This document shows positions 1-64,000 of a stretch of 64,000 nt of DNA, one piece after another; position 1 is the first letter of the stretch; the number at the start of each line of letters is the position of its first letter. The translations under genes were made by a program, and so were the position numbers. A model generated the notes under the pieces. That model made no database searches. It was not told where the DNA came from and saw only the letters and a program-made list of their open reading frames with translations. The stretch spans positions 715,315-779,314 of the forward strand of contig NZ_LT745763.1 of the NCBI RefSeq assembly GCF_900166595.1, given 5' to 3'. Source of the stretch: Virgibacillus dokdonensis. Lineage in GTDB: Bacteria; Bacillota; Bacilli; Bacillales; Amphibacillaceae.

Positions 1-426
1 CATGTCTTGCTGCCAACGATGAAAAGCTATTTTCAAGGAAGATACTATATTAAACGTGATAAATGGTTAGAAATGTGGGCTAAAGCTTTAGGGGTTACTA
101 ATGATCTATATGTAAATGTAAAAGTGATCCAACCTGAGGATAATAGTCATCGAATGGTAGAAAAAATGGAACAAGGTTTAGCAGTACTTTTGGATGTACC
201 AGAAGCAAACAGACCTAAAAAAGATAAGAAAATTATTGAGACACGAAGGTTAATTGGGTACAGCAGGTTATTAAAAAAGGAAGCAGATCAACTACCTCCT
301 GATTCAGACTTTTACCTAGATATAGCTCATTTACGTACAGACGATAGGATTGCAAATGTTGCTTTTGACAACATGCTCACTTGGCACCCTGGCTTAAGAA
401 CAGAAAAAGAAAATCCTTTTATCTGA
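1..426 (+). pseudogene. Rolling-circle plasmid Rep protein, 3' remnant
   Basis: The frame is open from base 1 and enters with HVLLPTMKSYFQGRYYI, which matches the segment straight after the HUH metal-binding motif of Rep_1-type rolling-circle initiators (the two HUH histidines would lie just upstream). A later RRLIGYSRLLKKE stretch matches the conserved RLIG(Y/F)GGLFKE block of these proteins. Between the two blocks I cannot find the usual KYxxK segment carrying the nicking tyrosine, so the protein looks internally shortened as well as cut by the window edge. No plasmid origin, mob gene or second plasmid gene follows. It probably marks an integrated plasmid relic. Family assignment is fairly sure; loss of activity is inference. 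Confidence 0.6.
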
Positions 427-873
427 AGGTAATGTCATAAGGGTAGCAGTTGCCTTCAATCTTGCTTGCGCTATGAAGAAGGCATGAAATTTTACGGTTT
501 ATTTTGGATATAAGGTGCTGTAAGACTAGTCACTTTTGGGAGATGCAAACTGTACAAGCCTTAGTGATAGATAACAGCACCTAAAACCTCGATTTGTTAA
601 CTTACAATTAGTGAAGAAAGAGTTGAAGTGGGTGAAATGACACCGCACTACCTTCCAACTTACTAAATCATCCTTCCATATTGGAACATAATGTACCCTT
701 GAAAATAATAAATTAGTAAAGTATGAATACAACTAATAAAAGATTGGTAGGGCAATTCCCAATGTTTTAATGCCATCACCTAGGGATGGATAACTTTACC
801 TATATACCTTGTATTACGATGTACTATGTGTTACATTATTTTAGAAAATAACAAAAAAGAGAAGGTGCTGAAA
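427..873. other. Intergenic stretch without a recognisable gene
   Basis: About 450 bases between the Rep remnant and the PadR gene. The only sizeable frame, on the minus strand at 526-732, lacks a convincing ribosome site and resembles no family I know. I see no clear terminator or RNA gene. Confidence 0.4.
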
Positions 874-1236
874 ATGGATAAAGAAATAATGAAAGGAAGT
901 ATTGATATCCTGCTATTGTCTCTCCTCCAGAATCGTGATATGTACGGCTATGAGATGGTTAAGGCGTTAAAAAAAAATAGTAATGAACTGTATAACATGA
1001 GTGAGGGTACTTTGTATCCTGCTTTAAAGCGACTTGAAAATAAAGGCTGGGTCCAATCTTATTGGGGAGATTCGGAAAGTGGAGGCAGAAGGAAATATTA
1101 TCAAATTACCCAGCAGGGAAAAAACGAGCTAGCTAACAAACTGCAAGAATGGAATCAAATTAGCCATTTAATTAAGGTATGTTCGGAGGGATTAGGTTGG
1201 AGTCAACAATCGAAGCCTACATTCACAAAATTGTAA
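874..1236 (+). CDS. PadR family transcriptional regulator
   Basis: A 120-aa winged-helix repressor of the PadR type. The signature runs through MYGYEMVKALK (about residues 23-33), LYPALKRLE and GRRKYYQIT, which form the recognition helices and wing. I chose ATG 874, preceded by GAAGGTG, because the frame upstream has no homologous residues. The 3' end overlaps the next gene's TTG start by about 40 bases, so the pair should be translationally coupled. PadR regulators often sit beside, and repress, genes for membrane proteins, and the two VanZ-like genes downstream fit that pattern. The ligand is unknown. Confidence 0.9.
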   Translation: MDKEIMKGSIDILLLSLLQNRDMYGYEMVKALKKNSNELYNMSEGTLYPALKRLENKGWVQSYWGDSESGGRRKYYQITQQGKNELANKLQEWNQISHLIKVCSEGLGWSQQSKPTFTKL

Positions 1237-1967
1237 GTGAGCTACACTGTGGGGAAGAAGAAAAAAAAGACATGACAGATGAAATGAAAGATCATTTGTA
1301 TTTGTTGATACAAGAATATAAGGAAGATGGGTTTTCAAATGAAGTAGCCGTAAATAAAGCGTTAGAAACGTTTGGCGAACAAAAGCAATTAGCAAGCGGC
1401 TTACAAACATCTATTTCTCCTTTTCACAAATTATGCAAAATAACGACAGGCATTTTTTTCGGATTATATGTTCTTATCCTATTTTTTAAGTTCTTTTTGG
1501 AGCGCATGATTTTAACAGCGACTATAGTTAAAAGTGGTGACTTTTTTAACCCACATGTGGCTATTCCGGAAAATTTTACAGGTGCATTTGATGTTGAATA
1601 CATTCATTTAAATGCCAATTTTTTGCCCTTTAAAACGACGCTACAATATATCTTAAATGCAGATTCATATAACGTATCCATTATTATTGAAAACACCGTA
1701 GGGAATGCCCTTGTATTTTTGCCGCTAGGAATCTTTCTGCCGCTATTATTCCCAAAGTGCCATTCACTATTAAAAGTTTCTATAACTGTAACGATCATTA
1801 TCTCGGCGATTGAAAGCTTGCAATTGTTGTTATGCGTTGGTCAATTTGATGTGGATGACATTATCTTAGGAACGATTGGCAGTGGCATAGGATTTTTATG
1901 TTTCCTATTTTTCCAGCGCTTAAAGAATGAAATAACTGCAATACGACGTATAGAAAAAGAATTATAA
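1197..1967 (+). CDS. VanZ-like membrane protein with HAAS-like N-terminal domain
   Basis: The product is 256 aa. Residues 1-70 are a soluble acidic helical region (KKDMTDEMKDHLYLLIQEY... ALETFGEQKQLAS) like the HAAS/permease-prefix domains found beside PadR genes. The rest is a VanZ-type membrane domain with about five hydrophobic segments, including NLIPF-like LPFKTTLQYIL, NTVGNALVFLPLGIFLP and GQFDVDDIILGTIGSGIG. TTG 1197 is preferred over ATG 1179 because GGAGGG lies six bases before it. VanZ proteins are linked to low-level teicoplanin resistance in enterococci, but most homologues have no known role. Confidence 0.85.
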   Translation: MESTIEAYIHKIVSELHCGEEEKKDMTDEMKDHLYLLIQEYKEDGFSNEVAVNKALETFGEQKQLASGLQTSISPFHKLCKITTGIFFGLYVLILFFKFFLERMILTATIVKSGDFFNPHVAIPENFTGAFDVEYIHLNANFLPFKTTLQYILNADSYNVSIIIENTVGNALVFLPLGIFLPLLFPKCHSLLKVSITVTIIISAIESLQLLLCVGQFDVDDIILGTIGSGIGFLCFLFFQRLKNEITAIRRIEKEL

Positions 1968-1989
1968 TATAAAGAATAGTGAGTTGTAG

Positions 1990-2496
1990 ATGATGAAAGC
2001 CATTATAAAAATAGGTTTATTTCTAGTGTTATGTGTGTACGTACTCATATTATCAAAACTTGTCTTGTTTAAGTACCTTTCTTTGCATGAAATTTTAGCT
2101 CACTTTGCATTTCGTTATGAAGGGCCTACTTGGAATGAGCATAATTTAATTCCTTTTAAAACGATATTTTTCTATCTATTTTCTACAGATATCAATTTTT
2201 CTATAAGGGTTGAAAACTTGGTTGGTAATATCATTGGTTTTGCGCCTTTTGGCTTCCTTCTACCATCAATTTGGCGAAAATTTCAAAATCTAACCAACAT
2301 TGTCCTTGCAACATTATGTTTAAGCTTTATGTTCGAGTTCGTGCAACTGAGTTTTAAATTTGGTAGCTTCGATGTAGATGATTTGCTGTTGAATACACTT
2401 GGAGGAGTAATTGGCTATCTACCTTTTTTACTATTTAATACGCTAATCAAGAATAAACAACAGCATAGGCTGGTGAACAGGAGAGGATTTAAATAA
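1990..2496 (+). CDS. VanZ family membrane protein
   Basis: A 168-aa protein that is almost entirely a VanZ domain: an N-terminal membrane helix, NLIPFKTIFFYLF near residue 53, NLVGNIIGFAPFGFLLP, and the conserved acidic turn GSFDVDDLLLNTLGG before the last helix. It is a shortened paralogue of the preceding gene, lacking the HAAS-like head. It lies 22 bases downstream and is probably in the same operon. The Shine-Dalgarno site is weak, and the second of the two adjacent ATGs could be used. The substrate or role is unknown. Confidence 0.85.
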   Translation: MMKAIIKIGLFLVLCVYVLILSKLVLFKYLSLHEILAHFAFRYEGPTWNEHNLIPFKTIFFYLFSTDINFSIRVENLVGNIIGFAPFGFLLPSIWRKFQNLTNIVLATLCLSFMFEFVQLSFKFGSFDVDDLLLNTLGGVIGYLPFLLFNTLIKNKQQHRLVNRRGFK

Positions 2497-2627
2497 GACA
2501 CTGAGATGCACTTTCAAAAGAGGAAAGTCCACAGTTCTTGTCGAATGATAAAAGTACTCCGTTTCTAAAAGTAATGAAGATGTCGATCTTGCTTCTGGTT
2601 AAAAGGAAATAAATAGGATAGATTAAT

Positions 2628-2924
2628 ATGCATCTGTACATCCATCATTTTTTCAACTTGTTTAAAAAAGATTATATGTTTATGCTAATGATTTTGGTAA
2701 TCCTTCTATTTTCCTTCTTTATTTGGACAGGATTTCCGATTTTTGTTGTGGGAGTAGAAATAGCAAAGATAACGAGCAATGCAATATTCATTCACTTAGC
2801 TATCTGCTATCTCTGTATCAGCTGGATTATTAATCTTTTTAGTATATATGAAAAAATAAGGATAATAAAAGCAATCTTATTTATGGAAAGGAGATTCGAC
2901 GTGGGTGCTGGGAATATGCGGTAG
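2628..2924 (+). CDS. Small hydrophobic protein, unrecognised
   Basis: A 98-aa frame with two clear membrane segments (about residues 17-45 and 50-72) and a basic C-terminus. I recognise no family. The ATG follows a GGATAG-type weak ribosome site. The last eight codons overlap the start region of the broken DUF4177 gene, so the natural stop may have been altered. It may be a real small membrane protein or a decayed C-terminal remnant of an exporter. Confidence 0.4.
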   Translation: MHLYIHHFFNLFKKDYMFMLMILVILLFSFFIWTGFPIFVVGVEIAKITSNAIFIHLAICYLCISWIINLFSIYEKIRIIKAILFMERRFDVGAGNMR

Positions 2925-3097
2925 AAACTTGGACATTAGGGATCACTTCAGCTGATCGAGAGGAATCTGAAGATAAATTAAATGAATACGGAAAACAAGG
3001 TTGGGAATTAGTAAACGTTATTCCTCAGATTGGTGGGAGTATGGGGGATATTAGTGTGAACTTTAACCAAATCATTTTTAAAAGAAAAGCGATATAA
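2901..3097 (+). pseudogene. DUF4177-type small protein with a shifted start
   Basis: A frame entering with WEYAVETWTLGITS and running on through GKQGWELVNVIPQ to NQIIFKRKAI and a stop at 3097. This is the pattern of DUF4177 proteins of about 60 aa. A strong ribosome site (AAAGGAG, 2887-2893) precedes GTG 2901, but that GTG is out of frame with the homologous residues, and no ATG, GTG or TTG precedes WEYAV in the right frame. An indel between 2901 and 2909 explains this best. A rare ATT start at 2894 is a less likely alternative. Confidence 0.55.
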
Positions 3098-3137
3098 AGA
3101 ACGTAAAATATAAATAGATGTTCAAATCATATTTAAA

Positions 3138-3171
3138 GGAACTCCCCGTCACTGCTTTGATGGGGAGTTCC
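3138..3171. terminator. Inverted repeat, terminator between convergent units
   Basis: A perfect 10-bp stem GGAACTCCCC / GGGGAGTTCC with a 14-base loop. It sits between the plus-strand DUF4177 remnant and the minus-strand methyltransferase gene. The tail is richer in T in the minus direction, so it probably ends the methyltransferase transcript. Confidence 0.65.
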
Positions 3172-3230
3172 TCTCTAAATCAAAACTTGTCAGCGGATGA
3201 TATTTTTAAAAATGCTTATCCAGCAACCCT

Positions 3231-4280
3231 CTAAGCCTTAGTTCGGTATTCTAAATTATGTTTTTTCAACGTTTTGTCAGTACCAAATAAAAAGTGTTTT
3301 TCCATATTTGGCGAGTATTTGGAATTAATCGTTTCTTTACCGACAGCTTCTGCAACAGCACGTAACATTGCAGGCGACGCGCCACAGCATAAGCCAATAT
3401 AGTTCACACCGATGTCTTTTGCTTCTTTCGCCCAAGCGGCTAATTCGTAGCGGTTGTGATAAAGCGGATCAAGTGCCGTTGGGAATGTCGTTTCTGTAGG
3501 TAAATGGCAACTGCAACCTCCATCCGGCAAGTTGAAAAAGGTTGGGTGCGCCTCTGTTGTTCGATAAGGTATTGGTAGTGCCCCAACATAACCTTTGACT
3601 GTATCTCTTATTTTAGCTACAAAGGGCTGGATGGTATCAGGGCCACGGAAGCAATTCATTCCGACGACGAGCGCTCCTTTTTCAGATAATAATTGGCAAG
3701 CTTCCTCTACGGTATACCCGTCCCTTAGAATGTTTTCTCCCATAAGACCAAAAGTGATGACGGCTGGGAGTTCTTGTTTCGTAATTTCTTCTAAAGCGAT
3801 TAGAGCTTCTTCATAATAATAAAATGTTTCTCCATTTACGAAATCAACACCTTCTTCTTTACACCATTGCACCATCTCGGCAAAAATGCTCCTTACTTGC
3901 TCTTTGGAAGCTGGGTCATTCGGATCGAAAATATTCGTGTTAGAAATGTTTCCAGCAACGAGTGCTTCTTCTACAGGATGTTCTTTGGCGACTTCTTTTG
4001 CTAGTTGAATGGCATTTCTGTTCAACGGCTCGAGCAATTCTTCCTTACCAATAATTCGCATCTTTTCTCTATTCCCATTGTAAGTAAACGCCAGTACGAC
4101 GTCTGAGCCTGCATTCATAAAATCGCGATAAGCTTGTTTCAGAGCTTGTGGATTATCTAATGCGACTTCCGGTACAAAAGAACCTGCTTGTAAATACCCC
4201 CTGCGTTCTAATTCAAATAAATAACCTTCTCCCACAATAACCGTACCTTCCTGCAATCTTTGTTGTAAGCTGCGTTTCAT
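3231..4280 (-). CDS. Betaine-homocysteine-type S-methyltransferase
   Basis: A 349-aa TIM-barrel methyltransferase transferring a methyl group to homocysteine to form methionine. The three zinc-binding cysteines are in place: C210 in GMNCFRGP and C298-C299 in GLCCGASP. That spacing matches BHMT rather than other homocysteine methyltransferases. The N-terminus (IVGEGYLFELERRG) also fits the family. The gene is monocistronic, with AAGGAGGAG before ATG, and lies behind its own SAM-I riboswitch, so it should be expressed when S-adenosylmethionine is low. The methyl donor (betaine, dimethylglycine-type or another) cannot be read from sequence. Confidence 0.88.
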   Translation of the reverse strand: MKRSLQQRLQEGTVIVGEGYLFELERRGYLQAGSFVPEVALDNPQALKQAYRDFMNAGSDVVLAFTYNGNREKMRIIGKEELLEPLNRNAIQLAKEVAKEHPVEEALVAGNISNTNIFDPNDPASKEQVRSIFAEMVQWCKEEGVDFVNGETFYYYEEALIALEEITKQELPAVITFGLMGENILRDGYTVEEACQLLSEKGALVVGMNCFRGPDTIQPFVAKIRDTVKGYVGALPIPYRTTEAHPTFFNLPDGGCSCHLPTETTFPTALDPLYHNRYELAAWAKEAKDIGVNYIGLCCGASPAMLRAVAEAVGKETINSKYSPNMEKHFLFGTDKTLKKHNLEYRTKA

Positions 4281-4459
4281 CTTAAACTCCTCCTTTTATT
4301 TTGAAACCTTTGCTTTGTAAAAAATGTGGCACGAAGTATGTAGCAAGAGCTACGACTTCCGGATTTAATTCATGGAAAAATTACGCCCACCTTTCATTAA
4401 AAAATCGTTTTCTTAGTTGCTTCACCTATGTGAGCTTCCATCGTGAATTATTGGAACAT

Positions 4460-4490
4460 AAAAACCCCCTTCTTATGAATAAGAAGAGGG
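4460..4490 (-). terminator. S-box terminator of the methyltransferase gene
   Basis: On the minus strand CCCTCTTCTTAT pairs with ATAAGAAGGGGG and is followed by TTTTTAT. The 5' arm repeats sequence from the 3' side of aptamer helix P1, so an antiterminator can form when SAM is absent. Confidence 0.85.
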
Positions 4491-4506
4491 TAGCTTCCAA
4501 ATGTTG

Positions 4507-4612
4507 TCTCTTCTTATCTTCAAGCGTTACGCTTCTGGAATTAGCACAGTGCAAAAGATGCCTGTTGCTGGGGTATCATAGGGGCCAGTCCCTCCACCTC
4601 TCTGGATAAGAT
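4507..4612 (-). promoter_or_regulatory. SAM-I (S-box) riboswitch
   Basis: The minus strand reads CTTATCCAGAGAGGTGGAGG, then GGGACTGGCCC, GCAACAGGC, GTGCTAATTCCAGAAGCG and AAGATAAGAAGAG. These are the conserved P1-P4 elements of the S-box aptamer. It controls the homocysteine methyltransferase gene through the hairpin at 4460-4490. SAM binding should stabilise P1 and favour termination. Confidence 0.95.
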
Positions 4613-4715
4613 AAATCCTATAAAGTTGTGGAATAATAAAGATTTACAGTTGGCAATGTTTAAAAACGCCATTAAATTCACAGTGTGTAAAATCTTATCA
4701 TTCAGAATATGAACT

Positions 4716-4744
4716 ATACTATATACGAAAAAAATAAATGTCAA
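4716..4744 (-). promoter_or_regulatory. Promoter for the S-box methyltransferase gene
   Basis: On the minus strand TTGACA (4739-4744) is followed after 17 bases by TAGTAT (4716-4721). It lies about 100 bases before the aptamer. Confidence 0.6.
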
Positions 4745-4875
4745 CCTATTTCGAAAATATTTTATAGATTAGAAACTTCTGCGTCTAGTAGTGGATGAGA
4801 GCCAACATTTCATTTTCTATGATGTTTTTTTCATAAAAATACAACTTTTATTATAAAGTTCCGGCAAGCCCAAAT

Positions 4876-5976
4876 TTAAAATGCCTGTAATGCGTTCTGC
4901 AAATCATGTTTTAAATCATTCACATGCTCTATTCCGACCGAAAAGCGTAATAAACAGTCATCAATGCCACGCTTGGTACGTTCATTAAGGGGAATATCCG
5001 CATGTGTTTGTGTCGCTGGATACGTGATAAAGCTTTCCACACCGCCTAGACTTTCGGCGAAGGTAATCAGTTGCATTTGCTGTAAAAAAGGGTCTACCCA
5101 CTTGCTATCGTGTAAACGAAAAGATAACATACCACCTTTGCCAGGATAAAGCACCTCTTTTATTGCTTGGTGGTTGCTTAAAAAATGGGCTAATTCTCGG
5201 GCATTTGTTTCATGCTTTTCCATACGCAAGGAAAGCGTTTTTAACCCTCTAATTAACAGCCAACAATCAAATGGAGAAAGCACTGCCCCAGATGCATTAT
5301 GCATCATAGCGAGTTGTTCACAAATCGGTTCATCGTTAGCAACTACTATGCCAGCCAATACATCATTGTGCCCGCCGATATACTTTGTTGCACTATGTAG
5401 AATAATATTAGCGCCAAGTTCTAAAGGGCGTTGCAAATATGGCGTAAGGAAGGTGTTGTCAACAATAAGTAATAGATTATATTTTTTAGTAAGGTGAGCG
5501 ATGGAGGCAATATCTATTTCTTGCATTAAAGGGTTTGTCGGTGTTTCAATAAATATTGCTTTTGTTTTGTTAGATATGTTTGCTTCCGTTTCTTTGAAGT
5601 TGGTAAAAGGATCATAGCAGATCTTGAAATTGTATGCTTTGTTGTACTGTTCCAACAAACGATACGTTCCCCCGTAAATATCTGCTGAAACAATGATTTC
5701 ATCACCAGCTTGAAAAAGGGAAAGTACAAGCTGGATAGCCGCCATGCCTGAACTACAAGCAAAGGCTTGCTTACCAGATTCTAAATGCGCAACACCTTCC
5801 TCTAACAGGCATCGGGTAGGGTTTTTTGTACGGCTATAATCATACCCGGTTGACTGCCCTATCCCATCATGTTTGAATGCAGTTGATAAATAAATAGGGG
5901 GATTAACTGCGCCAGTGCGAGCATCACTTCGATTTCCTAGTTGCACCATGTTTGTTTCACGCGTTTGTTGTAACAT
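4876..5976 (-). CDS. metI: Cystathionine gamma-synthase / O-acetylhomoserine thiolyase
   Basis: A 366-aa PLP enzyme of the Cys/Met metabolism family. It condenses an activated homoserine ester with cysteine (or sulfide) on the route to homocysteine. The PLP lysine lies in HSATKYIGGHND; YDYSRTKNPTR, SSGMAAIQ and ETPTNPLMQE are family motifs. The sequence follows B. subtilis MetI closely, including GNRSD near the N-terminus and GGMLSFRL and GGVESFITYPATQTH in the C-terminal domain. The ribosome site is AAGGAGATGAT. No metC partner (cystathionine beta-lyase) follows, so that gene must lie elsewhere. It is controlled by the S-box upstream. Confidence 0.93.
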   Translation of the reverse strand: MLQQTRETNMVQLGNRSDARTGAVNPPIYLSTAFKHDGIGQSTGYDYSRTKNPTRCLLEEGVAHLESGKQAFACSSGMAAIQLVLSLFQAGDEIIVSADIYGGTYRLLEQYNKAYNFKICYDPFTNFKETEANISNKTKAIFIETPTNPLMQEIDIASIAHLTKKYNLLLIVDNTFLTPYLQRPLELGANIILHSATKYIGGHNDVLAGIVVANDEPICEQLAMMHNASGAVLSPFDCWLLIRGLKTLSLRMEKHETNARELAHFLSNHQAIKEVLYPGKGGMLSFRLHDSKWVDPFLQQMQLITFAESLGGVESFITYPATQTHADIPLNERTKRGIDDCLLRFSVGIEHVNDLKHDLQNALQAF

Positions 5977-6016
5977 TTTATCATCTCCTTAAAAATGGTT
6001 ACAAGGAGAGGATGCA

Positions 6017-6046
6017 AAAAACCTCTCCTTGAAATAAGAAGAGGTT
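6017..6046 (-). terminator. S-box terminator of metI
   Basis: On the minus strand ACCTCTTCTT pairs with AAGGAGAGGT (one mismatch), followed by TTTTTTGC. It lies between the aptamer and metI. Confidence 0.8.
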
Positions 6047-6067
6047 TCCTAATATGTCGAAAAGGAG

Positions 6068-6172
6068 CTTCTTCTTATCTTCAAGCGCTATGCTTCTGGA
6101 ATTGGCACAGTACCGCATGCGGTCTGTTGCCGAGGTATCAAAGGGCCAGTCCCTCCACCTCTCTGGATAAGA
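6068..6172 (-). promoter_or_regulatory. SAM-I (S-box) riboswitch
   Basis: A second S-box with the same conserved blocks on the minus strand: CTTATCCAGAGAGGTGGAGG, GGGACTGGCCC, GCAACAGAC, GTGCCAATTCCAGAAGC and AAGATAAGAAGAAG. It controls metI. The variable P3 arm differs from the first copy, so this is not a simple recent duplication. Confidence 0.95.
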
Positions 6173-6205
6173 AAATGTCTATTGAATTTTAAAAGTTTGA
6201 ATATT

Positions 6206-6234
6206 AGAATACAAGGAAAATGAATAAAAGTCAA
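6206..6234 (-). promoter_or_regulatory. Promoter for metI
   Basis: On the minus strand TTGACT (6229-6234), a 17-base spacer and TATTCT (6206-6211), just before the S-box leader. Confidence 0.6.
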
Positions 6235-6281
6235 GGGGATTTTTTAATCGATTTAGGCTTCCGATAAAATTTTTTTTTGCA

Positions 6282-6370
6282 CTATAGGAAGGTATAAATT
6301 TTTTGGTTTATCGTATACGAAAAACAAAGGCTTTCGAAAGGCTTGGTGACAAGCCAAGTTTTCTAAGAAC
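6282..6370 (+). repeat. Dispersed repeat, module A
   Basis: Begins gcactataggaaggtataaa, continues with ggtttatcgtatacgaaaaac, and ends with the hairpin ggcttggtgacaagcc followed by aagttttctaa. Same order of blocks as the other A copies listed here. No coding capacity. Confidence 0.75.
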
Positions 6371-6408
6371 TACTATCAGTTAAATGTGGTTTCTACATAA
6401 ATATTCCA

Positions 6409-6441
6409 TGATGAACTCCGTGGTGTTCAAGGAGTTCATCA
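6409..6441 (-). terminator. Terminator of the Mn catalase unit
   Basis: Perfect 11-bp stem TGATGAACTCC / GGAGTTCATCA, four bases past the catalase stop. The tail is only moderately T-rich. Confidence 0.6.
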
Positions 6442-6444
6442 TAC

Positions 6445-7341
6445 TTACATGTTTTCCATTAACCGTTTAGCGATTTTTTGATAATCATCTTTATCAATGC
6501 CAGGTGCAAATTGTTCAGGAAGGTCTTCTAAATTAGGAACAGGGCCTCCTTTTGGTGTTCCTTCCTTGACGATTAGCTTCTCCCCATTCTCTGGATTGTC
6601 TCCTTTCCAAATTTGTCGGATATCGTTATAATCTCCCACATCATTCCACGTGTATAAAACATTTGCCAATCCTTGTTCTTCAAATTTTCGAGCATAATCA
6701 AACTTCGTGTTCGATAAATCAGGAATCGGGATAAGCTTTTTAACGTCAACGCCTGTTGCGATTTCTAATGCTTTCGCATAGGCTAGCACATGTGTACCTC
6801 CACGAACTAATAAGTAACCAATCATTTCTCTTGCTGTTTCATGTTCTGTCATTTCGTAAACGCGCATTTTATGTGTACGAGCGCCGACTTCAAGAAAGAA
6901 ATTGTGTAGTAAATCTAAGACAAGATTGCCGCTACTAAAGACATTATCTCCTGTCCATGCTCGACCCATGGAGTCACCTACAAGTGCTGTTTGAGCAGTA
7001 GCGATAAATTGATACGTATTTCGACTGTCTTTTCCTTCGCGTAACGGGGTTACATCTGGGTTTCCCGTGTAAAAGGTGTTTCCTTTTGAAAGTAGATTAA
7101 TTGTGTTCGTCACAAGTTCAACATGGCCGAACTCTTCAGCTGTTATACTTGCTACAAGATCGTAAAATGGTTTAAGCTTATCTTTTTGGCGGAAATTGAA
7201 CGATTGAAACATATAATTATTTAATGTAGACATCTCGCCAAATTTCCCACCTAATAATTCTTGGACCGCTGCTGCAGCATTAGGATCGCCGTGTTCAGGA
7301 ACAGGCAGTTCAATTAACATGCGGTTTTCACGCTTAAACAT
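6445..7341 (-). CDS. Manganese catalase
   Basis: A 298-aa dimanganese catalase that disproportionates hydrogen peroxide. Ligand motifs are visible: E36 in GEMSTLNNYM, E70 with H73 in AEEFGHVE, then FLEVGAR and GGTHVLAYAKALE supplying the second Glu/His pair. Length and C-terminus fit the B. subtilis YdbD type rather than the shorter spore-coat CotJC. GAAGGAGG precedes ATG. The DUF2642 gene lies 15 bases upstream on the same strand, so the two should be co-transcribed. Oxidative or general stress control is likely, but no operator was recognised. Confidence 0.93.
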   Translation of the reverse strand: MFKRENRMLIELPVPEHGDPNAAAAVQELLGGKFGEMSTLNNYMFQSFNFRQKDKLKPFYDLVASITAEEFGHVELVTNTINLLSKGNTFYTGNPDVTPLREGKDSRNTYQFIATAQTALVGDSMGRAWTGDNVFSSGNLVLDLLHNFFLEVGARTHKMRVYEMTEHETAREMIGYLLVRGGTHVLAYAKALEIATGVDVKKLIPIPDLSNTKFDYARKFEEQGLANVLYTWNDVGDYNDIRQIWKGDNPENGEKLIVKEGTPKGGPVPNLEDLPEQFAPGIDKDDYQKIAKRLMENM

Positions 7342-7356
7342 GAGAAGCCTCCTTCT

Positions 7357-7575
7357 TTAGCTTTTCGGAATCACCCAAACAATTTGTTGAATACGAATAT
7401 AGAATGAAGATCCGCCCGATTCTAAAACGATATGGTCAGGCATTACTGTTTTTAAGCTACCTGTCACTGTTCCTTGTGTTGTTTGTACAATGAGCGTGGC
7501 ACCTGTTATTGACTGTAAAGTTTGGTATACGTAAGGGTCAAAAGCACTTGTAAATGATGGGGTTTGTGCGTTCAT
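7357..7575 (-). CDS. DUF2642 family small protein
   Basis: A 72-aa protein with the DUF2642 pattern: DPYVYQTLQSITG, then a small beta-barrel-like stretch with GTVTGSLKTVMPDHIVLE and SFYIRIQQIVWVIP. Such proteins occur in spore-forming Bacillaceae, often near spore or stress genes; the function is unknown. It is first in a two-gene unit with Mn catalase and has a GGGAGG ribosome site. Confidence 0.8.
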   Translation of the reverse strand: MNAQTPSFTSAFDPYVYQTLQSITGATLIVQTTQGTVTGSLKTVMPDHIVLESGGSSFYIRIQQIVWVIPKS

Positions 7576-7748
7576 TTTTCAGCCTCCCTTTATGATGGAC
7601 TCACTACAACTAGGCTATGACGGCAAAAAGCAGGTTATTCGTTGGACAAGTTGAAAATAAATGCTTATCTCGTATTTTATAGAATTCTTCATAATTGAAA
7701 AGTCGCTGAAGTTCACAATTATCCACGAGTTGCTACACCCTAAGCCAA

Positions 7749-7789
7749 TAAAAAAACAGTAGCGTTTTATAATTGCTACTGTTTTTTTA
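7749..7789. terminator. Bidirectional terminator
   Basis: AAAAAAACAGTAGC and GCTACTGTTTTTTT form an 8-bp GC-containing stem with A and T runs on either side. It can serve the LysR gene (minus), which lies beyond the repeat. A repeat copy begins about 12 bases after it. Confidence 0.8.
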
Positions 7790-7800
7790 TTGATTTGGTC

Positions 7801-8118
7801 TGCACTATAAGAAAGTATAAAATGAGGTGCTTGGATCGGCGTCTGGCTCCAGGGCTCAGCAACTAGGCGTCTTCACGAATCGCCCTACGATAAGTCATCA
7901 TCGGTTCGTGGCTAAGAGGATGGACGACTAAAACAGGGCTTGCCGCTCGACATCGGCATACCCCTGTTTTAGTGGCATAATACCTTTATCACCGTTGCTA
8001 AACGGGCACTTGCTTCTTTGTTCCACTATAGGAAAGCATAGAATTACTATTGATTATAGTATAAGAAAAACTAAGTCTACCTCTAAAAGGATTGGCAGTA
8101 GGCCAAGTTTTTCTAAAT
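7801..8118 (+). repeat. Composite dispersed repeat, A-B-A
   Basis: Starts with a module A head (actataagaaagtataaaatg). It continues with module B (ggctccagggctcagcaact, aatcgccctacgataagtca, gactaaaacagggcttgccg, cccctgttttagtggcat, gttgctaaacgggc). It then has a second A module (ccactataggaaagcataga, attatagtataagaaaaact) ending in ggccaagtttttctaa. The structure suggests B inserted into A. Confidence 0.8.
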
Positions 8119-8122
8119 GAAC

Positions 8123-9007
8123 TTAATTTGTGAAATCTTTTGCCATAGTGACAAACTCACGTACGGCATACGGCAAATATTTATCTTTTTTCCAAATAAG
8201 TGCCAACTCCAGATGAAGCCTTGGTTGTTTGAAAGGAATAGCTTGAACATCGTGATGGAGCAGTTGTTTACAAATTTTACTAGGGAAAAGAGCGATGCCT
8301 AAGTTTGCCTCCACCATTTCTATCATAAAGTCTCGCTGCGAACTTTTACATACTGCATTTGGTGAAAAATCGTAATATTGACAGGCTTCTACAATCCGGT
8401 CATGTAAAGAGAAATCTTGCTGATATAAAATAAATGGTTCATCCTGTAAATCTGGCAATGCAACAGATTTTTCAGAAGCAAGAGGGTGATTGTTTTGGAC
8501 AACGACCATTAAAGGGTCTTTTAACAGGTTTATTGTAGAAAAGTGGTGTTTTTCTACTGGTAGATTACAAATGAGGCCAACATCTAACTCTCCTTCTTTT
8601 ACCCCATGTTGAATTAAATTACTACCCACTTCGTTTAGTTCAATATGAAAGGAGGGATGCGCTGCTTTGTATTGACTAATTAATTTTGAAAAAAAAGTAG
8701 CGCCAATAATGGGAGGGATGCCAATTTTTATTTGTCCTTTTTTTAATTGCACCACGTCATACATTTCCGTTGTTAGATTTTCATAAGCTTCGATAAATTG
8801 TTTGGCGTTCCCTAAAAACGCAGCGCCCGCATCTGTCAGTTCAATCTTTTTTCCACCTCGATAAAATAAAGTAACACCGAGCTGATTTTCTAAATTTTTA
8901 ATTGCTTTACTTAAGGAAGGCTGGGAGATGTGAAGCGTGGAGGCAGCTTTGGTGAAATTTTGTTTATTGGCTACAGCAATGAAATACTCAACTTGACGAA
9001 TGTCCAT
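8123..9007 (-). CDS. LysR family regulator (CidR-like)
   Basis: A 294-aa regulator with an N-terminal winged HTH (FTKAASTLHISQPSLSKAIKNLE) and a periplasmic-binding-type effector domain starting near KKGQIKIGIPPIIG, a phrase shared with CidR/YwbI-type members. I chose ATG 9005-9007 (MDIRQVEYF), the family's usual start, over the longer frame. It is divergent from malate synthase G, with about 150 bases between the starts, so it may control that gene. Ligand unknown. Confidence 0.85.
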   Translation of the reverse strand: MDIRQVEYFIAVANKQNFTKAASTLHISQPSLSKAIKNLENQLGVTLFYRGGKKIELTDAGAAFLGNAKQFIEAYENLTTEMYDVVQLKKGQIKIGIPPIIGATFFSKLISQYKAAHPSFHIELNEVGSNLIQHGVKEGELDVGLICNLPVEKHHFSTINLLKDPLMVVVQNNHPLASEKSVALPDLQDEPFILYQQDFSLHDRIVEACQYYDFSPNAVCKSSQRDFMIEMVEANLGIALFPSKICKQLLHHDVQAIPFKQPRLHLELALIWKKDKYLPYAVREFVTMAKDFTN

Positions 9008-9161
9008 ATAATCCGACCTTCCATTTGTTAAATTCCTGTTTTTCATTATTATACTAAAATCAATAGCTAAAAGGAATAACACTTATGCAAAACGGATATT
9101 TCAATTTTATGATTTTTAACATTACAATAGAGTAAATAAAGGATTACAGAGGGGGATAACA

Positions 9162-11342
9162 TTGACAGCGTATATAACGAAAGGCAATCTGCAAATTGCT
9201 ACAGAACTTTATGAATTTGTTAACAAGGAAGCATTACCAGGCACGGGATTGAATCAAGAGAAGTTTTGGCAAGATTTTGATGAACTCGTTACCGATTTGG
9301 CACCTAAGAACAAAGCATTATTGGTTGAAAGAGAGAAAATGCAACAAAGAATAAATGATTGGCTTCAAACAAATGATTTTGAAGATCAAGAAGCGTATAC
9401 GTCATTTTTAAAGGAGATTGGCTATCTAGAGCCAGAAGTGGATGATTTTACGATTACAACCGAAAATGTGGATGATACGATTACAAAGCAAGCAGGGCCG
9501 CAATTAGTTGTCCCTATTGATAATGAACGTTATGCGCTAAATGCTGCCAATGCGAGATGGGGGTCGCTTTACGACGCATTGTACGGTTCAGATGTGATCT
9601 CTGAAGAAGATGGCGCGGAAAAGGGGGCGTCATATAATCCCATTCGTGGGCAATGGGTAATAGAATTTGGAAAAAAATTTTTAAACGATCATTTCCCACT
9701 GCAAACAGGGTCTCATGCCGAAGTGACTCGGTATTTTGTAAGTGATGGGAATTTGCATATTAGCTTAGAAAATGGTGCAACAACGGCATTAAAACATACG
9801 GCGCAATTTGTTGGTTATCAAGGTGATGTTGCATTACCAACAGCTATTCTTTTCGTTCATAACGGTTTACACGTTGAAGTGCAAATAGATCCGTCGCATC
9901 CAATAGGTAAAACGGATGTTGCTGGGGTAAAAGATATTGTATTAGAAGCAGCGACAACGACAATTATGGACTGTGAGGATTCTGTAGCTGCTGTGGATGC
10001 AGAAGATAAAACGCTTGTTTACCGAAATTGGTTAGGGTTAAATAAAGGTAACTTATCCGCTACATTCACCAAAGATGAAAAAGAAATCACCAGAACGTTG
10101 CATGCTGATCGTACGTATAAAGGTCCAAATGGAGAAGCGATTACATTGTCTGGACGAGTGCTGATGTTTGTGCGAAATGTAGGGCACTTAATGACAACGA
10201 ATGTGATTCTCACGAAAAACGGAGAGGAAATTCCTGAGGGGATCATGGATGGTGTGTTCACTTCACTTATGGCAAAACACGATTTATTAGGAAGCGGGCG
10301 TTATCGAAATTCACAAGAAGGCTCGATTTATATTGTAAAGCCAAAAATGCATGGCTCAAAAGAAGTTGCATTTGCGAATGAATTGTTTCATCGAATTGAA
10401 GATATGTTAGATTTAGAACGATATACGATTAAAATCGGGGTTATGGATGAAGAACGAAGAACATCATTAAATTTAAAAAACTGTATTTATCAAGTAAAAG
10501 AACGCGTCGTATTTATTAATACGGGATTTTTAGATCGAACAGGTGATGAAATTCATACATCTATGGAAGCCGGTCCAATGATTCGTAAAGGGGAAATGAA
10601 GACATCGGCTTGGTTACAGGCATACGAAAAAAATAATGTGCAAACAGGGCTGCAAGCAGGGTTACAAGGGAAGGCGCAAATTGGTAAAGGAATGTGGGCG
10701 ATGCCAGATTTAATGGCTGATATGCTTAAACAAAAAATTAGTCACCTTACAGCAGGTGGGAATACGGCTTGGGTACCGTCGCCAACAGCAGCGACATTAC
10801 ATGCATTGCATTATCATGAAGTGGACGTAAAAGCAGTTCAAGATCAGCTTGCCAAAGAGAAGCAAAGTTATCAGACTGATATGTTGCAAGTGCCAATTGC
10901 TAAGCAACCAAATTGGTCGCATGAGGAAATACAAAATGAGTTAGATAATAGCTGTCAAACATTGCTTGGCTATGTCGTTCGTTGGGTGGACCAAGGCGTA
11001 GGATGCTCGAAAGTTCCTGATATTCACCATATTGGTTTAATGGAGGATCGAGCAACGTTACGAATTTCCAGTCAAATGTTAGCTAATTGGTTGTATCATG
11101 GTGTTTGCACAGAAGAACAAATGATGGATTCCTTAAAAAGAATGGCAAAAATGGTAGATAAACAAAACGAAGGTGATAAAAATTATCGTTCGATGGCCCA
11201 GAATTTCGATCGTTCGATTGCCTTTCAAGCAGCTTGTGACCTTATATTTAAAGGAAAAGAACAGCCTAATGGATACACCGAGCCTATTTTGCACCGCAGA
11301 CGTCTTGAAGTGAAACAAAACGAATTACTATCAAAACAATAA
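9162..11342 (+). CDS. glcB: Malate synthase G
   Basis: A 726-aa malate synthase of the long G isoform. It condenses glyoxylate with acetyl-CoA to malate. The family block [18 protein letters not shown] lies near residue 270, and [22 protein letters not shown] and [13 protein letters not shown] follow in the usual order. The start is TTG 9162 behind AGAGGGGG. No isocitrate lyase gene is nearby, so the glyoxylate probably comes from glycolate through GlcDF, encoded about 25 kb downstream. The divergent LysR gene is the obvious candidate regulator. Confidence 0.95.
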
Positions 11343-11363
11343 AGAAAAGGTTTTCATAAAGGG

Positions 11364-11394
11364 AGGAAAGGTGAATTTTTATCTTTCCTTTTTT
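11364..11394 (+). terminator. Terminator of malate synthase G
   Basis: AGGAAAG / CTTTCCT stem with a 12-base loop followed by TTTTT, about 20 bases after the stop. Confidence 0.75.
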
Positions 11395-11640
11395 CATGGT
11401 CTAGGAAATTATAAAATTTTGCAGCTGTGGATAAACTTACTAAGTTATTTAGCCACGTCCGGCTCCAGCGCCCAGCAACTAGGCGACTTCACGAATCGCC
11501 CTACGATAAGTCATCATTGGTTCGTGCAACACCGTCTCACCATGATTCCTAAAACTTTAGTTGCTTCGTTCCACTCGCTACGTTGCTAACCGGGCGCCCC
11601 GAGCCTTTGTTCCTATTTTAAACGGTTTATCGTATAAGTA
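11395..11640 (+). repeat. Dispersed repeat, A head with module B
   Basis: Begins right after the glcB terminator with tctaggaaattataaaattt, then module B (cgtccggctccagcgcccag, cttcacgaatcgccctacga, ttccactcgctacgttgcta, cgccccgagcctttgttc), then an A-type tail (ggtttatcgtataagtaaa). Its start is almost identical to the sequence after the group II intron at 51884. Confidence 0.8.
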
Positions 11641-11694
11641 AAAGCATCCCCTTTTCTAACTATAGAAAATTGGCTGGGAATGAAAGAACTGCAT

Positions 11695-12267
11695 CTACGT
11701 ATTTTTTCTTGCAGGAATTTTTTCGTAGCCTTGAATATGGAATAACCAATAAGAGGCAAAGAATAGAAATAGAAAGATAAAAAAGTCATAAAATGTGGAC
11801 CAGTTTTTTGGATTGTAAAAATCTAATGCGTTGAAAAGGTTCATTCCTCCAAAAGCCGCAATAGCCGCAAAGATACTCCCTTTAATAAGGGCATTCGCTT
11901 TTGGTTTGATTTGCAACACAAACATAACAGCAACAGGAGCTAAAGCTAAATGATAAGGGAGAAAAAGAATCGGTGAGACGGGTGAAAATTTCATAGGATA
12001 AGACCATAATCCATAAGATAATGAGACTAAATCAATTATTAAAGATAGCGCAATGGTTAGAAAGGCGCAACCTAATAAACGTCCTGTGCTATGTTTAGTT
12101 CTAAATATAACCCAAAGTATCCAGGGAACGACAAATAAAATAATGCCTAGCCACCACTGCCATGAGAATAGAAAAGCTTGGAACACGGCATCTGTAATTA
12201 TTCGATTAATTTCAATTAATTTTGCTGCTGCTGCATCTGATTGTACTAAACCCTCTTTGACTGTCAT
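11695..12267 (-). CDS. CBO0543-type membrane protein
   Basis: A 190-aa protein with about five membrane helices. The order W-W...VPWILWVIF, IIDLVSLSYGLWSYP and PYHLALAPVAVMFVLQ follows the CBO0543 family of Bacillales/clostridial membrane proteins, as I remember it. Two more members occur at 56.9-58.1 kb. AAGGAG precedes the ATG. The gene stands alone between a repeat and the MFS gene. Function unknown. Confidence 0.65.
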   Translation of the reverse strand: MTVKEGLVQSDAAAAKLIEINRIITDAVFQAFLFSWQWWLGIILFVVPWILWVIFRTKHSTGRLLGCAFLTIALSLIIDLVSLSYGLWSYPMKFSPVSPILFLPYHLALAPVAVMFVLQIKPKANALIKGSIFAAIAAFGGMNLFNALDFYNPKNWSTFYDFFIFLFLFFASYWLFHIQGYEKIPARKNT

Positions 12268-12392
12268 AGAATGCTCCTTATCATTTAAGCTGTTTTTATT
12301 ATTTGCTTATAGAAAAAAAATATGTATGGGGAAGGAGAAGAGTCTCTTTTAATCAAGACTCCCAACTATCTCCAGCTGATTAAAGATTCGTT

Positions 12393-13613
12393 TTATCCGC
12401 TTTCTGCAATAATAGCTTCTTCTCCACGAATAAAAAACCATACAAAAAAAACCAACAAAAAACTAACGATACCCATGGTTATATAACTGAAATGAATATA
12501 GTGGCGCATTGCTAAAGATATAACTGGGGGACCTAAAGCGACACCGATAAAACGTGAAGAACTATAGAAAGCCGTGATCGTTCCTCGTTCTTCTTTATCA
12601 ATTCCTTGGGTAATCAGTGCGTCTAATGTAGGCAGTACAGCGCCAATAGCAATTCCTAAAATAGAAGAAACACTTAACAATAGATACAAGTTATTACTTG
12701 AAAAGCCAATGAACACGACAGTTACTGCGACAATAGGCAAACTAATTAATAACACACGTTTCATCGTTGCTAAATCACCCTTTATTTTCCGACCAGTAAT
12801 AAACGATGCGAGGCAAAGTCCAAACAATGGAATAGCTAATACCAACCCTTTTGTCACTCCAAATAGCTGATGCTGTTTTTCAAAGATATCAGAGAGAAAA
12901 AACAAAACACCGAATAGTATAAGCATGAAATGAATTCCAATTAAAAAAACGGTATATAGCCATTTACCTTCTGTTTTAAAGGTGTTTTTTGTTCTCTGGA
13001 TAAATTTTCGCAGAGGTTCTACTTCGTCTGCTTGTTTTGGTACTTTAATAAAAAAATAAATGAGCACAGTAGAAATAATACTAAAAACAGAAATAGAGAA
13101 AAAAGGTATATACCATAAAAAAGCGGCAAATAGTGCGCCGAGTATAGGGCTTAGTACTTTTCCGAGCGTGTTAGATGTTTCAACAATACCTAAGCAAGCG
13201 CTTGTTTTCTCATCATCGCCTTTAAATAAATCTCCTACTAAAGGCAGTACAATAGGGAAGGCCCCGGCTGCTCCTATGCCTTGGAGAATACGACCAATAA
13301 TAATCCATGTGAAAGGTTCTGTTAGTTTCCACGAGGCAAAACCGGCAATTAAACCACCAATAAAAGCGAAAATTAAGCTGATTAAAATAACGATTTTTCT
13401 ACTGTAGCGATCCGATAAATAGCCTGCTACTGGAATAAGAAAAATGGCAGCTATCGAGTAGCTTGTTATGACCATACTTGATTGAAAGGAGGTAATACCT
13501 ACTTCTTTTTCAAAAATTGGCAGTACAGGGATAAGCATTGAATTTCCTAGTGTCATTACAAGTGGTATGGAGGCAATGCTAATAATACTCCATGTTTTAG
13601 GTTGGTTTGTCAT
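12393..13613 (-). CDS. MFS transporter, drug-efflux type
   Basis: About 406 aa with 12 hydrophobic segments. The major facilitator motif A is seen as GYLSDRYSRK after TM2, and GRILQGIGAAGAFPIV in TM4-5 resembles the antiporter motif of 12-TM drug exporters. I prefer the second ATG (13613, MTNQPKTW) because GGAG lies about nine bases before it; the ATG five codons earlier is possible. The substrate cannot be predicted. Confidence 0.85.
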   Translation of the reverse strand: MTNQPKTWSIISIASIPLVMTLGNSMLIPVLPIFEKEVGITSFQSSMVITSYSIAAIFLIPVAGYLSDRYSRKIVILISLIFAFIGGLIAGFASWKLTEPFTWIIIGRILQGIGAAGAFPIVLPLVGDLFKGDDEKTSACLGIVETSNTLGKVLSPILGALFAAFLWYIPFFSISVFSIISTVLIYFFIKVPKQADEVEPLRKFIQRTKNTFKTEGKWLYTVFLIGIHFMLILFGVLFFLSDIFEKQHQLFGVTKGLVLAIPLFGLCLASFITGRKIKGDLATMKRVLLISLPIVAVTVVFIGFSSNNLYLLLSVSSILGIAIGAVLPTLDALITQGIDKEERGTITAFYSSSRFIGVALGPPVISLAMRHYIHFSYITMGIVSFLLVFFVWFFIRGEEAIIAESG

Positions 13614-13773
13614 GATTACATGCTCCATTCATTGCACTTTTTCTCTTATCATGCCAAAAGCAAATTTTCTTATACAGAAAATACGTTGGAGCATATAGGT
13701 TATAAATCTTTCTAGAAATTGTTTCTAAAGTTGATGAAGTATAGAGAAGAGGGAGGAGAGTAAATAATTGTAG

Positions 13774-13812
13774 AGGCTTTTATCCCAAAAACAATGAATG
13801 GAATAAAAGCCT
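13774..13812. terminator. Probable terminator hairpin
   Basis: AGGCTTTTAT / ATAAAAGCCT, a perfect 10-bp stem with a 19-base loop. It may end the macro-domain gene transcript (minus strand), reading through the repeat between. The tail is weak. Confidence 0.45.
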
Positions 13813-13844
13813 GTTGTCTAGAAAATTAGAAAAAAGTCACTTCC

Positions 13845-14062
13845 GGCCCCATTATCCAGCAACTAGGCGGAATCACGAAATCGCTCTACGATAAGTCATC
13901 ATCGGTTCGTCGCTAAGAGGAAGGCTGACTAAAAACGGGCTTTCCCCCTGATGTCGGCATCCCCCTATTTTAGTGGCATGATTCCATTAAATTCGTTGAT
14001 TCGTTCCAGTCGCTACGTTGCTAAACGGGCTCCCTGTGCCCTTTGTTCATACTTAGCTTATG
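13845..14062 (+). repeat. Dispersed repeat, module B
   Basis: Module B with attatccagcaactaggcgg, ctctacgataagtcatcatc, gactaaaaacgggctttccc, cccctattttagtggcatga, gctacgttgctaaacgggct and ccctttgttc. It lies just past the stop of the macro-domain gene. The A module is missing or too diverged to see. Confidence 0.75.
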
Positions 14063-14071
14063 CTCGAATAG

Positions 14072-14629
14072 CTAAAGGGAATCAGTTATATTTTTCAAAG
14101 CAGATTGATAAACACGAAAGTCAGCTTCGGAAAAGAGAACCATTTTAACTTGACCAAATGTAGCTGTCTGCAAATAGTTCGTAATTGCTCTTATAGCTAT
14201 TTCTGCTGCTGCTTTAATAGGAAAACGATATACACCAGTAGAAATAGATGGAAATGCAATGCTTGATAGATCAAGTTCTTTAGCAAGTTTGAGTGCTTGC
14301 CGGTAGCAGCTTGCTAACTGCTTGTCTTGATTTGGATGATGGGCATTCCAAATGGGTCCTACCGTATGGATTACATAGCTTGCAGGTAAATTATACCCAG
14401 CAGTTATGACAGCTTCTCCAGTTCCTAAAGGCTCGCCTTTTAGCTGTTCTTTACGGATCTTTCGACAAGCTTGCAATAATTCTGGTCCTGCTGCTTGATG
14501 AATTGCTCCATCAACACCACCGCCACCCATCAGCGAGCCATTTGCTGCATTAACGATTGCTTCTGTTTCTTCTTTCGTTATATCTCCAATGGTTAGCTCC
14601 AACCTATTTTCACCGATTATGATGTGCAA
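14072..14629 (-). CDS. Macro-domain O-acetyl-ADP-ribose deacetylase
   Basis: A 185-aa single macro domain. It should bind ADP-ribose and hydrolyse O-acetyl-ADP-ribose or reverse ADP-ribosylation. Key motifs: GDIT near residue 15, AIVNAANGSLMGGGGVDGAIH (Asn and the Gly-rich loop), YVIHTVGP, and FPSISTGVYRFP for the phosphate loop. I chose TTG 14629 because AAGGAGGGAG stands eight bases before it and the domain starts there; the frame extends 22 codons further without family likeness. No partner ADP-ribosyltransferase or sirtuin gene is adjacent. Confidence 0.9.
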   Translation of the reverse strand: MHIIIGENRLELTIGDITKEETEAIVNAANGSLMGGGGVDGAIHQAAGPELLQACRKIRKEQLKGEPLGTGEAVITAGYNLPASYVIHTVGPIWNAHHPNQDKQLASCYRQALKLAKELDLSSIAFPSISTGVYRFPIKAAAEIAIRAITNYLQTATFGQVKMVLFSEADFRVYQSALKNITDSL

Positions 14630-14813
14630 CCCAACTCCCTCCTTTAAATAGAGAACTTCCACTTTTATTTTGGTTGAAAAAGACGGTATTGTCACCTAAG
14701 TGATCGCTTCATTTACATGATAAGTAAGTATAAGTAGATGAAGGCGTTTCATCGCCATAGCGACTTCGCGATGGCCATAGTTTTTCAAATTATAAAGCGT
14801 TGACAATAAACTA

Positions 14814-16157
14814 TTACACGAAAATGTTTAATAGTAAGATGAAGATAAGACCACTTATAGAGATAACAGTTTCTAACATCGTCCACGTTAAAAATGTTTC
14901 TTTTATTGTTAAACCAAAGGACTCTTTAATAATCCAAAAGCCAGTATCATTGACATGTGATGCGATAAGACTACCAGCTCCTGTAGCTAATACCATTAGT
15001 GCCAAATTAACATCTGACCCTGCCATTAAAGGAATAACTAGCCCTGCTGTCGTTAATGCTGCGACGGTAGCTGACCCCTGAGCAATTCTTAAGACTGCTG
15101 CAATTAACCAAGCTAAAATAATAGGCGAGATGGAACTACCGTCAAATAAAACAGCAACATAATCGCCAACGCCACCATCAATTAAAACTTGTTTTAGAGC
15201 TCCACCTGCACCAATAATTAATAGCATCATCGCAATAGAGCGTATAGAACTTTCTGCAGCGCTCATTAGCTCTTTCATGGGAATATTACGTGCTAATCCC
15301 ATCGTATAGATGGCTAATAAGACAGACAAAAGCATCACGGTCGTCGGCGAACCAAGCATTGAGAAAAAATCAAATATAAAACCTGATTTATCGCCTTGAA
15401 ATAAAGAGATTATGGTAGATAGCATCATTAATAAAACTGGAAATAAAGCTGTAAATGCGCTAATACCAAACCCTGGTGTTTCTTCTAATTTAAATTGCTT
15501 CGCTTCTCCAATTTCTGCTAGGCTACCGCTTTCTAATTTATCAAAAGCAGAAGGAGCCCATTTTTTTGCAAATCTAGCAAAAAACGGTCCGGAAATGAAT
15601 GTAGTTGGTATAGCGACAATGATTCCATAAAGTAAAACCATGCCTATATTTGCATTATATTCTTGTGCAATGACGGTTGGTCCCGGATGTGGTGGTAAAA
15701 AACCATGTGTGACAGACAATGCTGCCACCATTGGTAGACCAAGAGATAAGAAAGAAACCTTTGTTTGCTTGGCAATTTGATACACAATCGGAATAAGCAA
15801 TACTAATCCCACTTCGAAAAATAATGCTATACCAAGAATGAAAGAAGCAATAACGACTGCCCATTGAATTTGTTTTTCGCCAAATTTTTCAATGAGTGTA
15901 ATAGCAATCCGTTGGGCACCGCCTGCATTGGCTATTAACTTACCAAGTATTGCGCCTAATCCAAATACAAATGCGATACTTCCTAGCGTTCCTCCCATCC
16001 CGCTTTCAATAGATGCAACAATGTTTTTAAGAGGCATTCCTAGAGATAAGGCAATCAAAAAAGCAACGATAATTAAAGAGATAAAGGTATGTATATTCCA
16101 TTTCATAATCAGTATCAGTAGTACGATAATTCCTAAAGCGACAATAAATAATGGCAT
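14814..16157 (-). CDS. gntP: Gluconate:H+ symporter, GntP family
   Basis: A 447-aa permease with about 12 membrane helices. GntP-family motifs are visible: GFLPPHPGPTVIAQ in the centre, GIALFFEVGLVLLIPI before it, and RIAQGSATVAALTTAGL near the end. It lies about 50 bases after gntR on the same strand. With that regulator and operator, gluconate is the likely substrate. No gluconate kinase (gntK) or 6-phosphogluconate dehydrogenase (gntZ) follows, unlike the B. subtilis gntRKPZ operon. Confidence 0.92.
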   Translation of the reverse strand: MPLFIVALGIIVLLILIMKWNIHTFISLIIVAFLIALSLGMPLKNIVASIESGMGGTLGSIAFVFGLGAILGKLIANAGGAQRIAITLIEKFGEKQIQWAVVIASFILGIALFFEVGLVLLIPIVYQIAKQTKVSFLSLGLPMVAALSVTHGFLPPHPGPTVIAQEYNANIGMVLLYGIIVAIPTTFISGPFFARFAKKWAPSAFDKLESGSLAEIGEAKQFKLEETPGFGISAFTALFPVLLMMLSTIISLFQGDKSGFIFDFFSMLGSPTTVMLLSVLLAIYTMGLARNIPMKELMSAAESSIRSIAMMLLIIGAGGALKQVLIDGGVGDYVAVLFDGSSISPIILAWLIAAVLRIAQGSATVAALTTAGLVIPLMAGSDVNLALMVLATGAGSLIASHVNDTGFWIIKESFGLTIKETFLTWTMLETVISISGLIFILLLNIFV

Positions 16158-16209
16158 AGATTTCTCCTTCTTTCTAGTTTAGTATAGGTATCTTCAAGTT
16201 TGCAGGAGA

Positions 16210-16893
16210 TTAATGATGATGTTTTCTTTCTTTTTCAAGCATATGGTGCGTGTTAAAATTGTTTTCAATGGCTTTGGAAATAGAAACTTTATCCTTATCT
16301 TGAATCGATTTCAGCATGAGTTTATGATTTTGCACAATTCTATCAGCATCCTTTGGGGCGTCTTTAAACCTTCGCCTCATTGACAATAAAATAAAGCTTT
16401 CCATAGTTGGACGCATTTTTGACCACATTAGTAATATTCTCTTATGATTGATACATCGAACGATTGTTTCATGGAAATCCAAATCGTGAGCAGTTAAACT
16501 TTCAGCATCTTTAAATTTAACTGCAATATACATCATGTCGATAATTTTAATTAACTGTTGTTGGAGAGCATCCGTATCCAACTGAATGATGCGTTCAAGC
16601 ACAAATTGTTCCATCATTTTTCTTATATCATAAAGCTCTTCAATGTCTTTATCTGAAAAGTCTAAGATGACAGCCCCCATCTTTTCAAGTTGAATGAAAC
16701 CTTCAGAAGCGAGAATTTTTAGAGCTTCTCGTACAGGAGACCGGCTCGTATCAAATTGTTTAGCAAGCTTATTTTCAGAAATTATGGTATCGCTTTCAAT
16801 TTTCTTGGAAATAATTTGCATGCGAACTTCGGCGGCTATTTTCTCTCCCGTTGACAAGTTATGTAACCATTGCTCTGGATAAAGCGCATTCAT
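16210..16893 (-). CDS. gntR: Gluconate operon repressor, GntR
   Basis: A 227-aa regulator with an N-terminal winged HTH (ENKLAKQFDTSRSPVREALKIL) and a C-terminal FCD effector domain with metal-type residues (DLDFHETIV, NHKLML). It resembles B. subtilis GntR along its length, e.g. LYPEQWL, ASEGFIQLEKMGAV and MESFILLSMR. I start at ATG 16893, six bases after AAGGAGG; ATG 16899 abuts the ribosome site. It should repress its own promoter through the palindrome at 16912-16951, with gluconate as inducer. Confidence 0.93.
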   Translation of the reverse strand: MNALYPEQWLHNLSTGEKIAAEVRMQIISKKIESDTIISENKLAKQFDTSRSPVREALKILASEGFIQLEKMGAVILDFSDKDIEELYDIRKMMEQFVLERIIQLDTDALQQQLIKIIDMMYIAVKFKDAESLTAHDLDFHETIVRCINHKRILLMWSKMRPTMESFILLSMRRRFKDAPKDADRIVQNHKLMLKSIQDKDKVSISKAIENNFNTHHMLEKERKHHH

Positions 16894-16911
16894 TTTCATC
16901 CTCCTTATACG

Positions 16912-16951
16912 CGTTTGATAGTATACTTGTATACAAGTATACTATCAAACG
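16912..16951. promoter_or_regulatory. GntR operator, 40-bp perfect palindrome
   Basis: The sequence is self-complementary from 16912 to 16951. Its core ATACTTGTATACAAGTAT (16923-16940) is the operator known for B. subtilis GntR. It overlaps the -10 region and the presumed transcription start of gntR, about 20 bases before the ATG. Confidence 0.9.
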
Positions 16952-16968
16952 TGCTCTGTATATGTAAA
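16939..16968 (-). promoter_or_regulatory. gntRP promoter
   Basis: On the minus strand TTTACA (16963-16968), an 18-base spacer and TAGTAT (16939-16944). The -10 lies within the operator palindrome, which fits repression by blocking RNA polymerase. Confidence 0.55.
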
Positions 16969-17030
16969 GGCTTTAATATCGTATTCTTAAAGAGACAGGA
17001 TCATTTGTAACGATTAATCAATTCCAACAC

Positions 17031-17079
17031 AAAAAAGTAATCCCCCCTGCCGGCCAAGTAGGAAGTAGATTACTTTTTA
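17031..17079. terminator. Bidirectional terminator
   Basis: AAAAAAGTAATC / GATTACTTTTT with A and T runs on the two sides, downstream of the LysR gene (minus). A weak module A-like start (cacactataaaaaagtaca) follows at about 17083. Confidence 0.65.
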
Positions 17080-17248
17080 CTTCACACTATAAAAAAGTAC
17101 AGAATTTTTAGGGTTTATATAGTGTCTCATCGCTGTGTGGGGTTTTGCATGCAAAATCCACTTTGTATCTAAAATGTTTTTAAAGCTTTCACACGTTCTA
17201 ATTCTAAATCATGTTCTTTGTGTTTTTAACCCCCGATTCAACTAGTTT

Positions 17249-18118
17249 CTATAATGCTTTCACATCAAGTGTTTCAATAAACTGGACGAATGCTTTTACA
17301 ATGTTGAGCTTTAACGTTTCTTCATGATAGTACATCCAAGTTTTTCTGGTCACGGATTCACCCGACGGTAAATGAATTGGTTTAATGAATAAATCGGTGT
17401 GCGGACGAACGACAAGATTGGCTATAACGGCATAACCAAGTCCATTAATGACCATCTCTTTACATGTTTCAACTTGATTGACTTGAATATTAATATTTGG
17501 ATTTTGTTTATAGGTGCTATACCACCATTGATCGACAATACTTCTCATTTTCTCATCTGTATGGTAATCAATACGAGGTAAATGAGGAAGGTCCTCCCAT
17601 TGGAAATCCCACGGAGAAGCAATACAAATCTCTTCTTCATATAGTAAATGTTTATTTTCATTCCAAATATAATCACCTTTGATAAATCCAATATGTACAT
17701 CATGATTTAAAATAAGGCGGTGCATTTCACTACTCCATCCTGTGACTACCTGAAATTCTACATCTGGGTAACTTTGCTTAAATAAACGTAATAATTTCGG
17801 CATTTTATTCAATGCGAAAAAATTTGATACGCCGACTCGAATCGTGCCAGCAAACTGATCTTTCATATTATGAAGCTGTTCTTCAATCCTTCTTTGTTCA
17901 TACAGCATTTTTTGTGCGTGAAGAGCCAACTGTTCTCCTTCTGGTGTAAACGTAATCCCTCTCTGTTTACGTATGATAAGCTGGACATCATAATATGTTT
18001 CCATTTTTTTTAAACGAGATGTTAAGGTTGGTTGAGATAAAAACAGCCGTTGTGCAGCTTGTGTAATATTTTCCGTCCGATATAATTCCGCCAACATTTC
18101 CCAATCTTCCGTTCTCAT
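17249..18118 (-). CDS. LysR family regulator beside the methylcitrate genes
   Basis: A 289-aa LysR protein: HTH with ITQAAQRLFLSQPTLTSRLKKME at residues 18-40, then an effector-binding domain beginning near GTIRVGVSNFFAL. It is divergent from the methylcitrate synthase gene with 149 bases between the starts, so control of the prp/mmg genes is likely. This differs from sigma-54 PrpR control in enterobacteria and sigma-E control of mmg in B. subtilis. The effector is unknown; 2-methylcitrate is an untested candidate. Confidence 0.85.
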   Translation of the reverse strand: MRTEDWEMLAELYRTENITQAAQRLFLSQPTLTSRLKKMETYYDVQLIIRKQRGITFTPEGEQLALHAQKMLYEQRRIEEQLHNMKDQFAGTIRVGVSNFFALNKMPKLLRLFKQSYPDVEFQVVTGWSSEMHRLILNHDVHIGFIKGDYIWNENKHLLYEEEICIASPWDFQWEDLPHLPRIDYHTDEKMRSIVDQWWYSTYKQNPNINIQVNQVETCKEMVINGLGYAVIANLVVRPHTDLFIKPIHLPSGESVTRKTWMYYHEETLKLNIVKAFVQFIETLDVKAL

Positions 18119-18267
18119 TAAAAAACACCCCGTTTTCTTGTGTTTTGATATTGAAAAAATTTATGTCTAGTAATTAAAATTATATATTTTCCTAATCTTC
18201 AATTCAATTCTATAATATAAATAGAGAAAATAAAGAAAATTAACGAATAATTTTAAGGAGGATGTTT

Positions 18268-19374
18268 ATGAGTACGAATCAGCAGTTTGTCCCTGGTTTA
18301 GATGGCGTTATTGCAGCAGAGACGGCTATATCATTTCTTGACACAGAACAAGAAAAAATCATTATTCGCGGGCATGAATTAATCGATTTGTCGCAAAATA
18401 ATGACTATATTGATGTTGTGCATCTTTTGTTAGATGGTAAATTACCAACTGCTTCTAAAAAAACGGCTCTTGAAAAGAAGTTAACCTCTAATTACGATAT
18501 ACCAGATCAAGTGATGCAAATTTTATCTCTATTGCCAAAGCAAACACACCCGATGGATGGATTGCGGACAGGATTGTCAGCGCTTTCTGGATATGATGGA
18601 GATATAGATAATCGCTCTTTAGAAGCGAATAAAAGTAGAGCATATAAGCTATTAGGCAAGTTGCCAGCTATTACGGTAAATAGCTTTCGTCTAATTAATG
18701 GGCAAGAGGTTGTCAAACCGGATCCAACACTTTCTTACAGTGCAAATTTTTTATACATGATTACAGGGGAGAAACCAACAGCGTTTGAAGCGGAAATATT
18801 TGATCGTACATTACTACTTTATAGTGAGCACGAAATGCCAAATTCAACATTTACTGCTAGAGTTATCGCTTCGACAAATTCCGACCTTTATGGAGCCTTG
18901 ACAGGGGGAGTTGCCTCCTTAAAAGGAAATTTACATGGTGGTGCGAATGAAGCGGTAATGTATATGTTAAATGAAGTGAAAACTGCCGCTGCTTTTGAAG
19001 AATTAATTCAAAGAAAGCTTATCAATAAAGAAAAAGTAATGGGCTTTGGGCACAGAGTGTACATGAAGAAGATGGATCCAAGAGCGTTAGTGCTGAAAGA
19101 CGCTTTAAAGCAACTATGTGAGAAAAAAGGGGACTACACATTATTAGAAATGTGTGAAGCTGGAGAAAAAGTAATGCGAGAGGAAAAAGGTTTATATCCT
19201 AATCTCGATTATTATGCAGCACCTGTGTATTGGATGCTTGGCATTCCAATCGGTCTTTATACGCCGATTTTCTTTAGTGCACGTACAGCGGGATTAGTTG
19301 CACACGTCATAGAACAGCATAACAACAATCGCATTTTCCGTCCGCGTGTTCATTACATTGGAGAAAGTTATTAA
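18268..19374 (+). CDS. prpC: 2-methylcitrate synthase / citrate synthase
   Basis: A 368-aa citrate-synthase-fold enzyme condensing propionyl-CoA (or acetyl-CoA) with oxaloacetate. Catalytic residues lie in the usual motifs: LHGGANEAVM (His), MGFGHRVY (His) and NLDYYAAPVY (Asp). The short N-terminus and the neighbours point to the MmgD/PrpC type. I start at ATG 18268, six bases after AAGGAGG; ATG 18262 overlaps that site. It is the first gene of a three-gene propionate-oxidation operon. Confidence 0.9.
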   Translation: MSTNQQFVPGLDGVIAAETAISFLDTEQEKIIIRGHELIDLSQNNDYIDVVHLLLDGKLPTASKKTALEKKLTSNYDIPDQVMQILSLLPKQTHPMDGLRTGLSALSGYDGDIDNRSLEANKSRAYKLLGKLPAITVNSFRLINGQEVVKPDPTLSYSANFLYMITGEKPTAFEAEIFDRTLLLYSEHEMPNSTFTARVIASTNSDLYGALTGGVASLKGNLHGGANEAVMYMLNEVKTAAAFEELIQRKLINKEKVMGFGHRVYMKKMDPRALVLKDALKQLCEKKGDYTLLEMCEAGEKVMREEKGLYPNLDYYAAPVYWMLGIPIGLYTPIFFSARTAGLVAHVIEQHNNNRIFRPRVHYIGESY

Positions 19375-19398
19375 TCTAGATTGAAGGAGTGATCATGA

Positions 19399-20835
19399 AT
19401 GGTACAAGTGAAAGATGAAAGAAAGACAGATCAACTATTAGAAGAAATAGCAGACTATGTATTAAATAAAGAAGTTACTAGTGAAGAAGCTTTTTCCACC
19501 GCACATTATGTGTTAATCGATACATTAGGTTGTGGGATATTAGCTCTTAATTATCCAGAATGTACGAAACATCTTGGGCCGATTGTACCCGGAACAGTAG
19601 TACCAAATGGCGTGCGCGTTCCTGGGACTTCCCATGTACTAGACCCTGTGCAAGGAGCGTTTAGTATTGGAGCGATGATTCGTTGGCTCGATTATAATGA
19701 TACATGGCTTGCTGCAGAGTGGGGGCATCCATCTGATAATCTTGGGTCTATTTTAGCAGTGGCTGATTTTATTAGCCGCCGGAATATAGCGAACGGAAAA
19801 GAGCCGCTTAAGGTGAAAGATGTATTAGAGATGACAATTAAGGCACATGAAATTCAAGGAATTCTTGCTTTAGAGAACAGCTTGAATCGTGTCGGACTTG
19901 ATCATGTTTTATTTGTGAAAATCGCCTCGACGGCTGTCGTAACGAAAATGCTTGGTGGTACGAAAGAAGAGATTATTCATGCATTATCCAATGCTTGGAT
20001 TGATAATTCTAGTTTACGAACGTATCGTCATGCACCGAATACAGGATCTCGTAAATCTTGGGCTGCTGGTGATGCAACGAGCCGAGCTGTTCGATTAGCG
20101 TTAATGGCTTTAAAAGGGGAAATGGGTTACGCGACGGCGTTAAGTGCTCCAGGTTGGGGTTTTCAAGATGTGTTATTTAATAAACAAGAGCTTGTATTAA
20201 AACAGCCTTTAGATAGTTATGTCATGGAAAATGTACTTTTTAAAGTATCTTATCCTGCTGAATTCCATGCCCAAACAGCAGCAGAAGCGGCGATCGAGCT
20301 TCATCCTGAGATAAAGGACCGCTTAGATGAAATTGATCACATTACGATTTCTACCCATGAATCAGCAATTCGCATTATTGATAAAAAAGGACCGTTGTAT
20401 AATCCAGCTGACCGTGATCATTGTTTGCAATATATAACAGCTATCGGTTTATTAAAAGGAAATATTGTGGCAGAAGATTATGAGGATGATGTTGCTGCTG
20501 ACCCAAGAGTGGATATGTTGCGGGATAAAATGGTTGTTACAGAAAATAAAGCATACACAGAGGATTATTTAGATCCAAATAAACGTTCCATTGCAAATGC
20601 CGTTCAAGTTCATTTCAAAGATGGCACGCAAACAGCAGCAATTGAACGTGAATATCCATTAGGGCATCGTTTTCGCAGAGAAGAAGCAATTCCAAAGATA
20701 TTAGACAAGTACGCAGCTAATTTGGCGACACAATTTGCTAGCAAACAGTTGCAGGAAATTGAAGCCATTAGTTATGATTATGGTAAGTTAGCGGAGATGG
20801 ATGTAAACGAATTTATGGAATTATTTGCGAAGTAA
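19399..20835 (+). CDS. prpD: 2-methylcitrate dehydratase, MmgE/PrpD family
   Basis: A 478-aa dehydratase converting 2-methylcitrate to 2-methylaconitate, the middle step of the methylcitrate cycle. Family blocks seen are [20 protein letters not shown], where the active-site Asp/His lie, [18 protein letters not shown] [18 protein letters not shown], and [14 protein letters not shown]. It starts 24 bases after prpC with GGAG-type spacing. B. subtilis MmgE can also hydrate 2-methylaconitate, so a separate aconitase may not be needed. Confidence 0.92.
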
Positions 20836-20853
20836 CGAGGAGGACATCAAAAG

Positions 20854-21756
20854 ATGGCATGGATTGTCGATGAACCGAAAACACAAAAAGAGTTAGCAGA
20901 ACAATTCAAAGAGCTCATATACGCAGAGGTGATTTTACAAATTCCTGGAGCCCATGACGCAATGGCAGCGCTCGTTGCTAAACAAACAGGTTTCCATGCG
21001 CTGTATCTATCTGGGGGGGCGTATACTGCTAGTAAAGGCTTACCAGATTTAGGAATGGTAACATCAACAGAAGTAGCTGACAGGGCTAGAGACTTAGTTC
21101 GGGCTACGAACTTACCAGCTTTAGTAGATATTGACACGGGTTTTGGCGGTGTGTTAAATGTAGCTCGGACAGCCCAGGAGATGTTTGAAGCGAATGTTGC
21201 TGCTGTACAAATAGAAGATCAGCAGCTACCAAAGAAATGCGGTCATTTGAACGGGAAACAGCTCGTCACAAAAGATGAGATGGAACAAAAGATTCAAGCA
21301 ATTAAAAAAGTAGCTCCTTCGCTAGTAGTCGTTGCTCGGACGGATGCCCGAGCGAATGAAGGGTTAGACGCTGCCATTGAACGAGCGAATGCGTATGTAG
21401 CTGCTGGAGCAGAAGCGATTTTTCCCGAAGCGTTACAAACGGATGAAGAGTTCCAAGTGTTTGCTCAGAAGGTCAATGCGCCACTTTTAGCAAATATGAC
21501 TGAATTTGGAAAAACACCCTATATCACTGCTGAAGAATTTCAGCGTATGGGCTTTAAAATGGTGATTTATCCAGTAACTTCTTTACGTGTTGCAGCTAAA
21601 GCATATGAACGAATCTTCAAGCTGATTAAAGAAGAAGGTACACAAAAAAATGGTGTTACAGATATGCAAACGAGAAAAGAACTGTATGAAACCATTTCAT
21701 ATGATGACTTTGAAGCGTTAGATAAAAATATTGCGAAAACTGTGCTAGGAGAATAA
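20854..21756 (+). CDS. prpB: 2-methylisocitrate lyase
   Basis: A 300-aa member of the isocitrate lyase/PEP mutase superfamily, splitting 2-methylisocitrate into pyruvate and succinate. Motifs: DIDTGFGG (metal-binding Asp), the catalytic-loop KKCGHL, VVARTDAR and EGLDAAIERANAY. It corresponds to B. subtilis MmgF (YqiQ). It lies 18 bases after prpD with CGAGGAGG before ATG, and a terminator follows, so prpC-prpD-prpB form a complete unit. Propionyl-CoA synthetase (prpE) is absent here. Confidence 0.94.
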   Translation: MAWIVDEPKTQKELAEQFKELIYAEVILQIPGAHDAMAALVAKQTGFHALYLSGGAYTASKGLPDLGMVTSTEVADRARDLVRATNLPALVDIDTGFGGVLNVARTAQEMFEANVAAVQIEDQQLPKKCGHLNGKQLVTKDEMEQKIQAIKKVAPSLVVVARTDARANEGLDAAIERANAYVAAGAEAIFPEALQTDEEFQVFAQKVNAPLLANMTEFGKTPYITAEEFQRMGFKMVIYPVTSLRVAAKAYERIFKLIKEEGTQKNGVTDMQTRKELYETISYDDFEALDKNIAKTVLGE

Positions 21757-21761
21757 TTGAG

Positions 21762-21797
21762 AACAGGCTTTACTGTGTTAACAGTAGAGTCTGTTTT
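21762..21797 (+). terminator. Terminator of the methylcitrate operon
   Basis: AACAGGCTTTACTGT pairs with ACAGTAGAGTCTGTT (two mismatches), followed by TTTAG. Confidence 0.7.
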
Positions 21798-22010
21798 AGT
21801 GTGAGAAGATTCTAAAAACGGTCAAGGCAGATAAACGATGGGAAAGGATACAATTGATTTTTAACAGAAGAAGTAATGTTTACCTGCCTCATCTATATAG
21901 GGTAAAGAAACAATAGTGTCACCTTTTTGTTTCACAATTCGTGATATGGAATCATCCATTCACAGAAAAATTCACCAATACAATGAGTGGTTATTCATTC
22001 ATTGTATGCA

Positions 22011-22217
22011 TTAAGCTAGAAAATAAAAAAAAGTAAAGCTAGCCACATAAAAAGGTCTTAAACTATTGTGTAAGTTTAATAGCTTGTCAAGCTGTTGACT
22101 GCATTTTACAGTCCTTCGATCAGTTAACCCGTACTTTAAACCTAATGTAATCATTTCTTTCTTCTTGTCATGAATACTTGCAGCCAATCTAGATGGATTT
22201 GGGTCAATCACTTTCAT
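22011..22217 (-). CDS. Spo0E-like aspartyl-phosphate phosphatase
   Basis: A 68-aa protein with the Spo0E family pattern: a first helix IHDKKKEMITLGLKYGLTD and a second with the SQxLD signature (KCSQQLDKLLNLHN). Such proteins dephosphorylate Spo0A-P and delay sporulation. The gene is monocistronic. AGGAAG lies about 12 bases before the ATG, a little far. The hydrophobic tail (FYVASFTFFYFLA) is unusual for the family and may come from a shifted stop. Confidence 0.8.
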   Translation of the reverse strand: MKVIDPNPSRLAASIHDKKKEMITLGLKYGLTDRRTVKCSQQLDKLLNLHNSLRPFYVASFTFFYFLA

Positions 22218-22873
22218 GGTTACAAATCTTCCTTTCTAATTTGAAAATTTTTAGGTGTTATGTCGGAAACACACAAAAATAAGTATGCCATTTATTTGTT
22301 AAATTGCAAGAGTTTCCACAAAGGTTGTCAAAACATCTGAAAATATGACAAAATTATTTATAAAAACGTTCACTTATCGCCCAATCTATATACGATACCA
22401 ATAGTTTTTAATACCTGAATTTTTCCTAGTAGTAATTTTTCAATAAGCTAACGAGGCTCATTTTTCAAGTTGTGTCCTCGTTTATTATGCATCTAGTAAA
22501 TAAAAAAAGAACCCAGTTCTGATAGATTAAATCACCACAAAATACCTGACTCCTTTTCCGCAGCGGTCACATTTGATTTTTGATAAATAGTCCTGCCTCC
22601 TTCTACTTTTTTTAATGTTGAAAGACCAAGGGGCTCGTATACTAAAAATAACTAAAAATAGACAACGTTTTCTAAGGAGTGGAGTCATCTATTGCGAAAA
22701 AACTCACATGCCTTCTATTTTGTAATTTATTTTACATGCATTCATAATGGATTTTGATTGTTGGCTACTGAAAATGCCTTACAGCCTCTAAGAGCAAAGG
22801 GTATCTATGTAATTATTTGTGTAAGCTGTTACAATAAAAGAGTGTAAAGATAAATGTAAATGAGGTTTCGATA
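22218..22873. other. Intergenic stretch, no clear gene
   Basis: About 650 AT-rich bases between the divergent Spo0E-like and LevR-type genes. I see only very short frames, for example a 21-codon TTG frame near 22692, and no family likeness. It should hold the promoters for both flanking genes, but none is strong enough to name. Confidence 0.4.
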
Positions 22874-25492
22874 ATGAGTAAAATAAACGAAGTAAAAGCG
22901 GTGCTACGTACAGAATCAGGCAAACGGGAAGGGGTAACAGCGAAAGGTGTCAGCGGGCTTTTGCATATTGATCGTTCTACGGCGAGTCGCTACTTAAATG
23001 AGTTAGTAAAGCAAAAGGATGCCGTAAAAGTACCAGGAAAACCAGTGAAATATATCGCAAATATTCACGCGGAAGAGACAGACTTAAACTATGCAGAAGG
23101 TATTGGCAAAAGTTTGCGTCCTATTTTAGAACAAGGGATGGCAGCTTTATTATATCCTTCGCGAAATATCCCGATTTTACTTACGGGGGAAACAGGTACG
23201 GGGAAAACGTATCTTGCAGAAACTTTATGCAAATTAGCTAGAAAACGGATGAGCGATCAAGGGGATGTCCCATTTGTAACTTTTAACTGTGCAGATTACG
23301 CTCAAAATGCAGAGTTGTTAGTAGGACAAATTTTCGGGGTGAAAGAAGGCGCTTTTACGGGTGCAAATGAAGATCGAGCTGGTCTTGTAGAGAAAGCTGA
23401 TGGAGGTATTCTATTTTTAGATGAAATCCACCGCTTACCTCCTTCTGGTCAAGAGATGTTGTTTTATTTAATGGATAAAGGTGTTTATCGTGTGCTAGGA
23501 GAAGCGACGAAAGATCGGTATGCTACGATTACAATTATCGGAGCGACCACCGAAGATCCGCATAAGGCATTACTTCCTGCTTTAGTTCGGCGGTTTTCGA
23601 TTAAATTGATATTACCGTCGTTAAAAGAGAGAACTCGGGAGGAAAGAGAAGAGCTTGTCAATTATTTCTTGCGCCAAGAAGCAAACAAAATGGATACGAG
23701 CTTAGCTATAACAGATCAAAGCCGTGAAGCGCTGCTCTTATATCCTTGTCCGGGAAATATAGGTCAATTAAAAGGTGACATTCAAATTGCCTGTGCACAT
23801 GCTTATTTACGTTACTTAAATAAACAGGAGGAAAAAGTAACAATTCAAATAGCAGATTTACCAGATAATATTGCTAGCTTCGGTAGCTCTTCTTCTTTAG
23901 AACAACGGGAAGTAACTTCTACCATTGAAGGGGAAAAAGCGATTAGTGAGCATCTCCCTAATATTTATCAAAAAATAGCTAAACAAGCGGATCATCAATC
24001 GATTCATATAACGATTCAAAAATATATTGCTGATTTATCAAAGAAATATCGTCAGCCCGACTTTGTGCAGCAAGGGTGGCAACAATTAATTGATGAGGAT
24101 TTGTTTCATGCTTTATTAGACGCTAAAAATCGACTATCTTATTTGCCCGTACATTTTAATAATAATCAATTGTATGTGATCGGTTTACATTTACAAAATT
24201 ATCGCAACCATCAACATGAAGCAAGGGAAGAACTCCCCATTGTTGTGCATCATAACCCAGCGTACCGAGAAGCGGCGCAACAGTTAGCTACCCATTTACA
24301 TACAACGATAGGATTAGCTTTACCAGAAGAAGAAATTGCCTTATTGGCTCACTTTTTAACGGCTAATGAAAGCAATGTGCTTCACGCTGAGCAATCGATC
24401 GCGGTTATTTTAGTTACACACGGGGCAACTACTGCTTCCTCCATGGCCGAAGTGACAAATACGTTATTAGGAAATGAAGTCATTCAAGCGATTGATATGC
24501 CATTACATGTTTCAGCTACAGAAATATATCAGCAGGTAAAGCAAAAGATAAGTACGATGACACATATAAAAGGTGCGCTCTTACTTGTAGATATTGGCTC
24601 CTTGATCACGATGGGAGATGCGATAAAGCATGATTTGGATGTGCAAGTAAAAACCTTATCGAGTGTTAATTTACCGATGGTATTAGAAGCTGGTAGAAAG
24701 TCACTTACTTCCAATGTGAGTTTAGAAGAAATTTATCAAGCTACGAAAAAAGCAATGACTATTTTTGTGAAGGAGAAAACAAATTATTCCCCAGTAGAAA
24801 AAAAGCGTATGATTACTACCGTTTGTTTTACAGGAGAAGGGGCTGCGCAATTACTAGAATCGTGGATTGAGGATCAATTAGCAGAAGTAGATGAGGATGT
24901 TCTCATTCGTTCAGTGCGCATTGATCCGACTACAAAAGATGCCTCCATGTTGGAGGAGTTAAAACAACATTATGATATTGTCGCTATTATTGGAACAGTT
25001 CCTGTTACGATAGAAGGAGTGCCTTATATTCCTGCTTGGGAGCTTTTACAAGAAGAAGGCATTGCGAGAATGACTAAATTACTAGAAGTGACGCGAAAAT
25101 CTCCGAAATTACGAGAGGGAGAAGTAAAGCAGAATGAAGTCTTTCCACTTGTGTCTAAAGGGCTTGCGGAAATTGTCACATTTATTAATCCGCAATCATT
25201 AGTAGCAATTTTAAATGATTATATGGAACCTATTGCAACCTACTATCATTGGGATGTAAATAGAAAATTAGGGATGTGGATGCATCTTGGTAGTTTAATG
25301 GATCGTTTAGTAGGTGCAAAATTGCAAAATAATATGGAACAGTTGCTTGCATCTGTGCCAATCGATCGGCAATTCACAGTAGCGGCAGGAGAAAAGGAAA
25401 TTTGGGAGCCGTTGTTTGCCAAGTTAGAAGCAAAATACCATCTCCCAATTTATGAACCAATTCGAAACGCATTACAAAAATTATCGCGTTAA
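22874..25492 (+). CDS. LevR-type sigma-54 activator with PRD and PTS domains
   Basis: An 872-aa PTS-controlled enhancer-binding protein. Order: N-terminal HTH (about 1-60), AAA+ domain with Walker A TGETGTGKT (104-112), the sigma-54-contact loop GAFTGA (159-164) and Walker B ILFLDEIH (179-186). A PRD follows (about 360-470), then an EIIA-Man-like part (VILVTHGATTASSM), an EIIB-like part and a C-terminal PRD with WMHLGSLMDRL. It should activate the PTS operon just downstream from its sigma-54 promoter. Phosphorylation by HPr and the PTS EIIB should set its activity according to sugar supply. Confidence 0.93.
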   Translation: MSKINEVKAVLRTESGKREGVTAKGVSGLLHIDRSTASRYLNELVKQKDAVKVPGKPVKYIANIHAEETDLNYAEGIGKSLRPILEQGMAALLYPSRNIPILLTGETGTGKTYLAETLCKLARKRMSDQGDVPFVTFNCADYAQNAELLVGQIFGVKEGAFTGANEDRAGLVEKADGGILFLDEIHRLPPSGQEMLFYLMDKGVYRVLGEATKDRYATITIIGATTEDPHKALLPALVRRFSIKLILPSLKERTREEREELVNYFLRQEANKMDTSLAITDQSREALLLYPCPGNIGQLKGDIQIACAHAYLRYLNKQEEKVTIQIADLPDNIASFGSSSSLEQREVTSTIEGEKAISEHLPNIYQKIAKQADHQSIHITIQKYIADLSKKYRQPDFVQQGWQQLIDEDLFHALLDAKNRLSYLPVHFNNNQLYVIGLHLQNYRNHQHEAREELPIVVHHNPAYREAAQQLATHLHTTIGLALPEEEIALLAHFLTANESNVLHAEQSIAVILVTHGATTASSMAEVTNTLLGNEVIQAIDMPLHVSATEIYQQVKQKISTMTHIKGALLLVDIGSLITMGDAIKHDLDVQVKTLSSVNLPMVLEAGRKSLTSNVSLEEIYQATKKAMTIFVKEKTNYSPVEKKRMITTVCFTGEGAAQLLESWIEDQLAEVDEDVLIRSVRIDPTTKDASMLEELKQHYDIVAIIGTVPVTIEGVPYIPAWELLQEEGIARMTKLLEVTRKSPKLREGEVKQNEVFPLVSKGLAEIVTFINPQSLVAILNDYMEPIATYYHWDVNRKLGMWMHLGSLMDRLVGAKLQNNMEQLLASVPIDRQFTVAAGEKEIWEPLFAKLEAKYHLPIYEPIRNALQKLSR

Positions 25493-25493
25493 T

Positions 25494-25523
25494 GTGTGCA
25501 GAAATCTTGCACACATTTTTTTT
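25494..25523 (+). terminator. Terminator of the LevR-type gene
   Basis: GTGTGCA / TGCACAC stem with a 7-base loop followed by ATTTTTTTT, beginning two bases after the stop codon. Confidence 0.85.
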
Positions 25524-25531
25524 ATTGGCTG

Positions 25532-25554
25532 AAACCCTTGATTTTAAAGGGTTT
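25532..25554. promoter_or_regulatory. Inverted repeat beside the sigma-54 promoter
   Basis: AAACCCTT-N7-AAGGGTTT, ending seven bases before the -24 element. It has no T tract. It may be an activator or operator site. It is closer than usual for an enhancer, so the assignment is tentative. Confidence 0.35.
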
Positions 25555-25561
25555 ATTTGTG

Positions 25562-25578
25562 TTGGCATTATTTTTGCA
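25562..25578 (+). promoter_or_regulatory. Sigma-54 (-24/-12) promoter of the PTS operon
   Basis: TTGGCA, six bases, TTGCA. The GG and GC doublets are separated by exactly 10 bases, as sigma-54 requires. It lies about 45 bases before the first gene of the PTS operon and directly after the gene for the matching activator. Confidence 0.9.
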
Positions 25579-25621
25579 TAATAGTAAGTGGGAGGACACA
25601 AATCAGAGAGGAGGGAGGATA

Positions 25622-25858
25622 GTGAAGAAGTTTTTAACGATGTATGCCGTACTATTTACAGCGATATGGGTTGGGTATGGTATATATGCACTGTGGACGA
25701 ATCAAGAATCTGCACACCTCATTTTAGGACTTGGGGTCGCTTTTTCAATCGTCATTTGTTTAGCTTCATGGTTTTCTTATTGGCTTATGCGTCACTATAA
25801 AAGAGTGGATAGCATGGCGAAGAACATTTTAAGTAATTCGAAAAACAAAACGAAATAA
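25622..25858 (+). CDS. Small two-helix membrane protein of the PTS operon
   Basis: A 78-aa protein with two membrane segments (about residues 5-26 and 33-56) and a basic, Asn/Lys-rich C-terminus. GTG 25622 is the likely start, behind a purine-rich GAGGAGGGAGG. I do not recognise the family. Its place as first gene after the sigma-54 promoter suggests a role linked to the transporter, perhaps assembly or stability. Confidence 0.7.
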   Translation: MKKFLTMYAVLFTAIWVGYGIYALWTNQESAHLILGLGVAFSIVICLASWFSYWLMRHYKRVDSMAKNILSNSKNKTK

Positions 25859-25877
25859 TAGATGGGAGAAATGGAAA

Positions 25878-26201
25878 ATGGAAAACAACCAAGAAATCAA
25901 ATTAATTATTTTATGTAGTTGGGGAGCAACTTCCAGTCAATTAGCGAAAAAAGTGCAAGATGCAGCGAAAAAAAGAGGTCTGTCTGTAACTGTTGATGCA
26001 GGAGGTACAGGAGAATTTAAACAGAAAGCGAGCAATTACAATGTAGCTTTACTAGAACCGCAAGTTCGTCATTTGAAAAAAGAAGTGACTAAAACAGCAG
26101 AGCAATTTGATATCCCAGTTGATTTAGTGGATCAACGTGCTTTTGCATTGATGGATGGCGATAAAGTATTGGATCAAGCTTTAAAATTAATAAATAAATA
26201 A
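25878..26201 (+). CDS. PTS EIIB, lactose/cellobiose family
   Basis: A 107-aa cytoplasmic phosphocarrier. The phosphorylated cysteine is C13 in ILCSWGATSSQLAKK, the P-loop form of cellobiose/chitobiose EIIB. It passes phosphate from EIIA to the sugar on EIIC. It lies 19 bases after the small membrane gene and 15 before EIIC, with a GGGAG ribosome site. The exact sugar is unknown. Confidence 0.92.
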   Translation: MENNQEIKLIILCSWGATSSQLAKKVQDAAKKRGLSVTVDAGGTGEFKQKASNYNVALLEPQVRHLKKEVTKTAEQFDIPVDLVDQRAFALMDGDKVLDQALKLINK

Positions 26202-26216
26202 GAGGAGGCGTGAACA

Positions 26217-27515
26217 ATGATTGAATGGTTAGAAGATCATTTGATGGAACCTTTGGGTAAAATTGCGCAAAACAAATATTTACAATCAATTCGTGATGCC
26301 TTTGTTATTTTTGCTTTACCGGTTATTATAACAGGAGCTATTTTCCTGATTATTGCCAATCCACCATCAGCTATTGATTGGGGACCGATTCAAGCATGGG
26401 AAAGAGCAGTGGCCCCCATCCAAGCCGAATTGTTATTTCCATTTAATTTAACATTTGGTTTAATGGCTTTAACGGTATCATTTGGTATTGGCTATAGTTT
26501 AGCAACAAGACATGATATGGATGCGGTGATGGCAGGTATACTATCTATGTTGGCCTTTTTCATGACCGCTTTTCCTGTAACGGACATTACGAAAGTTCCC
26601 TTTGGTGATATTTTAAATTATTTAGGTGGACAAGGATTGTTCGTTGCGATCATTTTAGGGATTGCTACAACAGAACTCATGCGGTTTTTAATTAAGAAAG
26701 GATTTACGTTTGAAATGCCAGCGGGAGTACCCCCATATGTGATGCGAACATTCCGAGCACTAATTCCATTTATGATTATTTTACCGCTTGTTTGGATTAT
26801 CTCTTGGATCGTCTGGGCGAACTATGAAGTAACACTTCCGCAATTAGTACTTGATTTATTCAGTCCATTAGTTAGTGCGTCGAATTCGTATTGGGCAGCA
26901 ATTGGTATGAATCTTTTAATGCTTATTTTATGGTCCATTGGTATTCATGGAATGAACGTTGTTTCTTCTGTTGCCTATCCATTTTGGATGACACAGCTAG
27001 CGGAGAATGCGGATGCTGTGAAAGCAGGTACAGAAGCAACTGGTATCGTTACAGAGCCATTCTTCCATATGTTTACACATATTGGTGGATCTGGTGCTAC
27101 GCTCGGGCTCGTCATTTTTATGTTGTTCTCCGCTTCAGCACAATTAAAACAAGTGGGGAAAACAGCGATTATCCCATCACTGTTTAATATTAACGAGCCA
27201 GTTATTTTTGGAGTGCCAATCGTGCTGAATCCAATTTTAATTATTCCATTTGTTTTAGGACCAGCAATTATTGTTACTGTAAACTACATTTTATTTGCGA
27301 CTGGCATATTACCACCGGTCATTATTCAACCACCATTTACAGTACCTATTTTCCTTGGCGGATTTATTGCCACAGGTGGATCATGGTTAGCGGGATTAGT
27401 GCAAATTATGAACGCCGTCATTGCAACGGTAATTTACTACCCATTCTTTAAGAAATATGAAAAACAATTAACTATGCAGGAAAAAGAGGAAGAACCAGCA
27501 GCAGTAGGCAACTAA
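26217..27515 (+). CDS. PTS EIIC, cellobiose/lactose family
   Basis: A 432-aa membrane permease with about ten helices. The conserved substrate-site block FNINEPVIFGVPIVLNP lies near residue 322, and HIGGSGATLGL precedes it. The length is normal, with GAGGAGG before ATG. It transports and phosphorylates a beta-glucoside- or chitobiose-like sugar together with the adjacent EIIA and EIIB. No hydrolase gene is present in the operon to name the sugar. Confidence 0.93.
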   Translation: MIEWLEDHLMEPLGKIAQNKYLQSIRDAFVIFALPVIITGAIFLIIANPPSAIDWGPIQAWERAVAPIQAELLFPFNLTFGLMALTVSFGIGYSLATRHDMDAVMAGILSMLAFFMTAFPVTDITKVPFGDILNYLGGQGLFVAIILGIATTELMRFLIKKGFTFEMPAGVPPYVMRTFRALIPFMIILPLVWIISWIVWANYEVTLPQLVLDLFSPLVSASNSYWAAIGMNLLMLILWSIGIHGMNVVSSVAYPFWMTQLAENADAVKAGTEATGIVTEPFFHMFTHIGGSGATLGLVIFMLFSASAQLKQVGKTAIIPSLFNINEPVIFGVPIVLNPILIIPFVLGPAIIVTVNYILFATGILPPVIIQPPFTVPIFLGGFIATGGSWLAGLVQIMNAVIATVIYYPFFKKYEKQLTMQEKEEEPAAVGN

Positions 27516-27529
27516 GAGGAGTGTTAGAA

Positions 27530-27865
27530 ATGAACGGAGAAGAGATTATGATGCAGCTCATACTGCACGGCGGAAATGCCCGCGGTGCAGCTTATGAAGC
27601 ATTAGATGCCGCGGAAGAATATGATTTTACGGAAGCAGAAAAGAAACTGGAAGAAGCACATGAAGAATTTGTTAAAGGCCATAAATATCAAACAGAATTG
27701 ATTCAAGGGCAAACTGAAAGTGCGACGCCAAGTTTTTTCATGATCCATGCGCAAGATCATATTATGACAGCTCAAGCGGAAATTCAGTTAATTAAGCGTA
27801 TGGTTACGCAGTTGCGAAAAACAGAGAGTATAGAGAAACGATTGGAAAAGTTAGAGAAGAATTAA
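27530..27865 (+). CDS. PTS EIIA, lactose/cellobiose family
   Basis: A 111-aa three-helix EIIA that takes phosphate from HPr. The helix with FFMIHAQDHIMTAQ holds the phosphorylated histidine, and HGGNARGAAYEAL is the conserved first helix. I start at ATG 27530, eight bases after AAGAGGAG; the GTG at 27521 lies inside the ribosome site. It is the last gene of the operon, and a strong terminator follows. Confidence 0.92.
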   Translation: MNGEEIMMQLILHGGNARGAAYEALDAAEEYDFTEAEKKLEEAHEEFVKGHKYQTELIQGQTESATPSFFMIHAQDHIMTAQAEIQLIKRMVTQLRKTESIEKRLEKLEKN

Positions 27866-27881
27866 AAAAGTTTACTACTTT

Positions 27882-27919
27882 ATCCCATAGATCCAAAAGG
27901 TCTATGGGATAGTTTTTTT
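27882..27919 (+). terminator. Terminator of the PTS operon
   Basis: ATCCCATAGATCC / GGTCTATGGGAT, a 12-bp stem with a 4-base loop, followed by AGTTTTTTT. Confidence 0.88.
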
Positions 27920-28081
27920 GACTTAAATCCACGTTAGGTCTATAGGATGATAGCGTAGTTAAATGAGGCATAGTAAAAAATACTAAACGTAATGCGTTTG
28001 CTCTTTCTTCCCTCCATTCATATTTTGCTATCTTCCAATGATTACAGTATGCTACCTTATAACCAGCTTTTCATGAAACAA

Positions 28082-28678
28082 TTAACTCATCACCCGTTTA
28101 TAAACCCGATGAAATAAGCCATAACATAGTCCAATAAATATCCAAAAACTAATTAAATAGGTGATTGTATAGGCGTTAATTTCCCCTTGAAGCCAAAATA
28201 AGAAAAGGGAGGCAGGGAACAAAACGAAAGGGATAATATACTTGAAAGCACGTAATGTTTGCACTTCTAATTTTCGCCACTCTTTTTTTAAGAATAGATG
28301 AATAATAGAAATAGCTACCCCAAGCATACCTGCAGTTAACTTGCCAAGATCATAAATATCTAGAAATTGCGCAAGTAAAGTCCCACTTGCCGCACTCCAT
28401 AAGCCAATAATAAAAACAGATACAGTAAGTTGATCGAAATTATTTGTGCTGGAAGAGGTTACATAGGATTCTGCTAAAACATTAGGAGAATGGAAGGTTT
28501 GAAGTATAAAACGTTCGGCGTCTTCTTTGCTAGTTCCTTGTTTCGTTTGTTCCATGATGGCATTGGAGAAATGATCCTCAATTTCAGCTACGATGGCTAT
28601 TCGTTCCTCTTTCGGTAACTCCATCAGCTCTTCTTCTAATTTTCTTAAATAGGTATCAGTGCTTTTGATCTTCATCAT
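28082..28678 (-). CDS. HAAS-domain membrane protein, PadR partner
   Basis: A 198-aa protein. Residues 1-80 are the soluble HAAS-type region (YLRKLEEELMELPKEERIAIV, EIEDHF, KEDAERFI), followed by four hydrophobic segments. It starts inside the 3' end of the PadR gene (23-base overlap; AAGGAGG is in PadR codons), so translation should be coupled. The same PadR plus helical-head membrane protein layout is at 0.9-2.0 kb. Function unknown. Confidence 0.8.
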   Translation of the reverse strand: MMKIKSTDTYLRKLEEELMELPKEERIAIVAEIEDHFSNAIMEQTKQGTSKEDAERFILQTFHSPNVLAESYVTSSSTNNFDQLTVSVFIIGLWSAASGTLLAQFLDIYDLGKLTAGMLGVAISIIHLFLKKEWRKLEVQTLRAFKYIIPFVLFPASLFLFWLQGEINAYTITYLISFWIFIGLCYGLFHRVYKRVMS

Positions 28679-29015
28679 CCATGACCTCCTTCTGTAATTT
28701 CCATAACAAATCCATGGATTCTTGAAACAAATTTAAACGTTCTGTTAAAACTTGGGCGCCTTTTGTAGATAGTTGGTAGTACTTTCTGCGTAAGCCCGTA
28801 ACTGGGTTATCCCAATACGTATCTACTAGCTCGTTCGCTTCTAATCTTTTTAAAAGTGGATAAATAGATCCATCCGAAAGCTCAAACATGGGATTGGATT
28901 TTAATGCTTTTGTAAGTTGATATCCATACACAGCACTGTCTTTCATTAGGATCATAACAGCGAGTTCAGCAAGGCCTTTTCGAATTTGAATAAACCACCT
29001 ATCATGATTGGTCAA
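28656..29015 (-). CDS. PadR family transcriptional regulator
   Basis: A 119-aa PadR winged-helix protein: GLAELAVMILMKDSAVYGYQL, then SDGSIYPLLKRLE and GLRRKYYQLSTKG. TTG 29015 is chosen as start, seven to eight bases after AAGGAGGT; the frame upstream of it looks non-homologous. It should autoregulate itself and the coupled HAAS-domain gene. It shares the family, but not close identity, with the PadR gene at 874. Confidence 0.88.
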   Translation of the reverse strand: MTNHDRWFIQIRKGLAELAVMILMKDSAVYGYQLTKALKSNPMFELSDGSIYPLLKRLEANELVDTYWDNPVTGLRRKYYQLSTKGAQVLTERLNLFQESMDLLWKLQKEVMDDEDQKH

Positions 29016-29405
29016 TGTTTCTACCTCCTTCCTTATATAGGGAACTCCATTGAAATTTGTGAATCTTGTATGGGGAAAAGAGTTTGTATTCTTTATTCTA
29101 AAAAAATCGGTAAAATGGAGTGGTTCACTATGAAATATTATTACAACAAAAATAGGTGTTAATACTACATATATATCTTTGGCATCTATTATAACATAAA
29201 TCATTCGAAATTTACAGAAAATTTCTGGAGTTTATAGGAGGAGTCCTTGATGTACAATTAATTATTTGAAGTTCCTAATTTGTTAGCTTTTAGAGTCGCA
29301 CTACAACTTTTTAATAAACGTACACATATGGTTCGTTGGATTATGATATAATTCCCTATAATTAGAAAAAGTCGAAAAAATCAAGCTAGTGAAAGGAGTA
29401 TCTCG

Positions 29406-30059
29406 ATGCGAACGGAACAGGAAATGATGCAGCTTATTATGCAAACAGCGCATCATTTTGTTTATTTGATGCAATTTAAGGATGGAAATCGGCTTGATTT
29501 AACATTGATTCCGGAAGAAAAGCTTGCTTCGTTTCAACCATTTGATAGTTTAAGCGTGTTATTGATGGATAAAGATCAGTTAATTGGCGAATTACCTCCA
29601 CCTAGTGAACGAGATTATTATATTCAAAGACCAACAGAGCAAGCATATGCAGATAAGTGCAATGAGTTTTGGTGGATTTGTTTGAATATTAGTAAAGGAT
29701 TATGGCGGGAAGAGATAACGTACACGATGTTTATGTACGAACAAATTAACCGCAATGTACTTATGCAAATGATCGATTGGTATATTGGTGTGAAAACGAA
29801 TTTCTTAGTTAGTGCAGGAAAGCTTGGCAAGTACTATCCCAACTATTTAGATGAAGAGGACTGGGAGAAATACAGGAAGACATATAGCTGCGGCAAGGAT
29901 GTTGATCGGATTTGGGAAGCATTATTTACGATGTGTGACTTATTTACGAAGTTATCCAAACATGTGGCGCATACGCTTGATTTTGCGTTCCAGCAAGAAG
30001 ATGTAACGAATGTCATGATGTATATGAGGCGCATAAGAAAACTTGAAAATTACGGATAA
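29406..30059 (+). pseudogene. Aminoglycoside 6-adenylyltransferase (AadK-like) lacking its catalytic core
   Basis: The 217-aa frame begins MRTEQEMMQLIMQTA as in AadK/ANT(6). It then jumps straight to FVYLMQFKDGNRLDLTLIP, which in the full enzyme lies about 85 residues in. The C-terminal domain follows normally (CNEFWWICLNISKGL, MIDWYIGVKTNF, SAGKLGKYYPNYL). Roughly 65-70 residues are missing, including the GSR...DxD block that binds Mg-ATP in this nucleotidyltransferase family. The deletion keeps the frame and the gene has a good AAAGGAG site, so a stable protein may be made, but streptomycin adenylylation should be impossible. Confidence 0.8.
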
Positions 30060-30085
30060 AGGGGTATAGAAAGGTAGTGAGAAAC

Positions 30086-31120
30086 ATGTTGATGAAACCA
30101 AATAAGCTGCAAAAAGGGGATCGTGTGGCAACAGTGAGCCCAAGTTGGGGTGGGGCAGGTGAAACGGAACTTCGCAATCGTTATGAAATTGGTGTAAGGC
30201 GGTTAGAAGAGGTGTTTGGGCTGGAAGTTGTGCCAATGCCTAACAGTTTAAAAGGTGCCGCATATGTCTATGAAAACCCACAAGCTCGTGCGGAGGATTT
30301 GATGCAAGCCTTTCAAGATCCAACCATTAAAGCGATTATTGCCAACATTGGCGGGGAAGATAGTATTCGACTCTTACCATACATTGATTTTTCTGTCATT
30401 CGTAATCATCCGAAGATCTTCATGGGCTATTCTGATGCAACAATGGTGCATTTGTTCTGTTACAAAGCAGGTCTATCCTCTTTCTACGGTCCAGCCATAT
30501 TAACCGATTTTGCTGAGAATGTGGAGATGCATGAATATACCATTGATTTTATCGAGCGAACGCTTTTTTCTCAGAAACCGATTGGCAAAGTGGAAGCAGC
30601 CAAGGAATGGACGAGTGAGTTTTTGGATTGGTTCGTCCCTGCAAACAGCCAGATAAAAAGGAGTATGCAACCGAATAACGGATACGAGTTGCTACAAGGA
30701 AAAGGCATTGTTTCGGGGCACTTAATCGGTGGATGTATGGAAGTATTGGAATTTGCCAAAGGGACAGAGCTTTGGCCGAAAATGGATCATTGGAAGGATG
30801 GCATGTTATTTTTTGAAACATCAGAAGAAAAACCATCACCAGACCATGTGAAACGTTGGTTAAGAAATTATGCTGCCCAAGGCATTTTGCACGTAGTAAA
30901 CGGTATGATTTTTGCAAAACCGCAGCAAGAGCAGTATTATGAAGAATATAAAACTATAATTGGGACAGTGTTACAAGAGTATGATTTAGAACATTTGCCA
31001 GTCCTGTTTAATTTGAACTTTGGCCATACAGAACCGAAATTTATTTTGCCTTACGGAGCAATGGCGGAAATGAATTGTGAGGCAAAGACATTTTCAATAC
31101 TAGAAAGCGGTGTGCAATAA
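30086..31120 (+). CDS. S66 family LD-carboxypeptidase (MccF-like)
   Basis: About 344 aa, a serine peptidase of family S66. The nucleophile is in FMGYSDATMV; the Glu and His of the triad fit FFETSEE and NLNFGHTEP. The long form with an insertion after FYGP resembles MccF-like members, which cleave amide bonds of microcin-type nucleotidyl peptides, rather than the housekeeping LdcA. Several starts are possible (GTG 30077, ATG 30086, ATG 30092). It lies close behind the damaged aadK, probably co-transcribed. Confidence 0.85.
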   Translation: MLMKPNKLQKGDRVATVSPSWGGAGETELRNRYEIGVRRLEEVFGLEVVPMPNSLKGAAYVYENPQARAEDLMQAFQDPTIKAIIANIGGEDSIRLLPYIDFSVIRNHPKIFMGYSDATMVHLFCYKAGLSSFYGPAILTDFAENVEMHEYTIDFIERTLFSQKPIGKVEAAKEWTSEFLDWFVPANSQIKRSMQPNNGYELLQGKGIVSGHLIGGCMEVLEFAKGTELWPKMDHWKDGMLFFETSEEKPSPDHVKRWLRNYAAQGILHVVNGMIFAKPQQEQYYEEYKTIIGTVLQEYDLEHLPVLFNLNFGHTEPKFILPYGAMAEMNCEAKTFSILESGVQ

Positions 31121-31384
31121 CCTTGTCTTGTTTGTGTGTTATTTCATGCCGTATATTTTAGAAATGAGATTGAAATACTACAAAAGGAAGCTCAGCTGAA
31201 GTTCATGGGGAGCTTCGTGTTCGTTACGGTATATTTCATTTAATTTTGTCGAAGAATTATCGGCTATCACCATGATTCGCTTTGGGAGAGAAAACAGTTG
31301 CAGACAAGTATGACTTTCTATTAGATATACGATCGCTTTCTCCATAAAAACAGGATACTTTTAGGAAGGAAGGAATGAGGATGT

Positions 31385-31615
31385 ATGTACATGACGATTC
31401 CTGAAACAGCAGAATATTTGTCTATGAATGAAAAGCAATTACATGCACTTGTGTTGCAAGGGAGAATTAGAACTGTGCATGATGGTGAACAATTTCTAAT
31501 TAACAGTGAACAATTTCAAACCCATTTTGAGCAGGTGGAAAAATATCGGGCGATGATTCAAGACTACCTCAATGAACCGATTCCTGAAGATTTGGACGTG
31601 AAAGATGAAGATTAA
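31385..31615 (+). CDS. Excisionase-type HTH protein
   Basis: A 76-aa protein beginning MTIPETAEYLSMNEKQLHALV, the MerR-like HTH of the excisionase/helix-turn-helix_17 family, with a C-terminal helical acidic tail. No integrase or att site is visible nearby, so a small transcription factor is more likely than a phage excisionase. The starts at 31385 and 31391 are both plausible behind AATGAGG. Confidence 0.75.
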   Translation: MYMTIPETAEYLSMNEKQLHALVLQGRIRTVHDGEQFLINSEQFQTHFEQVEKYRAMIQDYLNEPIPEDLDVKDED

Positions 31616-31726
31616 ATAAAGACTCGTGTTAAATAGTCTTGGTCTATTCGATGCAAAGCACAATTTGATATGCTAATCTTTGATGGAGAAAGCCTGTTTG
31701 GTTTATCTGTTGTTATAACACCTAAT

Positions 31727-31760
31727 GAAGCCGCATAATAGTAAGTTATTATGCGGCTTC
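31727..31760. terminator. Perfect inverted repeat, terminator between convergent genes
   Basis: GAAGCCGCATAATA / TATTATGCGGCTTC, a 14-bp perfect stem with a 6-base loop, between the HTH gene (plus) and the aldehyde dehydrogenase gene (minus). Confidence 0.7.
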
Positions 31761-31874
31761 GTCATTTAATAAATCTTAACTGAACAATGGGAAACGCTTT
31801 GAAGAAACGTTCTGGGAATTGTGCCATAGAACAATAAAGGCAGCTACTTTGAAGCTATGCTAAGTGTCGATTGT

Positions 31875-33305
31875 TCATGAAGATAACCCCATAATCGCTT
31901 TTACTTCGAGGTACTCCTCAATACCGTAGTCGCCCCATTCTCTACCAATACCCGATTGTTTATAGCCACCAAACGGAGCAAAGAAATCGGTCTTTCCGTC
32001 ATTCACCGTAATTTGTCCGGCTTTTATATTGTTGGCTACGTGAGCAAGTGTCCGCTTATCTTTGCCGACAACGTAACCTGCCAGACCATAAATCGTATCA
32101 TTAGCGATCTCTAGCGCTTCATCTAAATCATTATAGGTGATGACAGAGAGGACAGGTCCAAAAATTTCTTCTTGAGCAATGACCATATCATTGGTTACAT
32201 CTGTAAACACGGTTGGCTTTACATAATAGCCTGTCTCTAAGCCTTCTGGTTTTCCAGTGCCACCGAGGAGTAAAGTTGCTCCTTCATGAATCCCCTTTTC
32301 AATATAGGATTGTACCGTATCCCATTGATCTTTAGATATAAGCGGCCCTGTTTTTGTTTCTGTTTGTTTTGGGTCTCCATATTCAAAAGAGGAAACAGCT
32401 TGTTTGACTGCTTTTTCAAATGCCTCTTTTTTCGAAGTTGGAATAATTGCTCTTGTTGCTGCAGAGCAAACTTGACCTGTGTTCATCATAATATTCCAAG
32501 CCGCAGTTTTCGCGGCTTTTTCCATGTCTGCATCTTCTAATACGACAAGTGGTGATTTCCCTCCAAGTTCAAGAGCTACTTTTTTAATTGTTTCTGCTCC
32601 ATTTTTCATGATTTTTTCGCCTACTTTTCCTGAACCTGTGAAGGAGACAAAATCAATATCTGGATGTTTGCTAATGCCATTTCCAATCGTTGAACCAGAA
32701 CCGTTTACTAAATTAAACACACCTTTTGGAACACCAGCCGTTGCCAAGATATCAGCTAGCATCATGGCTGCAAAAGGTGTCATCGAAGCTGGTTTTAATA
32801 CCATGGGACTACCGGCTGCAATCGCTCCCGCTATTTTTGTCGAGGTCTGATTAGTTGGGAAGTTCCAAGGTGTAATTAACCCACTTACACCAATTGATTC
32901 TTTGCGAATTTTATGATTTCCTCGATTTTCTTCAAAAGAAAAGTCTTTTAATGCTTCGGCTGCATGCTTGAAATGGTTATATCCCATGGTGTAGTGAACA
33001 TTTTGGGAAATAGATACTGGAGATCCTAGTTCTTCTGTAATTACGTCAATCAGTTCGTCTTTTTTATTTTCATACTCATTGGCGATGGCTTCCAACAATT
33101 GGATTCGTTCTTCTTTTGACGTTTTTGAAAAAGATGGGAAAGCTGCTTTTGCTGCAGCCACTGCCTTATTGAGGTCTTCTTCGGTTCCAGAACTAATCTC
33201 ACCAATCACTTCTTCGGTCGCAGGATTGCATACTTGGATCGTTTCGGAACCAGTTGAGCCGATCCATTCACCGTTAATAAAATAATGGTTTAGATTTGTT
33301 CGCAT
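31875..33305 (-). CDS. Aldehyde dehydrogenase family protein
   Basis: A 476-aa NAD(P)-dependent aldehyde dehydrogenase. The catalytic cysteine lies in MNTGQVCSAATR, the general base in ALELGGKSPLVV, and the cofactor site in TPWNFPTNQ and FTGSGKVGEKI. I start at ATG 33305, about ten bases after AAGGAGTGAGG, not at the GTG four codons upstream. It is a single gene. The aldehyde cannot be named; betaine-aldehyde or succinate-semialdehyde signatures are not obvious. Confidence 0.9.
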   Translation of the reverse strand: MRTNLNHYFINGEWIGSTGSETIQVCNPATEEVIGEISSGTEEDLNKAVAAAKAAFPSFSKTSKEERIQLLEAIANEYENKKDELIDVITEELGSPVSISQNVHYTMGYNHFKHAAEALKDFSFEENRGNHKIRKESIGVSGLITPWNFPTNQTSTKIAGAIAAGSPMVLKPASMTPFAAMMLADILATAGVPKGVFNLVNGSGSTIGNGISKHPDIDFVSFTGSGKVGEKIMKNGAETIKKVALELGGKSPLVVLEDADMEKAAKTAAWNIMMNTGQVCSAATRAIIPTSKKEAFEKAVKQAVSSFEYGDPKQTETKTGPLISKDQWDTVQSYIEKGIHEGATLLLGGTGKPEGLETGYYVKPTVFTDVTNDMVIAQEEIFGPVLSVITYNDLDEALEIANDTIYGLAGYVVGKDKRTLAHVANNIKAGQITVNDGKTDFFAPFGGYKQSGIGREWGDYGIEEYLEVKAIMGLSS

Positions 33306-33487
33306 AGTGATCCTCACTCCTTCGTAAATGTGGTTGTAGAGGAGGTGTTCCCTGTGGAATATCTCGTTAAACTTTTGTTAGATAAAACATCGCTCATTAT
33401 GCAATGAGGCTCGTGCATTTTTAAAGTGGTGTGATCCTACCTGTTAGCATAATGAGATGAGTATTCTCTTGTGAATGCATTCTGTTT

Positions 33488-34474
33488 CTATAAAGGGGCC
33501 TTTGTTACAATTCGTCCCTTTCTTCCTTCTGTCGTCTCTGCCATTTGTAAAGAGCGGATAACCGATTCTTCAATAATTTCAACGACCGCTTGGAACAGCT
33601 GGTTCATTAACGGATGATCATCCCGTAAATAATCAACGGTTTGTGTGTAGGAATCGGAAGCGTGTGGGACTTTATTCGCAGTTGAAAAAACAATGGCAAT
33701 GTCACCGCTGCCGTTCGCTAATTGACTACCAGTGCGCCCAAGACCCGCAGCACAACGTTTAGCAAGTCGTTGTAATTGTCTCTCGAGTAGTGGTGCATCT
33801 GTTGCTAAGATCATCATGATGGAACCATCAGGGGTATCTTGTTGGACTGGCTCCCAACGAGCAAAGAGCGCATCACCTCTTTTGCCGAAGTTACTTAATA
33901 CGATCCCGCCAATTTGATAGTTTATGGATTTATGTGAAACGATACGTGAAGCTGTTCCGATTCCCCCTTTATAACCAAAGCATACCATCCCTTTTCCCGC
34001 ACCGACTGAGCCTTCAGCTACAGGCGAGGTGCTAGCTGATTTAATCGCTTTGACAGCATGTTCTGGCTTGATTGCAGGGTAGCGCGCTGTATTTAAATAA
34101 CTGTCATTACATTCCCCGACAACAATATTAATGGAACTTGTCGTGTCGCCAATTTCTTCTGTTGTATCGAGCATATAGTCGAGCGTTCCTTGCCAAACAG
34201 AACCAACGCTAAATGTATTTGTCAGCATAATTGGTGATTCCACAAGTCCAAGTTCATTTATTTGAACTAATCCTGCTGTTTTGCCAAATCCATTTAACAC
34301 AGCACTCCCGGCATGGACTTTATGACGAAATAGGTTGCCTTTATGCGGCAATATGGCCGTTACTCCAGTGCAAATAGTTTGTTCCTCATCTAATTTTTCA
34401 TATAACGTGACATGTCCAATTTGGACTCCTGCAATATCCGTAATACAATTATGGCTCCCTTTTTTTAAATTCAT
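33488..34474 (-). CDS. P1 family peptidase (DmpA-like)
   Basis: A 328-aa self-processing Ntn-fold aminopeptidase of family S58/DmpA. The N-terminus (ITDIAGVQIGHVTL) and VGAGKGMVCFGYKGGIGTASR, which contains the predicted autocleavage and nucleophile region, are family hallmarks, as are TDAPLLERQLQRLAKR and GRTGS. It stands alone, divergent from the CdaR-type regulator. Its natural substrate is unknown; characterised members release N-terminal D- or L-residues or beta-peptides. Confidence 0.88.
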   Translation of the reverse strand: MNLKKGSHNCITDIAGVQIGHVTLYEKLDEEQTICTGVTAILPHKGNLFRHKVHAGSAVLNGFGKTAGLVQINELGLVESPIMLTNTFSVGSVWQGTLDYMLDTTEEIGDTTSSINIVVGECNDSYLNTARYPAIKPEHAVKAIKSASTSPVAEGSVGAGKGMVCFGYKGGIGTASRIVSHKSINYQIGGIVLSNFGKRGDALFARWEPVQQDTPDGSIMMILATDAPLLERQLQRLAKRCAAGLGRTGSQLANGSGDIAIVFSTANKVPHASDSYTQTVDYLRDDHPLMNQLFQAVVEIIEESVIRSLQMAETTEGRKGRIVTKAPL

Positions 34475-34755
34475 CTGAGTAAACTCCTATCCATAAAAAA
34501 CTTTATACATGCTAAAAAATTAATAGAATTATTTGAATAGGACAAGTCTAAAGGATGAACAGAATAGTTGCAAATAAAAGGGACGGAGCAATAAACAGAT
34601 GAGAAGAAAAACAAAAACGGCATTTCCCTTCCTTTTTTCTATCTCGCTTTGCTTTTTAATAGCAATATCGAAATACGCCTGTAGCTGATCGAAAGACAGC
34701 TTTATTGTTTGCGTGATAAGATAATGTAGAAATACAAACGAGTAGGTGAAAAGCA

Positions 34756-35877
34756 TTGGAAAATATTCTGCTGCAAACAGATCGGCTCTATAACTCGATT
34801 GTTCAGGAAATGAATCGGCTTATTAAGGAAGAAGTGATTGTAACAGATCAGCAAGGTTATATTGTGGCGAGTACAGATGCTAAACGAATTGGCAGTTACC
34901 ATGAAGGTGCTTGTATAGCAATGCAACATAAAGAAAAAATGATCATGTCAAAAGAGTTAACCAAAAAACTACATGGCGTAAGAGAAGGCGTCGTGTTTCC
35001 AATTGTGATTAACAAAATTCCTTTGGGTGTCCTTGGGATTACTGGTAACCCGTCTATCGTAGAGCCATATGCTAGATTGGTACAAAAAGTGACAGAATTA
35101 TTTATACAAGATTCGCTAACTAGAATAAATCAGGAAAGCAAAGCACGTGACGTGGAATTTTTTATTTTTGACTGGCTCAATCAAACAAGCAGCTATACGA
35201 GTTTAGTTGAGAGAAGTAAATTTTTTCATATTAACATGGAAGCTTATAAGCAAGTAGTTGTATTTAAAAGAAAAGAATTAAAAACTGGATTTTCGTACCA
35301 TCGATTTGAAAAGTTGAAATCTGTTTGGGATGATTTCGTCGGTGCTTTGTTTGTAAGGTGGGGGCAAGACCGAATTGTCATGTTAGTTGAAGCAGTAGAG
35401 GCATCGTTATTAGATCATTGCCTACGCAAATGGATCGCTGCTGTATACCAAGAATTAGATGAACATTTGTATGCTGGGGTTGGAAATATTGTTGAGCCAG
35501 AGCACTTATCGGCATCGTTTTCGCAAGCAGTAAAGGCAAGCGAACATGCTGATGGGACAAATCCTGTTGTGTTTGAAGCGGATTTACGTTTTGAAATGCT
35601 CGAACATGAAATTAGTGCGCAAACAAAAGAAACGTTTATTTGTCGAACTTTAAAAGAGTTAGTAAAAGAAAAAGAGCTAATGAAAACGCTAGCGAGCTGG
35701 TTTTCTCATGATATGCAAATGCAAGTTACGGCGAATGCTTTACATATTCATAAAAATACATTGCATTACCGGCTAAATCGAATTGCAGAAATTACTAATT
35801 TAAATCTTAAAAAGTTGGATGATGTTATGTTATTGTATATGGCCTTTCGCTTATCATCATGTAATTATAATAAGTAA
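34756..35877 (+). CDS. CdaR/PucR-type regulator of the glycolate oxidase genes
   Basis: A 373-aa regulator. Residues 1-130 form the sugar-diacid-recognition domain (YNSIVQEMNRLIKEEVIVTD, GVVFPI, PLGVLGITG), a middle PucR-type domain follows, and the C-terminal HTH is TANALHIHKNTLHYRLNRI. The start is TTG 34756 behind AGGTGA. It lies about 250 bases before glcD, in the same direction, the common arrangement where CdaR-like proteins activate glycolate or glycerate pathways. The ligand is probably a C2/C3 hydroxy acid (inference). Confidence 0.9.
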   Translation: MENILLQTDRLYNSIVQEMNRLIKEEVIVTDQQGYIVASTDAKRIGSYHEGACIAMQHKEKMIMSKELTKKLHGVREGVVFPIVINKIPLGVLGITGNPSIVEPYARLVQKVTELFIQDSLTRINQESKARDVEFFIFDWLNQTSSYTSLVERSKFFHINMEAYKQVVVFKRKELKTGFSYHRFEKLKSVWDDFVGALFVRWGQDRIVMLVEAVEASLLDHCLRKWIAAVYQELDEHLYAGVGNIVEPEHLSASFSQAVKASEHADGTNPVVFEADLRFEMLEHEISAQTKETFICRTLKELVKEKELMKTLASWFSHDMQMQVTANALHIHKNTLHYRLNRIAEITNLNLKKLDDVMLLYMAFRLSSCNYNK

Positions 35878-36124
35878 TAAAATGTAAAGTTGCTGAAGTT
35901 CAAAATGACAAAAGTTATAGCAAGCGCGGAATCTAGAATTTGATATACGAACCACGAAATGTTACAGCTTGTAAGCAGATTTCATATAAATTGTTTTTAT
36001 AATTAAAAACTTGTACATTGAACCAAAAGAAGGCGTTATCTCTGCTGAATTTTTGTTCAAATATACATTTCTTTTTCTTTTAATTTTTCTTAAAATAGAA
36101 TTATTACTATGTAGGAGAATGTGT

Positions 36125-37537
36125 ATGTTAAATAGGGATGTAAGAGAAAAGCTAATCGCAATTGTCGGGGAAAATAATGTAGAAGATAACAATGCAAGTT
36201 TACTAGCTTATTCATATGATTCTACGCCACGGTATCAGACATTACCTGATGCAATGGTAGCACCGAGAAATAAACATGAGGTTTCAGCGGTGGTGAAAGT
36301 TTGTAATGAACATCAAATACCAATTGTACCTCGTGGGTCTGGGACAAATCTATGTGCTGGCACAACGCCTTCAGAAGGAGGAATAGTGCTTATTTTTAAG
36401 CACATGCGAGAAATTTTAGAAATTGATGAAGAAAACTTAACTATGACCGTACAGGCTGGGGTATATACAAAAGATATTTTAGATAGAGCGAAAGCAGTAG
36501 GTCTTTTCTATCCGCCAGATCCAGGTTCGATGCACATATCGCAAATCGGGGGGAATATTAGTGAGAACTCTGGTGGACTGCGAGGGCTTAAATATGGTGT
36601 GACGAGAGATTACGTGCTTGGACTTGAGATCGTTTTGCCAAACGGTGAGATCATTCAAACTGGTGGAAAGCTTGCCAAAGATGTAGCGGGGTACGATTTG
36701 ACAAGATTGTATGTCGGAGCAGAGGGGACGCTTGGGGTTATTACCGAAGCGATCTTAAAGCTTGTTCCACAACCAGAAACAAAACAAACGATGCTTGCCC
36801 TTTATCATGATTTAGCAGCTGCCGCGGAAAGTGTGTCAGCGATTATTGCCAACCGCATTATTCCTGCTACCTTGGAATTTTTAGACCAAGCGACAGTGCA
36901 AGTTGTAGAAGACTATGCCAAAATTGGACTGCCGACAGAAGCGAAAGCAGTGCTATTAATTGAACAAGATGGGTCACCTGAAGTAGTCGCTCGTGATATG
37001 GAAAAGATTGCGTCGTTATGTAAAGATAATCAAGCATTTGACGTACAGGTGGCGCAAACAGATGAAGAGGCAGAGCAATTGACGGCAGCGCGGAGAACAG
37101 CGTTATCCGCGCTATCTCGGTTAAAGCCGACAACTATTTTGGAAGATGCTACGGTGCCGCGCTCGAAAATTGCAGCAATGGTAAAAGCAATTGGGGAAAT
37201 TGCTGCAAAGTACGAGCTAACTATTTGTACATTCGGTCATGCTGGTGACGGAAACCTCCATCCGACATGCCTTACAGATGCTCGTAATGAGAAAGAAATG
37301 GAATTAGTAGAAAAAGCATTTGCAGAAATTTTTGAGAAGGCGGTTGACCTTGGAGGAACGATTACAGGTGAACACGGTGTCGGAATGATGAAGCTTCCTT
37401 ATTTGCATTTGAAAGCGGGAGAGCATGGAGTTGAGGCGATGCGCCGTATAAAGCAAGCGTTAGATCCCCATGAAATTATGAATCCAGGAAAAATGTTTGA
37501 CCCGCTCACAAAGCAAAGTAAGGAGGTGGAGAAATAA
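36125..37537 (+). CDS. glcD: Glycolate oxidase FAD subunit GlcD
   Basis: A 470-aa FAD-linked oxidoreductase oxidising glycolate (or D-lactate) to glyoxylate. The PCMH FAD site is seen as PRGSGTNLCAG and GGNISENSGG, and the C-terminal cap has FGHAGDGNLHP and GEHGVG. I start at ATG 36125 with AGGAG before it; the frame upstream to 36011 is hydrophobic and non-homologous. Its stop touches the ATG of glcF. GlcE is absent as a separate gene, as in Bacillus GlcD/YsfC-YsfD-type systems. Confidence 0.92.
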   Translation: MLNRDVREKLIAIVGENNVEDNNASLLAYSYDSTPRYQTLPDAMVAPRNKHEVSAVVKVCNEHQIPIVPRGSGTNLCAGTTPSEGGIVLIFKHMREILEIDEENLTMTVQAGVYTKDILDRAKAVGLFYPPDPGSMHISQIGGNISENSGGLRGLKYGVTRDYVLGLEIVLPNGEIIQTGGKLAKDVAGYDLTRLYVGAEGTLGVITEAILKLVPQPETKQTMLALYHDLAAAAESVSAIIANRIIPATLEFLDQATVQVVEDYAKIGLPTEAKAVLLIEQDGSPEVVARDMEKIASLCKDNQAFDVQVAQTDEEAEQLTAARRTALSALSRLKPTTILEDATVPRSKIAAMVKAIGEIAAKYELTICTFGHAGDGNLHPTCLTDARNEKEMELVEKAFAEIFEKAVDLGGTITGEHGVGMMKLPYLHLKAGEHGVEAMRRIKQALDPHEIMNPGKMFDPLTKQSKEVEK

Positions 37538-38908
37538 ATGGATACACAAGAAAAAGCACGCATTCAGACCGCTTTTCAAGAAAAAATGGATTATGATGAA
37601 CTAATGAATTGTACGCGTTGCGGATTTTGTTTACCAAGTTGTCCAACATATGTTGAAACAGGAAGAAATGAAGTCCATTCACCACGTGGGCGAATCGCTT
37701 TAATGAAAGGTTTGGTCGACGGGGTGATTGAACCTAGTGAAGAAGTGAAAGAATCTATTGACCTTTGTCTTGGCTGTAGAGCTTGTGAACCCGTGTGTCC
37801 TTCTGGTGTGAACTTTGGCAGATTATTAGAGCAAGCAAGGGATGCGATTTATCAAAGCAAAAATCCAACATTACCAGAAAAAGTAATGAAGGGGATCTTT
37901 TTAAAAAATATTTTCCCTCAACAAAATCGCATGATTGGGCTGACTGGTTTACTGAGCTTTTACCAACGTTCTGGTGCTCAAAAACTTGCACAAGCAACTG
38001 GCGTCATGAAACTTTTTCCTGAGACGATGCGCACCATGGAAAAAGTGCTTCCAGATGTTCCAAAGCGTTCTGCAATGAAACGACGCCCACATCACTTACA
38101 GCCACTCCACAGAAATCGTACCAAGAAGATAGCGTTTTTTTCTGGCTGTTTAATGGATACCATTTTTATGGAAACAAATGATGCTACCATGAAGCTATTG
38201 CAGTATGCAGGGTGCGAAATTGTTGTTCCTAAAATACAAGCTTGCTGTGGAGCATTACACGGACATAGTGGGGAAATGGATCATGCTCGAGAAATGGCAA
38301 AATGCAACATTGCTGCTTTTGAAGAAGCTGAAGTGGATTATATTATTACAAATGCGGGTGGATGCGGTGCCTTTTTAGTGGAATACGCTCATTTATTAAA
38401 AGATGATCCGCAATGGCATGAACGTGCAGAGCGCTTTTGTGCGAAAATCAAAGATATCACTCGGGTGTTAGTAGAACTTGAATTTCATAAACAGCCGTTG
38501 TCTTTACCGGAACAAGTCGTTACGTATCAAGATTCTTGCCATTTGAAGAACGGTCAAAAAACATTTATGGAACCAAGGCAATTGCTAGAGTCAATTTCCG
38601 GTGTTCAGTATGTAGAAATGAAAGATGCAAGTTGTTGCTGTGGTTCAGCAGGCATTTATAATATTGTTCAATCCGAAATGTCGATGCAAATCCTTGATTA
38701 TAAAATGGAACAAGCAAGGAATACGAATGCGAAAACGATTGTGACGACGAATCCAGGTTGTCTACTGCAAATGAAGCTAGGTATTGAAAGAGAAGGTTTG
38801 TCTAAGGAAATGAATGCCGTGCATATTGTCGATTTTTTACTGGAAGCATATGAAAGAGCAAATGATAAAGAAGCGACAAGCAAGCAAGTTGCAGCTTCAA
38901 AAGTATGA
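37538..38908 (+). CDS. glcF: Glycolate oxidase iron-sulfur subunit GlcF
   Basis: A 456-aa electron-transfer subunit. Two [4Fe-4S] motifs lie at the N-terminus (CTRCGFCLPSCP and CLGCRACEPVCP), and two CCG domains follow (QACCGALHGH near the middle and ASCCCGSAGIYN near the C-terminus). It passes electrons from GlcD to the respiratory chain at the membrane. It starts directly after the glcD stop with GGAGGTGG in glcD codons, so the two are coupled. The glyoxylate made can feed malate synthase G (9.2 kb). Confidence 0.93.
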   Translation: MDTQEKARIQTAFQEKMDYDELMNCTRCGFCLPSCPTYVETGRNEVHSPRGRIALMKGLVDGVIEPSEEVKESIDLCLGCRACEPVCPSGVNFGRLLEQARDAIYQSKNPTLPEKVMKGIFLKNIFPQQNRMIGLTGLLSFYQRSGAQKLAQATGVMKLFPETMRTMEKVLPDVPKRSAMKRRPHHLQPLHRNRTKKIAFFSGCLMDTIFMETNDATMKLLQYAGCEIVVPKIQACCGALHGHSGEMDHAREMAKCNIAAFEEAEVDYIITNAGGCGAFLVEYAHLLKDDPQWHERAERFCAKIKDITRVLVELEFHKQPLSLPEQVVTYQDSCHLKNGQKTFMEPRQLLESISGVQYVEMKDASCCCGSAGIYNIVQSEMSMQILDYKMEQARNTNAKTIVTTNPGCLLQMKLGIEREGLSKEMNAVHIVDFLLEAYERANDKEATSKQVAASKV

Positions 38909-38914
38909 AAGATT

Positions 38915-38946
38915 GGAGAGACCGCGGTTTTGTAGCGGTCTTTCCT
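38915..38946 (+). terminator. Terminator of glcDF
   Basis: AGACCGC / GCGGTCT stem (38919-38941) flanked by GGAG and TTTCC, then TTG. A repeat copy starts immediately after. Confidence 0.8.
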
Positions 38947-39135
38947 TGTACTACTAGGAAAGTATAAAAGTTTAAAGGTTTATAGTATAAGAAAACTACA
39001 GTTTCGTTATAAGACTTGACGGTAAACCTTTTTTTCTAATTCTTATGAAAGAATAAAATGTTTATGATTTATAGATAAGCAAAAAGACCGCATTTTCGCT
39101 ATAAAAATTTGATGATAAACCAAGTTATTCTAATA
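38947..39135 (+). repeat. Dispersed repeat, module A plus a second degenerate A
   Basis: The first copy is nearly complete: actaggaaagtataaaagtt, ggtttatagtataagaaaac, gttataagacttgacggtaa, then ttctaat. A second, decayed copy of the 3' half (cgctataaaaatttgatgat, aaccaagttattctaat) follows to 39135. Confidence 0.75.
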
Positions 39136-39149
39136 AGAAACGAAAATTG

Positions 39150-39178
39150 TTGACAAAATACCTAAGGGGGTATAAAAT
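39150..39178 (+). promoter_or_regulatory. Promoter with CstR-type operator upstream of cstR
   Basis: TTGACA (39150-39155), a 17-base spacer and TAAAAT (39173-39178). The spacer is filled by ATACCTAAGGGGGTAT (39158-39173), which fits the CstR operator pattern ATACC(C)-N-GGGTAT. The first gene starts about 350 bases further on, past a repeat copy. Confidence 0.75.
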
Positions 39179-39261
39179 GGGTTTGTAGCATGAAAATGAT
39201 GCACCAATGAGGATGGTCTCGTGGTCAACTTATTTTATATTATACAAAGAATGAAATCGTA

Positions 39262-39480
39262 GATTTGGAGAAAAGTCAAGTTTTCTATCATTATAGGAAA
39301 GTATAAAATCATCGCCCAGCAACGAGGCGACTTCACGATATTGCCCTAAGCTAAGTCATTATTGGTTCGTTGCTAAGAGGAAGGCCGACTAAAAACGGGC
39401 TAGCGCCCACGTCGGTATAACTCTGTTTTAGTGATGATTCCTAAATCTTTCGTTAATTTCGTAAAGATAGCAGTTTGAAC
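39262..39480 (+). repeat. Dispersed repeat, A fragments with module B
   Basis: An A tail (gtcaagttttctatc) and head (attataggaaagtataaaat) are followed by module B (cgcccagcaacgaggcgact, taagctaagtcattattggt, gactaaaaacgggctagcgc, ctctgttttagtgatgattc). It sits between the CstR-type promoter and cstR. Confidence 0.75.
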
Positions 39481-39525
39481 ATGAAGTGGATTTAGATATA
39501 ACTTTGAGGAAAGGAGTAGACGATC

Positions 39526-39780
39526 ATGAAATACGATGCAAAAGTAAAAAATCGTATGAAACGTATAGAAGGACAAGTAAAAGGTATTATTAAAATGATG
39601 GAAGAAGAAAAAGATTGTAAAGATGTCGTCATGCAGTTATCAGCTGTAAAGAGTGCCTTAGATAGAACTTCAGCACTTGTAGTTAGCAAAAATCTGGAGG
39701 CTTGTATTCGTCAAGCAGATGATGAAGATGCAGAACCTTTAATTAATGAAGCGGTCAATTTGCTTGTAAAGAGTAGATAA
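39526..39780 (+). CDS. cstR: CsoR-family persulfide-sensing repressor, CstR type
   Basis: An 84-aa all-helical repressor of the CsoR/RcnR family. C31 (EKDCKDVVMQ) and C60 (KNLEACIRQ) are present. The His of the copper-binding Cys-His-Cys set is replaced (VVSKNLEAC), so the protein resembles CstR, which senses sulfane sulfur by linking these cysteines, rather than copper-sensing CsoR. B. subtilis YrkD is the positional counterpart. Palindromic ATACC(C)-N-GGGTAT sites near its own promoter and that of the dioxygenase support the call. AGGAAAGGAG precedes ATG. Confidence 0.88.
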   Translation: MKYDAKVKNRMKRIEGQVKGIIKMMEEEKDCKDVVMQLSAVKSALDRTSALVVSKNLEACIRQADDEDAEPLINEAVNLLVKSR

Positions 39781-40025
39781 AGCATCTTTTTTGCACGATA
39801 GATTTGAGGCTGGTATAAAAAAATACGCTTATTTGGTAAAAGGATAGTTCTAAACAAAGAAAACCAGTTGGTCTAGTCATACTTGTTTGATCCATGTGTG
39901 TCTTAATATATTATTACTCACTCTTGATACTATGATGGATAACATGAAGAGCTATTAGAAAACAAAACCGATATATAAAAAATTTTTCGAAAATAATACC
40001 TATACCCCTATAAGGAGAGAGTGAT

Positions 40026-40385
40026 ATGGAAATAGTGCAATGGGTGCTCATTGCTATAGCAGTTGTGTTTATAGTTAGTAGGTTTATGCCGGTAAAAGGC
40101 GTGACACAAATGACTGTACAAGAAGTAAAAAACAAGTTGAAAGATAGAAAAGTACAATTTATTGATGTCCGTACCCCGCAAGAATATAAGGCAAATCATC
40201 AAAAACCATTTAAAAACATACCGTTACACGAGCTAATGAATCGTTGTAACGAATTAGATAAGCAAAAAGAAGTCGTCGTTATTTGTCAAAGCGGTATGCG
40301 TAGTATGCGTGCAGCAAAAATATTAAAAAAACAAGGATTTGGAAAAATAACTAACGTAAAAGGTGGCATGGGTGCCTGGATATAG
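40026..40385 (+). CDS. Membrane-anchored rhodanese-like sulfurtransferase
   Basis: A 119-aa protein: one N-terminal membrane helix (residues 3-20), a short linker, and a single rhodanese domain with FIDVRTPQEY and active-site C87 in VVICQSGMRSMRAAKIL. The anchor should hold the domain at the inner face of the membrane, ready to take sulfane sulfur from a membrane quinone oxidoreductase or low-molecular-weight persulfide (inference). ATACCCCTATAAGG lies shortly before the AGGAG site and may be a CstR half-site. First gene of the sulfurtransferase group. Confidence 0.9.
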   Translation: MEIVQWVLIAIAVVFIVSRFMPVKGVTQMTVQEVKNKLKDRKVQFIDVRTPQEYKANHQKPFKNIPLHELMNRCNELDKQKEVVVICQSGMRSMRAAKILKKQGFGKITNVKGGMGAWI

Positions 40386-40453
40386 GGGGAGAGTGCTGTT
40401 AGAGATAATAGGCGAATATCAACGTCTAAATATACTATACAAGGAGTCGTAGT

Positions 40454-40807
40454 ATGGCATTGTTGTTTATGAGTATAGTTGTTCTAATTCTATATTTTTC
40501 CTACCAAAGATATTTCCCTGTACGGGGAGTTAGTAGCTTAGATGAAGATGAATTATTTGTTAAAGATGATCAAACCGTTTTAGTTGATTTAAGAGATTAT
40601 AATAAATCTTATAAAGATGCGCTGGATCGAGCTTTATGTTTACCGTTAGCTTATTTAAATCGGCATTATCAAGACATTCCAAGCAACTCTGTTATTTTAG
40701 TTGCTTCAAATAGTGTAGAAAAAAATATTGCTGCTAGATTTTTATGCAACAAGGGGTATGCTGTCAAAGGCTACTATGTAAGAGACGAAAAAAGCTGCTC
40801 TGATTAG
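40454..40807 (+). CDS. Membrane-anchored rhodanese-like protein without catalytic cysteine
   Basis: A 117-aa protein with the same plan as its neighbour: an N-terminal membrane helix (residues 2-17), RYFPVRGVSSLDEDEL like RFMPVKGVTQMTVQEV, then a rhodanese fold with VLVDLRDYNKSYKDA. Where the active-site loop should read CxxGxRS it has VASNSVEKN, so it cannot carry persulfide there. Two other cysteines (near residues 62 and 97) remain. AAGGAG lies before ATG. It may be a regulatory or docking partner of the active copy, or a decaying duplicate. Confidence 0.8.
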   Translation: MALLFMSIVVLILYFSYQRYFPVRGVSSLDEDELFVKDDQTVLVDLRDYNKSYKDALDRALCLPLAYLNRHYQDIPSNSVILVASNSVEKNIAARFLCNKGYAVKGYYVRDEKSCSD

Positions 40808-40992
40808 TGAGTAGCTTCAAAGCGAAGGTGAAGCGCCGTATCATTTTACCGAGTAACATGGCAGATGAATTTATAGTTGACAAATCATTAGATAATAAAT
40901 ATTATTAACAATAGTGATTAAACAAGTCACCCATTTTTTTATAGTGAACAATACCCCTACGCCTATATATATAAAAAGAAAGGAGTTTATGG

Positions 40993-41472
40993 ATGGCTGA
41001 AAAAAAGAGGACGACAATTATTCTATTTAGTGGTGAATACGATAAAGCGATGGCTGCTTATATTATTGCTAATGGTGCTGCTGCCTATGATCATGAAGTA
41101 ACGATTTTCCACACATTTTGGGGGTTAAACGCACTACGCAAAGATAATCAAGCTCCTGTAAAAAAAGGCTTCTTGGAGAAAATGTTTGGAAAAATGATGC
41201 CGCGTGGTGCTGATAAAATGGGACTATCTAAGATGAATTATTTAGGAATGGGGCCAAAAATGATGAAGCAAGTCATGAAAAAGCATAATGCTATGCCACT
41301 TCCTGATTTAATTTCTATGGCGCAGGAGCAAGACATAAAACTACTTGCTTGTACGATGACAATGGATTTATTAGGTTTGCAAAAAGAGGAGTTGCTCGAC
41401 AATATTGAGTACGGTGGCGTAGGAGCATATGTCGGAGATTCCGAAGATGCAAATATAACCTTATTTATATAA
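40993..41472 (+). CDS. yrkE: DsrE/DrsE_2 family sulfur-carrier protein, YrkE-like
   Basis: A 159-aa DsrE-like protein with the long-form insert (residues about 45-95, rich in Met, Gly and Lys). The carrier cysteine lies in IKLLACTMTMDLLGL near residue 118. It corresponds to B. subtilis YrkE. DsrE proteins hand sulfane sulfur between TusA and rhodanese partners in the cytoplasm. AAAGGAG precedes ATG, and an ATACCCCTA half-site lies about 45 bases upstream. Confidence 0.88.
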   Translation: MAEKKRTTIILFSGEYDKAMAAYIIANGAAAYDHEVTIFHTFWGLNALRKDNQAPVKKGFLEKMFGKMMPRGADKMGLSKMNYLGMGPKMMKQVMKKHNAMPLPDLISMAQEQDIKLLACTMTMDLLGLQKEELLDNIEYGGVGAYVGDSEDANITLFI

Positions 41473-41498
41473 AACAAACAGCTCTTGGAGGGTGAAAA

Positions 41499-41798
41499 AT
41501 GAAGGAAATTACAACACAAGATTTGATAAAGAAGTATCAACAAGATCAACAAATAAAGATTATTGATGTTCGGGAAGATGATGAAGTAGCGCTAGGGAAG
41601 GCCCCTGGAGCACTCCACATCCCATTAGGAGACGTAGCAAATCGTGTCCAGGAATTAAACAAGGATGAACATTATTATGTCATTTGCCGTTCTGGTGGTA
41701 GAAGCGCCACTGCATGTAAAATTTTAGCAGAAAACAACATTGATTGTACAAACATAGCTGGAGGCATGCTTGCTTGGGATGAAGAAGTAGAAATATAG
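41499..41798 (+). CDS. Single-domain rhodanese
   Basis: A 99-aa soluble rhodanese with IIDVREDDEVALGKAPGALH and active-site C63 in YVICRSGGRSATACKIL. It is a complete small sulfurtransferase moving sulfur between thiosulfate or persulfides and thiol acceptors. It lies 26 bases after yrkE and 11 before the TusA-rhodanese gene, with TTGGAGGGTG as ribosome site. It is part of the sulfur operon. Confidence 0.92.
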   Translation: MKEITTQDLIKKYQQDQQIKIIDVREDDEVALGKAPGALHIPLGDVANRVQELNKDEHYYVICRSGGRSATACKILAENNIDCTNIAGGMLAWDEEVEI

Positions 41799-41809
41799 GA
41801 GGAATGAAG

Positions 41810-42382
41810 ATGAGTATTACTGCAAATGAAGTATTAGATGCCAAAGGGCTATCTTGCCCTATGCCAATTGTTAAAACGAAAAAAGCGATTAGCAATTTAA
41901 AGGCTGGAGAAGTTATTGAAGTGCAAGCTACAGATAAAGGTTCTACAGCGGATATAAAAGCTTGGTCTGAAAGCACAGGGCATCAATACATTGGCACGGT
42001 AGAAGAAGGAGACGTGTTGAAACATTACATCCGCGTAGCTAGTGAAGCGGAAAAGAAAGAAGAAACGAAGCATGATAACGTGGTTAATTTAAATGACTTA
42101 CAAAAGAAAGTAGAAGCAAAGGATACTATTTCTATCCTTGATGTGCGTGAGCCGGCAGAATTTGCCTTTGGTCATATACCTGGGGCAATCAATATTCCTT
42201 TAGATCAATTGGATACAAGACTAGAAGAATTAGATAAAGAAAGAGAATTATATGTTATATGCCGGACGGGAAGCCGTAGCGATTTAGCTTCGCAAAAGCT
42301 TACTGCTCATGGATTTAAGGATGTGATCAACGTTGTTCCAGGTATGACCAAGTGGGAAGGATCACTTGAAAAAAATAACTAA
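41810..42382 (+). CDS. yrkF: TusA-rhodanese fusion, YrkF-like
   Basis: A 190-aa two-domain sulfur carrier. Residues 1-75 are TusA with C16 in AKGLSCPMPIVKTKKAI; a charged linker follows; residues 90-190 are rhodanese with ILDVREPAEFAFGHIPGA and C150 in YVICRTGSRS. It matches B. subtilis YrkF and is related to S. aureus CstA. The fusion allows sulfur transfer between the two cysteines in one chain. I start at ATG 41810, six bases after AGGAGG; ATG 41804 abuts that site. Confidence 0.93.
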   Translation: MSITANEVLDAKGLSCPMPIVKTKKAISNLKAGEVIEVQATDKGSTADIKAWSESTGHQYIGTVEEGDVLKHYIRVASEAEKKEETKHDNVVNLNDLQKKVEAKDTISILDVREPAEFAFGHIPGAINIPLDQLDTRLEELDKERELYVICRTGSRSDLASQKLTAHGFKDVINVVPGMTKWEGSLEKNN

Positions 42383-42400
42383 ATATGGAGGAATAAAAAC

Positions 42401-42799
42401 ATGGCAAATACAAAAGTGGCAATTATTGCAGCAAATGGGGGACTGTTTGATGCATATAAAGTTTTCAATTTAGCAACAGCAGCTGCAGCATCGGATGCAG
42501 AAGTAGGCATTTTCTTTACATTTGAAGGATTAAATTTAATTCATAAGGAAGCTCATAAAAACCTTCCATTGCCAGAAGGAAAAGAGCATTTTGAGGAAGG
42601 CTTTAAACAAGCAAATGTACCATCCATTGCAGAATTATTAAGTATTGCGCAAGAAATGGATGTAAAAATACTAGCCTGTCAAATGACAATGGATGTAATG
42701 AACTTAGAAAAAGATCAGCTCGTTGATGGTATTGAAGTCGCTGGTGCAGCATCTTTTATTGAATATGCGAAAGATGCCAATATGACGCTAACATTCTAA
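42401..42799 (+). CDS. DsrE/F-like sulfur-carrier protein
   Basis: A 132-aa DsrE-type protein, shorter than the first because it lacks the central insert. The conserved cysteine is in VKILACQMTMDVMNL, near residue 95. Comparison with 40993-41472 shows the same fold ends (FTFEGLNLI / FHTFWGLNAL; DANMTLTF / DANITLFI), so the two are paralogues. TATGGAGG precedes ATG. It may exchange sulfur with the TusA proteins on each side. Confidence 0.88.
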   Translation: MANTKVAIIAANGGLFDAYKVFNLATAAAASDAEVGIFFTFEGLNLIHKEAHKNLPLPEGKEHFEEGFKQANVPSIAELLSIAQEMDVKILACQMTMDVMNLEKDQLVDGIEVAGAASFIEYAKDANMTLTF

Positions 42800-42925
42800 A
42801 CTAGGAAATAAACGAGTGAGTTACTTTATTCTAAATGGTAGATTATATTAGATAAATGTATTTAAAATCAGGGATATCCCTGTTTGACGCAGATATACAG
42901 TCAAATTTAAAGGAGGATTTTATTT

Positions 42926-43153
42926 ATGGAAGCAGCAAAAGTATTAGACGCAAAAGGGTTAGCATGCCCAATGCCAGTAGTAAGAACAAAGAAGGCGATC
43001 GAAGAAATAAATGCAGGAGAGATTTTAGAGGTGCATACAACAGATAAAGGTTCAAAAAGTGATTTAACGGCGTGGGCTAAGTCTGGTGGGCATGAATTAG
43101 TAAAAGAAGCCGAAGAAGGCGATGTATTTAAGTTTTGGATTAAAAAGGCTTAA
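42926..43153 (+). CDS. yrkI: TusA-like sulfur carrier, YrkI-like
   Basis: A 75-aa TusA protein with the persulfide cysteine C14 in AKGLACPMPVVRTKKAI. It is close to the N-terminal domain of the fusion encoded two genes upstream and corresponds to B. subtilis YrkI. AAAGGAGG precedes ATG. A hairpin follows at 43161-43184, so expression of the downstream SulP gene may be reduced or separately set. Confidence 0.93.
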   Translation: MEAAKVLDAKGLACPMPVVRTKKAIEEINAGEILEVHTTDKGSKSDLTAWAKSGGHELVKEAEEGDVFKFWIKKA

Positions 43154-43160
43154 TAACATT

Positions 43161-43184
43161 TCTCGGGGGCACTTTCCCCCGAGA
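43161..43184 (+). terminator. GC-rich hairpin between tusA and sulP
   Basis: TCTCGGGGG / CCCCCGAGA, a 9-bp stem with a 6-base loop. No T tract follows, so it may act as a partial terminator or an RNA-stability element inside the operon. Confidence 0.5.
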
Positions 43185-43309
43185 CTAGAAAACGATCTGA
43201 ACGTTTCCTAATAATGTAATAAGTGAATTGGAGGTGGCTCCATTGGGATGCAAGGCGCAAAATCCATGAAAAGCGTCTGTACCCGATTCAGCAGGAAGGG
43301 GTTTTTAAA

Positions 43310-44992
43310 TTGTGGAAAAAACTAGTTCCAGCGTTTGATTGGTTGCCAAATTATAATCGTAGTGATTTCAGTGGTGACTTATCAGCCGGATTAATTGTAG
43401 CCATTATGCTAATCCCACAAGGTATGGCTTATGCCATGTTAGCTGGTTTAGACCCAGTTATCGGACTATATGCTTCAACAATTCCTTTAATTATCTATGC
43501 GCTTTTTGGTACATCAAGACAGTTAGCAGTAGGTCCAGTAGCAATGGTGTCTTTACTTGTTCTAAGTGGTGTTTCAACATTAGCCGAACCCGGATCATCG
43601 GAGTATGTTTCGCTCGTTCTTTTACTCATGCTAATGGTAGGATTGATTCAATTATTATTAGGGGTTCTTAAGCTAGGATTCTTAGTTAACTTTCTGTCGC
43701 ATGCTGTCATTAGTGGCTTTACTTCAGCAGCAGCGATCATTATCGGTTTGAGTCAATTAAAGGACCTAACTGGTGTTACGTATGAATCTGGAAAAAGTGA
43801 AGTGTTTTTGCTTATCTTAGAATCTGTAAAACGAATATCCGAAATTAACCCAATTACATTAACGATTGGTATTGGTAGTATTGTTTTGTTAATTCTATTT
43901 AAAAAATATGTAAAAAAGATACCTGGCCCTATTGTAGTGGTTACACTAAGCATCTTAGCAGTGTATGTTTTCAATTTATATGAAGATGGTGTATCGATTG
44001 TAGGGCAAGTTCCTAAAGGACTGCCAGCATTGTCTTTCCCAACATTTACGATGGATTCCATCGTTGCTTTGCTACCAATAGCGTTTACCATTACCTTTGT
44101 TGGCTTTATGGAATCTATTGCTATGGCAAAGGCTATCGCAGCTAAAGAAAAGTATAAAGTAAATGCAAATCAGGAATTAATAGGCTTAGGTTTGGCAAAT
44201 GTTGGAGGTTCCTTTTTCTCTGCTTATCCTGTAACAGGTGGTTTTTCTAGATCAGCGGTCAATTACCAAGCAGGTGCAAGAACGCCGTTAGCTTCAATTA
44301 TTACGGCAGTGCTCATTATGCTAACATTACTTTTTTTCACAGATTTATTTTATTATCTTCCAAAGGCTGTGTTGGCGGCAATTATTATGGTAGCTGTCTA
44401 TAGTTTGATCGATTTTCATGAAGCTAAAAAACTATTTAAACTTAACAATGCAGACGGTTGGACTTGGATACTAACATTTTTGGCAACATTAGTGCTCGGA
44501 ATTCAAACAGGTATTTTAATCGGTATTGTATTTTCACTGCTTGTCTATGTTAGTAAAAATGCTTATCCACATATTGCGGAATTAGGCTTTGTGGAAAGTC
44601 GTGGTGTGTATAAAAACAAGCAACGTTATCCTGATGCAATGGATGATCCAGAGGTAATCATCTTTCGTGTAGATGCTGATCTGTTCTTCGCTAATATGTC
44701 ATTTGTTGAAGATAAATTGTGTAATCGGTTAGCAGAAAAACCAGATACAAAGTATGTTATTATGGATTTTTCCGGAGTGAATTCGATGGATGCTGTTTCC
44801 ATTCATTCATTGGAGGAAATGATGCAGACTTGTAATCAGCATACGCAATTTTTATTTGCGGGTATTAAAGGGCCTGTCATGGATGTATTAGAAAAAGCAA
44901 GCTGGGATAAAAAATACCATCAGATGATTCACTATATTACTATTGAAGAAGCAGTAAAATCATTGAAAAATAGGGTGAAGAACGATGGATGA
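43310..44992 (+). CDS. SulP family anion transporter with STAS domain
   Basis: A 560-aa transporter: about 12 membrane segments with the SulP signature (GLIVAIMLIPQGMAYAMLAG near residue 24, PVTGGFSRSAVN) and a C-terminal STAS domain (VIMDFSGVNSMDAVSIHSL). I prefer TTG 43310, eight bases after AGGAAGGGG, because homologues start near there; GTG 43223 has no ribosome site. SulP proteins carry sulfate, bicarbonate or other anions. The 8-base overlap with a carbonic anhydrase gene favours bicarbonate, while the sulfur cluster favours sulfate, sulfite or thiosulfate. The substrate is left open. Confidence 0.9.
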   Translation: MWKKLVPAFDWLPNYNRSDFSGDLSAGLIVAIMLIPQGMAYAMLAGLDPVIGLYASTIPLIIYALFGTSRQLAVGPVAMVSLLVLSGVSTLAEPGSSEYVSLVLLLMLMVGLIQLLLGVLKLGFLVNFLSHAVISGFTSAAAIIIGLSQLKDLTGVTYESGKSEVFLLILESVKRISEINPITLTIGIGSIVLLILFKKYVKKIPGPIVVVTLSILAVYVFNLYEDGVSIVGQVPKGLPALSFPTFTMDSIVALLPIAFTITFVGFMESIAMAKAIAAKEKYKVNANQELIGLGLANVGGSFFSAYPVTGGFSRSAVNYQAGARTPLASIITAVLIMLTLLFFTDLFYYLPKAVLAAIIMVAVYSLIDFHEAKKLFKLNNADGWTWILTFLATLVLGIQTGILIGIVFSLLVYVSKNAYPHIAELGFVESRGVYKNKQRYPDAMDDPEVIIFRVDADLFFANMSFVEDKLCNRLAEKPDTKYVIMDFSGVNSMDAVSIHSLEEMMQTCNQHTQFLFAGIKGPVMDVLEKASWDKKYHQMIHYITIEEAVKSLKNRVKNDG

Positions 44993-45536
44993 ACAACATA
45001 TCATTCAAAGTAATCAAGATTTTGTTAAAAAAACGCAATTGGAAGACCCGGATCTTTTCAATCAGTTACAACAAGGGCAACACCCTGATTTCTTCGTATT
45101 AGCATGTAGTGATTCTCGAGTTAGTCCATCAGTCATTTCGCAAATGAAGCTTGGCAATATGTTTGTCCACCGAAATATTGCTAACCAAGTAGCGAAAGAG
45201 GATGCAAGTTTTTCAGCGAGTCTTTATTATGCCTTGGTCCATCTTAAAGTGAAGCATATTATTATAAAGGGGCATACAGAATGTGGTGGTATTCACGCTG
45301 CTTGGAGTGGTAACAATGAAGAAGAATTAGCACCATGGATTGCTAACATCCGCAGTAATTTACCAGATTCAAGTTCTAACAAAGAAGTCTCCATGGATGA
45401 GCTAACGAAAACCAATATCATGAAACAGGTAGAGCATATAAAAGATCATCCTATCTACAAAGCATATGGAGAAGGAGTAAGCGTAAGTGGATTATTGTTC
45501 CATCTTGACAGTGGAAAATTAGAAAAAATCGTCTAA
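44985..45536 (+). CDS. Beta-class carbonic anhydrase
   Basis: A 183-aa zinc enzyme interconverting CO2 and bicarbonate. The zinc ligands and active-site pair are complete: C41, D43 and R45 in ACSDSRVSP, and H97 and C100 in KGHTECGGIHAAW. Its ATG overlaps the SulP stop by 8 bases, so the two are translated together, and similar SulP-carbonic anhydrase pairs and fusions are known. It is the last gene before the dioxygenase unit. Confidence 0.94.
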   Translation: MDEQHIIQSNQDFVKKTQLEDPDLFNQLQQGQHPDFFVLACSDSRVSPSVISQMKLGNMFVHRNIANQVAKEDASFSASLYYALVHLKVKHIIIKGHTECGGIHAAWSGNNEEELAPWIANIRSNLPDSSSNKEVSMDELTKTNIMKQVEHIKDHPIYKAYGEGVSVSGLLFHLDSGKLEKIV

Positions 45537-45547
45537 GTTTTAAGTGG

Positions 45548-45590
45548 TTGACAATGTGGATATATTATTCTATAATACCTCATAGGGTAT
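45548..45590 (+). promoter_or_regulatory. Promoter with overlapping CstR-type operator
   Basis: TTGACA (45548-45553), 17 bases, TATAAT (45571-45576): a perfect consensus promoter. ATACCTCATAGGGTAT (45575-45590) overlaps the -10 and start region, the expected place for repression by CstR. Confidence 0.85.
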
Positions 45591-45615
45591 AATGAAGAGA
45601 AGTTATTTTTTTGGC

Positions 45616-45645
45616 TTTAACAATACCCTGCGGGGTATTGTTAAA
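45616..45645. promoter_or_regulatory. Second CstR-type operator, 30-bp palindrome
   Basis: TTTAACAATACCC-TGCG-GGGTATTGTTAAA: 13-base perfect arms around a 4-base centre. The core ATACCCTGCGGGGTAT fits the CstR pattern. It lies in the leader, about 25 bases after the first operator, so a repressor could bind both. Confidence 0.85.
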
Positions 45646-45698
45646 GAGTAAGGATCCAAAAGTAAGTAAATAAAAACGTAACAAATGGAGGTATGGAG

Positions 45699-46826
45699 AT
45701 GTCTTTTACAGCAATGAAGTCTCATGAAGTAGCAAGAAAGGTCATCCAAAAGAAAGAATTATTTATTTTGGATGTTCGTAATGAAAGTGATTTTGCAGAT
45801 TGGAAGATAGAAGGAGAAAATTTTTCATATTTAAACGTCCCTTACTTTGATTTAATTGATGGTGTAGATAGTATTTTAGATAAATTGCCAACAGATAAAG
45901 ATATTTTAGTTGTTTGTGCGAAGGAAGGATCTTCTGTAATGGTTGCTGAAATGCTGTCGGAACAGGGATTACAAGTTTTCTATTTAGAAGGCGGTATGAA
46001 AGCTTGGAGCGAACACATGGAGCCAATAAAAGTTGGTGATTTAACTAACGGTGGTGAAATGTATCAATTTGTTCGCTTAGGAAAAGGATGTCTCTCTTAT
46101 ATGGTAGTGTCTAATGGTGAAGCGGCAATTATTGATGCTACACGCATGACAGGAATTTTCACTCGTTTTGCGAAGGAGCTTGGCGTTACTATTAAGCATG
46201 TGCTCGACACACACTTGCATGCAGATCATATTTCTGGTGGTAGAAGTATCGCTAAAGAAACAGGAGCGACGTATTGGCTTCCACCGAAAGACGCTGGAGA
46301 AGTTGTATTTGATTATCAAGCTCTAGAAGACGGGGAAGAAGTGAAGATTGGTAATACAACCATTAATATCCATGCTTTATATAGCCCGGGGCATACCATT
46401 GGTTCTACATCCTTTGTCGTCGGTGAAAAATATTTATTGACAGGTGATATTCTATTCATTGATTCTATTGGTAGACCAGATTTAGCTGGACTTGCAGAAG
46501 ATTGGGTAGGAGATCTACGCGAAACGTTGTATCATCGTTACCGTGAATTATCAAATGAACTCATCGTTCTTCCGGCTCACTTTATGATTATCGAAGAATT
46601 GAATGAAGATGGTACAGTTGCTGAAAAGCTGGGAACACTATTTGCGAAGAACCACGGATTAAATATTGAAGACGAAGCGGAATTTAGAAAACTAGTAACG
46701 GAGAATTTACCACCTCAACCAAATGCGTATCAAGAAATTCGTCAGACGAATATGGGGAAAATTACTCCTGATGAGGAAAAACAACGTGAAATGGAAATCG
46801 GTCCTAATCGTTGTGCTGTTCGATAA
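45699..46826 (+). CDS. yrkH: Rhodanese-persulfide dioxygenase fusion, YrkH-like
   Basis: A 375-aa enzyme. Residues 1-107 are a rhodanese with [12 protein letters not shown] and C73 in [16 protein letters not shown]. The rest is a metallo-beta-lactamase-fold dioxygenase with [11 protein letters not shown] (171-181), [15 protein letters not shown] and LPAHF supplying metal ligands. It should oxidise glutathione-, bacillithiol- or CoA-persulfide to sulfite, with the rhodanese moving sulfur on. The order rhodanese then dioxygenase matches B. subtilis YrkH and differs from S. aureus CstB, where the dioxygenase comes first. I start at ATG 45699, seven bases after GGAGGT. Confidence 0.92.
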
Positions 46827-46837
46827 TAATAAGTGAA

Positions 46838-46883
46838 AGAGAAAACTGTCTTAAAACGCTTGTTTTGGGGCAGTTTTCTTTTG
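46838..46883 (+). terminator. Terminator of the dioxygenase unit
   Basis: AGAGAAAACTGTC pairs imperfectly with GGCAGTTTTCTTTT around a loop containing AAAACGCTTGTTTT, ending in TTTT. The tail of a module A repeat (agccaagtttttctacc) follows at once. Confidence 0.75.
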
Positions 46884-47163
46884 CAGCCAAGTTTTTCTAC
46901 CACAATAGAAAGAAATGGAAAGAAAAAACTATCGTATGGCAAATGAAAGATGGACAATAATTTAAAGTAGTGAGCATTTTGGTCGACATATATAAGGTGT
47001 ACCCTAAAACTGAAATGGTTGTATAAGAGAGAAGAAAGACATTAAATGTATGCTGCAGTTTGAATAATCGCTCTTTTGGGCTTTTTATAGGAAAATCGTA
47101 GCAAAATCTAGTAGAATATAACTACTTGTCATATAGATATATACATAAATAGGGGGTTTTGCA

Positions 47164-48468
47164 ATGATTTTTAAAAAACAGAAAGAGGCTTCTTTTTTTC
47201 GAAAAAGTGCAGGGAAGAATACGGAGATAAGCTTGAAGGTAGAGAATGGTAATGATGTTGCTAAGCAAATTCAAATGATTGGGCTAACTATATCTGATCT
47301 ATCCATCATTCGTCAATTAAAGCCTTATGTAATACAAAATAGCCATGAGATTGTTGAACGTTTTTATGATAATTTAGCTAAGGAACCATCTTTAATGCAA
47401 ATTATTAATACACACAGTTCCATTGAAAAATTAAAACAAACGTTAAAGCGACATATATGTGAAATGTTTGATGGTGTCATCAATCCTACTTATTTTGAAA
47501 AACGAGTAAGAATTGCTAACATGCATGTAAATATAGGACTTGATACAAAATGGTATATGAGTGCCTTTCAGGATTTGTTTTTATCGCTAATGGATATCAT
47601 TGAGCAAAATATAGAAACGAAAAATGAATCGCTTTTGGCTATACGTGCAGTATCAAAAATAATTAATTTAGAACAGCAACTTGTGCTAGAAGCCTATGAT
47701 CAAAAGACGAACCAATTAAAACGGGAAGCAAATTTACAAAAACAACAAATTCGGGAGCGAGTAGCAGAATCTACGGAAAGCTTAGCAGCTATTTCTGAAG
47801 AAACGAATGCTTCCTTTCAGCAGTTGCAATCGCAATCAAAAGAAGTGATAGCGATTGCCAATAATGGCACATCATTATCGGAGGATGCTTACAGTAGAGC
47901 AAAAAAAGGAAAAGAACAATTAAATAAGCAGGATGAAAACATGAAAGCTCTATATAATTCGGTAGAGCATCTAGGAAATGATGTGCACCATTTATTAGAT
48001 GTTTCTAAAAAGATGCAGTCCATTGTAAATATTGTTAAAGAAGTTGCTGAACAAACGAATTTACTTGCCTTAAATGCTTCTATAGAAGCAGCAAGAGCGG
48101 GTGAATACGGCCGAGGGTTCGCAGTAGTGGCTGAAGAAGTTCGCAATTTATCTGAACAAACGAAAGAATCGGTAACGAATGTATCCTCACTCATTGGGAA
48201 TATGAATACGCAAGTGGATAAGATTACAAGCTCCTTAAGTGCAGTAGGAACAAAAATTAAACAAGGAAACGATGGGTTGCAAGAAACAGAGCAGCATTTT
48301 TCACAAATAATGGAAGCCATGCATGAAACAAAAAATCAAAATAATAAGATTGATCGTGAAATTGTATCTTTTATAGATATTATTACAGAATTAAGTAAAG
48401 CAGTTGACGAAGTAGCAGCTTCTGCAGATCATTTAACAACCATTACATATGAAATGAACGAAAGTTAA
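47164..48468 (+). CDS. hemAT: Haem-based aerotaxis transducer HemAT
   Basis: A 434-aa soluble globin-coupled chemoreceptor. Residues 30-190 are a sensor globin: the proximal haem ligand is H121 in [13 protein letters not shown] and the distal-side Tyr is in ERFYDNL (Y68). A methyl-accepting signalling domain follows, with the hairpin tip [19 protein letters not shown] near residue 300. The length and layout match B. subtilis HemAT (432 aa, H123). No membrane helix is present. It signals oxygen level to CheA. Confidence 0.94.
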
Positions 48469-48495
48469 ACGATATAAAGTGCTGTAAGATTTCAT

Positions 48496-48528
48496 CCATA
48501 GGACTTGGCGACAAACCAAGTCCTATGG
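48496..48528 (+). terminator. 13-bp perfect hairpin after hemAT
   Basis: CCATAGGACTTGG-CGACAAA-CCAAGTCCTATGG. The centre (cttggcgacaaaccaag) is the module A hairpin of the dispersed repeat. It has no T tract, so its role as a terminator is uncertain. Confidence 0.5.
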
Positions 48529-48651
48529 CCGAAAAACGACAGTGTTTTTCTTATATGTATTTGTCATTAATTCTGATATAATGAAGGTAGCATCAGGTTT
48601 TGCGGAAAATGACTTTTTTATGAAAATTATAATGATAAAGAGGTGATAAAT

Positions 48652-49071
48652 ATGTCAAAATTTGAAGAGAATGTAATGAAGCTATTAGGTGAAATAAACA
48701 GTCGGCTTGATAAAATGGATGAGAAGTTCGCAGGTATAGACAGTCAATTTGATAAAGTAAATGAGAAGTTCGCAGGTATAGACAGTCAATTTGATAAAGT
48801 AAATGAGAAGTTCGCAGGTATAGATAGTCGATTTGATAAAGTGGATGAGAAGTTTGTTGAAATGAACGATAGATTTGAAAAGCTGGAAACAGATATAGAA
48901 GAAATAAAAGCGGAGAATCAGTTCATTAAACGTGCTGTATTAGAAACTAATGATGGCGTTAAAACTATTTCGGAAGATCAAAAGTCCATTCATGAAATAT
49001 TAGGTGAGCATGACGTTTCGATTAGAACGTTACGAAGAAAATCTGCTTTAATTGAGGAATACGAATTGTAA
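48652..49071 (+). CDS. Coiled-coil protein with 14-residue repeats
   Basis: A 139-aa, highly charged protein predicted to be almost all coiled coil. It holds three copies of EKFAGIDSQFDKVN, two heptads each, followed by a fourth degenerate unit (EKFVEMNDRFEKLE). The N-terminus (KFEENVMKLLGEINSRLDKMD) and C-terminus (ILGEHDVSIRTLRRKSALIEEY) are typical of small Bacillus coiled-coil proteins with no assigned function. I start at ATG 48652 behind AGAGGTGA. Exact DNA repeats suggest copy number varies. Confidence 0.7.
   Translation: MSKFEENVMKLLGEINSRLDKMDEKFAGIDSQFDKVNEKFAGIDSQFDKVNEKFAGIDSRFDKVDEKFVEMNDRFEKLETDIEEIKAENQFIKRAVLETNDGVKTISEDQKSIHEILGEHDVSIRTLRRKSALIEEYEL
48721..48846 (+). repeat. 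Three tandem 42-bp repeats inside the coiled-coil gene
   Basis: Units at 48721-48762 and 48763-48804 are identical base for base; the unit at 48805-48846 differs at a few positions (tagatagtcgattt, gtggat). Each encodes 14 residues, so gain or loss keeps the frame and the heptad phase. Confidence 0.95.
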
Positions 49072-49228
49072 TTTATATTTACAATATAGGAAAAGGCTAT
49101 ATCATAAAAGGAGCCACCATGCCTTGTCTAGAGCGAGACACCCTCTAAATGTTAACCCCCTTGGCTAGACAGACAAAACATCTTGAAAATGTGACGATAA
49201 GGCAAGCTTTTCTAATATGTGATGAACA

Positions 49229-49262
49229 AGGCAAGTAAGTTTTTAAACTTGCTTTTTATTTT
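49229..49262 (+). terminator. Rho-independent terminator
   Basis: GCAAGT / ACTTGC stem (49231-49252) with a T-rich loop and a TTTTTATTTTT tail. Probably ends the coiled-coil gene transcript. Confidence 0.75.
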
Positions 49263-49377
49263 TGTTATTGATACTATCTAGTTATCAGAAAAGAAAAAAC
49301 ATGTGATAAGCAAAGGTTTCTTCCTAAATACTTATGCGGATCCATGTTAGAACTTACTGAAAACCAAAACTAAATTT

Positions 49378-49523
49378 AGCATTCCTTCGGGGCAGGGTGA
49401 AATTCCCGACCGACGGTGAAAAGTGGTACGCCACTTTAAGTCCGTGACCCGTTTGATATTCGCGCAAACGGTGGATCTGGTGTGATTCCAGAACCGACAG
49501 TTAAAGTCTGGATGGGAGAAGGA
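49378..49523 (+). promoter_or_regulatory. FMN riboswitch (RFN element)
   Basis: The conserved RFN blocks are all present in order: TTCGGGGCAGGGTGAAATTC, CCGACCGACGGT, AGTCCGTGACCCG, GGATCTGGTGTGATTCCAG, ACCGACAGT and AGTCTGGATGGGAGAAGGA. It is oriented toward ribE, but that gene lies about 2.7 kb away beyond a terminator, an intron and repeats. No ribD or other gene directly follows. Confidence 0.96.
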
Positions 49524-49707
49524 AAAAGGTAATTCCATATTTGGATAGTTGTTCCAAACTAGATGGCTTTATTGTGCCTGTTTATCATGAAGATGAATTG
49601 GGTTTTTAGCCATTCGAAAAGAATAACAGATATAAAAGAAAGCGCTAAACTGTATGTTTTTTCCCATAAAATCCGTACACTACATGAAATAACCAAGTTC
49701 TTTTACA

Positions 49708-49792
49708 CGATAAGATAGTGGTTTATCGGATAAGAAAAACCAGTGTTTTATTCCATAAAGACTTGGACACAAGCCATTTTTTCTAAAGATAA
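49708..49792 (+). repeat. Dispersed repeat, degenerate module A
   Basis: Contains gtggtttatcggataagaaa, attccataaagacttggaca and caagccattttttctaaag, in A-module order. The head is poorly conserved. An even more decayed 3' half lies near 49185-49222. Confidence 0.6.
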
Positions 49793-49950
49793 GGTAAAGA
49801 AAAAGGTTCTAGTTGTGGTGGCAAAACAGGGAATAGCTTAAGTTTGACTTTTGTGGGATAGAATCATAGCTACTTTTTTTTTAATAACTTACTAGCCTTT
49901 CTATTATTGACTGTCCAAAAGCGGAAACAAGAGGAATAATCTGACTTTTC

Positions 49951-49982
49951 AAAGCCCCTAAATCTATGTTTAGGGGCTTTTT
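49951..49982 (+). terminator. Terminator used as the intron insertion site
   Basis: AAAGCCCCTAAA-TCTATG-TTTAGGGGCTTT, a perfect 12-bp stem followed by TT. The group II intron begins six bases after the stem (49987), the hallmark target of group IIC introns. Which gene it originally ended is unclear. Confidence 0.9.
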
Positions 49983-49986
49983 GTGG

Positions 49987-51883
49987 GTGCGCCCTGCATG
50001 GGCGAAAACTTGGTGGTGAAAGTCCACTACAGGCATGGCAGTAGGAACTGTTAGCGAAAGACAAGGTGGCTATCGCGAGGTAGTGGCTGAAGGAAGTCGG
50101 ACGCAAACTCCTGAACTGACGAACAGAAACTAGATAGAAGGCTGAATTAGGTCGGATAAGGTTGCCTAACAAACTGAAGTCCAATACTGCCCGAAACCTA
50201 TACAGTAAATCTAGCAGTTACATGGGAGGAAAGTTTTCGCTCTTACCGGGGGAGGTCTTGTGAGGGTGCAGTGGGAGTTGAATGATAACAAACCAGCACA
50301 ACCAAGACGATGACGTCTTGGTGAATCACAAGAAGTCAGCAGAGGTCATAGTAATGTTACTTGACGAAACATGAAGGACCGAACAATAGTCGTTTTGAAA
50401 GCTCTAGGAGGTGTGTAAGGTGCGACAACTGCAGAAAACAGGAGAATCTGGCTATCGGCAGAGAGATAGTGTGGAACATGAAGGGTATGTCGAAGCGCAT
50501 AGTGGCTTACATGGTGAAAAGAACAATCAAAATGGTGTATCCAATCTGTTTGAAAGAATCCTGTCAAGGAACAATCTCAATCAAGCTTACCTTCAAGTCG
50601 TCAGAAATAAGGGGGCAGCCGGTGTAGACGGTATGACGTGCGACCAACTACTTCCATACTTGAAGGAACATAAAGAGGAACTATTACTCCAGTTATATCA
50701 AGAAAAATACAAACCGCAACCCGTCCTGCGGGTTGAAATCCCGAAACCAGACGGTGGAAAGAGAAAACTGGGGATTCCGACAGTCATCGACCGGATGCTT
50801 CAACAAGCGATTAACCAAGTGCTCCAACCAATATTTGAACCAAAGTTCTCCGATAATAGTTTTGGGTTTCGTCCAAAACGTAGTGCACATCAAGCCATCA
50901 TACGGGCAAAGTCATACTACGAACAAGGGTACAAATATGTGGTGGATTTGGATATGAAATCCTACTTCGATACGGTAAATCATGACAAACTGATGTATTT
51001 CGTGGAAAAACAGATAGATGATAAGCGCGTGCTTCGCTTGGTAAGACAGTATTTATTGAGTGGAATTATGATAAACGGTATCTTTGAGAAATCGGAAGAA
51101 GGAACGCCGCAAGGTGGAAACTTATCGCCGTTACTCAGTAATATTTATCTGAATGAATTAGACCAACGATTAGAAAAGCGTGGTCACAGATTCGTCCGCT
51201 ATGCGGACGACTGTAATATCTATGTGAAAAGCAGGAGAGCAGGATATCGGGTAATGGATAATATAACGAACTTTCTTGAGAAGGATCTGAGTTTAACTGT
51301 TAACCGAGAAAAGAGTGCGGTTGGAAGTCCTTTGAAACGTAAGTTTCTTGGCTTCTGCTTATTAGCTACGAAGAAGGGTGTCAAAATTCGTCCGCATAAT
51401 AAAGCGAAAGTGACCGTCAAAAGGAAACTCAAGCGGATCACCAAACGCAATCGTGGACGACATCTCGAAGTGATTCTTAAAGAAATCCAACAACTTATGA
51501 CAGGTTGGATAAACTACTATGGCATAGGGGAAATGAAAGGATTTATAAAGAATCTCAATGGATGGTTGAAGCGAAGAATTAGACAATATCTCTGGAAGCA
51601 GTGGAAAAACCCACGCACAAAAAGGAAAAATCTAATTCGCTTAGGTATCGATAAACATAAAGCTTATGAATGGTCGAATACAAGAAAGGGCTACTGGGTT
51701 ATATCCAGTAGTTATGTACTCCATCGTTCATTAACAGATAAAGAACTGGCATCGAGAGGATATAAAGACATCGCTCTACAATACCAGTTCGTACACTCAA
51801 ACTATTGAACCGCCGTATACCGAACGGTACGTACGGTGGTGTGAGAGGGGCGTAAAGTTACTTAACTTTTCCCTCTACTCGAT
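49987..51883 (+). mobile_element. Group II intron, IIC-like
   Basis: The 5' end GTGCG and CCCTGCATGGGCG open a structured leader of about 430 bases. The 3' end has a domain V-like hairpin (GAACCGCCGTATACCGAACG with GTACGTACGGTGGTGTG) and a domain VI-like GAGAGGGGCGTAAAGTTACT, ending CTACTCGAT. It encodes a reverse transcriptase without a visible endonuclease domain and lies directly after a terminator hairpin, both IIC traits. The 3' edge is supported by the repeat at 11396, which has tctaggaaattataaaattt uninterrupted. Length about 1.9 kb; it appears intact. Confidence 0.88.
50420..51808 (+). CDS. ltrA: Group II intron reverse transcriptase/maturase
   Basis: A 462-aa intron-encoded protein. 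RT blocks include KGAAGVDGMT (65-74), FGFRPKRSAHQAI, the catalytic YADD at 261-264 and GTPQGGNLSPLLSNIYL; the maturase domain with LKEIQQLMTGWINYYGIG follows. A basic C-terminal tail is present but no HNH endonuclease, typical of class C. GTG 50420 is chosen as start, behind AGGAGGTG. It helps the intron RNA splice and retrotranspose into terminator-like DNA. Confidence 0.94.
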   Translation: MRQLQKTGESGYRQRDSVEHEGYVEAHSGLHGEKNNQNGVSNLFERILSRNNLNQAYLQVVRNKGAAGVDGMTCDQLLPYLKEHKEELLLQLYQEKYKPQPVLRVEIPKPDGGKRKLGIPTVIDRMLQQAINQVLQPIFEPKFSDNSFGFRPKRSAHQAIIRAKSYYEQGYKYVVDLDMKSYFDTVNHDKLMYFVEKQIDDKRVLRLVRQYLLSGIMINGIFEKSEEGTPQGGNLSPLLSNIYLNELDQRLEKRGHRFVRYADDCNIYVKSRRAGYRVMDNITNFLEKDLSLTVNREKSAVGSPLKRKFLGFCLLATKKGVKIRPHNKAKVTVKRKLKRITKRNRGRHLEVILKEIQQLMTGWINYYGIGEMKGFIKNLNGWLKRRIRQYLWKQWKNPRTKRKNLIRLGIDKHKAYEWSNTRKGYWVISSSYVLHRSLTDKELASRGYKDIALQYQFVHSNY

Positions 51884-52122
51884 TCTAGGAAATTATAAAA
51901 TTTTGCAGCATGGGCCCCGTCCGGCTCCAGCGCCCAGCAATTAGGCGACTTCACGAATCGCCTTACTATAAGTCATAGATCGGTTTGTTCTAAATAGGAA
52001 GGCCGACTAAAGACGGGCTTGCCGGAGGACAATGGGAAAGTATAAAAGTTTAAAAACTTATAGTATAAGAAGAACTACAGTTTTTGCTATAAGACTTATC
52101 TACAAGTCCAATTTTTCTAATG
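51884..52122 (+). repeat. Dispersed repeat, A-B-A, 3' flank of the intron
   Basis: Starts with tctaggaaattataaaattt at the intron border, then module B (cgtccggctccagcgcccag, cttcacgaatcgccttacta, gactaaagacgggcttgccg), truncated, then a nearly full module A (gggaaagtataaaagtttaa, cttatagtataagaagaact, cagtttttgctataagactt, tccaatttttctaatg). Confidence 0.82.
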
Positions 52123-52190
52123 ACCCTATGTTTTTGCGACCTTCTCCCAGAAGCGATAGGTTATAAGTCGGTTAATAATTAAAGGAGAGG

Positions 52191-52799
52191 ATGAGTGGTT
52201 TGTTTACTGGAATTATTGAAGAAAAAGGGGAAATCATTTCCATGAAACATACTTCTAAGCACGCAATCGAATTAGCAGTGAAAGGTTTTAAAGTGTTACG
52301 TGATGTCCAACTAGGGGACAGTGTAGCTATTAACGGTATCTGCCTAACGGTAACTTCTTTCGATAAGCACAGTTTTGCAGTTGACGTTATGCCGGAAACG
52401 TTTAAAACAACTTCCTTACGATCATTAAAAGTAGGTTCTGCTGTGAACTTAGAACGTGCGATGGCAGCTAACAGTAGGTTTGGGGGACATTTTGTTTCTG
52501 GGCATGTGGATGGATTAGGAACCATTATTCGAAAGCAATATGAAGAAAACGCTATTTATTATGATATTAAAATCTCAGCAGATTTAGCAAAGTATGTTAT
52601 TTCTAAAGGATCAGTTGCTGTGGATGGTGTTAGCCTCACTGTATTTAAGGTAAAGAACAATATATTTACGATATCGCTTATTCCACATACAGCTTCGGTA
52701 ACGATAGTAGGGAAAAAGAATATAGGTGATATTGTGAATATAGAATGCGACATGCTCATGAAGCATGTAGAACATTTATTGGCGTTTTCAAGAAAATAG
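52191..52799 (+). CDS. ribE: Riboflavin synthase alpha subunit
   Basis: About 200 aa, two repeated lumazine-binding barrels (FTGIIEEKGEIISM near residue 4 and FGGHFVSGHVDGLGTI near residue 93). It dismutates two 6,7-dimethyl-8-ribityllumazine molecules to riboflavin. VNGIC-like INGICLTV and IPHTASVTIV are conserved. ATG 52191 sits very close to AAAGGAGAGG; the family start would be TTG 52200, so the first three codons may be leader. The C-terminus is some 10-15 residues shorter than in B. subtilis. It begins a ribE-ribB-ribH run. Confidence 0.92.
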   Translation: MSGLFTGIIEEKGEIISMKHTSKHAIELAVKGFKVLRDVQLGDSVAINGICLTVTSFDKHSFAVDVMPETFKTTSLRSLKVGSAVNLERAMAANSRFGGHFVSGHVDGLGTIIRKQYEENAIYYDIKISADLAKYVISKGSVAVDGVSLTVFKVKNNIFTISLIPHTASVTIVGKKNIGDIVNIECDMLMKHVEHLLAFSRK

Positions 52800-52944
52800 A
52801 AAATTTGAGTACAGCCTTTTTACAAGAGAACGGTTTCATCCCAAATAGAGGGTAGTAAGATTATCTTCATAAAAACCTGGTGATAAGTCAAGATGGTTTA
52901 ACCATGAAATGGATATAGTTAGTTAAATAAGAAAGGAGAATATT

Positions 52945-53568
52945 ATGGACACGATAGTAGAAGCGATAGAGGACTTAAAAGCAGGAAAGCCGGTGATTGT
53001 GATAGATGATGAAAACCGGGAAAATGAAGGGGATTTTGTTGCTATATCTGAATACATTACGCCAGATGCCATTAATTTTATGATAACACATGGTAAGGGA
53101 TTAGTATGCACAGCGGTAGATTGTAAAATAGCAAAACGGCTTGGATTAACATTAATGCCAACAACACATACAGACCCATTTGCAACTGCATTTACCATTA
53201 GTGTCGATCATAAGAAAACAACAACAGGTATTAGTGCATTTGACCGTGCGACAACCATTCGTGCGCTTGCGAACCCTTTCTCTGAAAAAGATGATTTTCA
53301 TCAGCCTGGGCATGTGTTTCCGTTAATTGCTAAAGATGGTGGTGTGTTTGTACGTCAAGGACATACAGAAGCTGCAGTAGATTTAGCAAAATTATGTGGA
53401 GCTACGGCTTCAGGGACCATATGTGAAATCATCCATAGCGATGGCTCGATGGCAAGGCTGTCGGATTTAGAGAAAATGGCTGAACAATTTAATGTAAGAA
53501 TCATTTCTGTACAGCAATTAGTAACATATAAAATAACACAAAATGAGGAGTGTGGCGTCATTGAGTAA
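52945..53568 (+). CDS. ribB: 3,4-dihydroxy-2-butanone 4-phosphate synthase, RibB only
   Basis: A 207-aa enzyme making the four-carbon unit of riboflavin from ribulose 5-phosphate. The acidic metal motif [13 protein letters not shown] is at residues 19-31, and [14 protein letters not shown] and the conserved [14 protein letters not shown] are present. In most Bacillaceae this domain is fused to GTP cyclohydrolase II (RibA); here the protein ends after the RibB domain, so RibA must be encoded elsewhere. AGAAAGGAG precedes ATG. It overlaps ribH by 8 bases. Confidence 0.93.
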
Positions 53569-54025
53569 CGTAATACAAGGTGATTTAGTCGGAACAGACC
53601 TGCGGATTGGCATTGTAGTTGGTAGATTTAATGATTTTATTACTACAAAATTAGTAGAAGGGGCACAAAACACATTAATGCGTCACGGTGTAATCGCTGA
53701 TCATATTACAGTTGCTTGGGTACCTGGAGCATATGAGATTCCATTAGTTGCAAAGAAGATGGCAATGAAAGATGCGTATGATGCGATTATTACGCTTGGG
53801 GCGGTGATTCGCGGTGCTACGCCACATTTTGATTATGTTTGTAATGAAGTGGCAAAAGGTGTATCGCAAGCATCGCTACAAGCGGATAAACCAGTTATCT
53901 TTGGGGTTTTAACAACGGAAACTATTGAGCAGGCAGTTGAAAGGGCAGGAACAAAAGCTGGAAATAAAGGTTCTGAGGCAGCCGTTGCTGCGATTGAAAT
54001 GGCTAATTTGCTTAAGAGCCTGTAA
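53561..54025 (+). CDS. ribH: Lumazine synthase
   Basis: A 154-aa protein forming the icosahedral lumazine synthase capsid in Bacillus. It joins the RibB product with the pyrimidine to give 6,7-dimethyl-8-ribityllumazine. Motifs: [36 protein letters not shown] with the catalytic His, and [14 protein letters not shown] 53561 is the likely start (family begins [10 protein letters not shown]), with GAGGAGTG nine bases before it, inside ribB codons, so the two are translationally coupled. Confidence 0.94.
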
Positions 54026-54484
54026 GGAAGTACACTTAGGTAGTTAACTATATACTTGTAAAATCATTTTTACACCTTAAGGAAATTATATTGATGGAAG
54101 GTGTTGTGACGCCTCATTTTAAGGATTGGAAAATTGTGATTTAAACGATCTTCAGTGGGAGATAACAGCATCTGCATCCTTTTTTTCGTAAGCGTGTTTT
54201 CGGTCATCTCCTTGCTATACGAAGCAAGCACCAGAGTAAAATAGGAAAGGTAAAGTGAAACATTGCTTAATAGAGGTCTGGCGGTAAGTAAGTTTTTGTT
54301 AAAAAATTAATACATTGATCTTAGGCGTATGCTAGAGGTATTATAATAGACAATGGGATAAAGAAGGGCATGCTTATATAATTTTCTGTCTTTTTAATGA
54401 TAGAAAGCTATCATAGATTCCTAATGAACGAGCCACATCCATACAATAGTGGCTTTCTAAGCGAAGAGAGTTTTTAAGAGTTAT
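54026..54484. other. Intergenic stretch, no clear gene
   Basis: About 460 AT-rich bases after ribH. I see no frame with family likeness and no convincing terminator; only minor inverted repeats such as agccac...gtggct near 54431-54453. Confidence 0.4.
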
Positions 54485-54597
54485 CGTATAATTAAACCAT
54501 GGTAAACATTGGGGGAATCACTATCTACTATACTTGCAGTCGAGTTTTTATACAAAGTGTATTGCGCTATTTGACGGAAAGCCAAGTTTTTCTAATG
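54485..54597 (+). repeat. Dispersed repeat, degenerate module A
   Basis: Contains tcgtataattaaac, then gtgtattgcgctatttgacg, and ends gaaagccaagtttttctaat, matching the module A 3' half. The middle carries unrelated sequence. Confidence 0.5.
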
Positions 54598-54622
54598 ATA
54601 CATATTTTGGGGGGAGATTGTT

Positions 54623-54802
54623 TTGAAGCTTATATTAGCACAATTACTACTCATCGGTGTTGTCTGGACTGGTATGGCTTTTTTCTTTTCGGAAATGACA
54701 GAGCCAGCTAAGATTATTTTTTATTTAGTGACTTCATGGATGTTATTATTAATCGTACTTATTGCAAAAATATGGTGGAAAAACAGAAAGAATGAAGGAT
54801 GA
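54623..54802 (+). CDS. Small two-helix membrane protein before yfmR
   Basis: A 59-codon frame starting at TTG 54623 behind GGGGGGAG. It encodes two hydrophobic helices (LILAQLLLIGVVWTGMAFFF and IIFYLVTSWMLLLIVLIAKI) joined by SEMTEPAK, with a basic end KNRKNEG. The stop lies six bases before yfmR, suggesting co-transcription. I do not recognise a family. The good ribosome site and membrane pattern make it more likely real than not. Confidence 0.65.
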   Translation: MKLILAQLLLIGVVWTGMAFFFSEMTEPAKIIFYLVTSWMLLLIVLIAKIWWKNRKNEG

Positions 54803-54808
54803 TGACAA

Positions 54809-56683
54809 ATGCTATCAATAGAAAATGCTTCCAAATCGTATGGCGATAAAACACTGTTTCATGCAGTTACCTGTCATATTACTAGTGGTGAGCGAATTGG
54901 GTTAATTGGCGTCAACGGTACAGGAAAGTCTACCTTTTTAAAAGTTATTGCTCGCATCGAACCAGCCGATCAAGGAGAAATTCATCATGCAAATGATTAT
55001 CGTATTCAATATTTATCTCAAGACCCGTCATTAGATCCAAACTTAACTGTAATGGAACAAATCTATTATGGGGACGCGGCTATCATGAAGGTGATGCGTA
55101 ATTACGAGGAAGCGCTGCTTCAGTTACAGCAAAAACCTGAAAGTGAAAAGGTGCAAAACAATTTACTAGCTGCACAGCAAGAAATGGATCGCTTGGGAGC
55201 TTGGGAAGCTAATACGACAGCGAAGACCATTTTAACAAAGTTGGGAATTACAGATTTCGATAAGCTAACAGCGACACTATCAGGAGGGCAAAAAAAGCGA
55301 GTAGCTCTTGCAAATGCATTAATTCAGCCCGCTGATCTACTTATTTTAGATGAGCCGACGAATCATTTGGATCATGCGGCTATTGAATGGTTGGAGAAAT
55401 ATTTACAGACGTATCCCGGATCGCTGTTGCTAGTAACCCACGATCGTTACTTTTTAAATCGAGTTACCAACCGAATTTTTGAATTGGATCGTGGTAATTT
55501 ATACACATATGAAGGGAATTATGAACTGTTCTTAGAAAAGAAAGCAGAACGCGAGGAACAGGAAAAAAGTGAAGAAATAAAACATCAAAATACGCTGCGA
55601 CGGGAATTAGCTTGGTTGAGAAGCGGTGTAAAGGCACGTTCTACAAAACAAAAAGCAAGAATTGATCGTGTGCAAGCTATGAAGGGAAAGACGTTTAATA
55701 CGAAACAGGAAAAACTTGAAGTTCCTGTTGGTTCGTCAAGGCTCGGAAAAAAAGTTATCGAATTAAAACAAGTGCATAAATCATTTGGGAATAAGGAAAT
55801 GCTATCTAATGTAAAAGAACTGTTAATACCTGGTGACCGTGTAGGTATTGTAGGACCTAATGGATCTGGAAAGACTACTTTTCTTCATATTATGGCACAA
55901 CGGCTAATACCTGATGCTGGTGAAGTGATCGTTGGAGATACAGTAAAAATTGGTTACTATACGCAAGGGGAAGAAGAGTTAGACGGGGAACAGCGTATTA
56001 TTGATTATATTAAAGAGATAGCGGACGTCATTTACACAAAAGATGGTTCTGTGATTACAGCTGAGCAAATGCTGGAACATTTTTTATTCTCGCGGAAACA
56101 GCAATGGACGTATATTCGAAAATTATCGGGCGGAGAAAAGCGCAGGCTATATTTACTGAAAGTGTTAATGCAAGAGCCTAATGTGTTGTTTCTGGATGAA
56201 CCAACAAATGACCTAGATACGCAAACGTTAAGCGTGCTAGAAGAGTACTTGGATCGTTTCCCAGGAGTTGTCGTCACTGTTTCTCATGATCGTTATTTCT
56301 TAGATCGAGTTGTCGACAGGTTAATTATTTTTGATGGCAAAGGGAATATTACTTCTTATCATAGTAATTATAGTGATTTTTTAGCGCAACAAGAGAAAGC
56401 CGAAATAGCAACGAAAGCGGAAAAGAAGACCAAGATCGTAAAGCAATCACCAAGCCTACAAAAGAAAAAGCTGTCCTATATGGATAAGAAAGAATGGGAC
56501 GAAATCGAGGATGTTATAGCTTCGTTGGAAGAAAAGCTAGAAACGATTAAAAATGATATTGTGGAGGCGGGAAGCGATTCAGAAAAAGTGCAGAAACTAT
56601 ACGAAGAGCAGATGAGCGTAGAACAAGCTCTAAATAAAAAAATGGACAGATGGGAAGAACTATCTTTGCTTATAGAAGAATAG
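54809..56683 (+). CDS. yfmR: ABC-F family ATPase, YfmR/Uup type
   Basis: A 624-aa soluble protein with two ABC cassettes: Walker A GVNGTGKST (about 36-44) and GPNGSGKTT (about 350-358), signatures LSGGQKKR and LSGGEKRR, each with DEPTN(H/D)LD. The inter-cassette arm holds a basic KARSTKQKARIDR stretch, and the C-terminus is a coiled coil (KKLSYMDKKEWDEIE). It follows B. subtilis YfmR closely. ABC-F proteins act on the ribosomal E site; YfmR helps at stalling sequences such as polyproline. It is not an exporter, as it has no membrane domain. Confidence 0.92.
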   Translation: MLSIENASKSYGDKTLFHAVTCHITSGERIGLIGVNGTGKSTFLKVIARIEPADQGEIHHANDYRIQYLSQDPSLDPNLTVMEQIYYGDAAIMKVMRNYEEALLQLQQKPESEKVQNNLLAAQQEMDRLGAWEANTTAKTILTKLGITDFDKLTATLSGGQKKRVALANALIQPADLLILDEPTNHLDHAAIEWLEKYLQTYPGSLLLVTHDRYFLNRVTNRIFELDRGNLYTYEGNYELFLEKKAEREEQEKSEEIKHQNTLRRELAWLRSGVKARSTKQKARIDRVQAMKGKTFNTKQEKLEVPVGSSRLGKKVIELKQVHKSFGNKEMLSNVKELLIPGDRVGIVGPNGSGKTTFLHIMAQRLIPDAGEVIVGDTVKIGYYTQGEEELDGEQRIIDYIKEIADVIYTKDGSVITAEQMLEHFLFSRKQQWTYIRKLSGGEKRRLYLLKVLMQEPNVLFLDEPTNDLDTQTLSVLEEYLDRFPGVVVTVSHDRYFLDRVVDRLIIFDGKGNITSYHSNYSDFLAQQEKAEIATKAEKKTKIVKQSPSLQKKKLSYMDKKEWDEIEDVIASLEEKLETIKNDIVEAGSDSEKVQKLYEEQMSVEQALNKKMDRWEELSLLIEE

Positions 56684-56696
56684 TTCCCTCTATATG

Positions 56697-56736
56697 AAAA
56701 AACACGGTGCTTGTTAACTATAACACTGTGTTTTTT
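56697..56736 (+). terminator. Terminator of yfmR
   Basis: AAAAAACACGGTG / CACTGTGTTTTTT with one mismatch and a 14-base loop, ending in six T. Confidence 0.85.
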
Positions 56737-56893
56737 CGTTATTTAACAAATAGTAGCTCTTGTGTAGAGAGCGGACGGTATTGAATGATAGTTTGCATAA
56801 AATAAACCTTTTATGTCTAAACTTACATAGAGTAGATGATGTATTTTTGTTATAAATATAAGTGCTATGACTGATTTCAAAAAGGTGAGTTTA

Positions 56894-57457
56894 TTGAGTG
56901 CTGAAACATTATATCTGCAAATATATAACTTGAAAGAAAAACTGGGTAAGTTAGAATCAGAGTACTGGCAACTTACCTCTAATGTTGAAACATGGTACTT
57001 TTGGTTTAATATTTCGTTTTTCTTTATCCCGCTGTTCATTTTATACAAATTTATTGATCGAGAGAGAATATTTGAAATATCATTTTATGGATATTCTGTT
57101 CATATGATTAGTTCCAAAGTGAATGGTGCGTTAGAGGCGAATAATTTGCTTGTTCATCCTCATGATTTAACATCTTTATTTCCTAGTGGCATGACAGTAA
57201 CAGCGGTCATTTTACCAGTAGCTTATATGCTATTGTATCAATATTGTATCAATCAGAATAAAAATTTTTATGTCTACACGCTATTATTATCTATTTTAAT
57301 TTCCTACGGTCTTGATTATATATTTATTCTGATTGATTATTTAAAGCTTAACAAAGGGATGAATTTAACCTATTTATTGTTATTAAATTTTGTGGCGGCA
57401 TGTCTGTCCTACTGGTTGACCGTTTTGTTTAAGTGGATCAAGGTACATAGAAAGTAG
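56894..57457 (+). CDS. CBO0543-type membrane protein, copy 1
   Basis: A 187-aa protein. A short amphipathic N-terminal helix (LYLQIYNLKEKLGKLESEYW) is followed by five membrane segments. FWFNISFFFIPLFILYKFIDRE and LPVAYMLLYQYC match the family pattern. TTG 56894 behind AAGGTGAG is the likely start, not the upstream ATG-type frame. It is a tandem paralogue of the next gene and a more distant one of 11695-12267. Function unknown. Confidence 0.75.
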   Translation: MSAETLYLQIYNLKEKLGKLESEYWQLTSNVETWYFWFNISFFFIPLFILYKFIDRERIFEISFYGYSVHMISSKVNGALEANNLLVHPHDLTSLFPSGMTVTAVILPVAYMLLYQYCINQNKNFYVYTLLLSILISYGLDYIFILIDYLKLNKGMNLTYLLLLNFVAACLSYWLTVLFKWIKVHRK

Positions 57458-57527
57458 AAGGAAAGGAATAGTTTTAAATGCGTGAACACAAACTAAACGT
57501 AATAAAGCGACGTGAGGTGAGTGAGTC

Positions 57528-58112
57528 ATGAACGAGCAAGAAATGATGAATAAAATATTTCATTTAAAAGATGAGTTGGATTATTACAGGCAGCAATTTT
57601 GGGAGCTAACGTCAAGTATCGATACATGGCATTTTTGGTTTAATTGGATAAGTGTTCTGATTCCACTTGTTCTCTTGTACTTTTTTATGGATCGAAAAAG
57701 CGTTTTTGAATTAGGTTTTTTTGGGTTTGCTATTCATGTGATGTGGACAAATATAGATACGGTGTTATCCATGAAGAATGTATTAATTACCCCACATAAT
57801 ATTTTTTATTTATTTCCAACAAGCTTAACAATTACAACGGTTGTATTGCCGGTAGGTTTTATGTTTATATATCAATATTGCGAAAACAAAGGGAAAAATT
57901 ACTATATCGCAGCAATTATTATGTCAGCCTTTTTCGGATATTTGTTAGCACCTACTTTTGAAGCTATAGGAATGCTGGAGTTAAGAGCAGGTATGCGATT
58001 TACTTACATTTTTTTAATTGACATTGCCGTTGCTTATTTGGCTTATTGGTTAACGAAAGGATTCTGGTTATTAAAACGGCAGGGAGGTAAATCATCAAAA
58101 CAAGCAGGCTAA
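57528..58112 (+). CDS. CBO0543-type membrane protein, copy 2
   Basis: A 194-aa paralogue of the preceding gene, alignable end to end: FWELTSSIDTWHFWFNW, IPLVLLYFFMDRKSVFELGF, LPVGFMFIYQYCENKGKNYY and AYLAYWLT. Start ATG 57528 lies about ten bases after GTGAGGTGAG. Its stop codon is part of the following terminator stem. The pair probably arose by local duplication; neither has an obvious catalytic motif. Confidence 0.78.
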   Translation: MNEQEMMNKIFHLKDELDYYRQQFWELTSSIDTWHFWFNWISVLIPLVLLYFFMDRKSVFELGFFGFAIHVMWTNIDTVLSMKNVLITPHNIFYLFPTSLTITTVVLPVGFMFIYQYCENKGKNYYIAAIIMSAFFGYLLAPTFEAIGMLELRAGMRFTYIFLIDIAVAYLAYWLTKGFWLLKRQGGKSSKQAG

Positions 58113-58135
58113 CCTAAGGCTAGCCTGTTTGTTTA
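58100..58135 (+). terminator. Terminator of the CBO0543-type pair
   Basis: AAACAAGCAGGCTA / TAGCCTGTTTGTTT with one mismatch around a 9-base loop; T-rich tail. It may also serve the convergent gene at 58164. Confidence 0.75.
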
Positions 58136-58163
58136 AGAGTTATCTTTAAAGTTGTAAAATACT

Positions 58164-59900
58164 TTACTGTTTAGTGTTGGCCAACCCTTCAATTGCGATC
58201 GTTTCTACAATAGCTGTTTGGTTGTCTCTAATATTAGCTTCTAATTCTACTTTGTCTCCTTGCTGCAAGAATATGGCTCTTGGAGCTTTTCCGGAGTTCA
58301 CCGTGTAGATAATAGGGTCATCTTGAAGTAGAAATTGTACAACTTGCTTTTTATCTTGTGTTGTAACTAGTACACGTTCTACTTCGCCGTCACGCTTTTC
58401 TAAGTTTGCATCTCCCGTTGATTCCACATTACTTGGATCTTGTGCCAAAGCAAGGCGATAAGATTCTAGTGTGCCTCTAGCAGTATCTCCAAAGACGACG
58501 AAATCGGAATCGGCTGCTTTAATATAAGCATAATGTTTAAAGAGTCCATTTGGATCGAGAACATTCACGACCCATGTAGGGTTTCCATCGATATTATAAA
58601 GAACTGGCATGGATCCAGTCCATTTTTTCTCTGGAAATTCTTTGTTGACAATCTCTTTTGCACCTTTACTATCCATAATGCCGTTATTTTTTTCTCCGTT
58701 AAAATATGTTAATTCACCTGTTCTAGCGTTTATTAGTGTATAACCTAGAGCAGAGTCAATGTTTTCCTTTGGAGAGGACATATCAGTAAAGTAATGCATT
58801 TCCCCATTCTCGTCAAAGATTGGTGTAACACTTGCTTCAGTCCCAGATTCGTTCGGTATTTTAACATCTTTTTTGCCAAAGATAGAATTGAGCCATCCAT
58901 GTACATATTTTCCGAAGTATTCATTTTCCTCCGAAGCCATCTCAGAGCTAATAGGGCCTTCAATAAATGAAGGTGCTTCTTCTGATTTATACAGCTTTAC
59001 ATCACTGGATACTGGATCAACAACAGCTACATGTAATTTTTGCAAATTAGGTTTATTCGTTAATCCAATCGGTTTATACAGTGTCTGTACATACCAAGGT
59101 TTTCCTTCTTCATCGACTTCAATTTGCGCCTCTCCGCTTTGGATATAATCAGGATGCGCATTGTAAATGGTTCGTGATATTTGATGGTTAAAGTAACTTG
59201 AATTGGTATATTTCATCTTGCTCTTAACAAATTTTGGCTGCGCGTTTACATCTGTAGCTGAGATGGTGAAATATCCTTCTGTTTCTTTACCGCGAAAGTA
59301 TTTCCAAAACCCAGTAAACTCTACAGGGGCTACAAAAACAATCTCGTCACCGATCTTTTGTACTTGTAATTTACCTAGATCATAAAACTGTGTATTTGGT
59401 ACTACGCTCATTGCCTTTTGTACTTTATTTCTTGCGAATTCTGGTGATACAACAATTGGTGTTGCATCTTGATCTAATGGTTTTGCTTCGTCTATTTCTT
59501 CTTTGGTTATGGACTGATGTGCATCATCTAACGTAAAGATTCCTAAAATGATGAAACCGGGAATAGTAATAATGGCAAGCAGAATAAGTGCCCCTGTAAT
59601 AGCATCAAAATGCTTGGTTGATTTCGTGAATGGTTTACTTTTTGTTAGTGCATATAAGCTAACCATTCCTACAGTCCCGACAATTAAATTTGCTATCGTC
59701 ATGTTCGGTATCGTAATTGGTGGCATGACTATGTATATGATAATCACACTGAGTATGAATAAGGTCGCAAAAACAAGACCAACTGCTTTTAGTGTTGTCA
59801 TGCGGTATTTTTTATTTTGTACAATAAAAAATATAGCGATAAGAGCATACAAAATAAATGAAAGTATCGTTGTTGTTAGCATTCCTATCATTTTTTCCAC
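58164..59900 (-). CDS. Large membrane-anchored protein, unrecognised
   Basis: A 578-aa protein with four N-terminal membrane segments (about residues 7-30, 38-60, 66-85 and 102-125), then a soluble region of about 450 residues, probably outside the cell. The soluble part contains two PepSY-like stretches (LINARTGELTYFNGEKN and GAKEIVNKEFP; also PEFARNKVQKAMSVVP) and ends in an OB-like segment (IFLQQGDKVELEANIRDNQT). I cannot name the family. GGAGTGG precedes ATG. It is monocistronic, with an inverted repeat copy in its 5' region. Confidence 0.7.
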   Translation of the reverse strand: MEKMIGMLTTTILSFILYALIAIFFIVQNKKYRMTTLKAVGLVFATLFILSVIIIYIVMPPITIPNMTIANLIVGTVGMVSLYALTKSKPFTKSTKHFDAITGALILLAIITIPGFIILGIFTLDDAHQSITKEEIDEAKPLDQDATPIVVSPEFARNKVQKAMSVVPNTQFYDLGKLQVQKIGDEIVFVAPVEFTGFWKYFRGKETEGYFTISATDVNAQPKFVKSKMKYTNSSYFNHQISRTIYNAHPDYIQSGEAQIEVDEEGKPWYVQTLYKPIGLTNKPNLQKLHVAVVDPVSSDVKLYKSEEAPSFIEGPISSEMASEENEYFGKYVHGWLNSIFGKKDVKIPNESGTEASVTPIFDENGEMHYFTDMSSPKENIDSALGYTLINARTGELTYFNGEKNNGIMDSKGAKEIVNKEFPEKKWTGSMPVLYNIDGNPTWVVNVLDPNGLFKHYAYIKAADSDFVVFGDTARGTLESYRLALAQDPSNVESTGDANLEKRDGEVERVLVTTQDKKQVVQFLLQDDPIIYTVNSGKAPRAIFLQQGDKVELEANIRDNQTAIVETIAIEGLANTKQ

Positions 59901-59911
59901 TCCTTAAAAAA

Positions 59912-59998
59912 TTTGGCTTGTCGCCAAGTCTTCTGGCAACAAGCTGTTTTTTGCTTATACTATAAACCTTTAAACTTTTATACTTTCCTATAGTATAA
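59912..59998 (-). repeat. Dispersed repeat, full module A, inverted
   Basis: On the minus strand: actataggaaagtataaaag, tttaaaggtttatagtataa, gcaaaaaacagcttgttgcc, agaagacttggcgacaagcc. It is the only clear copy on the minus strand and lies in the 5' region of the 578-aa protein gene, so it would be transcribed as part of that leader. Confidence 0.85.
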
Positions 59999-60222
59999 AT
60001 AAAAAATCTACCTGTTTCTACGTTTTTAAAAAGAGAAAAGTTTCATTAAACATATAAACTGAGGTGTTATCAGATGAGAAAATCCTATACTTTTCTAAGT
60101 GTATTATAAACCATAGCGTTTATGTTACGATTGGGCAATGATCTAAGCAAACCTTTTCGATTTTCAAATGGAAGAAAAAGGATTACAATGAGAAAAGAAA
60201 TGAAGGAAAAGGGTGGGAAACG

Positions 60223-61269
60223 ATGCAAACCATCTATAGTGATGTTAAACAATTTCGGGGCAGTCATTATGATTATGGCTATCAACAAGGATTAAATCTA
60301 AAGCAGACATATATATTGCAAAATAGGAAAAAACAATGGAATATCCGGCAACCACGATTTGAAATTCATGAAGCTGAAGTAAAGCAAATAATCCAACCAA
60401 TTGCACCTGGCATTTGGGATGAATTATGTGGGTTAATGGATGCACTTCAATGGCAGATGGTCGATATACTAAAAGAATTTGGTGGTTACCGATTGGAATA
60501 TAAAAAAAGCGGCTGTTCCATTTTTACTAGTTCTGAATACATGATCCGCAACTACGATTATCATCCAAAGACATATGAAGGTCGCTATACGGTTTTTCAG
60601 CCTAGCGATCAAGGTTATGCAACGATTGCTCCATCTCAACGCATCACTGGTAGGATGGATGGAATGAATGAACACGGATTAGCAATTGGCTATAATTTTA
60701 TTCATCGACGTCGTCCCCAAGATGGATTTATTTGTAATATGATTGCAAGAATCGTCATAGAGAATTGTAAAAATGCACAAGAAGCAATAGCTTTATTACA
60801 GGAAATTCCCCATCGACATTCGTTTAGTTATGTTTTATTGGATAAAAATGGGGAAAGCTATGTTGTAGAAGCGTCACCACGGTCTGTAAATATTCGTACA
60901 GATCAAGTTTGTACCAATCACTTTGAGAATCTGGTTGAAGAGAATCGTCATCATTTAAAAGACTCAAAACGAAGGCAACAAATCATTAAGGAGCAAACGA
61001 ACGATACAACCAATGCTTATGAAGCTTTTAAACTGATGAATGATTCTAAACGTGGGGTTTTTTCGACGAAATATAAGCAATGGGCTGGAACGATTCATAC
61101 ATCAGGTTATTTTCCTAAGCAGTTAAAAGCATGGTTCGCCTTGGGAGGCGATAGAGACCCGGTTATTTTTGATTTCAAAAAGTGGTTAAGTGGAAAAAAC
61201 TTTACTATTAAACAGGTGATTGGTAAAGTAGATACTTCATTACCGTTTATTCATATGGAAAGAATATGA
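60223..61269 (+). CDS. C45 family Ntn-hydrolase (acyltransferase-like)
   Basis: A 348-aa protein of the acyl-CoA:6-aminopenicillanate acyltransferase/NAAA-like family. The predicted nucleophile is C98 in KKSGCSIF, exposed by self-cleavage. The downstream blocks MIRNYDYHP (Asp), GRMDGMNEHGLAIGYNFIHR and VCTNHF fit the fold. It cleaves or forms amide bonds on small molecules; the true substrate is unknown. GGTGGGAAACG is a modest ribosome site. Monocistronic. Confidence 0.85.
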   Translation: MQTIYSDVKQFRGSHYDYGYQQGLNLKQTYILQNRKKQWNIRQPRFEIHEAEVKQIIQPIAPGIWDELCGLMDALQWQMVDILKEFGGYRLEYKKSGCSIFTSSEYMIRNYDYHPKTYEGRYTVFQPSDQGYATIAPSQRITGRMDGMNEHGLAIGYNFIHRRRPQDGFICNMIARIVIENCKNAQEAIALLQEIPHRHSFSYVLLDKNGESYVVEASPRSVNIRTDQVCTNHFENLVEENRHHLKDSKRRQQIIKEQTNDTTNAYEAFKLMNDSKRGVFSTKYKQWAGTIHTSGYFPKQLKAWFALGGDRDPVIFDFKKWLSGKNFTIKQVIGKVDTSLPFIHMERI

Positions 61270-61526
61270 ACGTAAAGTATGTGCTGTAAGACGACGAGTT
61301 AAACAATGTGGGAATACATATTGCTAAATACGCGTTTGTCAAAACTTAGGTGATAATGATTGTATGAATATTTCATAGCACAATGAAAAAATGCACCATG
61401 AAAAGCCTACTTTAGCTTGGGGAAACGTTTAAATAACTAGAAAAAAAGGAATATCAATATAAGTCTTTCCTTTTGTACCATAGTTGTAATATACTCTAAT
61501 GGAACATCATTATAGGAGGTAGTCTA

Positions 61527-62198
61527 ATGAAGCTTTTTCAAGTGAGGAAAGGGCAGTTTGTTTTTTATCGAAATGAATTGCACCAAGTGTATTCAGTAAA
61601 GCCGATGTTTAAGAAATCTGTACATTTATATCGTTTAAAGGATATGCAACAGATATTGACGAAAGCAAGTGAAATTGAATTATGTCGTCCACAACATAAT
61701 GATACATTTATTTTTTATGGGAAACGATATACCATTGATAAATATAAACGACCAGAGTCAGGTGATTATATTCTAATCATTAAGCCAGCGCCAGATTTTC
61801 TTGACCACTATTCACTGAATGCGATTGAAAAAGTTGATAGTGTAGAAGATGGGAATGTGGTTACTACTAGAGATAATGGTGTAAAGCATAGCGAATATGT
61901 TGTAATGGTTCCAGGGAAAGCAGAAGCTAGTCGAGAAATTGCATATTATGATAAAAGTTTGGTCCCTGAGGAGCAGCAAATTCAAGATGAATCGATCAGC
62001 TACTTGGCGGAAAGTGATACGAATCTTAAACCTGCTGTTGGGGATATTTATATTGATGTACATCAAGAAACAAAGGCAATGATTGTTGCGATGACCGAAG
62101 ATGAAGTCGTATTTGGTCACGGGGTTCGCATACATGTATCTGATTTGTTAAATGAAGAGAAGTATAAATTAGTTTATCGGTTTGAAGAGGATTTATAA
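61527..62198 (+). CDS. Conserved protein of unknown function
   Basis: A 223-aa soluble, acidic protein with no signal peptide or membrane segment. It is made of repeated small beta-rich units: GQFVFYRNELHQVYSVKPMF, DTFIFYGKRYTIDKYKRP, GDIYIDVHQETKAMIV, each roughly 'has form / display / binds' strand patterns that look like SH3-like barrels. I do not recognise the family. ATAGGAGGTAG precedes ATG. Monocistronic. Confidence 0.65.
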   Translation: MKLFQVRKGQFVFYRNELHQVYSVKPMFKKSVHLYRLKDMQQILTKASEIELCRPQHNDTFIFYGKRYTIDKYKRPESGDYILIIKPAPDFLDHYSLNAIEKVDSVEDGNVVTTRDNGVKHSEYVVMVPGKAEASREIAYYDKSLVPEEQQIQDESISYLAESDTNLKPAVGDIYIDVHQETKAMIVAMTEDEVVFGHGVRIHVSDLLNEEKYKLVYRFEEDL

Positions 62199-62266
62199 GG
62201 AGTAGCTGACTCTACAGAAAGCACGTTTTCTGGTAGGGTTGGCTATTTCATTTTTCCTTTATCTTA

Positions 62267-62320
62267 GTTGATTTGTTCCACTCGCTACGTTGCTAAACGG
62301 GTGCCCCGAGCCTTTATTCT
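62267..62320 (+). repeat. Dispersed repeat, 3' end of module B
   Basis: gatttgttccactcgctacg, ttgctaaacgggtgccccga and gcctttattctatgg match the last 50 bases of module B. The rest of the 62199-62551 spacer holds nothing I can name. Confidence 0.7.
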
Positions 62321-62551
62321 ATGGCATATAAAATAGCTGAGTTATTAAAAAAATGTGAAATTAGTCACGGAAAGCTTGTATAATTTATTTGATCACTGAT
62401 ATACTAAAAGGTGTGTGGAGTACTAAAATTGTCCGGGAATTCAATTGGAAATGCAGGTATGTAAAGAGAGAAGTTTTTATAAATTAGCTCAAGCTTTTGT
62501 TACGTTGCCTGCATATCTACTCTTTGATAACCGGTAGAAGGGGCGATGACA

Positions 62552-63643
62552 ATGTCAGAAATTATTTTTATTTCACCAAGCAAGTATATTCAAGGAAAAG
62601 ATGCTTTAAAGAGTCTAGGGAAACATGTCAAGCCAATTGGTAAAAAGCCATTAATTTTGTCTGATGATGTGGTATGGGAGATTACAAAAGAAACCATTGA
62701 AGCAAGTATGAAAGAAGAAAATGTAGCTTATCATTATGTACCATTTAATGGTGAGGCTTCCATAGCTGAAATTGATAGAGTTGTAAAGAAAGGTAAAGAA
62801 GCAAGTGTTGATACGGTAATAGGTGTAGGCGGAGGAAAGACGCTCGATACCGCAAAAGCAATTGCTGACGGATTGGAAGTAAGCGTTATTATCGTTCCAA
62901 CAACTGCGTCCACTGATGCGCCTACAAGTGCGTTATCTGTTATTTATAGCGATGAAGGTGTTTTTGAGTCGTATAAATTTTATGATAAAAACCCAGATCT
63001 TGTGTTAGTTGATACAGCTGTTGTCGCTAAAGCGCCTGCAAGGCTCTTTGCTTCAGGAATTGCTGACGCAATGGCGACATGGGTTGAGGTAAGAGCTACA
63101 TTGAAGAGTAATGGAGAAGCTATGGCAGGTGGAAAACCAAGTATTGCTGCCAAAGCGATTGCGAAAGAATGTGAACATACACTATTTGCATATGGCGAAG
63201 CTGCATTTCATGCAGTGAAGAAAGGTATTGTAACCAAACATGTAGAAGCTGTAGTTGAAGCAAATACATTGTTATCTGGTCTAGGGTTTGAAAGTGGTGG
63301 TCTAGCAGGTGCGCACGCTATCCATAATGGTTTTACAGTTCTAGAGGGAGATATTCATCATTTAACACATGGTGAAAAGGTCGCTTACGGTACATTAGTA
63401 CAGCTTGTTTTAGAATTGCATCCAAAAGATGAGTTACAAAAATACATCGACTTTTATAAGAAATTAAGCTTGCCAACGACTTTAAAAGAGATGCATTTGG
63501 ATAATACTTCTTATGAAGATTTACTCCGAGTTGGTAAGGCTGCTACACAGGAAGGCGAAACGATGAGCAATTTATCCAATGAAGTTACTGCAGATGATGT
63601 GGCCAATGCCATTCTTGCGGTAGACCAATTAAGCAATGCGTAA
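62552..63643 (+). CDS. gldA: Glycerol dehydrogenase
   Basis: A 363-aa iron/zinc-type alcohol dehydrogenase family enzyme oxidising glycerol to dihydroxyacetone with NAD. The NAD loop is [13 protein letters not shown] (near residue 94), [16 protein letters not shown] is the GldA hallmark, and metal ligands fit D in GIADAMATW and His in GAHAIHNG and [11 protein letters not shown] start at ATG 62552, eight bases after AGAAGGGG; ATG 62546 is too close. It stands alone; no dihydroxyacetone kinase is adjacent. Confidence 0.94.
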
Positions 63644-63671
63644 GATTAAAATGAGAAAAGAAATCTTAAAA

Positions 63672-63708
63672 AAGAACCGTCCAATAGCTTTAGGGCGGTT
63701 CTTTTTTT
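63672..63708 (+). terminator. Terminator of gldA
   Basis: AAGAACCGTCC / GGGCGGTTCTT with a G-T or mismatch at the loop side, followed by TTTTTT. A module A start (gtactataggaaac) follows directly at 63709. Confidence 0.9.
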
Positions 63709-63735
63709 GTACTATAGGAAACTAACAAGATTGTT

Positions 63736-64000
63736 CTATGTCTTTAACATAGATGCTGCTTTGTATCCAAGGATATTCACGGGATCTTTTGGACTGGAAT
63801 AAGGCGGTGCATAGGCAAGCTCTATTTCTTGCAAATCAAAAACAGTAAGCTTTCCTTTAATAGCAGTTGATAAAATGGCCAACCGTTTATCAGCACCTGC
63901 ATAGCCAACTACTTGTCCACCGTAAATCTGCCCATCTTTAGCATCAAATAAAACTTTGATCCAAAGTTTGTCTGCAGAAGGAAAATAACTAGCATTCGAT
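63736..64000 (-). CDS. CoA-disulfide reductase-like flavoprotein, C-terminal part
   Basis: Partial: the gene enters from the right edge and ends at 63736-63738. The visible 87 residues are the dimerisation domain of a pyridine nucleotide-disulfide oxidoreductase: LWIKVLFDAKDGQIYGGQVVG, ADKRLAILSTAIKGKLTV and the diagnostic LAYAPPYSSPKDPVNILGY, as in CoA-disulfide reductases and NADH oxidases/peroxidases. The protein ends soon after that motif, so it lacks the extra C-terminal rhodanese found in some relatives. The FAD and NADPH domains lie outside the window. Confidence 0.88.
   Translation of the reverse strand, partial: SNASYFPSADKLWIKVLFDAKDGQIYGGQVVGYAGADKRLAILSTAIKGKLTVFDLQEIELAYAPPYSSPKDPVNILGYKAASMLKT

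Follow-up and report, generated by a model that had tools for sequence, protein, structure and literature searches.

SulP and carbonic anhydrase in a CstR-type sulfane-sulfur gene island of Virgibacillus dokdonensis, together with a membrane-anchored pseudo-rhodanese

In the window analysed here, a 64-kb stretch of the Virgibacillus dokdonensis genome, the genes for a CstR-type repressor, several sulfur carriers and a persulfide dioxygenase are accompanied by those for a SulP anion transporter, a beta-carbonic anhydrase (CA) and a membrane-anchored rhodanese-like protein, and the question arises what these extra genes might contribute to the disposal of sulfane sulfur. Based on the genes and operator-like sites observed, on conservation, on the alternation of SulP with TauE, on the match at the anion site of the transporter and on the lost cysteine, we consider it rather probable that the island is a CstR-controlled yrk-type disposal operon whose exporter slot has been re-equipped with a SULTR-type SulP and a CA. 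From these observations we infer the direction and substrate of transport, the role of the CA, the function of the pseudo-rhodanese and the actual induction of the genes.

Gene content and CstR-type control

The island is a real CstR-type gene set. All 11 genes that the first-pass annotation had placed in it were recovered, at 39.5-46.8 kb and all on the plus strand (Table 1), and they join CstR to carriers of the DsrE, TusA and rhodanese kinds and to a persulfide dioxygenase in the manner of yrk/cst operons. Its backbone is the known yrk operon, represented by the yrkD cluster of B. licheniformis, and the core is hence not new. The latter cluster (yrkD-pdo; PMC9918477) likewise begins with a CstR-type YrkD, contains DsrE, rhodanese, YrkH-type dioxygenase and TusA, has YrkD sites at two promoters as well as a hairpin separating yrkI from the exporter gene yrkJ, and is derepressed by sulfane sulfur. 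According to the sections of that paper drawn on here it differs, however, in having TauE (YrkJ) instead of SulP-CA and in including ydfQ, nreBC, sqr and pdo, whereas a membrane pseudo-rhodanese is absent from its 11 named genes. The S. aureus cst operon (PMC5480029) shares CstR control, a multidomain sulfurtransferase, a persulfide dioxygenase-sulfurtransferase and tauE, but contains sqr, and its table has no SulP-CA. In the excerpted account of B. subtilis yrkEFHIJ (PMC6943732), which was up by 6.5-11 log2 units with allicin and diallyl tetrasulfane, the same kinds of carriers occur, but among five genes and with the putative permease YrkJ rather than SulP-CA.

Table 1. Features of the island, with positions counted from the first letter of the window
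Feature	Position	Strand	Basis or remark
Promoter TTGACA-17-TAAAAT upstream of cstR	39150..39178	+	sequence pattern
Exact CstR-type operator ATACCTAAGGGGGTAT	39158-39173	+	in spacer of cstR promoter, touching -10
CstR-type repressor (YrkD type), C31/C60, Asn56	39526..39780	+	PF02583
Degenerate operator-like site, 2 mismatches, 5' of membrane rhodanese	39996..40011	+	pattern scan
Membrane-anchored rhodanese, catalytic loop CQSGMRS	40026..40385	+	PF00581 1.6e-19
Membrane-anchored pseudo-rhodanese, catalytic Cys replaced by Ala84	40454..40807	+	fold prediction, alignment
Internal promoter-like site TTGACA-17-TATTAT	40877..40905	+	sequence pattern
Degenerate operator-like site ATACCCCTACGCCTAT, 2 mismatches, before dsrE2	40951..40966	+	pattern scan
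DsrE2 (YrkE type) sulfur carrier	40993..41472	+	PF13686 1.1e-66
Single-domain rhodanese, loop CRSGGRS	41499..41798	+	PF00581 1.4e-15
TusA-rhodanese fusion (YrkF type)	41804..42382	+	PF01206 and PF00581
Second DsrE-family protein	42401..42799	+	PF13686 / PF02635
TusA (YrkI type)	42926..43153	+	PF01206 5e-26
Strong hairpin just 3' of tusA, before exporter gene	43161..43184		sequence scan
SulP anion transporter with STAS domain	43223..44992	+	PF00916 1.5e-117, PF01740
Beta-carbonic anhydrase	44985..45536	+	PF00484 4.5e-37
Perfect promoter-like site TTGACA-17-TATAAT before dioxygenase gene	45548..45576	+	sequence pattern
Exact operator overlapping end of -10 element (dioxygenase gene)	45575..45590	+	pattern scan
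Second exact operator, inside longer inverted repeat (by inspection)	45623..45638	+	pattern scan
Rhodanese (N-terminal) - metallo-beta-lactamase persulfide dioxygenase (C-terminal)	45693..46826	+	matches to 3tp9, 3r2u, 4ysb

The three rhodanese domains annotated as active before SulP retain intact loops (CQSGMRS, CRSGGRS and CRTGSRS) and are predicted to be catalytic. A fourth loop, CAKEGSS, lies inside the dioxygenase, in which alignments to 3tp9, 3r2u and 4ysb place the metal-site elements HxHxDH, PGH and GD as well as GRPDL; in S. aureus CstB the dioxygenase domain comes first. A sulfane-sulfur relay ending in the rhodanese-dioxygenase, as proposed initially, is supported at the level of sequence. 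The further proposal that persulfide is delivered at the membrane within the island found no support: SQR was not found in the island, and the SQR gene of the genome, which is followed by a dioxygenase-rhodanese gene, is ~2.5 Mb distant, with no CstR-like operator (up to one mismatch) in the surrounding 18 kb.

A metal-ligand His is the mark of CsoR. The loss of this ligand from a CstR-like repressor with C31/C60 was borne out by column counts, as both sensing columns hold Cys in 39/39 aligned rows and the His position holds Asn (Asn56 in the window) in 37/39, the two rows with His (L029 and L045) being weaker matches of CsoR type. The closest solved chain, 7mq1, is identical in sequence to 7mq2, which is named CstR in the part of PMC9774590 considered here, where C31/C60 are given as the sensing cysteines. 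Together with operator-like sites at the promoters, the two cysteines and the missing His point to CstR-type control.

The exact pattern ATACC-N6-GGTAT occurs in the window only at 39158, 45575 and 45623, and we take sequences like it to be the CstR site of S. aureus; the sites would represent GC-rich palindromic operators as expected of CstR targets. The first-pass annotation did not include these operators. Seven exact sites exist in the 4.6-Mb genome, three of them in the island, and the chance of finding three in 6.5 kb is ~1e-7, a figure that is partly circular because the pattern was read off these same sites. Genome-wide enrichment was not found (7 sites versus 6 for a reversed control), and the other four sites are located, as judged by eye, at or within genes that have no obvious link to sulfur. 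Since the pattern stems from its own sites and is not enriched across the genome, what speaks for it independently is that it recurs in relatives: exact sites also lie 5' of cstR in four genomes of the genus (L021, L022, L025 and L028), and 60 relative loci plus the window contain 212 sites with at most one mismatch, where three dinucleotide-block shuffles gave 30 on average. Within the five genus genomes examined, the degenerate site at 39996 is present in four, while that at 40951 and the -35 element TTGACA of the internal promoter-like site at 40877 are kept in all five.

Operator-like sites precede 1/8 SulP, 0/8 CA and 0/34 TauE genes (comparison group: 820 unlabelled ORFs of at least 120 aa, with 391 shorter ones, 15 of them with a site, set apart). 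As these genes are nearly without an operator of their own, their expression must come from upstream, here through the hairpin behind tusA.

The SulP-carbonic anhydrase pair and the TauE position

The 60 relative loci were picked for carrying CstR, DsrE2, pseudo-rhodanese or SulP matches, so that the 40 clusters drawn from the 61 loci (window included) do not represent a frequency in genomes. Core genes were labelled by best profile match (E <= 1e-5), some labels being weak (generic rhodanese or lactamase-fold proteins); L053, without any family gene, and L054, with SulP-CA and only two core families, are outside the 40. The first-pass annotation had made conservation of the extra genes beside CstR the touchstone of its reading, and both extras indeed proved to be conserved there. 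SulP-CA, described as an addition to known operons, does recur in relatives; in most of the clusters examined, however, TauE is found instead, and the anion site resembles that of sulfate symporters.

TauE is present in 32/40 clusters, SulP in 6/40 and both in 0/40 (P 7e-6, kinship ignored), and since three of the six SulP clusters are from the same genus and some named genomes contribute several loci, such P values overstate independence. The three same-genus clusters and L070 carry SulP directly after the tusA position, in L070 without a CA, and L060 and L069 carry it elsewhere in the cluster. The window's cluster has no TauE-type exporter, and SulP-CA occupies the position, behind tusA and before the dioxygenase gene, that TauE takes up in two same-genus relatives (L025 and L028). 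The hairpin behind tusA occurs in four of five genus genomes, followed by SulP in the window and L021 and by TauE in L025 and L028, and is missing in L022. Strict mutual exclusion as a general rule was rejected, as 4/31 named clusters (Halalkalibacter akibai and three Planococcus) hold both genes within the locus.

One could also regard the island as an ordinary yrk operon with passengers lacking a joint function, given that most of it is the known yrk set and that the order of genes differs among relatives. We consider this quite unlikely, because the extras recur across genera and retain specific residues, and because the sulP and CA genes share 8 bp at the sulP stop (the SulP start is perhaps TTG 43310, by inspection). 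In beta-CAs, Cys, His and Cys serve as Zn ligands next to an Asp-Arg dyad; the corresponding residues C41, D43, R45, H97 and C100 are invariant in 6 sequences and mark the protein as a beta-CA.

Pairs and fusions of SulP with CA have been regarded as putative transporters of bicarbonate, and the pair could accordingly be a bicarbonate/CO2 acquisition unit that is merely located in a sulfur operon. The profile of the window's SulP, however, matches AtSULTR4;1 (E 6e-155) much better than it does 6ki1 (E 1.2e-35), which we take to be the BicA membrane domain. BicA itself is a Na+-coupled bicarbonate carrier of the SulP family, and AtSULTR4;1 (PDB 7lhv) a plant H+/sulfate symporter (both PMC8298490). 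All five mutated binding/coupling residues of the latter, Q112, Y116, E347, S392 and R393, are kept in the window's SulP as Q66, Y70, E297, S342 and R343, the plant protein differing as a sulfate transporter for which the passages of that paper used here mention no CA partner.

Among the best 80 matches listed, of which 79 were used (L135 was omitted because its SulP ORF was uncalled), Q, Y and R are present in 79/79, E in 77/79 and S in 76/79 named SulPs; in 20 control SulPs of the same genomes, the numbers are Q 2, Y 2, S 2, R 17 and E 19. One control SulP was aligned per locus (for L180 the higher-scoring of two), and two loci are short contigs. The 20 control loci contain no CA, by profile or motif, and no TusA/DsrE gene; L186 has a weak 30-bit match to the dioxygenase profile, L191 a membrane rhodanese and L193 a CsoR-like gene. 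In the same 79 loci from the best 80 matches, SulP directly adjoins a CA in 21, and in all 21 of these the locus also contains a sulfur-core gene, which is missing from 26/79; SulP without an adjacent CA is found in 12/31 named clusters. The SULTR-like residues, the sulfur genes beside every CA-adjacent SulP and the shared position with TauE all argue against bicarbonate acquisition, which we rate as improbable; a BicA-like role was downgraded after the anion-site comparison.

The SulP is thus of SULTR type, as judged from these residues, and probably proton-coupled. Since a proton symporter normally imports, we can only infer export. Assimilatory sulfate import, with the operon position being little related to sulfite export, would agree with the H+/sulfate symport of the characterised protein with the same site (PMC8298490), but we give it little credence, as the alternation of SulP with TauE, a putative exporter of sulfite, and the nearness of SulP to dioxygenases, which extends to distant phyla, fit product export better. 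The mto clusters of Methylophaga thiooxydans (PMC6548844) also have sulP beside pdo (persulfide dioxygenase) and sqr (SQR), but in a methanethiol oxidase context, and CstR, the TusA/DsrE set and CA are unmentioned in the portion of the paper considered.

A possible route for sulfane sulfur

By analogy with the CstR family, persulfide or polysulfide would cross-link C31 and C60 and thereby free the promoters, upon which the rhodaneses, TusA and DsrE proteins could pass sulfane sulfur to the rhodanese-dioxygenase for oxidation to sulfite. The SulP, taking the place of TauE, may then export sulfite (or sulfate), and the CA would probably handle the H+/HCO3-/CO2 arising from acid production by the dioxygenase and from coupled transport. 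In the parts of the cst/yrk literature drawn on here, the exporter for persulfide-derived sulfite, TauE, is itself only putative. The alternation of TauE and SulP-CA, even between species of one genus, represents a natural experiment that is testable by gene swap.

The membrane-anchored pseudo-rhodanese

The first-pass annotation had counted both membrane-anchored rhodanese-like proteins among the additions to known operons. The catalytic one keeps its loop in 26/26 members of its family (stretches used) and, being frequent in such clusters, is not unusual in the island, whereas the other, by its sequence, is an unrecognised family of Bacillales. Its description as a domain without cysteine holds for the catalytic residue only, as three other Cys are present. 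The Cys of the CxxGxR(S) loop is absent in 130/131 sequences of the family, duplicates included, and neither Pfam or NCBIfam nor a PADLOC scan gave a match. The protein hence lacks the active-site Cys of a catalytic rhodanese and is nevertheless predicted to adopt the rhodanese fold: the AlphaFold2 models of the window's protein and of a CxC-tailed relative have pLDDT values of 87.8 and 92.4, and Foldseek ranks rhodanese-domain proteins highest, led by persulfide/CoA-disulfide reductases (TMq ~0.6).

Strong matches were the 34/62 rows with E <= 1e-16; the other 28, mostly ordinary rhodaneses, were dropped. Of these 34 genes, 22 lie within 1 kb of CstR, counted from coordinates because greedy ORF picking had missed CstR in L021, L022, L026 and L052, and eight 18-kb loci hold only the CstR and pseudo-rhodanese pair. 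Both observations would suit a protein that is dedicated to CstR as its partner or modulator and is not itself an effector in the handling of sulfur. The pseudo-rhodanese is kept, however, where only a CsoR-like match is found (G028, with the His ligand, and G044, 33% identity) or where stops break the CstR frame (G018), and in several genomes it is found by itself, preceded by an operator-like site of its own. A pure modulator role was downgraded since the gene persists where CstR is missing or interrupted, and we regard it as unlikely.

We rather imagine the pseudo-rhodanese as an accessory protein of this regulon that is tethered to the membrane without being catalytic, perhaps a partner that offers docking or binds sulfur, and its retention with cstR suggests a non-enzymatic membrane partner in the persulfide response. 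Tentatively, and with more doubt than confidence, one could speculate that Bacillales possess two unrecognised modules of the CstR regulon: a SULTR-type SulP with beta-CA that would export sulfite/sulfate instead of TauE, and a family of catalytically dead rhodaneses, tethered to the membrane, that would serve the persulfide response as docking or sulfur-binding partners, the two-gene unit with cstR being the minimal form. Export by the first module is possibly driven by the proton/bicarbonate conditions of salty or alkaline habitats, which many host names suggest. In databases the pseudo-rhodanese goes under the labels 'sulfurtransferase' or 'hypothetical protein'.

Island content and the pseudo-rhodanese family

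All eleven genes that the first-pass annotation had listed for the island were recovered on the + strand at the positions claimed (gene calls and domain profiles). CstR, a repressor of the CsoR family, is encoded first; in the alignment it has both C31 and C60 and carries an Asn where the metal-ligand His would stand; in S. aureus CstR, Cys31 and Cys60 are joined through sulfur upon persulfide sensing, according to the available text of PMC9774590. Sixty relative loci were taken around CstR, DsrE2, pseudo-rhodanese or SulP matches, and at least three of the five core families (DsrE2, TusA-rhodanese, DsrE, TusA and the dioxygenase) are present in 40 of the 61 loci that these form together with the window. 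The dioxygenase, whose rhodanese domain is N-terminal, aligned with 3r2u (S. aureus CstB), 3tp9 and 4ysb across the metal-site elements. Since these backbone families as well as the membrane-anchored catalytic rhodanese (26 members, all 26 with the catalytic loop) are common in the sulfur clusters of relatives, the operon core can, from its sequence, be assigned to a known kind. The earlier interpretation holds in part: for CstR-type control and for the recurrence of the extra genes in CstR clusters of relatives, but not for the catalytic membrane rhodanese being unusual.

The chief novelty is an unrecognised protein family, the pseudo-rhodanese, and the operon is otherwise a variant of the known type. 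The window member (40454-40807), a membrane-anchored rhodanese-like protein with Ala84 in place of the catalytic Cys, gave no match in Pfam and NCBIfam, and 23 of 64 homologues match Pfam Rhodanese at E <= 0.1 (best 2e-4). AlphaFold2 predicts one N-terminal helix followed by a small alpha/beta domain (pLDDT 87.8; for a relative whose tail carries CxC, 92.4), and Foldseek matches this predicted domain to rhodanese domains. Of 131 pseudo-rhodanese sequences, 109 have Ala and one has Cys at the catalytic position; because the catalytic Cys is thus nearly absent while D45, R47, P64, R70 and R95 are invariant, we regard the family as conserved and not decaying. A membrane-proximal Cys and a tail Cys occur together in 59 of the 131, and the window protein lacks the proximal one. 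By the nearest named proteins to the window pseudo-rhodanese (96% in V. dokdonensis, 70% in V. pantothenticus and 64% in V. proomii, with one at 66% in a record under the name Roseburia), the genome is that of a Virgibacillus-like member of Bacillales. The family looks confined to this order, because 119 genomes from across the phylum gave a match in the window's own genome only. In the literature searched, with subscription papers outside its scope, the text available held no description of a membrane rhodanese without cysteine accompanying CstR.

A conserved gene of ~128 aa (DUF302-like by inspection, e.g. L048:10081-10464) lies in the sulfur clusters of 17 of the 60 relative loci, and a comparison of cluster genes found it absent from the window cluster. 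In another relative locus, a single frame codes for a protein of 837 residues that resembles both DsrE2 and TusA/rhodanese (L073:10112-12625), and similar long frames occur in the relative genomes G040 and G052.

Operators and the association with CstR

Operator-like sites in the window
Site	Position	Location	Basis or occurrence
exact ATACC-N6-GGTAT	39158	cstR promoter, in spacer	pattern search
exact ATACC-N6-GGTAT	45575	dioxygenase promoter, end of -10	pattern search
exact ATACC-N6-GGTAT	45623	48 bp beyond the 45575 site	pattern search
weaker	39996	before membrane rhodanese	4/5 genus genomes
weaker	40951	before dsrE2	5/5 genus genomes

The three exact sites are the only ones in the window and three of seven in the genome. 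Their clustering (P ~1e-7) is partly circular, because the pattern was derived from these very sites and is not enriched genome-wide (seven exact sites vs six for the reversed control). Better operator evidence comes from recurrence in relatives, where, at one mismatch or fewer, 212 operator-like sites were found in the 60 relative loci and the window, and three shuffles gave 30 on average. No operator-like site of their own was found for the window sulP and carbonic anhydrase genes, nor before any of 34 genes for TauE, the putative sulfite exporter of yrk/cst operons. Four of five genus genomes share the position of a hairpin directly 3' of tusA, with either SulP or TauE next; it is missing from locus L022. 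B. licheniformis likewise has a hairpin, which, in the available text of PMC9918477, lies between yrkI and yrkJ in a co-transcribed set of 11 genes with a demonstrated response to YrkD. The leader from the cstR promoter to cstR (39179-39525, ~345 nt) varies in length between genus relatives. A second CstR paralogue, 60% identical, is the first gene of an apparent arsenic-resistance locus (L196:9340-9648, own-genome contig C15, about 58.3 kb; ArsR-, ArsB- and ArsC-like genes by inspection), and no operator at one mismatch or fewer was found in this 19-kb stretch.

Across the 61 genomes, 22 of 34 strong pseudo-rhodanese matches lie within 1 kb of CstR. Operator-like sites (one mismatch or fewer) precede 17 of 33 pseudo-rhodanese genes; among 820 unlabelled ORFs, 26 have one (P 2e-15). 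In eight loci (L034, L035, L036, L038, L041, L043, L047 and L075) the gene forms a two-gene unit with cstR, the stretch otherwise lacking sulfur-relay genes; an M20-type dipeptidase-like gene (7/8) and a luxS-like gene (5/8), both named by inspection, were seen near these units. The pseudo-rhodanese gene is not dependent on CstR, as it is kept in relative genome G028, where the only CsoR-type protein found has the His, in G044, where the best CstR candidate is a 33% match only, and in G018, where the adjoining CstR (L038) is broken by in-frame stops and the pseudo-rhodanese is intact.

SulP and carbonic anhydrase in place of TauE

TauE is present in 32 of the 40 clusters, SulP in six, both in none and neither in two (P 7e-6 for the alternation, uncorrected for phylogeny, with three of the six SulP clusters from the same genus). 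Within the genus, the interval between tusA and the dioxygenase gene holds TauE in two genomes and SulP-carbonic anhydrase in the window and two others; G003 and G005, of the same genus, have TauE in a different gene order. The SulP cluster of L070 lacks carbonic anhydrase, and in L060 and L069 SulP stands at other places within the cluster.

In named genomes, the best 80 SulP loci among the matches listed were scanned, 79 of them usable. A sulfur-core gene lies within 53 of these 79 (at least two in 31) and is missing in 26; carbonic anhydrase directly adjoins SulP in 21, all among the 53 (P 4e-5, relatedness ignored), and a motif search found none at the other named loci. Among the bacteria with the SulP-carbonic anhydrase pair are Alkalihalobacterium, Planococcus, Litchfieldia and Alkalihalophilus pseudofirmus; a dioxygenase-type protein of 465-495 residues is likewise encoded near SulP in Saprospiraceae, Syntrophaceae, Trueperaceae and further groups. 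A strict rule of TauE/SulP exclusion was rejected, with TauE also in four of the 31 named SulP clusters among these best loci; the adjoining carbonic anhydrase is missing in 12 of the 31. Twenty further SulP loci from these 61 genomes, used as controls, contained no carbonic anhydrase (profile or motif) and no TusA/DsrE gene; a nearby membrane rhodanese, a CsoR-like gene ~5 kb off and a weak dioxygenase-profile match were present at one locus each. Eight SulPs of the window subfamily occur in the 61 genomes, seven of them in sulfur clusters and the eighth in L071. Pairs of SulP and carbonic anhydrase as such are already known; a description of one inside a CstR cluster was not found in the available text of the literature searched, which excluded subscription papers.

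The closest solved relative of the window SulP is AtSULTR4;1, for which the available text of PMC8298490 describes H+/sulfate symport, nearly abolished by mutation of Q112, Y116, S392 or R393, and a requirement of E347 for H+-driven transport. The window protein has the same residues (Q66, Y70, S342, R343 and E297, respectively). The conservation of these five in the 79 best named loci (Q, Y and R 79/79, E 77/79, S 76/79), compared with the 20 controls (Q, Y and S 2/20 each, R 17/20, E 19/20), argues for a sulfate/sulfite-type dianion rather than BicA-type bicarbonate as the probable substrate. From the alternation with TauE, we infer export as the direction. One could speculate that an alkaline exterior would let a proton-coupled SulP work outward, and that carbonic anhydrase could provide or take away H+ for it.

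A distant sqr locus, and RNA elements in the window

An SQR is encoded ~2.5 Mb from the island (L219:8513-11779, own-genome contig C15, about 3.287 Mb), where sqr is followed by a gene of 184 aa and then by one for a dioxygenase-rhodanese of 490 aa. The candidate scored 455 bits against mitochondrial SQR and 246 bits against the NCBIfam SQR model (cut-off 525). Since sqr and this dioxygenase-rhodanese are distant and no CstR-like operator was found at their locus at one mismatch or fewer, the island appears to form a second sulfane-sulfur route in addition to sqr-pdo. Elsewhere in the window, the minus strand has SAM riboswitches at 4511 and 6072, and an FMN riboswitch (49379-49527) is followed just downstream by group II intron matches (50069-50379).
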